From the IMG/VR virus record IMGVR_UViG_3300020478_000023, positions 1-38,445 of that record: 38,445 bases of DNA; one strand, 5' to 3'. The position numbers and the translations under genes were made by a program. The DNA comes from a virus. The notes beneath the pieces are model-generated. The model saw nothing but the letters and a program-made list of their open reading frames with translations. It was not told the DNA's origin and made no database searches. Shown piece after piece: positions 1-38,445 of the stretch. Each line of letters starts with the position of its first letter. Position 1 is the stretch's first letter.

Positions 1-415
1 CAAAACCACCTAATCCAGCTAAGTTAACTGGATCTGGTAATGCCCCAAGCATAGTTCCTGCCAAATTAGGTAAACTCCAGAAGTCTACATTTTTACGAAT
101 ATTTTGTAATCGAGTTTTTGCATCCCATTGAGTTGCCAAGACTAATGCTTCTCCCTCAGTCATATCTTCCTGATAACTTATTCCAGGTCTGTAAGAAAGA
201 TGATCATCATTCCAGTCAGCTTCAGCTATTGGTGTTTGATTAGGAGACGACCATGACGCTAATCCTGCACTTAAATAACCTAATGTATTATATTGTAGAA
301 ATGATTCTTCTGCTGCAGATTTAAAAGTTTCAAATGCACCTGGTCGCCAACGACCAATAGCGTCTTCTAATCTTTTATTACCATAATTTAAATAGTCTTC
401 TTCCCAAAAATACAT
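1..415 (-). CDS. Large internal virion protein, N-terminal part (cut by window edge)
   Basis: The first 138 codons of a leftward gene are present and the reading frame is still open at position 1. The start at 415 overlaps the stop of the preceding gene (TAATG), as at several other junctions in this operon. The visible part is polar and helical and ends in ALPDPVNLAGLGGF. An (A/L)PDPVNL-type motif near the N-terminus is common in the large ejected virion proteins of T7-like podoviruses (gp16-type position), and the gene lies last in the internal virion protein block. I infer a large internal virion protein. No catalytic domain can be seen in the fragment, so any lytic activity is unknown. Confidence 0.6.
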   Translation of the reverse strand, partial: MYFWEEDYLNYGNKRLEDAIGRWRPGAFETFKSAAEESFLQYNTLGYLSAGLASWSSPNQTPIAEADWNDDHLSYRPGISYQEDMTEGEALVLATQWDAKTRLQNIRKNVDFWSLPNLAGTMLGALPDPVNLAGLGGF

Positions 416-2058
416 TATAAATCCTCTCCTGGTGGTGGTGTATAATGGAAATATGTGGATGGAAATTGTTTATGTGGATGATCATAAGGTTTAAATTGTA
501 TTGCATCATAAACAGAAAAGACTCTACGTTCTTTTGTACCTACTCTTCCTGTGAACATTTCACGTCTTCTTTGATTGAAAAAAGCTGCAATTATAGGATC
601 TGGTGCTTCTATATTTTGTCCTGCTCTACGTTGTGCTGCTTCCCAATCTTGTATCATATCCCATATTGGAATCCATACAAGATCCATATCCACTTGTTTA
701 GGATCACTAATATCACGTCCTAATCCTAGAAGATTACTTGCTAACCCTTGTTGTTCATCACTTCCATATAATTCTGACCCTGGTCCAAATTTATCTATAT
801 AATGTTTAACTCGTTTCCTGCTCATATCTCTACCTGGAGTCATTAATCCCATATCTTCCATCATGAGTTTCATATTAGACCAGAAATTTGAACTTGGAAT
901 ATAAGGTAATAAGGAAATAGGCCACGGATTTTCAATACCAAACATGCTTACAGTTTTCTTTGTTTGATTAAAGAAAAATGTCCACTGATCCCATGGATCC
1001 ATATGTGCATCTAAATGTTCTGATGCTTCAGCTTCTGCGAATGATAGCATTTGCTCATCTTCTGAAATATTTAATGGCTCCCATGCAGCATTAACATCAT
1101 CAGATTTCTTAACCATTAAATTAGCCAAAATTTCTACATTCGGATTAGCTTGATAAGGGCTATAATGCATATAATATCCTGCATCTTCTCGATCCACACT
1201 TGGATCTCCTCTTTGTGCAACTAATACATTTCTGTATCCTCCATTGGTAAGATCATTAATTGTCGCAATCCAGATATTTCCATTATTATTAAATATTCCT
1301 TCAACTATAGCATCAACAGTAGATGAAGATAAATTAGGATTCCTTCTTCTAAATTCATCATCCAGAAAGAATCTTAGTTCTTTTCCATGTACATTATGCG
1401 CTCTATACCATGTATTAAATTGATTATTCTCAATAATATCAAAATTGGTATCAAGACCATATTCTTTCATCTTTGATCTTCTATAAACTGTCCCAATACC
1501 ATTAGGATTAGTAAATCCACCATTTTTATGAAGAATATAATCTCCATATAAAAGATTCATTGTTTCTTCTAATGCTTTATCAAAATATTGAATTCCTTTA
1601 TATCCTTTCTGTGAAAGACCATATTCTATAAGATTTTTTTGAGAATCAATCATTGCACCGCCTACTTGATCTCCATATACTCTAAATATTGCTGGATAAT
1701 TATTCATGACTGCCAGATTAATTTTCTGATCCTTATTCCTTTTAAATGCATTATCTTCTTTAGGATCAGGCACAGTTACAGTTCCAGACATACCTTCTGC
1801 GCCAAGTAACATCATAGATAATCTATTATCATATTGCGGACTCTGATCAAAAGCATTTGGTAATAGAAAATATCCTCCTCTTTTAAACTCAGGATGTGCA
1901 GCATCTTCTGCAAGAACCAAATCCATTATTTTACGTTGATATTTTATTGGATTATGACTCCCATCTTCATTAACAGACCATAGTCGTGCCTCCTCTTCAT
2001 AAAGACGCATTTGTGCTTTTAACTTATTTAATTTAGTGTCTTGAACTTCTTCAGTCAT
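415..2058 (-). CDS. Virion-associated protein, unknown function (547 aa)
   Basis: A soluble, aromatic-rich protein without signal peptide or membrane segment. The N-terminus is charged and helical (KLKAQMRLYEEEARLW), the middle is mixed and rich in N/G/D, and the C-terminus is proline and aromatic rich (FHYTPPPGEDL). It lies between two internal virion protein-like genes in the late operon and ends in a TAATG overlap with the next gene. I do not recognise a family. Position suggests a structural or ejected protein. The start is 8 nt after the previous stop with a weak ribosome site, so translation is probably coupled. Confidence 0.75.
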   Translation of the reverse strand: MTEEVQDTKLNKLKAQMRLYEEEARLWSVNEDGSHNPIKYQRKIMDLVLAEDAAHPEFKRGGYFLLPNAFDQSPQYDNRLSMMLLGAEGMSGTVTVPDPKEDNAFKRNKDQKINLAVMNNYPAIFRVYGDQVGGAMIDSQKNLIEYGLSQKGYKGIQYFDKALEETMNLLYGDYILHKNGGFTNPNGIGTVYRRSKMKEYGLDTNFDIIENNQFNTWYRAHNVHGKELRFFLDDEFRRRNPNLSSSTVDAIVEGIFNNNGNIWIATINDLTNGGYRNVLVAQRGDPSVDREDAGYYMHYSPYQANPNVEILANLMVKKSDDVNAAWEPLNISEDEQMLSFAEAEASEHLDAHMDPWDQWTFFFNQTKKTVSMFGIENPWPISLLPYIPSSNFWSNMKLMMEDMGLMTPGRDMSRKRVKHYIDKFGPGSELYGSDEQQGLASNLLGLGRDISDPKQVDMDLVWIPIWDMIQDWEAAQRRAGQNIEAPDPIIAAFFNQRRREMFTGRVGTKERRVFSVYDAIQFKPYDHPHKQFPSTYFHYTPPPGEDL

Positions 2059-2066
2059 TATCGATT

Positions 2067-4658
2067 CTATCTGTTAGTATTTAAATTCATACTCATTCTT
2101 TGATTTAATCTATCTTTATTTTTACTTACTTCTTGCTCTAAAATTGAAAGATCTTTACGATGATCTGCAAGTGTCCTAGTTGAATCAGTAACTCCTCTTG
2201 TTTCTATTACGGCATCCATAATATCTACAGGGATCTGTAGCTTTTGCGCAATTAACACTGCTCGTCTTACGGCTTTGGCTGCTCCCTCTGGCATATTTAC
2301 TAATGGAAACTGGTTTTTCCAATAGTCTCCCTGATCCATTTCATCTATAATTGCACTTCTAGCTGTAGTAGGATTTGATAATATTGCTTTGCGTAACGCC
2401 AGTTGTGATTCTACAACATTTGCTAATTCATAATTTAAAAAGTATTTAATTGAATGACCTCTATTTTTATGCCTCCCTTTTAACTCAGCAAGATAGGCAT
2501 CAATTTCATTAAATTCTAAAATAATTAAATCATTCTGAATATTCATCAGCTTCTTTTGTGCCGTATGATAAAACTTGATTTTTTCTTCTTGATCTTCATT
2601 AAACCCTCTACCAGTTTCTTCGATCATTTTATTTTCTAAAATTTGCAAAGGATTATAACCAGGACTTGCTTCTTTAATATTTGCAGGATTTAAATTAGCA
2701 GAAACATTACGCATTGTTGCAATATCAATAGTATGCTGCTCTTTTAATGCATTTAATAAAGCCTTTTCATTCTGATCTGTTCCTTCTACAAAACTTAAGT
2801 TCGATTTTTTACCTGAAATTTTCTTTGCTTTATCTAATACTTTCCCTAATGCAACAGTTGCTTCTGCCTCTGTTGAATAAGTCATTCTTAACATTGCACC
2901 TTGTACACTGTCTGGATCATGATAAATTTCAGTTATTTTCTCTCGACTTAACTGCCCTGGATATGTATCAAAATCGGTCCATTCTTCCATAAATGCTCTA
3001 GCACCTAAAGGAGTGTCTACTCTTCGCAACTGTGTTCCAAGATAATTTGCTTGTTCTATCTTTTTCTGGCTTGCATTATATTTTCTAACAATTTCAGTAA
3101 AATCTGTATCTTTAAGAAGAGTTTTCCCAATTCTGTTTTGCCCTTTAGTAACTATTTCTTTTTCGCCTGTTATCCACTCATATCCTGTATCACCATACTT
3201 CCATTCCCTTCGTCTTTCTTTTTTTACACTATCAGGTATAACTTTTTCTAGTTCTTCCAGAGACTTTAGTTTCCAATCTCCATTATTTTGTTCTGTAAAA
3301 TATTTTTCTATATTATGTGGATTATTTATAATGTCTGTTTCTATGCTTTTTACAATATCAACATGATCACTTACCTGATTTTGTTTAGCTTCAGCAGTAT
3401 TTAATTTTAATGCAATCCCCATCAATTTAGTGATAGCATTAGGATCTCCTCTAAAGCGAGCATCATTAAATGCCATATTTTTAACTTGATCAGTGGTTAA
3501 TGGTGTTCCTTTAGCATCCATATCATATAATTTCTCCATCATATCTTGTATTGCATACGGATCAGCTGTTGGAGGTTTAGACATCTTGACATGATATTTT
3601 TCTATATATGGATATGTAAAATCAGGATTAAGAATATAGTCTACTAATTCTTTTTCACCACTATATCCAGTAAATTCATTTTTATATCTATATTCACTTT
3701 TTTCAGCTTTGGAGATCGCAGTATGTGGATCCGCATGAAATTGGGATCTGAAATGCTGTTCTAAAACTCCACTCATTAATGCAGTATGTATAGATTCAAC
3801 ATCTTTCATACTAATAACATTTCTTGCCTTTGCATCAAATACTCTGTCAGAAAAACGATTTAATATCTGGTCAATCTTTCTTTTTGCATCATCTGTTAAT
3901 CCTCCTTCTTGCCCCAGATCTTCTGGTTTAGCTTCTGTTTTTAATAGGCCACCTAAATTACCTAACCTTCCTTTGGATAGTTGATACCTCATATAGCTAT
4001 CATATGCTCTACCTGGTCCTTCTCCTCCTTGTCCTTCAAAGTTTTTTACATAATCTTTTGGCTCTACGGCAACAATAATATTTTTTTTATCATTAAGAAT
4101 ATCTTGAACTTGTCCTTGTATATCTAATGCTTGTTTATTTAAGCTCATCATTGTGTGTTCATTAGACAACTTAGACATTTGCCTCATTATTAATTCAGTT
4201 GCCTGTCCCTTTGCTTTTCTGTAATGATCTTTTACTTGTTTCCTAAATTTAGGTTGGAGTTGTTCGTATCCTTCGTATTCAGTAATATCTTTAAGGTTAA
4301 ATCCTTCTATTTGTCCATTTTCAAAATCTTTCAGTACTTCTTCAGGTCTTATCTCGGAACCTTTTCTTTTTGGCAATTCATTATCAATATATTCAATAGT
4401 CTTTAATAAATCGGTATTTGTTCTATCGACAAATTCATCTGCTAATTCCTGATCTGCCTGGTCAGTAATCATTTTACTTGCCTTAACAAGAACTTGACTT
4501 GTAAATCCTTGTGAGGCTTCCCAAATTTTTGCTTCTCCTATCTTTTCTCCACCAGCACCTTCAAATGGGTTCCTGGTTTCCAGCTGTACAGCTTTTCTGT
4601 CTAATACAGGGGATGCTTTAGCTTTACTTGCATAAGAAGAAGTTTGTAACTCAGCCAT
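2067..4658 (-). CDS. Internal virion protein-like, long helical (863 aa)
   Basis: A long hydrophilic protein, mostly charged helix with many K/E/Q/N and no cysteine-rich, signal or transmembrane region. Stretches such as residues 60-190 and 680-863 look like coiled coils. In T7-like phages the gene after the tail tube and the small gp14-like core protein encodes a large helical core protein (gp15 position) that is ejected into the cell. Order, size and composition fit that role here, but I see no diagnostic motif. It follows the 197-aa core protein gene by only 4 nt. Confidence 0.65.
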   Translation of the reverse strand: MAELQTSSYASKAKASPVLDRKAVQLETRNPFEGAGGEKIGEAKIWEASQGFTSQVLVKASKMITDQADQELADEFVDRTNTDLLKTIEYIDNELPKRKGSEIRPEEVLKDFENGQIEGFNLKDITEYEGYEQLQPKFRKQVKDHYRKAKGQATELIMRQMSKLSNEHTMMSLNKQALDIQGQVQDILNDKKNIIVAVEPKDYVKNFEGQGGEGPGRAYDSYMRYQLSKGRLGNLGGLLKTEAKPEDLGQEGGLTDDAKRKIDQILNRFSDRVFDAKARNVISMKDVESIHTALMSGVLEQHFRSQFHADPHTAISKAEKSEYRYKNEFTGYSGEKELVDYILNPDFTYPYIEKYHVKMSKPPTADPYAIQDMMEKLYDMDAKGTPLTTDQVKNMAFNDARFRGDPNAITKLMGIALKLNTAEAKQNQVSDHVDIVKSIETDIINNPHNIEKYFTEQNNGDWKLKSLEELEKVIPDSVKKERRREWKYGDTGYEWITGEKEIVTKGQNRIGKTLLKDTDFTEIVRKYNASQKKIEQANYLGTQLRRVDTPLGARAFMEEWTDFDTYPGQLSREKITEIYHDPDSVQGAMLRMTYSTEAEATVALGKVLDKAKKISGKKSNLSFVEGTDQNEKALLNALKEQHTIDIATMRNVSANLNPANIKEASPGYNPLQILENKMIEETGRGFNEDQEEKIKFYHTAQKKLMNIQNDLIILEFNEIDAYLAELKGRHKNRGHSIKYFLNYELANVVESQLALRKAILSNPTTARSAIIDEMDQGDYWKNQFPLVNMPEGAAKAVRRAVLIAQKLQIPVDIMDAVIETRGVTDSTRTLADHRKDLSILEQEVSKNKDRLNQRMSMNLNTNR

Positions 4659-4662
4659 TTAT

Positions 4663-5256
4663 TTAACCCAATTTAAATGATTCAGTATTAAATTGACCTC
4701 CAGATCCAATATATGCAGATCCTCCACTTGTAAATGCTCCTATCATACCAGCAAAGAATGCTGAATCTGCACCAGATCTTGCCATATTTGCTGCTCTTCG
4801 TAATTGACTAACTCTCATCTTTAATTTCCAGTTCTCCATTTTATTGACTGAAGCAGCATTTTGTTGGATATTTGTTATTTGTTCATCAGTTTTCTGCATC
4901 AGGCTCAATTGGGTACTTGCATTTTGTATATGTTGATTAATTATCATTTCATTAGTTGTTCCTGCACCTAAAGCAACCCCACTTCCTCCACCTTCTGCTC
5001 TCATATTTTCTACTGTTTTCAATCCACTTAAACCCATAATACCAGCTTCTTCCATACCACGAGCCATAGTTTGATAAGCCAGCATCGTAGTACGCTTGTT
5101 TCTTTCTTGGGTATTAAAATGATGTGTAAGAATAGCTTCATCTGCAACCATATCATATTCATCAGCTTTCATGCCCATTCCTTCTTTTTGTGCCTGGGCA
5201 CCCATATATCCTTGAAACATAGATAATAAAGCTATTCCTGCTGCTGCGTAACTCAC
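4663..5256 (-). CDS. Small internal virion (core) protein, gp14-like (197 aa)
   Basis: Starts with GTG at 5256, overlapping the stop of the tail tube B gene (GTGA), behind a strong AGGAGG site three to four bases upstream. The N-terminus is a hydrophobic Ala/Gly segment (YAAAGIALLSMFQGYMGAQAQ, about 3-23), followed by a Gln/Asn/Met-rich helical region and a second Gly/Ala hydrophobic patch (about 165-185, FFAGMIGAFTSGGSAYIG). This pattern, a hydrophobic Ala/Gly N-terminus with alpha-helical polar middle, is typical of the T7 gp14-type core protein family that forms part of the ejection channel. Position directly after tail tube B supports this. Confidence 0.7.
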   Translation of the reverse strand: MSYAAAGIALLSMFQGYMGAQAQKEGMGMKADEYDMVADEAILTHHFNTQERNKRTTMLAYQTMARGMEEAGIMGLSGLKTVENMRAEGGGSGVALGAGTTNEMIINQHIQNASTQLSLMQKTDEQITNIQQNAASVNKMENWKLKMRVSQLRRAANMARSGADSAFFAGMIGAFTSGGSAYIGSGGQFNTESFKLG

Positions 5257-8200
5257 GGTCCTCCTGTCTCTAGTTCTATTGATAATCCATTAATCTGCAT
5301 GGGTAATGGACTAATACTATTAATTTTTACTGTATGAACATCCCAACCTATACCTGATAAGGTTTGTTTCCTGAAACCAGTAAAAAGGGATATAGGTTCT
5401 CCAGTATTCTGCTGAGTCGATCTGAATAACAGTTCTTCTGTTAAATCATTATATTCTATACGAATTCCCAGACTCTCCTGAATTAATGCTGTCAATGTAA
5501 GTAATCGTTTATTCCAGTTATATTGATTGTCTAATGTTGGAGGATTTAAAGTAGTCATCGAAGCATTATAAAACAATCCAGATACTGCAGTAGTTGATAG
5601 CTGATGATCTAAAGTAACATTATTACTTGCTACAGTTTTATTAGAATGTTCCATACCATTAGTACATAATCCGACTGATTCTCCATCTAAATGTGTTACG
5701 TCTAATACTTCTAATCGCAACTCAATTACTGCGTCATCAGCTGGAGAAGAAGTCAAATTTCTGTCTAAATTCCAGGTAGTAGCTGAACTTCCTGCAATAG
5801 TTTCGTATATTGTTGTATCTCCTGCAATTACAAAACGTGTACCTGTAGGTGGCACTTCTGTCGTTCCATCTACAACAAGAGTATTTCCTGTTTGCGATCC
5901 TCCATTAACAATAGGAACTACGGACATTATATCAGAAGTTTTATGTATCTTTGCACAGTCCAGAAAGGTTAACTCGTTCCGTGTTGTTACGTTTTCTGAA
6001 GGGAATCGGGTTAACACTTCAATATAAGACTTAGAAACACTATTAATTGTGCGGGAAACTTTAAACCAGACTTGATCATAATCTGTTTTTGGAATTATTG
6101 CTATATCATCAACTTTAGTATCTGTACCACCAAATGAATGTACTGACCATGCTTTAAACTTAACTTGTCTGTCATAACTTAATGACAAAACTTTTCCATT
6201 ATCCATTATCATCCAGATTATTGGATTAGGACGCTCCTGCCAAGCAAGTTTAGTAATATTACTGGTAGATATAATATCATAGGCTTTCATCGAAATACGA
6301 GTTTGTAACCACTGATCTTCAGATCCAGAGAACTCTAATTCCTGTATTTCTCTACCACCTCTTTGGGGATATATAATTACGTTTGATACAACAACTGGAT
6401 CTACATTAGTTGCAGAATATGATGTTTCTCTATTAATTGTAAATCTTTGAGGAGTTACAGTTAAGTTTGTTTCTGATCCATACAAGAAATAAACTCCTGC
6501 AGAAGTACCTAATGCAAGTCTTTTAGAATCAAGAAGCCAAAGTATTTCATCAAGTGTGTCAGAATCTATAGTAAAATATAATCCATTGGATGCACTAATA
6601 ACTTCTGTAGTAACTCCTGATGTTAAAACTAACGGAGAGTCTTGAACTCCTAATTCTGTTGGTGCAAAATTGTAGAAATTACCAGTACGAGATAACCAAA
6701 CTGTTGATGGCTCAACTGAAGTAGCTGCAAAGCAAAGTCTTTGCTGATAAATCTGGGATACGTTGGGATAGCCATTACCTGAAAATCCATTTGATATAGT
6801 TGCATAATCCCAATATCCGTTAAATGACCCTCTACGCCACTCACTTGATCCTGCACCAGCAGACGCTGGCGTTGTTCCAACAGGATCATACCCATCATCT
6901 GCATATACTGAACAATCAGTTTCAAGTTTTACAGTTGCTCTGGAAATACTATCAATTACTGTAATTTTACCCCATGCCCATCTAATTCCACCTCGTCTAG
7001 TTGTTGTATCAGCAATAGGATTAATTCTAATATGTCTTCCAACATCATCTGGAGTAAATAATAAACCTCCATTATTTTCTGTAGATGTAGCCCATACATC
7101 TGGATTTGTTGAAGTTCTATATTTAGAGTCTAATTTAATTGAAGAATTACGCTCATAGACACGTCTAAATAATTTAATATTTCCAGTGAATTGATCCCCT
7201 GGAGTTGGAGGACTTGCTGTATCTTTATCATGATAACCAATATCAAATGCAGGTCCATTCGGTGAATCAGATATTTGGAATGATACTGCGGTTGCATACA
7301 CAACATAAAAATAATTATCTTGAACAAGAACACCTCCTCCTGAAACTAAATACCCGCCTAAACATGCATCTGTTCCTGCAGCAATTCCTTTTTTTACAAT
7401 AATCTGTGTATTATCTGTAAGTGCATTAACAAATAAATTAATCTTTTGACCAACCTGTAATCCATGATTTGCCAATACTACAACATTATTTGTAGGATCA
7501 AATTGAACATATGCTATCTCATCGTTTACTTCTAATGAGTTATTAACACTTTCTAATGCTACTAATGACTTATCTGGATCTGCATTAGGATTTTCATAAG
7601 GACCATCTTCTTGAACATAATCACTTATAGTCCATACAGAATTATCTTCTGCCCTGGTTCCTGTTGTTGCAATAGTACGAGAAAGAAGGAAGGGTTTTCG
7701 TGTAGGACAAGTAAAGAATATTACATCACCACTTTGAGTCCATGAAAGATTATCTATTTCATTAATGCTGTTTGCTGTATTTGTAAACCACCTGTGTGAT
7801 TTAATTACATATGGAGTAGTTACTGCTCCAGCAACGCCAAGTAATTTATCTTGAGAGAAAATTCTTATATATGGTTTATTACTAAATGAAATAGTTCCAG
7901 CAACGGTTGCTGTAAGTGCATTACTAATTGTTATGTCAGTTCCATTAGAAGATATAGCTGTAATAACACTGCTTGTATCAGAATTAGGATACGGAATTAT
8001 AGTAGTCCATGTATGATCTGTAGTTCCTGACCCTGCATCTGTCCAGTCAATAGCACCACCTACTCCAGTATTCGGTTCTGTAGCTACCTGAAAAGTATTA
8101 GCTGTTTCATCTCTAACATAATAATTTGTATCTGCACTTATTCCAGTAGGTAATGTTCCTGATGTAGTAAATCTTATCCTATCATTTCCAACTAGACCAT

Positions 8201-8642
8201 GACTAGCAGTTGTATGAAACCTTAATTCCCCACTATTATTATCAACATTTGATATAGCCATTGATGTAGCATTATCTACACCATCACCAAATAAATGCTG
8301 ACCTACCGACAGTGCTGATGTGGATGACATTGATACTGTAGTAGAAGCATTTGCACCTGTACATGCTATTACAGTATCAGCAGCGGATTCATCAAAGCCT
8401 ATCTCAATAACATATGCATCTGTACCACCTTTAAAAAATGGAATTAATCTTGATACAGCTGTTTGCGACTCTGAAATATACAATGTGCCTGGACGCTTTA
8501 TCATTGGCCCCTCAAGCAAAGGAATCATGTTCTCGGCATCTCCTACCCCATAAGAGTAAAACTCTTCAGGAGAGCGACCATGAAGGCTTTTTGCGAGTAC
8601 TCCTTCAGTAAACTTAGGTTGTTGAAACTCAAACGTGGGCAT
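5253..8642 (-). CDS. Tail tubular protein B / tail nozzle (1129 aa)
   Basis: The N-terminus shows the features of podovirus tail nozzle proteins: PKFTEGVL (9-16), HGR (21-23) and the IKRPGT motif (48-53) that follows a short leucine/proline stretch. The rest is beta-rich with Thr/Ser/Asn/Gly, and contains central insertions of repeated beta-strand character. At 1129 residues it is longer than T7 gp12 (about 790), consistent with the larger nozzle variants. It extends the tail tube below the gp11-like adaptor, whose gene is immediately upstream and overlaps it (TAATG at 8640-8644). Confidence 0.85.
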   Translation of the reverse strand: MPTFEFQQPKFTEGVLAKSLHGRSPEEFYSYGVGDAENMIPLLEGPMIKRPGTLYISESQTAVSRLIPFFKGGTDAYVIEIGFDESAADTVIACTGANASTTVSMSSTSALSVGQHLFGDGVDNATSMAISNVDNNSGELRFHTTASHGLVGNDRIRFTTSGTLPTGISADTNYYVRDETANTFQVATEPNTGVGGAIDWTDAGSGTTDHTWTTIIPYPNSDTSSVITAISSNGTDITISNALTATVAGTISFSNKPYIRIFSQDKLLGVAGAVTTPYVIKSHRWFTNTANSINEIDNLSWTQSGDVIFFTCPTRKPFLLSRTIATTGTRAEDNSVWTISDYVQEDGPYENPNADPDKSLVALESVNNSLEVNDEIAYVQFDPTNNVVVLANHGLQVGQKINLFVNALTDNTQIIVKKGIAAGTDACLGGYLVSGGGVLVQDNYFYVVYATAVSFQISDSPNGPAFDIGYHDKDTASPPTPGDQFTGNIKLFRRVYERNSSIKLDSKYRTSTNPDVWATSTENNGGLLFTPDDVGRHIRINPIADTTTRRGGIRWAWGKITVIDSISRATVKLETDCSVYADDGYDPVGTTPASAGAGSSEWRRGSFNGYWDYATISNGFSGNGYPNVSQIYQQRLCFAATSVEPSTVWLSRTGNFYNFAPTELGVQDSPLVLTSGVTTEVISASNGLYFTIDSDTLDEILWLLDSKRLALGTSAGVYFLYGSETNLTVTPQRFTINRETSYSATNVDPVVVSNVIIYPQRGGREIQELEFSGSEDQWLQTRISMKAYDIISTSNITKLAWQERPNPIIWMIMDNGKVLSLSYDRQVKFKAWSVHSFGGTDTKVDDIAIIPKTDYDQVWFKVSRTINSVSKSYIEVLTRFPSENVTTRNELTFLDCAKIHKTSDIMSVVPIVNGGSQTGNTLVVDGTTEVPPTGTRFVIAGDTTIYETIAGSSATTWNLDRNLTSSPADDAVIELRLEVLDVTHLDGESVGLCTNGMEHSNKTVASNNVTLDHQLSTTAVSGLFYNASMTTLNPPTLDNQYNWNKRLLTLTALIQESLGIRIEYNDLTEELLFRSTQQNTGEPISLFTGFRKQTLSGIGWDVHTVKINSISPLPMQINGLSIELETGGP

Positions 8643-9274
8643 TAAGATGCTGGTGGCGTAAAGTTATTATTTACAGCATAACCAATAGAAGGAGTTGACC
8701 AGGTTCTATGTGGTTGCCCAGACTCTCTTCTGCGAGCATTCCAGAATGTTGATTCTTCCCTATGTTCTGGTGTCTTGTCTTTAGAGTTAGCGGATCGTGC
8801 TTCTTGAAGGGCAATAATCCACTTCTGCATCATTCTTTCTTTTAATCCGTCTTTTCCTGTTAATGTTTCCGATATTTCAACTGCTAATTTTAATGCTAAT
8901 GCTTCACCTAGAAGCACATCTAATGTATTAACATCGACAGGATTAGCTACATAGAGAATATTCAAGGTTTTTTCATTTGATAATAACGTATCGCCTTGAA
9001 GTCTATATTTTGATACAGGCCATACCTCTACAGCTTTTATAAAATCTGATGGTAATTGAAATGTTGAATTCCATCCAAACAATGGATCATCTATCTTAGT
9101 CAAAGCAGCACGTTTCATTGCAGAGTTCCAATCATGCATTCTAAGTACTCCTTCTACTGTATGATCTATTCTTGCTGAACATATTCTCGCTCTTGCATTA
9201 TCATCAGTTAAACTCTGTATAGGAGCCTCACCTAAATTGGATAATGCTAAGTTAGCTATTTGCACTTTATTCAT
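8642..9274 (-). CDS. Tail tubular protein A / head-to-tail adaptor (210 aa)
   Basis: A T7 gp11-type protein. The opening VQIANLALSNLGEAPIQSL (4-22), followed by a CSARIDHTVEGVLRMHDWNSAMKR-like helix, is the characteristic signature of the family: short N-terminal helix, then aromatic DW at the end of a long helix. Length (about 200 aa) is normal. The product forms the ring between portal and nozzle. It is the first gene after a 194-nt gap that carries a terminator-like stem, and its stop overlaps the start of the nozzle gene. Confidence 0.88.
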   Translation of the reverse strand: MNKVQIANLALSNLGEAPIQSLTDDNARARICSARIDHTVEGVLRMHDWNSAMKRAALTKIDDPLFGWNSTFQLPSDFIKAVEVWPVSKYRLQGDTLLSNEKTLNILYVANPVDVNTLDVLLGEALALKLAVEISETLTGKDGLKERMMQKWIIALQEARSANSKDKTPEHREESTFWNARRRESGQPHRTWSTPSIGYAVNNNFTPPAS

Positions 9275-9285
9275 AATTTACCTTT

Positions 9286-9370
9286 TAAAAAGAGGTGTAG
9301 AGACTTATTGACCATGGATTGGAAGACTGGACCATTCCAGCCTTATTAGCAAAATAAGTTCTACACCCCT
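9286..9370 (-). terminator. Long stem followed by T-run between head and tail genes
   Basis: Read on the minus strand, an 11-bp arm (9370-9360, AGGGGTGTAGA) plus ACTTATT (9359-9353) pairs with AATAAGT (9309-9303) and TCTACACCTCT (9301-9291). This is 18 bp with one G-T wobble and one bulged base at 9302, enclosing about 43 nt. The stem is followed directly by TTTTT (9290-9286 region) and then the tail tube A ribosome site. I read it as a factor-independent, probably leaky, terminator, or an RNA processing stem. Its location, after the coat and decoration genes and before the gp11-like gene, is the same as that of the T7 Tphi terminator. Confidence 0.6.
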
Positions 9371-9468
9371 TATGTTATGCAGTTAACAACATCGTTGTAT
9401 GCCATCCGTCGCCTAGACCGTACTAGAATATGGGGCATAGCTAATAAATACTATTAACCGCATTATGG

Positions 9469-9939
9469 TTAGTCGATTGTATATTTAATCGTAACAGTTA
9501 TAGTCTCACCCGATGTCCATTTGGCTACCGAGTTTGTAACTATAATCGTTGCACCATCAGGATAAGACAAAGGCACTACACTAGCTGTTGTTGCATTCTG
9601 TCCGCTTTCAATACTACGATTGAAGTTGGATGAATGAACAACAGGACCTAGAAGTGCATCAGAATCAGTAGTAGTAACACCACCAGATGTTACTATTGTT
9701 CCTAATTCTAATTTTGCCGTACCTGTAGTTGCTGATACGCCCATATGCGCTTCCCATACTCTTGCTCCTCTTGGCAGTTCACCAATGGTAAGTACATCAC
9801 CAACGGTTACCGCAGAAGCAGCAGGAATAAGATAGGAATCAGACAGGACACGCATTCTTCCACCCATTGAATGAGCATCGCCCATTTTCATAGGTACAGA
9901 ATTCGCCTTAGTCTGTTGGGTTCCGTATACATTTGCCAT
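9469..9939 (-). CDS. Decoration or minor head protein (156 aa)
   Basis: A small Thr/Ser/Val/Gly-rich, beta-type protein following the coat gene by 57 nt with its own ribosome site. The first 25 residues are extended and polar (MANVYGTQQTKANSVPMKM), then comes a series of beta-strand segments (VTVGDVLTIGELPRGARVWEAHMGV, about 44-68, being the best defined) and a C-terminal ITVTIKYTID strand. Small beta proteins in this position are commonly capsid decoration or head completion proteins. I do not recognise the exact family. A short inverted repeat (TAACC/GGTTA) lies just after its stop at about 9450-9470. Confidence 0.7.
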   Translation of the reverse strand: MANVYGTQQTKANSVPMKMGDAHSMGGRMRVLSDSYLIPAASAVTVGDVLTIGELPRGARVWEAHMGVSATTGTAKLELGTIVTSGGVTTTDSDALLGPVVHSSNFNRSIESGQNATTASVVPLSYPDGATIIVTNSVAKWTSGETITVTIKYTID

Positions 9940-9996
9940 ATTAACTCCTTATATAATTAAAGTTAAGCGTTCATCTTAAAGGACTCAACCTATTAA

Positions 9997-11010
9997 TTAG
10001 GACATTTTGAGGCAATCAATTTGAACAACCATTTCCTCCCAGATGCGAGTTGCTCCCATATCCATTTCAAAATATGCATATGGTGTGAAACTTTTATCTG
10101 CTCGGGGTTCGATCTTCGTCACAGGATCCATCCAGACACAGAGCGAAAGCCCTGCAGGGTGAAAAGCAAGCACTTGCTCACCTGTATCACCGCCTGTCAT
10201 GGTTACATTTGTGGGAAGACTTTCATATTTGATGAACTGGAATCCTGCAAAGAAGTTTGTTTCACCTTCTACCAATGCACGAATATTGTTGTAGTCTATA
10301 CTCTGTATAGCCGTTGCATGAAGCAGAGCTTCAATCTGTGACTGTGAGCATACACATACATATAACGGATTCCCGCCCTCATCGTATTGATCAGCTTCGT
10401 TCTGAGCAAGTATTCGTCTTGCACGAAGAAGTTTGTCAACAGAGAGAGTGTAATCACCTCCAGCATTTGACATACCTCTTGTCTCAGGTGCAGGAGAAGA
10501 GCCATAGGCAAACTGAACACCAATAAACTGATCTCCAATAGTTTTACCAGAGAGAGTTGTTTCAGTGCTTGAACTTGACCAGGCTACTGGCGACGCTCCA
10601 TCCATTGCTCCACTTTCGGACTGATATGCAGTTCCAAAAGCAGCATCAACGATGATCTCATCCATTTTACGAGCCATAGCCATGCTAGTAGCTTCTGCAT
10701 AAGGCTGAAAAACGTCATAGTTCATACGACGCTGGTCAAATCCTTCTACAAAAAACCCTGCATGATAGGGTCGTGCTGTCACTCTCCTGCGCTGATGAGC
10801 AATAGCTTGAACAGGAGAATCTGCGAAACGTGTATTTTTGTTCTCCGCACTTACACCACCGATTCGGTCAATGAACTCTGCAATCCCTGAACAATCAAGT
10901 TTTTGAGATACAAAGTTACGCAGACGAGTCGTCTTTTGCTGTAACATGTGTTGAACATCCTGCGCATAGCGTTGGACATACGAGGTTTCGATATCACTAA
11001 ATGTTGGCAT
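9997..11010 (-). CDS. Major capsid protein (337 aa)
   Basis: An N-terminal helix (YVQRYAQDVQHMLQQKTTRLRNFV, about 11-34) is followed by a beta/loop region (GVSAENKNTRFADSPVQ) and a conserved C-terminal GATRIWEEMVVQIDC segment. This layout resembles the BPP-1-type coat family (Phage_capsid_2), a HK97-fold lineage common in podoviruses. The product would be the shell subunit. It follows the scaffold gene, has a good ribosome site (AGGAAAC, 11019 region), and a 117-nt leader that could give separate expression. Family assignment is from memory of the pattern; the coat role is supported by order. Confidence 0.85.
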   Translation of the reverse strand: MPTFSDIETSYVQRYAQDVQHMLQQKTTRLRNFVSQKLDCSGIAEFIDRIGGVSAENKNTRFADSPVQAIAHQRRRVTARPYHAGFFVEGFDQRRMNYDVFQPYAEATSMAMARKMDEIIVDAAFGTAYQSESGAMDGASPVAWSSSSTETTLSGKTIGDQFIGVQFAYGSSPAPETRGMSNAGGDYTLSVDKLLRARRILAQNEADQYDEGGNPLYVCVCSQSQIEALLHATAIQSIDYNNIRALVEGETNFFAGFQFIKYESLPTNVTMTGGDTGEQVLAFHPAGLSLCVWMDPVTKIEPRADKSFTPYAYFEMDMGATRIWEEMVVQIDCLKMS

Positions 11011-11127
11011 ATTGTTTCCTATAAAGTTAAAAAAGGTTCAATTGCCTAGCGATTATCCAAACGGGTCGCAGATAATTTATTAGAAGGTCAAAAGATTATC
11101 TTCTTATAAATTTCTTATTTGGCTAAA

Positions 11128-11973
11128 TTATCTTGCTGGATAAGCTGTTCTAAACAACCCATCCATTTTCTTGGATGCTGCTTTATGGTTAGCATCAGTT
11201 TTATCCAGGTAAGACTTGGAGAATTCTTTATCTCTATAAAGACTCTCAATCTCCTCCTTTGCTTGCGCTGGACTCATTGCTTGCCCACCTATACCAGATC
11301 CAACTACTAATTTATCATCTCCTAGCATTTCTCCAACTTTAGAGAATGCTTTTAGTAGTTCAGGATGATTACCTAAACCAGTTTCATCCATTAATTTACT
11401 AAATTCTGGAGATGCAAATTGTGCAAATGCACGTTGAGCCATATCAATTTTGCTGTCGTAATTTCCTCCCCATTCACGTTTTAATTCAATCTGGCTATTC
11501 ACAGCATAATCTGCATTAGCCTGATCATTCGCTTTGGTTTGTTCCTGTTCAACAGCAGCATATAGCTGTAGCATATTTGCCGCTTGATCCTGTGTAAGAC
11601 CTAGTTTGTGTACTGCTTCACGATAAAAGTTTAATCTTTCATCTCCTGGTTCAGTACCAAACTCGTAACCTTCAGGTGTTTCTGGTCTACCGATCTTGTT
11701 GTAGAAATTATCCCTTGATTCACCTTCTTGTGGTATCTGAACAAGATGATCGGGATTCCCACCTATTTTTTTAACTGCATTAACGTAGGACTTTGCTAAG
11801 TTATCTACAGAGGTAAATGTCTGAAGACTTGGTTCATTTCTCAAGTTCTCAGGCAATGATGAAGGGTCGAATTGCATTCTGTCAAAGTGAGATGCATCGG
11901 GTGTCCCTGCATCAACTCCAGAAGCAACTTGTCCTGATTGATCAGGGGATACTTCAGTAGTCATTTCTTCCAT
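11128..11973 (-). CDS. Scaffolding protein (281 aa)
   Basis: Acidic, helical and without cysteine. The N-terminus is disordered and acidic (EEMTTEVSPDQSGQVASG), the middle is Gln/Ala-rich coiled coil (about 115-165), and the C-terminus is basic (KAASKKMDGLFRTAYPAR, last 18). An acidic N-terminus with a basic C-terminal coat-binding helix is the usual arrangement for podovirus scaffold proteins. Motif-like text such as GRPETPEGYEF (about 77-87) recurs in scaffold proteins of this kind. It sits between portal and coat, the canonical place, and starts after AAGGAG. Confidence 0.85.
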   Translation of the reverse strand: MEEMTTEVSPDQSGQVASGVDAGTPDASHFDRMQFDPSSLPENLRNEPSLQTFTSVDNLAKSYVNAVKKIGGNPDHLVQIPQEGESRDNFYNKIGRPETPEGYEFGTEPGDERLNFYREAVHKLGLTQDQAANMLQLYAAVEQEQTKANDQANADYAVNSQIELKREWGGNYDSKIDMAQRAFAQFASPEFSKLMDETGLGNHPELLKAFSKVGEMLGDDKLVVGSGIGGQAMSPAQAKEEIESLYRDKEFSKSYLDKTDANHKAASKKMDGLFRTAYPAR

Positions 11974-12242
11974 TATTGTCTCCTTTTAAGACGTTCATCA
12001 TCCATTTGACCTAAACGCCTTTTAACAGCATCAAGGTCAGTTTTTAAAATCTCCATTATTTGTACTACAACTGATCTTTGACCTTCCTGAAAGGCGGAGA
12101 TATAAGGATCAGGAGTTTGCATAAATTTATAAACATGAAATTTACGAGCAAGAATTGCAAGAATTTCTTTACCTTCATCTGTACCAAAAACTTCACGAAA
12201 TAATTCAACTTCACGCTTCTTTTCTCCAAAAGGTAAATTCAT
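11973..12242 (-). CDS. Small protein between portal and scaffold (89 aa)
   Basis: A helical, charged, leucine-rich protein with no signal or membrane segment. Core text includes GKEILAILARKFHVYKFMQ and YISAFQEGQRSVVVQIMEIL. The phrase FQEGQRSVVVQIMEIL followed by a charged helix is seen in small genes beside podovirus portal genes, whose products have no agreed function. It overlaps the portal stop (ATGA-type) and its own stop overlaps the scaffold start, so the three are translationally coupled. It may assist portal or head assembly. Confidence 0.7.
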   Translation of the reverse strand: MNLPFGEKKREVELFREVFGTDEGKEILAILARKFHVYKFMQTPDPYISAFQEGQRSVVVQIMEILKTDLDAVKRRLGQMDDERLKRRQ

Positions 12243-13894
12243 GCTGCTTGGGCACGTTTAGCTTGTGCATTAGCCTGACTTTCATCTACTTGTGCCATAA
12301 CTTGTGCCTGTTGCTGTTCCATTGCGATCTGCTGTTGTTGCTGTTGTCTTTGTACAATTTCCTGTACTTCTTCATCAGAGCGTAAATTCGATGGAGGCAC
12401 TTGCAATACTTCAGCAGTATTCTTAAGTATCCTTTGTGTATCAAAATACATTGGAATTGTTTGATCAATTTGTGCAAGAGGCATAATCATTTCAAATAAC
12501 TGAATCATTGAGTTAACTTCACCACTCCTTAATGAAATAGATATAGGATTTAAGTACTCTATTCTATAACCTACATTTTCTAGTTCAGGAGGAGGTGGAC
12601 CTAACATCATTGAACGCATCAATATATTTACAGTCCGTCTGATCAGCGGATCCAGGAACTCAGTTTCTTGACGTGCTAGTAAAGGACCAAGAACAGGCAT
12701 ACGCTGACGCATTCTTACAGAAACTTCAGTAGCACTGAATCTCATCACATCACCATCTGGAGCAGTAGGACCTGGAAGTTCCAATACATCAAGGAAAAAA
12801 CCTTCTTTAATTGAGCCAATTAATTTTGCACTTAAGTCCTGTGCATATTCTACTCTACCAGCATTAGGAGCAGGAAATATCATATCCTTTCCTCCAATAC
12901 CTACATTGTAGTAGTTAATAGCATCAGGTGTAGTATCAAGAGGATCGAGGAGTCCAGAATCAGGTACAAACATTGGAGGTGCAATAGCTTTTTGTACACC
13001 TTTTAGGTAAACTTTTTCAACTTCATTCATCAGGCGCATATCTGGGAGTACTTCCCATGCTGGACCTCTACCATATATTTCTCTATCTGATCGCTCCCAT
13101 CTTGCACAGATGTAAGGCATTTCATCATATCCACCAATTTGAATTACATGCTTTTTTTCTTTTAAGTATGTAATTGAAACATAAGGTTTTTCCCATTTTT
13201 CAGGTAAAAATTCCATTAACGTCCAAGATGGAGTAACTACATGCACTACATCAACATCCTCTAGCATTTTATCGCCAAAGCCTTTTTTCAGAATATCTTC
13301 AGGAAGACTTTCAGCTGGATATCGACTTACTAAATCTTTCGCAGTTTGCTTATAGACTCTGTAGATCGTGTCAATTTCCATTTCACCGCCAGCAGCCAAA
13401 ATACAGTCAGACAAAGGAAAGTTCCTAAAACGAGGACCAATACCAGGAATATCTTCAACAAAAATGATGCCAGTCCCAAAAGCCCCTGCTTCAAGATAGT
13501 ACTGATATACTGCACTATGGAAATTTGATGATGGTCGTGATATATGATGTTTGATGATTCGTGTTGCATTTTCTAACCATAATTGGACATCTCTTTGTTG
13601 ATCTATTTGAGTTATTCCAGAAGTTAACTTGAACCACTCAGCACCCATTGGAGTAAAAACATTATGTATTTGGGAAGCAAACCTCTTTAATGCACGCATA
13701 GCAGTACCCTCAAATGCCATTTCAAGACGTTCTTCTCCTAATGATCGCTTTGAGGTAAAATCAGACCTGTGAGGAAGTACGTACTCAGCAAGTTCCTGCC
13801 AATGACGTTCCCAGGTGGATCTGTTACCTTTTAAATATTCAAAATGCTTATCAATCCTTGTACCTAAAGGATCTTTTTCTCCATAATGTGCCAT
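12239..13894 (-). CDS. Portal protein, T7-type head-tail connector (551 aa)
   Basis: Contains the opening block of the connector family: RSTWERHWQELAEYVLPHRSDF (about 26-47), then a conserved WFKLTSG segment (about 87-93) and an N-terminal half of helices ending in a long C-terminal helix. The last 45 residues are Gln/Ala-rich (QRQQQQQQIAMEQQQAQ), also typical. Length 551 is normal for T7-like connectors (about 535-560). Twelve copies form the ring through which DNA is packaged. The gene follows an unknown 349-aa gene and is coupled to the 89-aa gene. Confidence 0.92.
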   Translation of the reverse strand: MAHYGEKDPLGTRIDKHFEYLKGNRSTWERHWQELAEYVLPHRSDFTSKRSLGEERLEMAFEGTAMRALKRFASQIHNVFTPMGAEWFKLTSGITQIDQQRDVQLWLENATRIIKHHISRPSSNFHSAVYQYYLEAGAFGTGIIFVEDIPGIGPRFRNFPLSDCILAAGGEMEIDTIYRVYKQTAKDLVSRYPAESLPEDILKKGFGDKMLEDVDVVHVVTPSWTLMEFLPEKWEKPYVSITYLKEKKHVIQIGGYDEMPYICARWERSDREIYGRGPAWEVLPDMRLMNEVEKVYLKGVQKAIAPPMFVPDSGLLDPLDTTPDAINYYNVGIGGKDMIFPAPNAGRVEYAQDLSAKLIGSIKEGFFLDVLELPGPTAPDGDVMRFSATEVSVRMRQRMPVLGPLLARQETEFLDPLIRRTVNILMRSMMLGPPPPELENVGYRIEYLNPISISLRSGEVNSMIQLFEMIMPLAQIDQTIPMYFDTQRILKNTAEVLQVPPSNLRSDEEVQEIVQRQQQQQQIAMEQQQAQVMAQVDESQANAQAKRAQAA

Positions 13895-13897
13895 GAA

Positions 13898-14947
13898 TTA
13901 CCCTATGTTTCCGTAGCCACCTTGATTAATTCTTGATGGTGCTGTTGCTCCACCACGATCTTTAAAAGTCTTTTTTTCAAGTATATCTCGTCTTCTAGGT
14001 CCTTCCATTCCAAATGGGTCACCTTCTAGTCCAGTCTTTCCACCTCGTAAAAACTGACTTCCGAGACTTTCTCCTATTCCAACAAATGTGCTTGCAACAC
14101 CAGAAACTCCTTCACTTAGCCAGTCATATTGTGGTTGAAATGCGTCCTTAAGGAAAGTACCTACTTGTGGAATGACTGTATCCTCTACCTCTTCAGAATT
14201 AAAAAACCAATCTCCTCTAGCTGCACCTTCTTTATTTTTGTCATACCAAACTTGTGGATTAACAATAAGTGAATTTGGATTATTGATATTTATTGATGCA
14301 TCAAGTCCCTGATGTGTAATATCGCCAGCCAAATTAATAAGGCTTACGCCTGAATCTGCAATATTTGCTAATCCTTCAACATTTGCCTCTACATTTTCTA
14401 CTGCATCTGAGACAGTTGTATTAATTCCAGACTCAAGATCATTAAGTGAATCAGTATTTTCATCTATAATATTTTCAATTCCTTCATTAGCTGAAGCAAT
14501 ATTTGTATTAGTAGCACTTTCCCATCTATCAAATTCTTCAAATAAATTCTGCCTATACTGTTGGAAATCAGACATGGAAAAACCTTCCATATGTTTTAAC
14601 ATATCTAGACCAGCCATCCATTGACTCTGAAATTTAGTATCCCAATCCCATTTTCCAGGCATCCATGTTTCTTTCATTTGGGCTTTATCTGTCCAAGACG
14701 CAGCCATATCTTCCATGCCAGTATCTGACCAGACATCTGATAGAGCATCTGCTCCTTTATCCCACAATTCCTGTCCACCTTCTCTCATTTTTCCCCAAGC
14801 AACTTGAGCATTAGCAGCCTGTCTTTTTGCTTCTTGTTCAGCAGCAGACCATACTGAAGAGCCAGCATCAGTGGCTGCTCCATATGGATCAAAATCAGGT
14901 AAATCAATACCTGTTGCATCTTCAAATTTGTCTTTAAAATATGACAT
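13898..14947 (-). CDS. Unknown late protein (349 aa)
   Basis: An acidic, Trp- and Asp-rich protein with many short helices (residues 1-110 repeat SxWSxA/xWxKGxxAL-like text) and a long Asn/Glu-rich helical stretch at about 140-195 (NIASANEGIENIIDENTDSLND) that may be a coiled coil. The C-terminus is basic (GPRRRDILEKKTFKDRGG). There is no membrane segment. It lies between the large terminase and portal with one further unknown gene, and has a good ribosome site (AAGGAG). Not recognised; a minor virion or head assembly role is the simplest guess. Confidence 0.7.
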   Translation of the reverse strand: MSYFKDKFEDATGIDLPDFDPYGAATDAGSSVWSAAEQEAKRQAANAQVAWGKMREGGQELWDKGADALSDVWSDTGMEDMAASWTDKAQMKETWMPGKWDWDTKFQSQWMAGLDMLKHMEGFSMSDFQQYRQNLFEEFDRWESATNTNIASANEGIENIIDENTDSLNDLESGINTTVSDAVENVEANVEGLANIADSGVSLINLAGDITHQGLDASININNPNSLIVNPQVWYDKNKEGAARGDWFFNSEEVEDTVIPQVGTFLKDAFQPQYDWLSEGVSGVASTFVGIGESLGSQFLRGGKTGLEGDPFGMEGPRRRDILEKKTFKDRGGATAPSRINQGGYGNIG

Positions 14948-14956
14948 ATTATCTCC

Positions 14957-15571
14957 TTATGCTAAAGTTTCTACTTTTTGTCTTCCACGTTGAGTTTTAG
15001 TTAGATCATGTGCAAGTACACCACGATTTACAAGTTCTTCCCTGCGAAGAAATGATTCTATCTCACCTGGACGTGTCCAGTTACCCTGATTAATTAGACT
15101 TGGATCTTCAGCTTCCGAAACTGCGACATTATTTGAAGCGGATCCACCACCACCACTATATCTGCTACCATAACCTTCTACATCTGTACCAAATAGATGG
15201 TGAGATGTTTTTAAAGCTACATCTTCTCCCCAATCAAGAAACTGTTTTGTAGATCCTCCTACACCTGTTAATCCCCCTTCCCAGAGAGGAGATAATTTTC
15301 GTGATTTATCCATGTACCATTCTTCAGCACCTGACCAGCTTCCACTGCCTTTCATTAACTTCTCGCTTAAATTTTCTACTCCTTCTTTTTGTCCAAGTAG
15401 TTTAAGATTTACTGCTTCATTACCCCATTTATTAAACATTTTATCTTCTTTTAATCCCTGGAAACCTTTAGTAAGAGTAGTTAGGAATTTACCTCCTTCA
15501 CCACCAAACCTAAAATGGTCTGCAAATTGATTCCAGTATTTACCTGTGGATCCACCGAAGCTAAATTTCAT
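14957..15571 (-). CDS. Unknown late protein (204 aa)
   Basis: A Gly/Trp/Lys-rich protein without clear secondary-structure repeats. It contains many WxxxG patterns (KYWNQFADHFRFGGEGGKF at the start, SGSWSGAEEWYMDKSRK in the middle) and a disordered Ser/Gly stretch at about 138-150. It starts after AGGAGATATT and follows the large terminase gene by 8 nt. I do not recognise it. Its composition resembles the neighbouring 349-aa product, so the two may act together in the virion. Confidence 0.7.
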   Translation of the reverse strand: MKFSFGGSTGKYWNQFADHFRFGGEGGKFLTTLTKGFQGLKEDKMFNKWGNEAVNLKLLGQKEGVENLSEKLMKGSGSWSGAEEWYMDKSRKLSPLWEGGLTGVGGSTKQFLDWGEDVALKTSHHLFGTDVEGYGSRYSGGGGSASNNVAVSEAEDPSLINQGNWTRPGEIESFLRREELVNRGVLAHDLTKTQRGRQKVETLA

Positions 15572-15579
15572 AATATCTC

Positions 15580-17034
15580 CTATGCATATAGACGTTTCTC
15601 AATAGGAAAGTAGTTCCATTCACCAGGAGCAGAACCAATTGCTTTCCTTTTACGCTGTTTAGTTTCTTTATTTAAAGATGCAAACTGGAGGGATTGAGTA
15701 GCATATCGTGTTGCACTCATCAGGTCATCCAGATTTTTAACAATCTTTCCATCTTTACGATGGTACATTCGTATCTCTTCATACCAGTCATTCAAATAAC
15801 TAAATACCTTAAATCTGCCAGTTTCCATACGTTGCAGCATTTCCATAATTCCAGGTTCAATCGTAATATCTCCACCAGGATTTTTAAAATGTGTATGCAT
15901 CATCTTAAGTCCCTGCTTCCTGTATATATCTGCAAGCGACTGACCAGAGCCTTTATCATGCTGTGATCCATCATGAGGCCATACCACTGGTATCCATGCC
16001 CCACGTTCCTTTATTGCAGCTGCATGAATTACTGGAGTTGCAGCAGACTGTCTATAGCAGTCATAAACGTAGACAACATCTGTATCACGATCCCATGCAA
16101 GCCACACGGCAGCAGTAGGATGGTCCCAACCGAAATCTATACCACAGACTCGAGGCCAGTACTCTGGTATAGCAAATGGCTCGCATCGGATCTGGTCTTC
16201 TACATTAGGAAATACTAAGCCTGAACCAAATACAGGAATACCTTTAGAACGCATTTCACGTTCATGTGGCGGTAATGCTCTCAGTATTTCTTCCTTTACA
16301 GCATCATTTAAGTGGGGTGCATCATCCCATGTTGCTGAGAATAGTGCCTGAGAGTCACCAAGTTTAGTCATAAACTGTGTTACTACAGGAGTCATTCCTG
16401 TTTCTGGAGTAAATGTCATGTATACAAGACCTCCAGATTTAAGAGATGCACGAAGTGCCTGTGAGTAAATATCTTGTGGAGGTTCCTCATCAAGCCATAC
16501 TACATCTACTGCTTTACCCATCCACTGTTGTTTACCCTGCTCATAGGATTTAAACATTAATTTTGAATTCTTACCAGATGCATGTTTAACAACAAGGCTT
16601 TGGATTGCATTTGGGATTCCTGGCAATCGAAGCGGTTGACCTACTATAAGGTCTTTCGGGATTGCTCCTTTGCCGTAATCTTCTGGATCACCAGGTTCGC
16701 CCAACAATTCTGCCTGTACAATATCTCTTGTATTACCAGTAGTATTACCAGCTGCCCAAACAGTAACAGGACGCTTAAACCTTGCGCCTGTCCACCAATC
16801 TGGATATATACCAGTTAAATGTATTGCTAGTTCTACAGCACCACAATATGTCTTACCAGTCTTATTTGCAGCCATTAACAGTCGTTGCCGTGCTAATTTG
16901 CCTTTATTGTCTTTAGCATTATGAAACCTTTTCTGATATTCATAAGGCTCATACTGAAGAAGTTTATTTGTTTCTTCAGCTTCAACAATTGCTTCTGCTA
17001 TTTGTATGGCACGTTCTGCGTTACTCACATCCAA
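15580..17034 (-). CDS. terL: Terminase large subunit (484 aa)
   Basis: The ATPase-nuclease that packages DNA. Walker A is ANKTGKT (56-62), Walker B is VVWLDEE (178-184), the coupling motif MTFTP is at 206-210, and the RNase H-like nuclease begins with GIDFGWDHP (298-306, with D300 the expected first metal ligand). A second acidic site lies near PHDGS (about 353). Length is normal. The start at 17034 comes 4 nt after the preceding stop, with only a weak ribosome site (GAGAG), which suggests coupling. It is the best-supported identity in the late operon. Confidence 0.95.
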   Translation of the reverse strand: MDVSNAERAIQIAEAIVEAEETNKLLQYEPYEYQKRFHNAKDNKGKLARQRLLMAANKTGKTYCGAVELAIHLTGIYPDWWTGARFKRPVTVWAAGNTTGNTRDIVQAELLGEPGDPEDYGKGAIPKDLIVGQPLRLPGIPNAIQSLVVKHASGKNSKLMFKSYEQGKQQWMGKAVDVVWLDEEPPQDIYSQALRASLKSGGLVYMTFTPETGMTPVVTQFMTKLGDSQALFSATWDDAPHLNDAVKEEILRALPPHEREMRSKGIPVFGSGLVFPNVEDQIRCEPFAIPEYWPRVCGIDFGWDHPTAAVWLAWDRDTDVVYVYDCYRQSAATPVIHAAAIKERGAWIPVVWPHDGSQHDKGSGQSLADIYRKQGLKMMHTHFKNPGGDITIEPGIMEMLQRMETGRFKVFSYLNDWYEEIRMYHRKDGKIVKNLDDLMSATRYATQSLQFASLNKETKQRKRKAIGSAPGEWNYFPIEKRLYA

Positions 17035-17037
17035 CTC

Positions 17038-18315
17038 TCACCAAATATCTTCTTCATCTTTTTTTATTTTATTTTTACGCTTGTTTTTAGCTTTAATAAC
17101 TGCAGGACTAAGTAAATTACCTTGTTTATCTTTTACAAGTTTAGGTGCGTTAATACCAGGAAACTTTTTTTGTAAAAGACTTACTTTAGATTTTTTATTT
17201 GCTTTTGTATCCGCTTTCTTTTTTGTTACAGCTTTAACTTTAATGTCTGCGGATGGTGTTTTTTCCCAATCTTTTGATCCTTTTAATTTACGCCATTGAC
17301 CTTTAGGCGAATAATCATACTTATTAGTTGGTCGTCTAGCTGGTTTTACATTCAGATCCTTCCCAGGCTTAGGACTAGGAGTTGTTTTTTGAATAACTTT
17401 CTTTGGAGCATCCTTGCCAACAGTTGGAGGATTGTTAAGTGGAGGACTCATTTCTGGATCTTCCCAACCCTTTTGTCTACCAAATTTATCAATACGACCA
17501 GGAACAGTAGGCCACTCTCCAGTCATTTCAAAGATTTTCCAACCTTCTTCTCTTGTTAACATATGTTTATTAGTCTGCTGTGCAGCATAGAGCAAGGCAT
17601 CATGGTATCTTTGTGCTTGTTGTTTAGGTTTCCAATTTAATGGCTTATCTTTTGTACCATAACCATATTCAGGGTGATAATCCATAATAGTCTTTGCCCC
17701 CTTAAGCTGGTTACTTTCAGGTGCAGTAGTTTGGAGTACCCGCCTTTCATTTTTAATATCTCTAGCCTGTGATCTAGTAATTGAAGGTCCATGCTTATCA
17801 ATTACCCATTGAGGCCATTTATTTTCTCCTACAGGATGAGTCGTCTTACGTTTCATTGCCCATTGAGGAACTGGATGATCAGTCTCATATGAACCCTCTA
17901 TTGTTTTACCAGTTAGCTGGTCAGTTGGTTTATTTTCAACATCAAGTCTTGTAATTAACTGTCCACCCAATATATTTTTTGTTCTTGACTCTGGAAGTCC
18001 AGTATCTCTTGCAGCGACTATTTCTCTTGATTGCTGCCATCTGGTATCCCAACCACCCCAAAACTCTGATCTTGATTTAAATCCACCTTCTCCTGAAACT
18101 TCTCTAGTGAGTATTTCTTTTTTATCATCAAAAGTTTTTCGTATATTAGGTTTAACAATATTGGGATGTGCAATTTCCTTTTTAGGTGTCTCAGTAGAAC
18201 TAGAATCAGTCTGTTTAGATATAAGACTCCCTCCACTTTTTTTCTTGATACCACCTTCTTTTATTCTAGTAGCATCTAGTAATTCTGCTAATTTCCTTTG
18301 TGATGCTCTTGACAT
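17038..18315 (-). CDS. Unknown basic late protein (425 aa)
   Basis: A highly basic, low-complexity protein rich in Lys, Pro, Thr and Trp and probably largely disordered. The last 110 residues are Lys-rich (KKKADTKANKKSKVSLLQKK, about 357-376; KNKRKNKIKKDEEDIW at the end). The middle carries PQWAMKRKTTHP/PQWVIDKHG and a short ordered stretch at about 240-290 (REEGWKIFEMTGEWPTVPGR). It sits next to the large terminase, an unusual place for such a gene. A DNA-associated virion protein is one possibility; nothing in it identifies a family. Confidence 0.65.
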   Translation of the reverse strand: MSRASQRKLAELLDATRIKEGGIKKKSGGSLISKQTDSSSTETPKKEIAHPNIVKPNIRKTFDDKKEILTREVSGEGGFKSRSEFWGGWDTRWQQSREIVAARDTGLPESRTKNILGGQLITRLDVENKPTDQLTGKTIEGSYETDHPVPQWAMKRKTTHPVGENKWPQWVIDKHGPSITRSQARDIKNERRVLQTTAPESNQLKGAKTIMDYHPEYGYGTKDKPLNWKPKQQAQRYHDALLYAAQQTNKHMLTREEGWKIFEMTGEWPTVPGRIDKFGRQKGWEDPEMSPPLNNPPTVGKDAPKKVIQKTTPSPKPGKDLNVKPARRPTNKYDYSPKGQWRKLKGSKDWEKTPSADIKVKAVTKKKADTKANKKSKVSLLQKKFPGINAPKLVKDKQGNLLSPAVIKAKNKRKNKIKKDEEDIW

Positions 18316-18316
18316 A

Positions 18317-21268
18317 TCAAATACCTTTGTATTTACTTTTTCTTATAGTCTCTAAAGATGGGAATGGTCCTCCCATTTCTTGAGGTGCCATTCTGTGTAA
18401 GAGTGCTGATCCATATGTACCATCTTTTGCACCTTTTAACAGGCTCAATCCGCTTTTCTTGCGACGATATGGAGGATGTTTCATTGCTTTTTCCTCTCTT
18501 TTCGCTCTTTCATGACGCACAACATCACCAACTGCACCTATTGGTGCCATGAGCATACTGAATATACCTAATGTTGATCCTCCTACTGGACCCCGAACAA
18601 CTTTACCTACATTTTTACCTAATTGTTTAACTGCGGTTTTCTTAACTTTTCCTTTAGTCATGTATTCACCAGTAACCCTACTCTTGAACAATTCGATGGT
18701 TTCTGGACTAGGGCCAGCACCAGTTGTAACATTTTTCTTTCTTACATCTTTAATAACTGTCAGGGCTTTTTCTACATTTTTAGGATCTCCAAAGTACTTT
18801 TGTGTTGCTGCTATAACTTCTTTGCGTGTTCCACCTTCAAATAAATATCTACCTGTACTCACTTCTGATGATTTCCATCGCTTAGTATCTGGAGCTTTTG
18901 AATAAACTACATTTATACCATGTATATTCTCACCTTTAGATACTACAATATCAAAAGATTGGGTTTTACCTCCTATACCATAGGTTAATACATCTCCAGG
19001 TTTGAATTGAGGTATCTTTGGAGCATCGACTTGAGGCGCAATATCTGCTTGAGTAATAGGTGCTGTATTAGATGTGGTAGCTCCTGGAATTCCTAAATCA
19101 CCTTCTCCCATGTACTTAGTCATATCTACGGCTGGAGTTTCACGTTTACCCATAAACTCAAGAAAATCAGCAGTTGGAGTAGATACCTTCTGCCCTTTGC
19201 CTAAATGTGCTATTGTAGCACCTCTTTCTGGTGGAGGCTTCACATATGGCTTTTCGCCTCTATCTTTATATTCTTTTATTTTTTGTTCTATATAGGCTTT
19301 ATACTTCTCTGGTTCACTCAGAGCAAATTCCTTACGTTTGGACATGCCAATTAGCTGAGCATGGGTAGGTTTAAGAACTTTTTGCTTTTCTCCAGGTATT
19401 GCTGTTACAGAAGTTGTTCCTGCATCTTCCATTACTTGTGTTCTGATTTCACTTACAGGCTTGATTCCACTCTGATCAGGATCCACAGTCTGTCCCGTCT
19501 TACCAGCATCATATGAAGTTAATAGTGTTCCTGGTTCTTTCCTACCATATTTTGCTTCGATATTTTCCATATCCTGCTGCATAAGCAAGTTGGTACGATC
19601 CAAATGTGCAGCTGTATCAACATCTGGTGCAATTCCAGTTACAAATTCACCAGTTTGGGCATCAAACTCTGCTGGAGGATTTAAATACTCCTTAACAGCA
19701 TCTTTAACTGAAGTATGTTTAGTTGTAGTACCATATGCATGTTGCTGTGCAGCCCTGAGATTCGTTGTTAAGGCAGTTTTTGGTGTTTCTGCTACATCAA
19801 GGGTATTTACCCATTCAGAAGGTGTAACTCCAGTATCAACTTGTTCTGACCAGTAAACCTGACCTTCTTTCAGCCAAGTATGCGCAATTTTACCACCTTT
19901 ACCCTGACCAGGAAAAGCAGACATCGGAGGATTGTAATCTGAGACATCTGACCATATATCTTCAGTAATAGACGTTACCCATTGCGGTTTAGTAGTTAAA
20001 ACCTTAGTTTCTTTTATTGTTCCTTCATGTTCACTACCTAATTCATCCATCCATGAAGTTACAGGGGTTTCAACTCGTGGATTTTCGAATTTTTGAATGA
20101 TTTTTCCTTCATCATCAGTCATTTGGGCAAAATGTGAACTTCCATAGCGTTCAGTCATTCTGTCAACATTAACACCATGATCTCTTGAGAGGCTAGTACT
20201 CGCCAATTTAACATTTTCAGGCAAATCTGGACCTTCACCAATAGTTTCACCTGTTATTGTCTTACTACCGACATAAGTAGTTTCAGTTTGCCCAGATATT
20301 TGCTTATATTGCGGTTTTTCGTAGTTAGCACTTGATAAATCTGTTAATACGGAGCCTGGATGCCATCCTTTTATAGATTCCCATGCATCTTCTGTTAAGT
20401 ATGGCTTAGACGAATCGCCTTTATAGTGTATATCAAGCTCTTTATTGATTAAGAATTGTCTTGCACCTGCCTTAAATTCCTTTTCCATTTCTTTATTCTT
20501 GAATTTTTTAGCATTTACAGCATCAATAAAGAAATCTCTGACTTTAGTAGGTGCAGTTTTGGTGCGTATGCCCCTTTCTTTAACATATTGTGCAACACGC
20601 TCAAACATTTCCCTTGCCATCTGTTCTGGCTTCGACTCAAGCGTACCTGATCGTGTGAAAAAGGCTTTCTGTTTCGCTCCAATACCCTGGATATATGCTT
20701 CACGTCTATCAATTGACTCCTGCCATGTAACTCCTTGCTGAGAAAATTTTTCTTGCGTTACTGGCAGAATGTGGATGCCTTTTTTATCAAGAAGGTCATG
20801 TATTGCCTTTTCAGGCATTTTTTCCTGAAGTGCTTTATGACGTAAGTTCCTATTATATTCTCTGGCAGCGTGGACAACTATTGAGCCTACAGAGGTGCGG
20901 GGCTTTAGAAGATGAGTTTTTTCTGTTTCTTTAATGCTTTTAGGAGGGGCTTTGCCAATTTTTCCTTTATTTTTCCATTCATGGTATTTTTTTCTTATTT
21001 CTTTATCTGCCTCTAAATAATCATCCCATGTCTTTCTTCCTCCAGTCCATTGGAGACTCTTTGATCCTGCTGTCCATTGACCCTTGATTTTGGTCTTTTC
21101 ATCAACCTTACCTAAACCAGCAGACCTGGTGATCCAGATTTTACCAAGATTTTCTTCTGCAGTTGCAACATTGAGGAAGGATTGCCTGATTTTAGATGCA
21201 AGATCCCTATCGCTTAATTCCCAATCTCCTGCAACCTCAATATATCGTTTTTCTGGTTTCTCAGCCAT
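18317..21268 (-). CDS. Unknown large late protein (983 aa)
   Basis: The second largest complete gene in the window. It is hydrophilic, with mixed helical and extended regions and no signal peptide. Residues about 755-860 (GDVLTYGIGGKTQSFDIVVS ... RYLFEGGTRKEVIAATQKYF) look like a small ordered alpha/beta domain, and residues about 900-930 contain a weak hydrophobic Gly-rich segment (GGSTLGIFSMLMAPIGAVGDVV) that could be a membrane helix. The rest is rich in Thr/Lys/Glu/Pro. Large proteins with one late hydrophobic helix occur among ejected virion proteins, but the position beside terminase genes is not the usual one. Not recognised. Confidence 0.65.
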   Translation of the reverse strand: MAEKPEKRYIEVAGDWELSDRDLASKIRQSFLNVATAEENLGKIWITRSAGLGKVDEKTKIKGQWTAGSKSLQWTGGRKTWDDYLEADKEIRKKYHEWKNKGKIGKAPPKSIKETEKTHLLKPRTSVGSIVVHAAREYNRNLRHKALQEKMPEKAIHDLLDKKGIHILPVTQEKFSQQGVTWQESIDRREAYIQGIGAKQKAFFTRSGTLESKPEQMAREMFERVAQYVKERGIRTKTAPTKVRDFFIDAVNAKKFKNKEMEKEFKAGARQFLINKELDIHYKGDSSKPYLTEDAWESIKGWHPGSVLTDLSSANYEKPQYKQISGQTETTYVGSKTITGETIGEGPDLPENVKLASTSLSRDHGVNVDRMTERYGSSHFAQMTDDEGKIIQKFENPRVETPVTSWMDELGSEHEGTIKETKVLTTKPQWVTSITEDIWSDVSDYNPPMSAFPGQGKGGKIAHTWLKEGQVYWSEQVDTGVTPSEWVNTLDVAETPKTALTTNLRAAQQHAYGTTTKHTSVKDAVKEYLNPPAEFDAQTGEFVTGIAPDVDTAAHLDRTNLLMQQDMENIEAKYGRKEPGTLLTSYDAGKTGQTVDPDQSGIKPVSEIRTQVMEDAGTTSVTAIPGEKQKVLKPTHAQLIGMSKRKEFALSEPEKYKAYIEQKIKEYKDRGEKPYVKPPPERGATIAHLGKGQKVSTPTADFLEFMGKRETPAVDMTKYMGEGDLGIPGATTSNTAPITQADIAPQVDAPKIPQFKPGDVLTYGIGGKTQSFDIVVSKGENIHGINVVYSKAPDTKRWKSSEVSTGRYLFEGGTRKEVIAATQKYFGDPKNVEKALTVIKDVRKKNVTTGAGPSPETIELFKSRVTGEYMTKGKVKKTAVKQLGKNVGKVVRGPVGGSTLGIFSMLMAPIGAVGDVVRHERAKREEKAMKHPPYRRKKSGLSLLKGAKDGTYGSALLHRMAPQEMGGPFPSLETIRKSKYKGI

Positions 21269-21533
21269 AGGATTTAAGAAATTTAGTTAACAAAGGACCT
21301 TCAAGCCTGTAGTTCATTGGAAACTCCATTGAATGTATCCTCATTATAAAATCAATTGATTTCTTACTATCTGCTTTGTTCCAGAGTTCAAGGAATCTTT
21401 CTGCAATAGCCAATGATTCAACTTCCATTAAGGAGTCTATCTTCTGACTTGTATCTAATGAATGAAAGCCTGTTGTCGGTACAAGATCAAAAAAACCATC
21501 TGCATTCTGTGCAATTGCAATTTCTTCAGACAT
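21261..21533 (-). CDS. Small unknown late protein (90 aa)
   Basis: An acidic, leucine-rich helical protein (FHSLDTSQKIDSLMEVESLA). No membrane or signal segment. It overlaps both neighbours by a few bases (stop with the 983-aa start, start with the 102-aa stop), which is typical of a compact cotranslated cluster. Not recognised. Confidence 0.65.
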   Translation of the reverse strand: MSEEIAIAQNADGFFDLVPTTGFHSLDTSQKIDSLMEVESLAIAERFLELWNKADSKKSIDFIMRIHSMEFPMNYRLEGPLLTKFLKSYG

Positions 21534-21834
21534 AAATAGTATGAACTCTAGTTGCCTTACTTACAGTTTTCTTTTTTCTTATATTACTTTTTTCTGACTT
21601 TGCCTGTTTCTTTTCTTTAATATCCTGCTCCCTTTGCCCTGTTAACAAAGTCTTCTTTGCATTATATTCCTTTACAACCTCTTTATTCTCAGCAGCTTCC
21701 TCTGGTGTTAAGTCCCTTGTCTTTCCAATATCTGTTAACATGGTCAATCCCTTACCAGCATAGTTATGCTTTCCACCATGAGGGTTAGACGCATAAGGCT
21801 TCTTATCTGTCTTATAAGGATGATTACCAGGCAT
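21526..21834 (-). CDS. Small basic unknown late protein (102 aa)
   Basis: Strongly basic and probably disordered, with Lys-rich helix at about 58-92 (EKKQAKSEKSNIRKKKTV). The N-terminus is His/Gly/Asn/Pro rich (PGNHPYKTDKKPYASNPHGG). It overlaps both flanking genes (start at the stop of the 169-aa gene, ATGATAAT-type junction). A nucleic-acid-binding or DNA-condensing role is possible from charge alone. Not recognised. Confidence 0.6.
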   Translation of the reverse strand: MPGNHPYKTDKKPYASNPHGGKHNYAGKGLTMLTDIGKTRDLTPEEAAENKEVVKEYNAKKTLLTGQREQDIKEKKQAKSEKSNIRKKKTVSKATRVHTIYV

Positions 21835-22343
21835 TATTGACTTTGCTTAGTGATTAGGCTATGTGTATCCCAATTCTTGAAAGTCTTATTAGTATGACTG
21901 TACTTTAACATTCCTCTGCCACTTGGTCTGGTTCCATCATGTTTGTGGTGTCTGGCATCGAGTGCATTCATGTTTGCTTCTCTGTTGCGTATCTGTCTTT
22001 GCTCAGTAGGGCTTTGAGGAGCAGATGGACTCCCGAGATCCCTAACTGGTTTTTCAATTGGAGGACTTAATGTAGGAGCATCCCATTTACCCATGTTGTA
22101 AGGAAAACTCTTAGGATTAGTTCCAAACCATTGATGTGCTAAGTCATTCCAGAATTGTTCTGTTTTTTCAATTGTTTTATGAGCTGCATCCCTAACTTCT
22201 GGCTTCAAATCAAAAGGGTTCAATGATTGAGTTGCCCTGAGAGAATCACCAAAAGCACCTCTCGGCTTCAGACTCCTTCTTGATGATACACCAGTTTTCT
22301 TACCAGCGTTAGCCATTCTTCTTGTTTGTGCTGTATGACCCAT
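21834..22343 (-). CDS. Unknown basic late protein (169 aa)
   Basis: A basic, Ser/Pro/Asn/His-rich protein with a short helical core at about 49-75 (KPEVRDAAHKTIEKTEQFWNDL) and otherwise extended, low-complexity text. It starts behind AGGAGAGTAAA one base after the small-terminase-like gene ends. Its composition resembles the 102- and 425-aa products. Not recognised. Confidence 0.65.
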   Translation of the reverse strand: MGHTAQTRRMANAGKKTGVSSRRSLKPRGAFGDSLRATQSLNPFDLKPEVRDAAHKTIEKTEQFWNDLAHQWFGTNPKSFPYNMGKWDAPTLSPPIEKPVRDLGSPSAPQSPTEQRQIRNREANMNALDARHHKHDGTRPSGRGMLKYSHTNKTFKNWDTHSLITKQSQ

Positions 22344-22344
22344 T

Positions 22345-22761
22345 TTACTCTCCTGTTATTTCTGGTCCACTTATCTGCTTTCTTGTACGCATTGAATGAA
22401 CCAACAGCTTTGCACCATCCTTACCAACAAGTGCAATCAACTGCTCGTTCATTTCCTCTATGTTCTTTCCTATTGCATTCTCATCATACGCTTTATATCC
22501 TGCCCTGTCCAATATATCTTTTGCAGCACCAAGTCTCACAGTCTCACTCATTGCGTGATCCATAAGACCTTCCACTACTGCCAATGCTTTAGGACCAGAT
22601 TGCCTTAATCTCTCCTGCATTCGCTTTTCAATCTCTTCCTGGTGTTTTCTTTTGAGGGCGTATCCTGTGGACTTATTAGGCTTGTAACCACCTTCCTGCA
22701 AAGATGCCATTACATTACCAGTCTCTACATACGTCTGTATAAAAGTCTCGCTATCTGGCAT
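22345..22761 (-). CDS. Terminase small subunit-like DNA-binding protein (138 aa)
   Basis: First gene of the leftward operon. The N-terminal part (FIQTYVETGNVMASLQEGGYKP, 7-28) has the form of the helix-turn-helix found in small terminases (F..Y...GN...A...GY), followed by a charged helix (HQEEIEKRMQERLRQ) and by SETVRLGAAKDILDRAGYK (about 72-90), a phrase repeated across small terminase families. It would recognise the packaging site and feed DNA to TerL. Unusually, four unknown genes separate it from the large subunit. The start at 22761 is backed by AAGGA. Confidence 0.75.
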   Translation of the reverse strand: MPDSETFIQTYVETGNVMASLQEGGYKPNKSTGYALKRKHQEEIEKRMQERLRQSGPKALAVVEGLMDHAMSETVRLGAAKDILDRAGYKAYDENAIGKNIEEMNEQLIALVGKDGAKLLVHSMRTRKQISGPEITGE

Positions 22762-22862
22762 CGATATCCTTTAGTGGTGTGGGGGCGGAACAAAGGAGCT
22801 TGAAAACCTACCCCCACTCTTTTGTAAAAGTTATAGAAAGGTCTAAACTATAACTAAATAAG

Positions 22863-22891
22863 ATTCTTCCAAATTCATTCCAGTATGTCAA
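22863..22891 (-). promoter_or_regulatory. Leftward (late operon) sigma70-type promoter
   Basis: On the minus strand TTGACA (22891-22886, perfect -35) is followed by 17 nt and AAGAAT (22868-22863, four of six matches to the -10). The expected start is near 22856, about 95 nt upstream of the small terminase-like gene. The strong -35 and weak -10 would suit a promoter needing help from a factor acting at the -35. Confidence 0.55.
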
Positions 22892-22903
22892 GTTTTTTCC
22901 TTA

Positions 22904-22917
22904 GAAAATATATTTTC
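22904..22917. promoter_or_regulatory. Perfect 14-bp palindrome upstream of late promoter
   Basis: GAAAATATATTTTC reads the same on both strands and lies 12 bp upstream of the leftward -35 element. A dimeric regulator could bind here; the phage encodes at least two HTH proteins. No second copy was noticed in the window. Confidence 0.4.
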
Positions 22918-22954
22918 CACTGTTATATTACTTAACACTGTTTTCTCTCTCATT

Positions 22955-23011
22955 TAGGGGGAGAGGACATTCATATAGGAGGCCAATCACGTTTTGTGGG
23001 GGGCGGGGGGT
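22955..23011 (+). other. G-tract cluster
   Basis: Plus strand carries AGGGGGAGAGG at about 22956-22966, AGGAGG at 22978-22983 and GTGGGGGGCGGGGGG ending near 23010; a shorter GTGGGGGCGG-like tract lies at about 22779-22788. Such runs are rare in this AT-rich sequence. They could form G-quadruplex DNA or RNA, or mark a packaging site near the terminase genes. There is no direct evidence for either. Confidence 0.35.
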
Positions 23012-23066
23012 CTTACAAGCTGATGGGGCAAAGGCATTAGGTACAAAATACACACCGCTAAAAGCA

Positions 23067-23095
23067 TTGCACACGTCTGATGTGGATACTATAGA
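23067..23095 (+). promoter_or_regulatory. Rightward (early operon) sigma70-type promoter
   Basis: TTGCAC (23067-23072), 17-nt spacer, TATAGA (23090-23095). Four of six matches at each element with ideal spacing. A start near 23102 would produce a leader of about 290 nt before the 217-aa gene. The -10 lies inside an imperfect palindrome (23087-23124). Confidence 0.5.
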
Positions 23096-23124
23096 CTACT
23101 TATCTGTTAAGTAATCTATCAGTA
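23087..23124 (+). promoter_or_regulatory. Imperfect palindrome / hairpin over the early -10
   Basis: Left arm TACTATAGACTACTT (23087-23101) and right arm AAGTAATCTATCAGTA (23109-23124) pair over 14 bp with one C/A mismatch and one bulged C; the loop is ATCTGTT. The -10 element is in the left arm. As DNA it could be an operator. As RNA it would need a start upstream of it. A second inverted repeat, CAGTAC/GTACTG (23120-23125 and 23143-23148), overlaps its end and could form an alternative fold. Confidence 0.45.
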
Positions 23125-23394
23125 CAAAGTAACACTCAGATAGTACTGTATATATATTAGTATAAGCATAGACACATGTATATAAAGATACTAGGTATAT
23201 ACTTATATATTATAATATAGAAATAATCAAGTGCATTCGTATGGTCTTCTAAGCTACTCCTGTTCTTCTTATCTTTTCCTTTTAATGTAATATATGTAGT
23301 TTGCTCGCTCCGCTCGAGTATGTTGCATATTTCGAGGTACCAGGAATTCATTCTGGTTGCCTAACTTTAGTAAACCTTCCATATGGAGAACATC

Positions 23395-24048
23395 ATGGAA
23401 AACTTAATGCAAGTTGACACAAGTAAACTAAACAAAGCTGAACTGCTCGAGTACTGTAATTCATTAAAAGCAGGTTTAAGCAATATGGCTCAGCAAGGCA
23501 CTAAGCCACTCAAGTACACAAACTGTCGTTCAGTCACATTTCAAGCGAATCAAGCTGAAATGCCATCTGAGGATGCACCAGAGATTATGGAGCAACTTCG
23601 GAACCTGAACGCCATTAAGCAGTATGCTCAACTTGTAGAAGAATGGAAATCTGCGAAAGTACAGGTTACAGACCGTTGGGGCAATGTACGCAATGTAAAG
23701 CGTGTTCGCACCTACGAGGAAATTGATATCCTTGAAACAGAACAGGAGTTGAAAGCACGTCTGGAAACTGCCGTAGCGACCAGAGATCCAAAGCATCCAA
23801 AATACGAAAAAGATGCAGCACCTGGTCAAGGTTGTGGCACTTCTCACAAGATTTACCATTTAAACGAGAGTCTTGACCAATTCAAGCCTGATGATAAACA
23901 TTCAGGATTCAAGGCTCCAACTTGTTTCGGTACAAATGTTCAACAAATACCTCACGAGCAATATGAGGAGTTGATCCAACGCAACCCTGAGAGCAAAAAG
24001 CAGAGAATGCATGCTCACATAGTTATGCAAGAAGAAAAAGTAGCATAA
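23395..24048 (+). CDS. Unknown first early protein (217 aa)
   Basis: The start at 23395 is chosen because GGAGA lies six bases upstream (23385-23389); an in-frame ATG at 23383 has no such site. The same GGAGAACATCATG context is used by the gene at 24424. The product is soluble and polar. Residues 1-30 form a short leucine-rich helix, the middle has a possible beta hairpin (VTDRWGNVRNVKRVRTYEEID) followed by a charged helix, and the C-terminus is rich in His/Pro/Gln with two Cys (GQGCGTS, APTCFG). Not recognised. As first gene of the early operon it may act in host takeover, but this is inference from position. Confidence 0.75.
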   Translation: MENLMQVDTSKLNKAELLEYCNSLKAGLSNMAQQGTKPLKYTNCRSVTFQANQAEMPSEDAPEIMEQLRNLNAIKQYAQLVEEWKSAKVQVTDRWGNVRNVKRVRTYEEIDILETEQELKARLETAVATRDPKHPKYEKDAAPGQGCGTSHKIYHLNESLDQFKPDDKHSGFKAPTCFGTNVQQIPHEQYEELIQRNPESKKQRMHAHIVMQEEKVA

Positions 24049-24069
24049 CACGCTAGGTTGCATCACACA

Positions 24070-24098
24070 GGGGGCATTGCTCAGTCGGCAGTGCCTCC
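24070..24098 (+). other. 11-bp hairpin after the first early gene
   Basis: GGGGGCATTGC (24070-24080) pairs with GCAGTGCCTCC (24088-24098), with two G-T wobbles, around a TCAGTCG loop. It lies 21 nt after the stop codon and is not followed by a T-run, so it is not a standard terminator. The loop side (GCTCAGTCGGCA) resembles a tRNA D-arm, but no anticodon or T-arm follows. It may be a processing or stability stem. A weak CGCTA/TAGCG pairing could close a wider domain around it. Confidence 0.4.
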
Positions 24099-24156
24099 TT
24101 CGCTCAAAGCACTTAAACGGCTTAGCGAACTTTAGTTAACCCTAACGAGAATCATC

Positions 24157-24267
24157 ATGTATGTGGAATATAACGAAAACGGAACAGTCTCATGGTTTGA
24201 CTCAGACGAATCGGAACCAGAAGAATTTGACCTCGAACCAGAACAGGAACTCGACTTCGGAAGTTGA
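24157..24267 (+). CDS. Tiny acidic protein (36 aa)
   Basis: Starts with ATG at 24157 behind ACGAGAATCATC. The 36-residue product is very acidic, with about 13 Asp/Glu (DSDESEPEEFDLEPEQELDF). Codon choice in this frame (GAA, GAC, CTC, TTC) looks coding, while the overlapping frame over the same bases looks less so. It ends at TGA (24265-24267) followed by C. A +1 shift at that stop would continue into the membrane segment encoded downstream. It could alternatively be a free acidic peptide. Confidence 0.5.
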   Translation: MYVEYNENGTVSWFDSDESEPEEFDLEPEQELDFGS

Positions 24268-24427
24268 CGATCACCTGTTTAAACATAAAGGTAAATACGG
24301 ATTAGTTTTAGCATGTCTGTTATGGTTATGTACACCATTAATTGCCATGCTTGTCGTGTTTGGATTTGGTTATTTTACGAAATCAAATGCAGACAAAATC
24401 AGAAACAATAAAAGGAGAACATCATGA
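24161..24427 (+). CDS. Small membrane protein with uncertain start (up to 88 aa)
   Basis: The second half is clearly protein-like: a basic segment (KHKGKYG), one or two hydrophobic helices (LVLACLLWLCTPLIAMLVVFGFGYF, about residues 48-72) and a basic tail (KIRNNKRR). The first half, if started at 24161, is a Gln/Asn/Thr-rich string read out of frame with the acidic 36-aa gene and is doubtful. No ATG or GTG with a ribosome site exists between 24267 and the helix. Real expression may therefore need a +1 shift from the acidic gene, or start at 24161. It ends ATGA-coupled to the next gene. Confidence 0.5.
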   Translation: MWNITKTEQSHGLTQTNRNQKNLTSNQNRNSTSEVDDHLFKHKGKYGLVLACLLWLCTPLIAMLVVFGFGYFTKSNADKIRNNKRRTS

Positions 24428-24618
24428 AAGACTTAACAGTTGAAGAAATTAACAGTAACATTGCAAACAAGACAAAACCAGTAATAAACACAATCCAGCA
24501 ATCACCAAATGTAATAACAGAATTACTGAAGAAATACAGTAAGAAAGTTATGAATTTCATTTGGAGAATAATCTTGATGCCATTCATGCCAGTAGTAAAT
24601 GCATGGAGGAAATCATGA
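24424..24618 (+). CDS. Small amphipathic or membrane-associated protein (64 aa)
   Basis: Good ribosome site (AAAAGGAGAACATC) before ATG 24424, which overlaps the preceding stop. The N-terminal half is a charged helix; residues 38-60 (KYSKKVMNFIWRIILMPFMPVVNAW) form a hydrophobic, Lys/Arg-flanked segment that could lie in or on the membrane. It is next to another small membrane gene on each side, so this cluster probably acts at the cell envelope during early infection. Not recognised. Confidence 0.6.
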   Translation: MKDLTVEEINSNIANKTKPVINTIQQSPNVITELLKKYSKKVMNFIWRIILMPFMPVVNAWRKS

Positions 24619-24698
24619 ATGCAAACAGATTTGCATGGATCGTATTAGTAACATGGACGTTAGTGGGTTCACATCTGTTAATGTACAATTACTGGTAA
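24615..24698 (+). CDS. Tiny single-span membrane peptide (27 aa)
   Basis: ATG at 24615 overlaps the stop of the 64-aa gene (ATGA) with GGAGGA five bases upstream (24605-24610). The product is essentially one transmembrane helix (FAWIVLVTWTLVGSHLLMY) with a short charged N-terminus. It is immediately followed by the first structured RNA element. Small toxins and envelope modulators of phages look like this, but function is unknown. Confidence 0.5.
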   Translation: MNANRFAWIVLVTWTLVGSHLLMYNYW

Positions 24699-24705
24699 AC
24701 TAAAC

Positions 24706-24773
24706 ATGTGCTGGTGAGGGGCACGACGGTGCGATGGTGGTGGAGGCTCGAGTATCAGCAATAGCCAGCACAT
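24706..24773 (+). ncRNA. Structured RNA element, copy A
   Basis: ATGTGCTGG (24706-24714) pairs perfectly with CCAGCACAT (24765-24773). Inside, directly after the 5' arm, is TGAGG, then a small hairpin GCAC-GACG-GTGC (24721-24732), then GTGGTGGAGG (24737-24746) and finally ATAG before the 3' arm. It shares TGG-TGAGG ... GAGG ... TAG-CCA with two other elements, whose closing stems have different sequences. It lies between the 27-aa gene and the 85-aa gene, 24 nt before the latter start. The coding frame that crosses it has no ribosome site. Confidence 0.55.
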
Positions 24774-24796
24774 TAACAAACAACAGAGAAGTTAAC

Positions 24797-25054
24797 ATGA
24801 ATGCAGAATTAAAAAATAATAGGCAAAACGAAATAGATGAAATGCTAACTGATACAGGCAAAAAGGAAATGGCAATTCAACATGAATACGAAGATAAAGT
24901 ATCAAATGCAATAAGTACTGTATGGAACAGTGCAATAAACTTAGAAGCACATGGATTCATAGATTATGATGCAACTTACTTAGTTTTTGCACTAGAAAAA
25001 TTCAAAAAAGAATTTGAATACGCAAATGAAAGAGACAGAAAACGTTGGGAATAG
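24797..25054 (+). CDS. Unknown early protein (85 aa)
   Basis: Start at 24797 is preferred over an in-frame GTG or ATG upstream because the upstream bases form the structured element and because the leader AGAGAAGTTAACATG resembles those of other genes here. The product is charged and helical (EIDEMLTDTGKKEMAIQHEYEDK), with an aromatic-rich C-terminal helix (YLVFALEKFKKEFEYANERDRKRWE). No membrane segment. Not recognised. Confidence 0.65.
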   Translation: MNAELKNNRQNEIDEMLTDTGKKEMAIQHEYEDKVSNAISTVWNSAINLEAHGFIDYDATYLVFALEKFKKEFEYANERDRKRWE

Positions 25055-25061
25055 CAATTAA

Positions 25062-25140
25062 TAATGTAACAAGTGTTTGGTGAGGATGTTGGAATAGTGG
25101 TCGAGGAGCGTGCAGTGTAGCCAGACACTTGTTTACATTA
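25062..25140 (+). ncRNA. Structured RNA element, copy B
   Basis: The strongest copy. TAATGTA plus ACAAGTGTTTGG (25062-25080) pairs with CCAGACACTTGT plus T-bulge and TACATTA (25121-25140), giving 19 bp with one G-T wobble and one bulge. After the 5' arm comes TGAGG (25081-25085), later AGTGGTCGAGG (25096-25106), then GTGTAG before the 3' arm. The closing stem shares only the inner TGG/CCA with copies A and C; elsewhere pairs are changed on both sides. It ends 70 nt before the start of the 73-aa gene. A further hairpin, CTGTT-TAGCG-AACAG, lies at about 25157-25171. Confidence 0.6.
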
Positions 25141-25210
25141 ATTTTTTTACAACACAAACTGTTTAGCGAACAGCAAACAGACTTTCAAAATATTTTGTCA
25201 TGGAGCGACT

Positions 25211-25432
25211 ATGGAAGAAATTACAAACATTGAAACATATAAAAACATGAAAGAAGACGCAAGGAAAAAGAAACTCATTGAATATGCAAACAATTTAGTA
25301 CTCGAATCAATAGAATTACATATCCAGAAATGCATTTCAGAAGGAGACTTAGAAAAAGGTCAACGCCTGGAAGACATCCACGAAGTATTAAAAAGCAAAC
25401 ATGAAACAATAGGAGAAACCAATGAGCAATGA
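25211..25432 (+). CDS. Unknown early protein (73 aa)
   Basis: Start behind GGAGCGACT. A charged, helical protein rich in Lys/Glu (YKNMKEDARKKKLIEYANNL), with a single Cys. It is followed by an 11-nt overlap with the 91-aa gene, which has its own ribosome site. Not recognised. Confidence 0.65.
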   Translation: MEEITNIETYKNMKEDARKKKLIEYANNLVLESIELHIQKCISEGDLEKGQRLEDIHEVLKSKHETIGETNEQ

Positions 25433-25697
25433 TCAAGAAAATATGAAGCGAATACAAGAAGAATCAAGTGTTAACACACTGGTACATCAGTTATGTTCAG
25501 AGATGTTAACAATGAAAAAAGAGTTAAGTGAACTAAAAGAAGAAATCAAAATGGCAGTTTTAGAAAGAAAGGAGGTGGTCGACGATATTTACAGATTTGT
25601 AGATAGTAGAACAAGAAAGATAACAACATCTGAAGAAGCAGTTGCTCGTTTAGGTAAAGCATTAACTGGAGATAACCATGAAAAGGAAAGAGAATAA
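25422..25697 (+). CDS. Unknown coiled-coil protein (91 aa)
   Basis: Start behind AGGAGAAACC, overlapping the 73-aa gene. Residues 20-60 form a Leu/Lys/Glu coiled coil (EMLTMKKELSELKEEIKMAVLERK), followed by a short charged C-terminus. It overlaps the following zinc-binding gene by 20 nt. Not recognised; small coiled-coil early proteins often bind host enzymes, but no specific claim can be made. Confidence 0.65.
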   Translation: MSNDQENMKRIQEESSVNTLVHQLCSEMLTMKKELSELKEEIKMAVLERKEVVDDIYRFVDSRTRKITTSEEAVARLGKALTGDNHEKERE

Positions 25698-25848
25698 GCA
25701 TTGTCCCATGTGTGGGGCACAGTTGGATCTGCAACCAGGTCCGCTAATGAGGGAAGGTGGCAAAACATTCTGTAATGCAACTCATGCATATGAATACAGA
25801 ATAAGCCAGGAACCAGTAAGTAAACAGAAACAAATGGGAGGTATATAA
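25678..25848 (+). CDS. Small zinc-finger-like protein (56 aa)
   Basis: ATG 25678 has GGAGATAACC upstream and lies inside the end of the 91-aa gene. The product carries CPMCG (Cys9, Cys12) and FCNATH (Cys32, His36), the spacing of a small Cys2-CysHis zinc-binding module. The rest is basic and polar. The stop overlaps the next start (TAATG at 25846-25850). Small zinc-ribbon proteins of this size are frequent in phage early operons. Function unknown. Confidence 0.65.
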   Translation: MKRKENKHCPMCGAQLDLQPGPLMREGGKTFCNATHAYEYRISQEPVSKQKQMGGI

Positions 25849-27035
25849 TGTTACAACCAGCACCAGAAGAAGCAGTATATTTTAATGATTATGCTGCACT
25901 AAAAGACTACGTTGAAGATGACAGTTCACAAACTAGGGTACATAGATTGAATTACACATATGGTGATACTTTCTATATGCACGATGACAACGTATTAGTA
26001 CATAAACCACATCATTCACACTCATTCAATAACTATAAATACACTGAGAGTGCAATAAAGAAACTGTTCACCATACTAGGTTGTGGATCTCTATACGCAA
26101 GTATGAACCTAGATTCCAGCTTCGGCATGGCAACAGCATACATTAACAACATACTTTCGCCTAAGAATCCATATGTTAAAAGACTCAATGGATATAATTT
26201 CATTGAAACAGGGGGAACAATCATAGGATTTTTTAGTCAGAAATACTCATATGTTAAAAACTCTGAAGTTCTCAATGAGGCATGTGATTTAATGCAACTT
26301 GATAAAGGAAATTCATTCTCATTTGCAGAAGCCTCAGTTGTTAACACAAAGATGAAATTACGTGTTAAACAGGATTATACAGGCTTCAAACTGCGTGATG
26401 ATAAGGAAGACATCTGCACATTAGGTATCGAGCTTCGTAATAGCCACTTAGGAGATACTGCGCTTAGTACAAGGATTTACACGTATCGTCTTATTTGTTC
26501 AAATGGTGCTATAGCGAACAGCAATAAAATGAAGAATCGCCTGGTACACAGAGGTGATGCAGGAAACAGAATTGGCGAGATACTGCATGATGTTAACAGA
26601 GGATATGAAGAAGTTAAGTATCGCATTGAGAAGCTGCTCACGATACCATACAACTTCCTCAGTGATGAAGGATTAGAACCTTCAACATCAAAGAGTATGC
26701 TTGAGATGAATGCACCTGTAAGGGTGCTACCCGAGATGACTGAGAGTAATTGGTATAGCCCAAACAAGAAGTTTAAAGATGATTATACCAAGTCTCATCA
26801 ACTCAAAGCATCTGCATATAATTTGGATCAAAGCCATGTTAGATATCCAGGTGTATGTTCAAATATATTCGGATCAGTATATAGAAAGGGTGAACGCAGT
26901 TTGTATGATTGGACCGAAATCTTTACAGAACGTGCTAATCACGAATCCTATTCTATCAAAGAGAAGGAAGAAATACAAGAAAATGTTGGTGATTTAGTGG
27001 AATATTTAGCTAAGAAATCAACATTATTAAATTAG
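25848..27035 (+). CDS. DUF932-like protein (395 aa)
   Basis: The arrangement of an N-terminal region with DDNVLVHKPHHSH, a middle of alternating beta strands, and TYRLICSNGAI (about 218-228) followed by a long helix with basic residues matches my memory of DUF932 phage/plasmid proteins, in which an R(L/V)VCSNG-type motif is the best conserved part. Their role is not settled; a link to DNA recombination or replication has been suggested by gene context. Here it lies some 1.2 kb before the recombination genes. Assignment is by pattern only. Confidence 0.55.
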   Translation: MLQPAPEEAVYFNDYAALKDYVEDDSSQTRVHRLNYTYGDTFYMHDDNVLVHKPHHSHSFNNYKYTESAIKKLFTILGCGSLYASMNLDSSFGMATAYINNILSPKNPYVKRLNGYNFIETGGTIIGFFSQKYSYVKNSEVLNEACDLMQLDKGNSFSFAEASVVNTKMKLRVKQDYTGFKLRDDKEDICTLGIELRNSHLGDTALSTRIYTYRLICSNGAIANSNKMKNRLVHRGDAGNRIGEILHDVNRGYEEVKYRIEKLLTIPYNFLSDEGLEPSTSKSMLEMNAPVRVLPEMTESNWYSPNKKFKDDYTKSHQLKASAYNLDQSHVRYPGVCSNIFGSVYRKGERSLYDWTEIFTERANHESYSIKEKEEIQENVGDLVEYLAKKSTLLN

Positions 27036-27334
27036 GCACAGCTGAGTCGTGCCTTGAGGCAACATGGAAGTTGCATAGGAGGTATATCTATTGAAATAGA
27101 GGTGGTTGGAGGTGCTTGGGTAGCTGGCAAGAAGTGCCATACAGATTCGTGAGGTCTGAATCCTTAATTTGGATTCGTAAAAGTGGGTGAACACTTTGGC
27201 TTTACCTGTATAAAAAGTGAGTCCGAGCAAGGAGGTTAGCTGGATAGATATGCTTCTAGGGTTAGGGGTGGGTGCGCACAAAACAATCGGGATAGTACTA
27301 ATAGGATTTTTTGTACGTCTAAGGCTTAGACGTA
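27034..27334 (+). ncRNA. Multi-hairpin intergenic region (about 300 nt), possible structured RNA
   Basis: From the stop codon of the DUF932-like gene on, there are six clear hairpins: AGGCAC/GTGCCT (27034-27054), GCAAC-ATGGAA-GTTGC (27059-27074), TCTAT-TGAA-ATAGA (27087-27100), GAATCC/GGATTC (27158-27176), AAAGTG/CACTTT (27180-27197) and TACGTCTAA-GGC-TTAGACGTA (27314-27334). Between them are GGAGG-rich stretches and two TAGCTGG words. No frame has good composition with a ribosome site. Together with copy C, this leaves 423 nt without a gene in an otherwise dense operon. The fold is my reading by eye. Confidence 0.5.
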
Positions 27335-27339
27335 TTGAC

Positions 27340-27425
27340 TAATAAGCTGGTGAGGAGAGATAATATGCGGATGCTACTTTGTAGCGTGGAGGGGCAACGA
27401 GCAAAGCTGTGTAGCCAGTTTATTA
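27340..27425 (+). ncRNA. Structured RNA element, copy C
   Basis: TAATAAGCTGG (27340-27350) pairs with CCAGTTTATTA (27415-27425), 11 bp with one G-T wobble. TGAGG follows the 5' arm (27351-27355). An internal hairpin ATGCTAC-TTT-GTAGCGT (27371-27387) precedes GTGGAGG, and TGTGTAG precedes the 3' arm. The core words are those of copies A and B; the closing stem is different but still paired. The next gene starts 34 nt downstream with a strong ribosome site. Confidence 0.58.
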
Positions 27426-27458
27426 CTATATATAAACAATTAAACAAAAAAGGAGAAT

Positions 27459-27887
27459 ATGGGTTTAGATATGTTTGCATACAGTGTGGATGAAGAAATG
27501 CATCCATTATCGCCAGAAGGAGAAAACGAACTAGATGAAGCCAGTTATTCATGGCGTAAACATACAAAGTTACATCAATGGATGAATGACTATTACCATG
27601 AAGAAGCAGAAAAAGGTAACATTACTGTCTCTGATGAACATAAAGAACAAATGTGGGCAGGAGAATTTAACTGTATCCCACTATATTTGCCTATAGACAA
27701 GTTATTTGAATTAAAATATCTCATTGAAGACGATGATCTCCCAGAAAGTGATGGAGGATTCTTCTGGGGTCAGGATTTTCAGGATGAAACAGCTGCGGAT
27801 TACAAAACGCAAGACCTGGAATTCTGTGAATGGGCAATTAAAGAAAGCGACAATGGTAATTTTGTATACTACAGTTGTTGGTTTTAG
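27459..27887 (+). CDS. Conserved phage protein of MGLDM type (142 aa)
   Basis: Starts at ATG 27459 behind AAAAAAGGAGAAT. The opening MGLDMFAYSV, the WRKHTKLHQWM segment (32-42) and the acidic LPESDGGFFWG (about 94-104) match a widespread family of small phage proteins that begin MGLDMYL and contain an (Y)WRKANQIHxW motif. The family has no established function that I know of. It is soluble and acidic. It lies between the RNA-rich gap and the HTH gene promoter. Confidence 0.7.
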   Translation: MGLDMFAYSVDEEMHPLSPEGENELDEASYSWRKHTKLHQWMNDYYHEEAEKGNITVSDEHKEQMWAGEFNCIPLYLPIDKLFELKYLIEDDDLPESDGGFFWGQDFQDETAADYKTQDLEFCEWAIKESDNGNFVYYSCWF

Positions 27888-27954
27888 TAATGGTTGCGAT
27901 TCTTGCGATTTATAAAGGTGCTATACAAGTTACGATATTGGGCTTTGATGCATC

Positions 27955-27983
27955 TTGACACTATGTTGGTTGTTGTGTAAAGT
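27955..27983 (+). promoter_or_regulatory. Sigma70-type promoter of the HTH and recombination genes
   Basis: TTGACA (27955-27960, perfect), 17-nt spacer, TAAAGT (27978-27983, four of six). Expected start near 27990. It would drive the HTH gene, the exonuclease and everything downstream. The spacer and -10 lie inside the large palindrome 27961-28007. Confidence 0.55.
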
Positions 27984-28007
27984 TAAGATACATGACAACC
28001 AATATAG
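27961..28007 (+). promoter_or_regulatory. 19-bp imperfect palindrome overlapping promoter and ribosome site
   Basis: The left arm 27961-27979 (CTATGTTGGTTGTTGTGTA) and right arm 27989-28007 pair over all 19 positions with three G-T wobbles around a 9-nt loop (AAGTTAAGA). As DNA it is a near-palindrome covering the promoter spacer and -10, a natural operator for the HTH protein encoded next. As RNA in read-through transcripts from upstream it is a long hairpin ending at the first base of the ribosome site (AGGAG 28006-28010) and could hide it or be cut by RNase III. Confidence 0.55.
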
Positions 28008-28015
28008 GAGAATCT

Positions 28016-28201
28016 ATGGATATGAAAGAACAATGTGATGTATTCAACATCAAACTTACTGAAATCGCAGAAGACACTGGTTTCAGTTTACCATATGTAG
28101 GCATGGTTATTAGTGGGAAACGTAATAATGCCCAGATAATATCAGCTGTACATATGGCTATTGAAATGAAGAAAAAGCAATTAAGAAACATTATTAACTA
28201 A
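28016..28201 (+). CDS. Small HTH DNA-binding protein, Cro-like (61 aa)
   Basis: Start 28016 has AGGAG five bases upstream; an in-frame ATG at 27992 lies inside the palindrome without such a site. The core LTEIAEDTGFSLPYVGMVISGKRNN (about 14-38) has the form of an XRE/Cro-type helix-turn-helix with the usual AxxTGxSxxYVxxxxxGKR pattern. At 61 residues it is a single-domain regulator. It probably binds the overlapping palindrome and controls its own operon. Confidence 0.7.
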   Translation: MDMKEQCDVFNIKLTEIAEDTGFSLPYVGMVISGKRNNAQIISAVHMAIEMKKKQLRNIIN

Positions 28202-28208
28202 AGGAAAT

Positions 28209-29228
28209 ATGAAAGAAACAGTGATCTACACTAAAAAACAGTTCGATCCAAGTGATAATGAAGCAAGACGTAATGTAGTTGGAAGTTCAGATGCTCCAGT
28301 TATTACAAGGACAGCACCATTTCAGAATCAGATCCACAATACCTGGTTAGGTCTATGGCAGATCAAGACAGGGAAAGCAGATGCACCAGACTTAACAGGC
28401 AATGAAGCTGTTGAGTGGGGTATTGATTTAGAGGATACTGTGCGATTTAGAGCAAAAAAGCATCTTGGAGTCGAATTACGTAAGGCAAAAGAAACCTTTT
28501 ATCATAAGAAGTACCCATTTATATGCGCACATCCAGATTCCATTATTAAAGGAATTAAGGAAATAGGCGAAATTAAGTGTCCAGGTATGGGTACAATGAT
28601 GAAAATGGGAGAAAACCTGGAAAACTTTCTTGAATCATATAAAGCACAGGGTGTTCATCAGCTTCTAGTAATGGATAAGATGAAAGCTGTACAGTTTTAT
28701 GTACAATACCCTCAAAAACGCTTAAAAGTCTTCAGGATGGAAAGAGACGACAGAGTGATAGATAAGTACCTCCAACTCGTTTTAGCCTTCTGGGACATGG
28801 TTGAGAAAGATATTCAGCCAGAACCACAAACTGAAGTGGAAACTAATGCTGCATTTTTCAAACATAAAGAAGAATATATGCCTTTTGACAGTAAAATTGC
28901 TGAAAAGGTAAGAAAAGTTATGGATATTGAAATTGCAGAAGCACGTATGGCAGAAGAAAAGAAAGAATTGCGTACAGAAATTAAGAAAGCAATTGGATCC
29001 TATGGCGGTATGACCTGGGATCTCTCCGAAGATGACGTTCAGGTACAGCGTTATAAAAGACCCACCTTTAATGAGGACAGCTTCTTTGAGAAAGAAGATC
29101 CTGAAACCATACAATCATTTACTGTTCCAACAGTAGATAAAGCATTATTAAGGAAAGAAAACAGACCACTGTATGATAAACATGCAGATTTGAAGGAAAT
29201 AACTCGCTTGGTATTACCCAAGAAGTAA
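28209..29228 (+). CDS. YqaJ-type (lambda exonuclease-like) 5'-3' exonuclease (339 aa)
   Basis: Motifs in order: GSSDAP (25-30), EWGIDLE (69-75), CAHPDSI (106-112) and IGEIKCP (119-125), then QGVHQLLVM (about 147-155). D110, E121 and K123 fit the D...ExK metal and catalytic residues of the YqaJ/lambda exonuclease family. The enzyme resects dsDNA ends to yield 3' single strands for annealing. The annealing partner is the next gene but one gap away. Beyond residue 200 the C-terminus is helical and charged, longer than the minimal domain. Confidence 0.9.
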   Translation: MKETVIYTKKQFDPSDNEARRNVVGSSDAPVITRTAPFQNQIHNTWLGLWQIKTGKADAPDLTGNEAVEWGIDLEDTVRFRAKKHLGVELRKAKETFYHKKYPFICAHPDSIIKGIKEIGEIKCPGMGTMMKMGENLENFLESYKAQGVHQLLVMDKMKAVQFYVQYPQKRLKVFRMERDDRVIDKYLQLVLAFWDMVEKDIQPEPQTEVETNAAFFKHKEEYMPFDSKIAEKVRKVMDIEIAEARMAEEKKELRTEIKKAIGSYGGMTWDLSEDDVQVQRYKRPTFNEDSFFEKEDPETIQSFTVPTVDKALLRKENRPLYDKHADLKEITRLVLPKK

Positions 29229-29231
29229 TCA

Positions 29232-29364
29232 CGTAGCTTAGATATTAAGCTGTCGCAAGGGTTCTCAACTTCATCTGTTACCTTGCCATTCATGAGCAGT
29301 CAAGCAATACGGTAATTAGGATCACCTAGGAGAACTTATTTACCCACGCTGTATCTAGGCTACG
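29232..29364 (+). other. Structured intergenic element between exonuclease and annealing protein genes
   Basis: CGTAGCTTAGAT (29232-29243) pairs with ATCTAGGCTACG (29353-29364) over 12 bp with one wobble, extending two more pairs inward. Inside, TTACC plus TTGC (29278-29286) can pair with GCAA and GGTAA (29304-29315). It lacks the TGAGG/GAGG core of copies A to C. It lies wholly between stop 29228 and start 29397 and could tune the amount of the two partners or be a processing site. Confidence 0.5.
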
Positions 29365-29396
29365 ACATTTTAAACAATCAATCAAAAAAGGTTAAC

Positions 29397-30284
29397 ATGG
29401 TAGAACACGCAAATCCAATGACAATGATAGATCAGAATGCAATTGAAGCTGCATTAATGGACGGTGATCTCAGTAGATTAAGTGCTGAAGAGAAACTGTC
29501 TCATTACCAGATGGTATGTAAGACTGTCGGGTTAAATCCATTAACAAAACCATTCCAATACATCACGTTAAATGGTAAATTACAGATGTATGCACTAAAA
29601 GGTGCTACTGACCAGCTGCGCAAGATATATAAGATTGACTGCGAAGTTGTTAACACAGAAACAATTAATGGTTTATATATTGTCCGAGTAAAAGTTAAAG
29701 ATAAATATGGAAGGGTAGATGAAGATATGGGATTCGCAAAAATAGAAAACTTAAATGGTGATGCTCTGGGCAATGCAATGCTTAAAGCAGTAACAAAAGC
29801 AAAACGAAGAGCAACACTGTCTATGTGTGGTCTTGGAATGCTTGATGAAGATGAAGTTAAATCAATTCCTGCACAAGCTGTACGTCAGGAAACTGATCTC
29901 AATGAGCAGATCGAAAAACAGCTTAATGTTGTTAAGTCTGTAAGTGAAATCCCGCCTGAAGTTGAAGAGAAAATACAGGAAAAAACTGAGGAACATCATA
30001 CCCAGGAAGGATATAAAGTAGATATTCTCATTGAACTGGAAAGACTTCTAGGTTTTGACATCACACATATGATTGTTAATGAAGCCACTAAAGAAGAAAT
30101 ACAAGAAAAGGCAAAGAAAAACCTTAAGGGTTTTACAAGTATGTGTGACTTCTATGTGGAAAACAGAGATATCTGGAAAAAGGAATTTGAGAGTGAGCCA
30201 GAACTATTTGATGAAATACATGGGTTCTGTGTCCAGATCAAAGAATATTTTGAACCCTGGATCGGTGAAAAGGAGGATGAATGA
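29397..30284 (+). CDS. RecT/Bet-like single-strand annealing protein (295 aa)
   Basis: Contains HYQMVCKTVGLNPLTKPFQY (36-55), a pattern (CKxxGLNPL.KPF) seen at the N-terminus of RecT/Redbeta-superfamily proteins, then KGATDQLRKIY (68-78) and ALGNAMLKAVTKAKRRATLSMCGLGMLDE (123-151). The last phrase is very common in phage annealing proteins. Residues 165-200 are an acidic linker and the C-terminal 90 residues a charged helix. It should coat and anneal the single strands made by the exonuclease. Start behind AAAGGTTAAC. Its stop overlaps the next gene. Confidence 0.75.
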   Translation: MVEHANPMTMIDQNAIEAALMDGDLSRLSAEEKLSHYQMVCKTVGLNPLTKPFQYITLNGKLQMYALKGATDQLRKIYKIDCEVVNTETINGLYIVRVKVKDKYGRVDEDMGFAKIENLNGDALGNAMLKAVTKAKRRATLSMCGLGMLDEDEVKSIPAQAVRQETDLNEQIEKQLNVVKSVSEIPPEVEEKIQEKTEEHHTQEGYKVDILIELERLLGFDITHMIVNEATKEEIQEKAKKNLKGFTSMCDFYVENRDIWKKEFESEPELFDEIHGFCVQIKEYFEPWIGEKEDE

Positions 30285-30505
30285 CTGTTAATGTTAATCC
30301 AATAAAACGTGCAGAATACATTAAAGGTATCATTAAATGCAATGATACAATCATGGAATATTTTAGGCAGGATATACAAAAAAGGAAAAATTCGTACAAG
30401 CCTAAATTAAAAGACACCCTAGAACATAGAAAAGCTATCCATAATATATTGAAAGATATATTAGAAGAAGAATTGTTAATATTACATGTTCGGGAGGCTT
30501 CATGA
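30281..30505 (+). CDS. Unknown basic protein (74 aa)
   Basis: Starts in the last codons of the annealing protein gene behind GGAGG. The product is a basic, helical protein with no signal or membrane segment (YIKGIIKCNDTIMEYFRQDI; KRKNSYKPKLKDTLEHRKAI). It is coupled at both ends (ATGA with the next gene). Not recognised; its place inside the recombination-replication cluster suggests an accessory role. Confidence 0.65.
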   Translation: MTVNVNPIKRAEYIKGIIKCNDTIMEYFRQDIQKRKNSYKPKLKDTLEHRKAIHNILKDILEEELLILHVREAS

Positions 30506-30963
30506 AGAAGAATGACATTCCAGACTGGTTAAACAAAGAAGTATGGTCAGCATTTAAAAAACATAGGAATAAATTAAGAAAACCTATGACTGAACGTGCA
30601 GAGTTTCTAGTAATGAAAAAACTTGATGAATCAAGAGTTCAACATGGTCTTGATCCTAATGCATTACTAGATGAAGCCATCGAAAAAGGATGGTTAACAG
30701 TTTATCCAAAGCCTCAACACAGGCAGATCCAAACTAACTATGATGTACCTCCTCCTCAATACAGGGGGAGTGTACTTAATCCTGATTACCAGGAATGGTT
30801 AGCAAACAAAGAATTCGAGGAGTTAAATGGAACCGACAATTCATCCCCAAGTCAGGAAGCTCGTCACAAGGCTTTGCGAAGCGTTCAACGTGCCAATTTC
30901 GAGCATAAAGTTGCAGATCTGGCAGGAGAAATTGAAAACTCCAAACCCAGACGTCTTAACTGA
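30502..30963 (+). CDS. Replisome organiser-like protein (153 aa)
   Basis: Residues 6-68 (IPDWLNKEVWSAFKKHRNKL ... MTERAEFLVMKKLDESRVQH ... EAIEKGWLTVYP) follow the small domain found at the C-terminus of many phage replication initiators (LPxWIPxEAWxxFxxxRxKxKKPxTxRAxxLxxKKLxxL ... SIxRGWxGxxP). Here it is at the N-terminus of a short protein, without the usual winged-helix DNA-binding part. The last 45 codons overlap the next gene in another frame. Probably acts with the following protein at the replication fork. Confidence 0.65.
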   Translation: MKKNDIPDWLNKEVWSAFKKHRNKLRKPMTERAEFLVMKKLDESRVQHGLDPNALLDEAIEKGWLTVYPKPQHRQIQTNYDVPPPQYRGSVLNPDYQEWLANKEFEELNGTDNSSPSQEARHKALRSVQRANFEHKVADLAGEIENSKPRRLN

Positions 30964-31294
30964 AACCTATAATTTATTAACTGATGGCAAAGGACAGCAT
31001 CATAAGATGCCTACTATTGCAGAATTCATGTCTTTATATAAGGAACGTGAAAAAATCTTTATACAACGACAGAATTTACAGATTGCTGAAGAATTTCCTC
31101 AGTCATTAGATAAATCTATCAGCAAACAAAAATTCAGAGAAATTCTCGATCAATTAACTACTGGACAGTCCAATGTGTCAAGGACACCTGGTGAACGTAA
31201 TTTATGTTCTTTTCCTCATGATTTTAAAGAAAAAGGTCAAAAAGGACGAATTACTAGAGATGACCAGGGTAAAGACTGGGTTCAGTACTTCTAA
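30827..31294 (+). CDS. Helicase-loader-like replication protein (155 aa)
   Basis: ATG 30827 has GAGGAG five bases upstream and lies 137 nt inside the previous gene, in another frame. The N-terminal part (HPQVRKLVTRLCEAFNVPIS ... IWQEKLKTPNPDVLTETYNLL ... KMPTIAEFMSLYKE) has the helix pattern of phage helicase loader/inhibitor proteins, with the typical (R/K)(F/M)PTIAE motif at about 60-66. The C-terminus is basic with one Cys. It likely pairs with the 153-aa product to load the host replicative helicase, since no phage helicase is seen. Confidence 0.6.
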   Translation: MEPTIHPQVRKLVTRLCEAFNVPISSIKLQIWQEKLKTPNPDVLTETYNLLTDGKGQHHKMPTIAEFMSLYKEREKIFIQRQNLQIAEEFPQSLDKSISKQKFREILDQLTTGQSNVSRTPGERNLCSFPHDFKEKGQKGRITRDDQGKDWVQYF

Positions 31295-31396
31295 AATGCT
31301 CAGATCGCTCTGTATGAGAAGGAAATGGATGTCCCCTAGTGATCATATGGGGCGATTTGACATAATTCAAACTAGATATGAAAAGGGAAGGAAATT

Positions 31397-32065
31397 ATGA
31401 ATGAACTAAAAGATAAAGATTATCGAATTGAGATTAAAGTAAAAAATAATGTGCTATATAAACTTATGCTCTCTAAAGGTATAGAGACTATTGCAGAATT
31501 ATCTAGATTATCTGGACTTGGATTACCACGTTTATATCAATATATGAATTTAACAACTATTCCATATGCAGAAAGTAAATACGCAAAAGTCAAAGAAGGT
31601 GTGTTTAAACCTAGTGCAGAAAAATTAGCTGATTTCTTAAATGTTACTGTATATGAAATGTTTCCTGTCCAGCATTTAGATAAACCTTTGCTTACAAACA
31701 AAGCTGAATCTGAAATGTCATTTGAAGAGTTAGGTCAGTATGTGCTCCCCGATTCAGGACAATCTATATTAGAAGATGGTCTATATGGACCAGAACAAAT
31801 AGTTTTTGAAGGACAAAAACGTGATGCTGTGGATGAAATGCTTAAAACATTAACTAAAAATGAAGAAACAGCAATACGATTGTATTATGGTTTTGATGGA
31901 AATAAAGAAGAGATATTGAGTGAAATAGGAAAACATCTGGAACGACACCATCCTCATCTTTCTTCTGAACCATTAACAAAAGAACGTGTACGTCATATAT
32001 TAGCTAAAGGATTAAGAAAAATGAGGCATAAAACAAGAGCAGATAAATTAAGAAAATTTTATTAG
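31397..32065 (+). CDS. XRE HTH - sigma70 region 4 fusion, probable transcription factor (222 aa)
   Basis: Residues about 18-92 (YKLMLSKGIETIAELSRLSG, LPRLYQYMN, KPSAEKLADFLNVTVYEMFP) have the layout of an XRE-type helix-turn-helix. Residues about 120-222 follow the end of a primary sigma factor: LEDGLYGPEQ (region 3.2-like), LKTLTKNEETAIRLYYGFDG (region 4.1), LTKERVRHILAKGLRKMRH (region 4.2) and final RADKLRKFY. Between the two helices of region 4.2 is an insert of about ten residues (RHHPHLSSEP). There is no region 2, so it cannot melt a -10 alone. It probably works at -35 elements or on host RNA polymerase to switch to late genes. Confidence 0.75.
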   Translation: MNELKDKDYRIEIKVKNNVLYKLMLSKGIETIAELSRLSGLGLPRLYQYMNLTTIPYAESKYAKVKEGVFKPSAEKLADFLNVTVYEMFPVQHLDKPLLTNKAESEMSFEELGQYVLPDSGQSILEDGLYGPEQIVFEGQKRDAVDEMLKTLTKNEETAIRLYYGFDGNKEEILSEIGKHLERHHPHLSSEPLTKERVRHILAKGLRKMRHKTRADKLRKFY

Positions 32066-32075
32066 AAAGGAATAT

Positions 32076-32498
32076 ATGCTTCAAGATATACCTACAATGA
32101 CTCCAGTAGCTAGATTAAATATTCCTCCATGTCCTAAACCTAGAATGACAAAAGCTGATCGCTGGCGTAAAAGGCAAAGTGTATTGAAGTTTTTTGCCTT
32201 CAGGGATGCAGTAAGGCAATATAAGGAGAGTAAAGTTGTCTTACAAAGTTCTTATCATTCTCATCACTTGGAATTTGAATCATTTGAGATTGAATTTCAT
32301 GTTCCTATGCCTAAGTCATGGAGTAAAAAGAAAAAAGGATCTATGAATGGTTCTGCACACCAACAAAGACCTGATCTTGACAACTATCTAAAGGCTTGGA
32401 AAGATTCGGTTTATGAAGAAGATGCTATTGTGTGGAGAGTAAAGGCATCTAAACTGTGGACTGATGGAACAGGACACATAATAATAAAGGAAATATGA
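32076..32498 (+). CDS. rusA: RusA-like Holliday junction resolvase (140 aa)
   Basis: RPDLDNYLKAWKDSV (98-112) carries the RusA signature: D100, D102 and K106, with E115/D116 in the place of the second acidic pair. The N-terminal beta strands (VARLNIPPCPKPRMT) and ESFEIEFHVPMPKSWS are also typical. Length is normal (RusA about 120-140). It would cut branched intermediates before packaging. Ribosome site AGAAAGGAATAT. Confidence 0.9.
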   Translation: MLQDIPTMTPVARLNIPPCPKPRMTKADRWRKRQSVLKFFAFRDAVRQYKESKVVLQSSYHSHHLEFESFEIEFHVPMPKSWSKKKKGSMNGSAHQQRPDLDNYLKAWKDSVYEEDAIVWRVKASKLWTDGTGHIIIKEI

Positions 32499-32755
32499 TG
32501 GAATATGAAGTAAAGAAACTATGGAAGGGTCACCTAGTCTCACTTCGAGACTATACTGTTAACAAAGGAATCAAGGAAGGAGGTATCACAGTCAAACATA
32601 ACAATGAAACCATGTTCTTATCCCCTGAGACTTTAAAGAATGGATCAGAACAAACTAAAGAGGTGAAAAGCAAGTACAAAGATGGTCAAACCTATAATCT
32701 GGTGGACTATCGCTGGAAACCTGATGATGAAACTCAAGAAGAATTACCATTTTAG
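32495..32755 (+). CDS. Unknown protein with SSB-like C-terminal tip (86 aa)
   Basis: Coupled to RusA by an ATGA-type overlap and followed at once by the SSB gene. The body is a small beta-rich basic domain (VKKLWKGHLVSLRDYTVNKG, GITVKHNNETMFLSPETL). The end, DDETQEELPF, resembles the acidic DDDIPF tip by which bacterial SSB recruits partner proteins. The SSB encoded next lacks such a tip. A partner of SSB or a mimic of its tail is possible. Not recognised otherwise. Confidence 0.65.
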   Translation: MMEYEVKKLWKGHLVSLRDYTVNKGIKEGGITVKHNNETMFLSPETLKNGSEQTKEVKSKYKDGQTYNLVDYRWKPDDETQEELPF

Positions 32756-32765
32756 AAAGGAAATT

Positions 32766-33164
32766 ATGAATAGATGGCATGGATTTGGTTGGGTAGCGCA
32801 AGCACCTGATCATGGACAAACAAATACAGGAACTCAGTATTGCAACTTCTCAATTGGAATACATGAAACTAGAAGGAAGAAAAATGAAAATCAGAAATCT
32901 TTCTTCATTGACTGTGTTGCATATGGAGATACAGCAGAATGGCTTAAGTCTGTAGGACAGGGCAGCCAGATTGTTATTGAGGATGGAGAGATCCAGGAAC
33001 AAACCTGGAAAGATAACCAGGATCGCTGGCAAAAGAAAATACGTATCCTAATTCACAAGTTTATTGCTCCAGAGGTTTTTAAGGGCAGTAAAAAGAATCG
33101 TGAAGCTGGTCAGAACCTAACTATGGAAGAAGCTAAAGATCAAATGGCTTCAACATTCCCATAA
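32766..33164 (+). CDS. ssb: Single-stranded DNA-binding protein (132 aa)
   Basis: Start 32766 follows AGAAAGGAAATT; an upstream in-frame start would add residues from the end of the previous gene and lacks a site. The OB-fold pattern is clear: WVAQAPD (9-15), GTQYCNFSIGIHE (about 22-34), KSFFIDCVAYGDTAEWL (about 44-60), GSQIVIEDGEIQEQTW and IRILIHKFIAPEVF. It ends with MASTFP rather than an acidic DDDIPF tip. It protects single strands in replication and recombination. Inverted repeats follow the stop. Confidence 0.88.
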   Translation: MNRWHGFGWVAQAPDHGQTNTGTQYCNFSIGIHETRRKKNENQKSFFIDCVAYGDTAEWLKSVGQGSQIVIEDGEIQEQTWKDNQDRWQKKIRILIHKFIAPEVFKGSKKNREAGQNLTMEEAKDQMASTFP

Positions 33165-33171
33165 TCTAACC

Positions 33172-33251
33172 TGTCCATAGTGTCCATAGTAAAATCATAT
33201 ACTTAATTTATTATTATGAAATTAAAAGTACTATGGACATGTGGACACTAT
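33172..33251. repeat. Nested inverted repeats of TGTCCATAG around AT-rich DNA
   Basis: TGTCCATAG occurs twice in tandem (33172-33180 and 33181-33189) and again inverted. TGTCCATAGTA (33181-33191) pairs with TACTATGGACA (33229-33239), 11 bp perfect, around 37 bp of AT-rich sequence. A second, overlapping pair is ATAGTGTCCA (33177-33186) with TGGACACTAT (33242-33251). Such iterated, inverted sites with an AT-rich centre are typical of replication origins or multi-site operators. It lies between the SSB gene and a 76-aa gene. Confidence 0.6.
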
Positions 33252-33273
33252 AACCATCTTAATAGGAGATTAT

Positions 33274-33504
33274 ATGAAAACAAGTGAAATAGGAAAGCAC
33301 TTTGTTATGCGTAAAAATACTCCTGCAGAGAATAAGTATATTGATATGCTTATTAAGGAGGGAGAAAGTAAATATGGGAAATCAGACGCACACGGTCATT
33401 TAGTACAAGATTATGTACATAATAAACTTGTAGCAGAAGGAAAGCGTTTTAAAGTCCCTCTAATTCCTGGAGAATTGGTTGGATATAAACCGAAGAATGT
33501 TTAA
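33274..33504 (+). CDS. Unknown early protein (76 aa)
   Basis: Start 33274 is preferred (AGGAG eight bases upstream); a GTG start at 33241 lies inside the repeats. Basic, soluble (KTSEIGKHFVMRKNTPAENK; HGHLVQDYVHNKLVAEGKRF). No domain recognised. If the repeats upstream form an origin or operator, this protein is a candidate for binding them, by position only. Confidence 0.6.
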   Translation: MKTSEIGKHFVMRKNTPAENKYIDMLIKEGESKYGKSDAHGHLVQDYVHNKLVAEGKRFKVPLIPGELVGYKPKNV

Positions 33505-33516
33505 TGGAGAAGAATT

Positions 33517-33765
33517 ATGAGTAAACAATCACATAAACATCCATTTAAAGCAAGTATGTCTTTAAATAAAGATCAATTAGATAAAGACAAACTACGAACA
33601 GAAGTTAAGAACGCTACGATAGAGTACCTTAAAACAAATAAGATACACTATCAGGCTAATTCCCCTAATGGGAAGGTAACATCAGTAGGAATACGAGATT
33701 TAGGATCTTATTCTGATTCTGCTGAATTTTATTATCTTGAAGAGTCTCTTGAGACTAATTATTAA
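33517..33765 (+). CDS. Unknown last early protein (82 aa)
   Basis: Start behind ATGGAGAAGAATT. A basic, Lys/Ser-rich N-terminal half (SKQSHKHPFKASMSLNKDQL) and a more beta-like C-terminal half (KVTSVGIRDLGSYSDSAEFYYLEESL). It is the last rightward gene; its stop overlaps the stop of the convergent peptidase gene by four bases. Not recognised. Confidence 0.6.
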   Translation: MSKQSHKHPFKASMSLNKDQLDKDKLRTEVKNATIEYLKTNKIHYQANSPNGKVTSVGIRDLGSYSDSAEFYYLEESLETNY

Positions 33766-33785
33766 TAAGACCACATTGTAGGTCT
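33743..33785. terminator. Weak hairpins at the convergent gene ends
   Basis: AGTCT-CTTG-AGACT (33743-33756) lies at the end of the rightward gene and is followed by AATTATTAATAA. AGACC/GGTCT (33768-33785) lies at the end of the leftward gene and, read leftward, is followed by TATTAATAATT. Both stems are only 5 bp. They may limit read-through between the two operons but are not convincing terminators on their own. Confidence 0.3.
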
Positions 33786-34157
33786 AGGGTGTTTATCATC
33801 AGAGAGTGTGTCTATGTGAATAAATCTCTTTGCATGGGTGCCTCTCTGAGATATTCCAACTCCACTTACTCCATGTTTCCTCGCAATATCAATTAATCTT
33901 AATGCATCAGCTCCTGCAATAAGAATATCACTTGCCTGAGTACCATTAGTTCTAGGAACGTGGGGTCCATTCTTTCCAGTTGAACTCACTTGCATATTCC
34001 TCTTGGCACAGCGTACTCCACTTGAAATTCTCAAAGGTCTTTGCATTTCATCTCTTATATTCTGTAATATAGACATGAAGTCAGGATCCATTGAGTCCTC
34101 ACCGCAGCCACAGCTGCACATCATTTCCGCACTACTAAAATTTTTAGTAAGCATCAT
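33762..34157 (-). CDS. M15-type peptidase endolysin (131 aa; 149 aa from an upstream start)
   Basis: A zinc peptidase of the M15_3/DUF882 type that cuts peptidoglycan peptides. SGVRC (46-50), GPHV (H66), ASD (D77) and FIHID (H114, D116) hold the expected metal ligands and active-site residues. Start 34157 is chosen because AGGAGG lies six bases upstream. Starting at 34211 instead adds GTRRQFNGLVIGGLAMML, which resembles a short twin-arginine export signal but has no ribosome site. It follows membrane proteins in a lysis-like cluster. Confidence 0.8.
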   Translation of the reverse strand: MMLTKNFSSAEMMCSCGCGEDSMDPDFMSILQNIRDEMQRPLRISSGVRCAKRNMQVSSTGKNGPHVPRTNGTQASDILIAGADALRLIDIARKHGVSGVGISQRGTHAKRFIHIDTLSDDKHPRPTMWSY

Positions 34158-34220
34158 AGCTAGTCCTCCTATTACTAACCCATTGAATTGTCGTCTAGTA
34201 CCAACCCACATGGGTTAATT

Positions 34221-34246
34221 ACACTAAGAAGTATTACTTCTTGTGT
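34221..34246. repeat. Inverted repeat at the end of the 58-aa gene
   Basis: ACAC plus AAGAAGTA (34221-34224, 34226-34233) pairs with TACTTCTT plus GTGT (34235-34246), 12 bp with one bulged T and a single central base. It covers the stop codon of the 58-aa gene, just upstream of the peptidase. It could be a protein-binding site or a mRNA stem; there is no T-run. Confidence 0.4.
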
Positions 34247-34410
34247 CCCAATGATTCTTTTAGCATCTTGACTAACTTATCATCTACATCACTGTCAGTC
34301 TTTTTTGCTAAAGTTTCTAATAATAATATTATGACTTTTTCGATAACTTTACTGTTACCTAGAAATGATAAAGCCATACTTTTTACTACTCCTGCAATAA
34401 TAAATGGCAT
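34234..34410 (-). CDS. Small amphipathic protein in lysis cluster (58 aa)
   Basis: ATG 34410 overlaps the stop of the 74-aa gene (TAATG). The product begins with a hydrophobic segment (PFIIAGVVKSMALSFLG, 2-18), then a second amphipathic helix (KVIEKVIILLLETLAKK, about 21-37) and a charged C-terminus. A small, two-helix protein in this place could help perforate the membrane. No family recognised. Confidence 0.55.
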   Translation of the reverse strand: MPFIIAGVVKSMALSFLGNSKVIEKVIILLLETLAKKTDSDVDDKLVKMLKESLGHKK

Positions 34411-34634
34411 TATTTCTCCTTTATAATATCTAATTGTTTGAGTATTTCATACTGTGATCCTTGAATAATTTCTAGCTTTTCAGTATGCCAGTCCAATTTC
34501 TCATGAATCTTTGTAAGCTGGTATTCCATAACAGCAACTTCTTCACTCATACTCCATACTTCAGAATGGATTGTCCAGACCCAAGCAGTTATGAACAATA
34601 CAAAAGCCCAATGCCACATCTTACTAGTCATCAT
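34410..34634 (-). CDS. Membrane-anchored coiled-coil protein (74 aa)
   Basis: One N-terminal membrane helix (WHWAFVLFITAWVWTI, about 7-22) followed by a Glu/Lys-rich coiled coil (YQLTKIHEKLDWHTEKLEII, about 37-56). This is the layout of inner-membrane spanin-type proteins. It overlaps the preceding similar gene (TAATG) and the next one. It may act in outer-membrane disruption; no specific motif proves this. Confidence 0.6.
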   Translation of the reverse strand: MMTSKMWHWAFVLFITAWVWTIHSEVWSMSEEVAVMEYQLTKIHEKLDWHTEKLEIIQGSQYEILKQLDIIKEK

Positions 34635-34900
34635 TAGTGCGAACCTATATTGCGACCAACTTGTATGCGTAGGTCTGTTAAAGTTGTTTCTACCTTTTCC
34701 ATCTGGCCCTCAAACTTTTCTTCTGCCATATGAAGATGTTCAAGGTGAATTGTGTGTTGCTGTATTATTTCATCAAGCTCTAAAACGGTTGTAAATAACC
34801 ATGTTACAATGGACAAAAGTAAAATGCCCAAAACTGGCGTACCAATTTTGACGACATTGTGTTCAAAAACTGATTGCGCTTTGCCACCATTATCATCCAT
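34634..34900 (-). CDS. Membrane-anchored coiled-coil protein (88 aa)
   Basis: Start 34900 follows AAGGAGAATTGTA; an upstream in-frame start at 34927 has no site. The membrane helix is at about 17-39 (VKIGTPVLGILLLSIVTWLFTTV), followed by a coiled coil (about 42-80). It has the same design as the 74-aa protein after it, so the pair may be paralogues or two parts of a spanin-like system. His-rich at 50-57. Confidence 0.6.
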   Translation of the reverse strand: MDDNGGKAQSVFEHNVVKIGTPVLGILLLSIVTWLFTTVLELDEIIQQHTIHLEHLHMAEEKFEGQMEKVETTLTDLRIQVGRNIGSH

Positions 34901-34934
34901 TACAATTCTCCTTTTCTGTAAAGCCATTCAGTCC

Positions 34935-35156
34935 TTAAAAATTGTAATTAACTGGTTTAGTCTTTTTTTTCTTCTGTTTAATTGACATATGCTTAGTTAC
35001 TTGTACTTCTTCCACTTCTTCTTTAGGATTTACTGCCTTATCAAAATGTTCGATAGTAAGTTTATCATCTGAACCAGTTTCTTCCTTCCATCTCTCTACT
35101 CTTTCATTATCTCTTTCTGATGGTTTAAATAGAAACTTCTTTATCTTATTCCACAT
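34935..35156 (-). CDS. Unknown charged protein (73 aa)
   Basis: A soluble, highly charged protein (FLFKPSERDNERVERWKEET) with a Lys-rich C-terminus (IKQKKKKTKPVNYNF). The first ten residues could be a short amphipathic helix (WNKIKKFLF). The start lies inside the lipoprotein gene, 11 nt before its stop, so translation is coupled. Not recognised. Confidence 0.55.
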   Translation of the reverse strand: MWNKIKKFLFKPSERDNERVERWKEETGSDDKLTIEHFDKAVNPKEEVEEVQVTKHMSIKQKKKKTKPVNYNF

Positions 35157-35325
35157 CGCAATCTACATTCCTGTTAAATTGTACACATTGCCAATAAGGT
35201 CTTACATAATCACGTTTATAAGAATTCGTACCTTTGTATGGCTTTTCATCAACAGTATAGCCTGTTAGAACTGCCGAAGAACTACAAGCTGAAAGTAAAA
35301 AGAATATTAAGCTAAGTCTTACCAT
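35146..35325 (-). CDS. Small lipoprotein (59 aa), possible outer-membrane spanin
   Basis: ATG 35325 lies in the end of the holin-like gene. The N-terminus is a short signal peptide (VRLSLIFFLLSAC, 2-14) with a perfect lipobox LSAC, Cys14 being the lipidation site. The mature part is 46 residues, polar, with Cys47 and Cys56. A short lipoprotein in a lysis cluster is the hallmark of an Rz1-type outer-membrane spanin, although it is not Pro-rich. Its likely partner would be one of the two membrane/coiled-coil proteins downstream. Confidence 0.65.
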   Translation of the reverse strand: MVRLSLIFFLLSACSSSAVLTGYTVDEKPYKGTNSYKRDYVRPYWQCVQFNRNVDCDVE

Positions 35326-35638
35326 TCATGTGTTCCTCATGTTCCTGATCTCTTTTGTCTTTAAACCAGTAATCGGTGATTTTGACAAGTATTGCAACAT
35401 ACGTTCCCACAAGGATATTAACCAGATCACGACTCGCCTCTTGAACTTCTGCATAGAATAATAGGTAGAGCAAAATAAGAAACGTAACTGCATTGGCAAC
35501 CGATATAATGAATCTCGCCCAGAAATTAAGTAGTTTCCTATTCTCCAGTGGATCTCCACCGCCACCGAATAGAGTTTTGTGGTGTTCTTCATCTGGTGCT
35601 GACTCTAGTTTTAGATTGTGTGTATCTTTCCCTGCCAT
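35312..35638 (-). CDS. Holin-like membrane protein (108 aa)
   Basis: Two membrane helices at about 41-62 (ARFIISVANAVTFLILLYLLFY) and 71-92 (DLVNILVGTYVAILVKITDYWF), a polar N-terminal tail of 35 residues and a charged C-terminus (KDKRDQEHEEHMNGKT). Size, two helices and charged ends fit a class II holin. It is the best holin candidate, ahead of the lipoprotein and the peptidase. Assignment by topology and position. Confidence 0.6.
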   Translation of the reverse strand: MAGKDTHNLKLESAPDEEHHKTLFGGGGDPLENRKLLNFWARFIISVANAVTFLILLYLLFYAEVQEASRDLVNILVGTYVAILVKITDYWFKDKRDQEHEEHMNGKT

Positions 35639-35650
35639 CCATTATTTAAT

Positions 35651-35845
35651 TTACCATTTACCTATTGGACACGTTGCAGCTTGCAGTTTGTTTTTTATGT
35701 TCATAAAACAACCACATTTTTTACAGGTTGTAGTGCTTTTTATATATTCATCACAGGTTTCACAAATATCTTTTCTTGTTTTAACAGTTTCTTCATCAGC
35801 TCTAGCAACAGATATAGCTTTTATTTTATCTAATATTACACCCAT
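35651..35845 (-). CDS. Small Cys-rich zinc-ribbon protein (64 aa)
   Basis: Cys28-x2-Cys31 and Cys41-x2-Cys44, then Cys46 and a C-terminal CPIGKW (Cys59). The pattern C-E-x-C ... CKKCGCFM ... CPxGKW is common in a small phage protein family of unknown role found near tail genes. It probably binds one zinc ion. Start behind CAGGATAATT, 2 nt after the previous stop. Confidence 0.65.
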   Translation of the reverse strand: MGVILDKIKAISVARADEETVKTRKDICETCDEYIKSTTTCKKCGCFMNIKNKLQAATCPIGKW

Positions 35846-35847
35846 AA

Positions 35848-36114
35848 TTATCCTGGCAACTCAACCGCAGTTACATTGTTATCTGAATCAAATGTTATTG
35901 CAGTATGCGGAACTAGCAACATAGCATACGGAGGGTCATTAGTTTTCATTAATCCACTAAGTCCAGCATAATGATCTTCATCCAGAGGAACTTTAACCCA
36001 TGCTCCATCTTCCCAAACAAAATGTGATGGTTCTGGCGGATTACCATCGCTATCATTATTGAACCCAAGTGTTAAACTCCCTACTCCTAAACAATAAATT
36101 TTTTCGTCAGCCAT
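35848..36114 (-). CDS. Unknown small protein after adhesin (88 aa)
   Basis: An acidic, beta-type protein with aromatic residues (SHFVWEDGAWVKVPLDEDHY, about 30-49) and no membrane segment. It follows the glycine-rich adhesin by 8 nt with an AAAGG site. It could be a tail-fibre accessory or chaperone. Not recognised. Confidence 0.6.
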   Translation of the reverse strand: MADEKIYCLGVGSLTLGFNNDSDGNPPEPSHFVWEDGAWVKVPLDEDHYAGLSGLMKTNDPPYAMLLVPHTAITFDSDNNVTAVELPG

Positions 36115-36122
36115 ATTTACCT

Positions 36123-37403
36123 TTATGTATATGCACCAGCTATTGTACCATTATTAGTAATAGTAACACTAGAATGGTTCCCATTAAGTATTGAATATCC
36201 AGCAGCACCCGAACTTGCTGTTCCGTAATTTCCTCCTGCGGTTCCTGAACTTCCTGAACTACCAATATTACCAGTAGCACCAGTATTACCAGAACTCCCT
36301 GTATTTCCAGTTGCACCGCCATCACAACCACAAGAACCATAAGTTCCACAGTCTCCGCACCCTGCAGAACCTCCTCCTGCTCCACCTGATCCACCGCTTC
36401 CTGAGCCTCCACCACTTCCACTACTTCCAGTTGAACCACCAGCACCAGAAGAACCTGCATCTCCAGTAGTATTATTACAAGATACTAAAGCACCAGAGCA
36501 ACTGTTTGTCCATCCTGCTCCAGCACCTCCAGCACCTCCATCACCTCCAGCTCCTCCGCTACCACCAGAACCACCAGTTCCTCCTGTACCTCCTGATCCT
36601 CCTGCTCCACCACAACCAAAACTATTACAGATACTAAAACAAACTACTCCAAAAGGCCATCCCCAATCGGATAAAAAGTTTCCCAAATATGCTCTACCTC
36701 GACCGCCTGTTCCGCCTGTGCCTCCAGTTCCACCTTGTCCTCCTGTACCTCCTGTACCTCCATTGCCTCCTGCGCCTCCATTGCCTCCTCCACCGCCTCC
36801 AACAATGTATCCTCCAGAATTTACAGTGACATTAACTTCTCCACCAGTATAATCTATATTTAATGCATGTGTTCCAGCACCTCCCGATCCACCAGCGCCA
36901 CCAGCACTTCCAGATGAGCCACCACTACCACTTGAACCTGATGAGCCTCCTGAACCTCCTGATCCATTAAAATTACTATGGCTATTACATCCCAAAGATA
37001 ACCCTCCCATACTATATCCACATCCACCAGAACCGCCTCCGCCTCCGCTTCCGCCAGAGCCTCCTGATCCACCGCTACCTCCACTTCCTCCGCTTCCTCC
37101 AGCACCGTTTGTGCCACCAGTACCCATAATATAACTGCCACTTCTTACAATAATATTAATTACCGTATCAGCAGCCCATCCAGAACCAGTAGATAGTCCA
37201 TATTGACTTGTACTTCCAGTTTTTGAATATAATCCTATTCCAGTTGTACCATCACCTACATATGCAGTAATAGTACCAGCTTTTGCAACATCCCATCCTA
37301 ATCCAACAGCTTTAGTTTGTAAATTTGCATGTTGTTCATCAGCAGTATATGTCAGCTCCATTTCCTGACCTGCTTTTAGACCTCTATGATGTCTAACTAA
37401 CAT
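36123..37403 (-). CDS. Glycine-rich gp38-like tail adhesin (426 aa)
   Basis: Residues 1-92 form an ordinary N-terminal domain (AGQEMELTYTADEQ; VAKAGTITAYVGDGTTG). From 93 on there are glycine-rich blocks built on GGS, GGT and GGA triplets (about 93-127, 147-178, 202-236, 265-298, 313-350), separated by non-glycine loops containing all eleven or so cysteines (GCGYSMGGLSLGC; VVCFSICNSFGC; NSCSGALVSCN; GCGDCGTYGSCGC). A V-x-I/V-x(2-3)-G-x-I-x-G motif appears three times (about 83-94, 190-202, 412-424). T-even gp38 receptor-binding proteins have this design: polyglycine II helices carrying variable loops. Its gene overlaps the fibre gene stop. Confidence 0.7.
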   Translation of the reverse strand: MLVRHHRGLKAGQEMELTYTADEQHANLQTKAVGLGWDVAKAGTITAYVGDGTTGIGLYSKTGSTSQYGLSTGSGWAADTVINIIVRSGSYIMGTGGTNGAGGSGGSGGSGGSGGSGGSGGGGGSGGCGYSMGGLSLGCNSHSNFNGSGGSGGSSGSSGSGGSSGSAGGAGGSGGAGTHALNIDYTGGEVNVTVNSGGYIVGGGGGGNGGAGGNGGTGGTGGQGGTGGTGGTGGRGRAYLGNFLSDWGWPFGVVCFSICNSFGCGGAGGSGGTGGTGGSGGSGGAGGDGGAGGAGAGWTNSCSGALVSCNNTTGDAGSSGAGGSTGSSGSGGGSGSGGSGGAGGGSAGCGDCGTYGSCGCDGGATGNTGSSGNTGATGNIGSSGSSGTAGGNYGTASSGAAGYSILNGNHSSVTITNNGTIAGAYT

Positions 37404-38445
37404 TAGCTAAAATCCTGTCCAACAGTTGCACCATACCATGTTGATCCTCCATCGTATGTTGTAAAACTTAATATATCTACTTTATCCGCTCCAGTAGTAA
37501 TATCTGGTCCTGATCCTCCTGCCCAATCTATATTAGTTCCATTACTGACAATAGTAGACCAAACAAAATTCCGTGTGGTTGTTGTAGAACCTTGCACTAT
37601 TTTCATTACAAAGTTTGAAACCATGCTTGAGGTAGCATCTGGATTTGATATTGTAAATGTAACACAATTCCCTGTCAGTCCTTCTAAGTCTACTTCAAAA
37701 AAGTTTCCTGTTGATAAATCTACTGTTACTACTGTAGTACCTACTGTTGAAGTACCAATCTTTTCTGTAACTCCTTTGTCAAATGCAATATGACCATTTG
37801 TAGTGGTTGTAGTAATGACCTTATCTTTAACATCCAGATTACCACCAAGTTCAGGAGCAGTATCAGTACTTAGAATTGTAACATCAGAAACAGCAGCAAA
37901 AGAAGTACCATTCCATATTTTTAAGACATTTGCAGTAGAATCATATACTAAATCTCCTTCTGCGATTGGGTTTCCACCACCATCTTGTGTAGGAGTAGTA
38001 GCAAAATCATGTATTTGATATAAATCTGCAAAATTATCAACATCGGTAATATTATTTGCAACTGTAGTTACTTTATCATCTATATCTCCAACTAGTTTTA
38101 AATAACCAGATGAAGGATCTGCCATAGTAGTTGTTCCTAATAATGCAAGATGACCAGTAGATGCGGTAGACATTGCAGGAGTACCAAGTCTTCCAACTTC
38201 ATCATCTAATCCTGCTACTGTTGATACATCTGCTCCATTAGTCCCAATGTTAGCAACAGTGGTTACATCTGCACCATTAGTACCAAGTGCCGCGACATCA
38301 CTTACATCTGAATCTATAGCACCAACTTTCGTCACATCTGCTTCTATATCAGAAACTTTTTTAAGATACCCAGTTGATGGATCTGCCATATCAGTAGTAC
38401 CAAGTATTGCTAAATCTGCAACAGCAGCAGCAGTACCTAATCTTC
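37403..38445 (-). CDS. Tail fibre protein, C-terminal part (cut by window edge)
   Basis: The frame is open from 38445, well before the first ATG at 38389, so the true start is outside. At least 347 residues are visible. The N-terminal part is repetitive (ADVTTVANIGTNGADVSTVAGLDDEVG), a fibre repeat type with VxxVA units. The final 180 residues carry a beta-rich region (DGGGNPIAEGDLVYDSTANV; TDTAPELGGNLDVKDKVI), common at fibre ends. It is followed at once by the gp38-like adhesin (start overlaps stop at 37403). Together they are likely the receptor-binding apparatus. Confidence 0.75.
   Translation of the reverse strand, partial: RLGTAAAVADLAILGTTDMADPSTGYLKKVSDIEADVTKVGAIDSDVSDVAALGTNGADVTTVANIGTNGADVSTVAGLDDEVGRLGTPAMSTASTGHLALLGTTTMADPSSGYLKLVGDIDDKVTTVANNITDVDNFADLYQIHDFATTPTQDGGGNPIAEGDLVYDSTANVLKIWNGTSFAAVSDVTILSTDTAPELGGNLDVKDKVITTTTTNGHIAFDKGVTEKIGTSTVGTTVVTVDLSTGNFFEVDLEGLTGNCVTFTISNPDATSSMVSNFVMKIVQGSTTTTRNFVWSTIVSNGTNIDWAGGSGPDITTGADKVDILSFTTYDGGSTWYGATVGQDFS
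38126..38389 (-). repeat. 88-aa repeat unit in the tail fibre
   Basis: MADPSTGYLKKVSDI starts at 38389 and MADPSSGYLKLVGDI at 38125, 264 nt later. Upstream of the first, RLGTAAAVADLAILGTTD matches the text before the second (RLGTPAMSTASTGHLALLGTTT). At least one full unit and parts of two others are present, showing duplication in the fibre shaft. Confidence 0.7.

Follow-up and report, generated by a model that had tools for sequence, protein, structure and literature searches.

Copies of the RNA module in the window and in other phages

Three similar stretches between the early genes of a viral DNA raise the question of whether they belong to one RNA family and what such an RNA may do. The window, that is, the whole stretch of 38,445 nucleotides analyzed here (IMG/VR record IMGVR_UViG_3300020478_000023), probably comes from an uncultured marine phage. 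Its portal protein has at most about 31% identity to those of known phages among the matches listed, and neither the early region (blastn) nor the DUF932 protein (tblastn) matched GenBank phages. A preliminary description, made from the sequence alone, had placed three copies of a structured RNA at 24706-24773, 25062-25140, and 27340-27425, on the sense strand between early genes. All three are present there, and a sequence check bore out their strand and intergenic position. The pattern TGGTGAGG-N-GAGG-N-TAGCCA matched three times in the window and never in 100 dinucleotide shuffles. The copies, named C1 to C3, and their parts are as follows (P1, closing stem; P2 and P3, inner helices).

24706..24773, + strand: copy C1 (stem inspection; covariance model R1, 22.6 bits, E 0.0032, C1 being included in the model)
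24706..24715, + strand: C1 P1 5' strand, partner 24764-24773 (stem count and P1 covariation)
24764..24773, + strand: C1 P1 3' strand (stem count and P1 covariation)
24716..24719, + strand: C1 conserved GAGG (word alignment)
24721..24732, + strand: C1 P2 hairpin GCAC/GUGC (MFE fold)
24741..24746, + strand: C1 conserved UGGAGG (sequence reading)
25062..25140, + strand: copy C2, followed by AAUUUUUUU (model R1, 20.5 bits)
25068-25081/25120-25133, + strand: C2 14-pair core stem, longer if one bulged U is allowed
25082..25085, + strand: C2 GAGG (word alignment)
25103..25106, + strand: C2 second GAGG word (word alignment)
25115..25119, + strand: C2 GUGUA (word alignment)
27340..27425, + strand: copy C3, with orthologues in L130 and L157 that gained or lost P2 and P3 hairpins
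27352..27355, + strand: C3 GAGG (word alignment)
27373..27385, + strand: C3 P2 hairpin GCUAC-UUU-GUAGC, missing from the orthologues L130 and L157b
27387..27392, + strand: C3 UGGAGG (word alignment)
27400..27408, + strand: C3 P3 AGC-AAA-GCU, with the loop enlarged in L130 and L157b
27409..27413, + strand: C3 GUGUA (word alignment)

Model R1 describes P1 only, the loops having been removed from its input, which makes its E-values weak. The closing stems do pair as first proposed, over 10, 14, and 12 pairs when a U.G beside GAGG is included. The conserved words are there, with small changes to their exact form, the core being GAGG after a pairing base and (GUG)UA before a pairing base. C1, C2, and C3 end 24, 77, and 33 nt before the next ATG, the value for C2 being 70 nt if counted from 25140.

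To collect relatives, searches were made with the DUF932-type protein, with a small helix-turn-helix protein, and with additional DNA patterns. In all, 22 further copies were found, giving 25 rows from 16 contigs, among which there are 24 different closing stems. The window, L085, and L158 hold three copies each; L134, L157, and L153 hold two each, with the L134a sequence occurring again in L153; and L124, L126, L128, L129, L130, L131, L133, L150, L152, and L154 hold one each, while L122, L125, L135, and L156 repeat some of the counted copies. The L128 copy deviates in having CAGG and one mismatch beside the core, and in L002/L127 the contig end cuts a copy so that just its 5' half is present. 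Most copies lie in the early regions of related uncultured phages. Two are found in different phages, one in a fragment with a T7-type terminase (L152/L173) and the other in a T7-like autographivirus fragment (L150), where it sits between endonuclease and primase in a gene set including T7-type RNA polymerase, endonuclease I, and primase/helicase. The three window copies belong to a new RNA family, whose members are small, modular, and structured and lie in phage gene clusters.

Both of the latter fragments contain other stem-loops. Beside the RNA copy of L150, at about 4415-4480 (- strand), is a long hairpin, ACCAGUAACUA/UAGUUACUGGU, whose loop measures about 46 nt. L173 has a repeated stem-loop, GAGAGCGUAAGAGCCACG ... 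GAGCAAAGUGCCUAAUAGCAAUGUUCACGCUAC, at 4640-4900 (- strand), and the RNA module lies in the loop of one repeat, where it replaces the host stem-loop's own inner hairpin, a reading limited by nearby masked Ns.

A loose pattern scan of viral contigs returned at least 119 stretches, and among the matches listed, the window aside, only L085 had, between genes, both the words and an extended stem. A stricter descriptor, which required a P1 of at least 8 pairs, either GAGG or CAGG, a G-rich word further inside, and GUA or AAUA, matched 28 times in 0.198 Mb of family contigs versus 6 times in 1.07 Mb of unrelated viral loci, a ratio that is indicative only since the family contigs were partly picked by descriptor-type matches. 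The same descriptor found no copies in 0.110 Mb of four partly covered records of pelagiphages and relatives. In 84,980 prokaryote genomes, a motif scan found 14 sites, which is about chance level, and only L162 and L163 among them had a P1 of at least 8 pairs in the stem scan.

Fold and covariation

The family core reads P1-N-GAGG-[variable P2]-(U)GGAGG-[P3]-(GUG)UA-N'-P1'. Each copy is a closed domain in which a sequence-variable P1 adjoins a conserved junction, with GAGG on one side and (GUG)UA on the other. P1 encloses a variable P2 arm, which is optional, then the conserved (U)GGAGG strand, and then P3, a variable hairpin that forms a third helix between GGAGG and GUGUA in most copies. 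The GA opposite UA beside P1 may, we presume, allow sheared G.A and trans U.A pairs in a loop-E-like arrangement.

Since a whole-copy MAFFT alignment misplaced GGAGG, P1 was counted on fixed-register trimmed rows and P3 on the group of copies with homologous interiors. Among 24 sequences, all 10 P1 pairs showed changes on both sides with pairing kept. Both sides were changed in 53 P1 cells in total, whereas shuffles gave 14.9 and slid controls no more than 18, and the covariation score was 0.709, compared with 0.235 in shuffles and at most 0.224 in slid controls. Because most copies were found by patterns or scans requiring part of P1, the percentage paired is biased upward, and the copies are also related to each other. 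The P1 differences between copies with homologous interiors and the changes in P3 carry less or none of this selection bias. L150 and L152, which have homologous interiors, differ by one double change in P1 (A-U against G-C), and L134b and L158c differ by three, including two G-C/A-U exchanges beside the core and one A-U to G-C. P1 of L157a differs from that of L128, which has a similar interior, by U-A/A-U and A-U/G-C. P3, which was never a selection criterion, shows two pairs with double changes (UCAC/GUGA versus CUAC/GUAG), possibly from one evolutionary event. Every P1 and P3 cell is paired in the homologous-interior group. The suggestion that closing stems with compensating changes mark a selected RNA fold is therefore supported by new homologues, through all 10 P1 pairs and independently through P3; homologues with compensatory changes were looked for and found.

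Gain and loss of hairpins is confined to P2 and P3. In C3, L130, and L157b, a P2 hairpin was gained or lost and the P3 loop was enlarged while the flanks stayed constant, and L158c has a 7-bp hairpin inside its P3 loop. The mean MFE z score was -2.0, and P1 was present in 23 of the 25 minimum-energy folds. Several copies have a weak P2 or none, and the term three-way junction therefore suits only some members; C2 and L133 have at most a very weak P3.

Relation to known RNA classes

The claim that no Rfam family has this core held for Rfam 15, in which the window copies matched no family at gathering score. A relaxed scan (E of 5 or below) of 23000-28500 gave a single match, a chance-level plastid model off the copies. 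The Rfam 15 scan of the other copies gave no matches, its sole match being a tRNA elsewhere in L173, and ARAGORN found no tRNA or tmRNA in the window. The titles and abstracts searched in the open-access literature contained no description of the module core. The hammerhead ribozyme (core CUGANGA plus GAAA, with a cleavage-site triplet) was rejected, since most copies have CUGGUGA, no GAAA is conserved, and no Rfam match was obtained. Like GOLLD and ROOL, the module is an unexplained structured RNA linked to bacteria and phages; however, it is about ten times smaller, occurs in several copies per genome, and is unrelated in sequence. The module can safely be called a new RNA family of a broad kind that is already known, phage-associated structured RNA.

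Genomic context and neighboring noncoding elements

The copies lie on the sense strand of the surrounding genes, occur in tandem in places, and come and go at gene borders that stay fixed. Many are preceded by a DUF932-type gene, an assignment based on Pfam in the window and, in relatives with a weaker or no Pfam score, on position and alignment. The next gene varies: those 3' of copies after the DUF932-type gene encode a ParB-like, a helix-turn-helix, a short basic, or a 142-aa protein, as named by reading; none had a Pfam match. By sequence reading, P1 starts 6 to 13 nt past the upstream stop codon in C1, C2, L085b, L085c, and L131 and overlaps it in L133 and L150. In L133, the copy lies between an SSB-like ORF, with which the visible rightward operon ends, and a convergent gene. 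A run of at least four T's at the end of P1 was found in 13 of 24 copies versus 0.8 expected (0 of 2,000 draws); some of these T's pair within P1, and C1 has no U-tract. Promoter-like TTGACA or TTGATA was read 3' of the copy in L128, L130, L157b, and L158c.

Two hairpins precede C3 in the window, both outside the module, H1 being linked to it:

27034..27054, + strand: hairpin H1, AGGCAC-AGCUGAGUC-GUGCCU, over the DUF932 gene stop (covarying stem, 12 contigs)
27059..27074, + strand: hairpin H2, GCAAC-AUGGAA-GUUGC, CsrA-site-like (sequence comparison)

The H1 loop UGAGU is invariant. H1 and H2 stand in tandem directly after the DUF932-type gene in the window, L002, L124, L126, L128, L129, L132, L134, L135, L157, and L158, and L130 has H1 only. 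A larger conserved noncoding element spans 27076-27310 in the window, 6280-6430 in L002, and 1695-1920 in L126, with variants in L128, L129, and L130. It has a closing stem, AUAUCUA/UAGAUAU, and a G-rich tail, GGGTTAGGGGTGGGTGCG, which could form a G-quadruplex and has exact matches in two other viral contigs. In addition, the palindromes TACGTCTAAG-G-CTTAGACGTA and (GG)GATAGTACTA.. were found at 27314-27334 and about 27281-27312 in the window and in L085, L129, L131, L157, and L158, the latter palindrome in either orientation in relatives. They are likely operator or promoter sites.

Possible functions of the module

The reading that we rank first, and hold tentatively, is a factor-responsive element at transcript 3' ends or between cistrons. 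The module would be a cis-acting element of the polycistronic mRNA, located where the upstream cistron ends, with P1 and the U-tract providing a 3' end that resembles a terminator or blocks nucleases. A protein or other factor would bind at the conserved junction and stabilize P1, and would thereby set how often transcription or decay stops at the module. The U-tract excess, the copies hugging stop codons, and the operon-end position in L133 point to action on the end of the upstream transcript and favor this reading over a riboswitch for the next gene, and the conserved junction suggests a recognition or catalytic role beyond that of a plain hairpin. Like intrinsic (Rho-independent) terminators, many copies have a stem followed by a U-tract after a stop codon. 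However, the lack of a U-tract in some copies, such as C1, and the loop of 38 to 111 nt, far larger than in ordinary intrinsic terminators and containing conserved words and helices of its own, argue against a terminator-like function. A terminator scan restricted to loops of 3 to 8 nt found no sense-strand site at the window copies.

Next come two alternatives that we rank equally and regard as unlikely. The closed domain might be released as a trans-acting small RNA or decoy that titrates a host RNA-binding protein, for example of the CsrA/Rsm type, through GGA words. Many copies contain GGAGG or a similar G-rich word, tandem copies occur, and the neighboring H2 matches the CsrA SELEX consensus RUACARGGAUGU at ACA, GGA, and GU (PMC7652899) and recurs as GCRAC-AUGGAW-GUUGC in 11 distinct contigs, each time after the DUF932-type gene. 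However, H2 has U where the SELEX consensus has R, and this single CsrA-consensus-like hairpin lies beside the module rather than within it. The words that the module conserves most strongly, GAGG at the junction and (GUG)UA, do not correspond to CsrA sites. The window shows no excess of the CsrA consensus (2 matches versus 1.01 expected), and a search for a phage-encoded CsrA found none. CsrB/RsmZ-type CsrA-binding RNAs resemble the module in their GGA words and in the consensus-like GGA hairpin nearby, but they consist of repeated hairpins, whereas the module keeps a defined junction with core words that are not GGA sites.

The other alternative is a riboswitch-like cis-regulator of the next gene, with a metabolite bound by the junction and P1 and the U-tract serving as the expression platform. 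Three-way-junction riboswitch aptamers, such as those for purines and c-di-GMP, have a P1 of variable sequence, conserved junction words, expandable arms, and tandem copies. The module shares all of these features, and its P1 adjoins U-tracts. Nevertheless, it has no sequence core in common with these aptamers and no Rfam match, its downstream genes are unrelated rather than constant, L133 has no visible same-strand gene downstream, and no alternative pairing platform was noticed by eye.

A self-cleaving or processing element is less probable again. It would be a small ribozyme of a new kind or a site for an endonuclease, and the polycistronic mRNA would be cut there between genes. The compact junction with its short conserved core, the location between cistrons, the tandem copies, and the occurrence inside another stem-loop element are consistent with it; no Rfam ribozyme matched, and a hammerhead-like CUGAUGAG is present only in L134b (with its L135 and L153 copies) and L158a, most copies reading CUGGUGAG. 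The intercistronic RNase III sites of T7 are likewise structured elements between phage cistrons, and one member of the module is in a T7-like phage, but those sites are long irregular duplexes, whereas the module is a stem of 7 to 14 bp around a purine-rich junction. That the copies are not functional RNA but repeated DNA or chance inverted repeats is highly improbable: in control viral contigs, similar sites do turn up by chance, at about 6 per Mb, but the greater density in the family contigs, the compensatory changes in P1 and P3, and the hairpin-sized insertions argue against it.

That a T7-like phage and another phage group both have members, and that the tandem copies are swappable, points to a transferable RNA function. 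It is conceivable, though we think it improbable, that the module is an autonomous RNA domain passed by phages between unrelated genomes and plugged into 3' UTRs and other structured RNAs, as a small ribozyme of a new class or as an RNA-controlled terminator using host components only. The module adds to the RNAs of uncultured phages a well-supported small family, absent from Rfam 15, with a short conserved core and many natural variants, and general regulatory modules beyond those annotated may be present in the RNA between phage cistrons.
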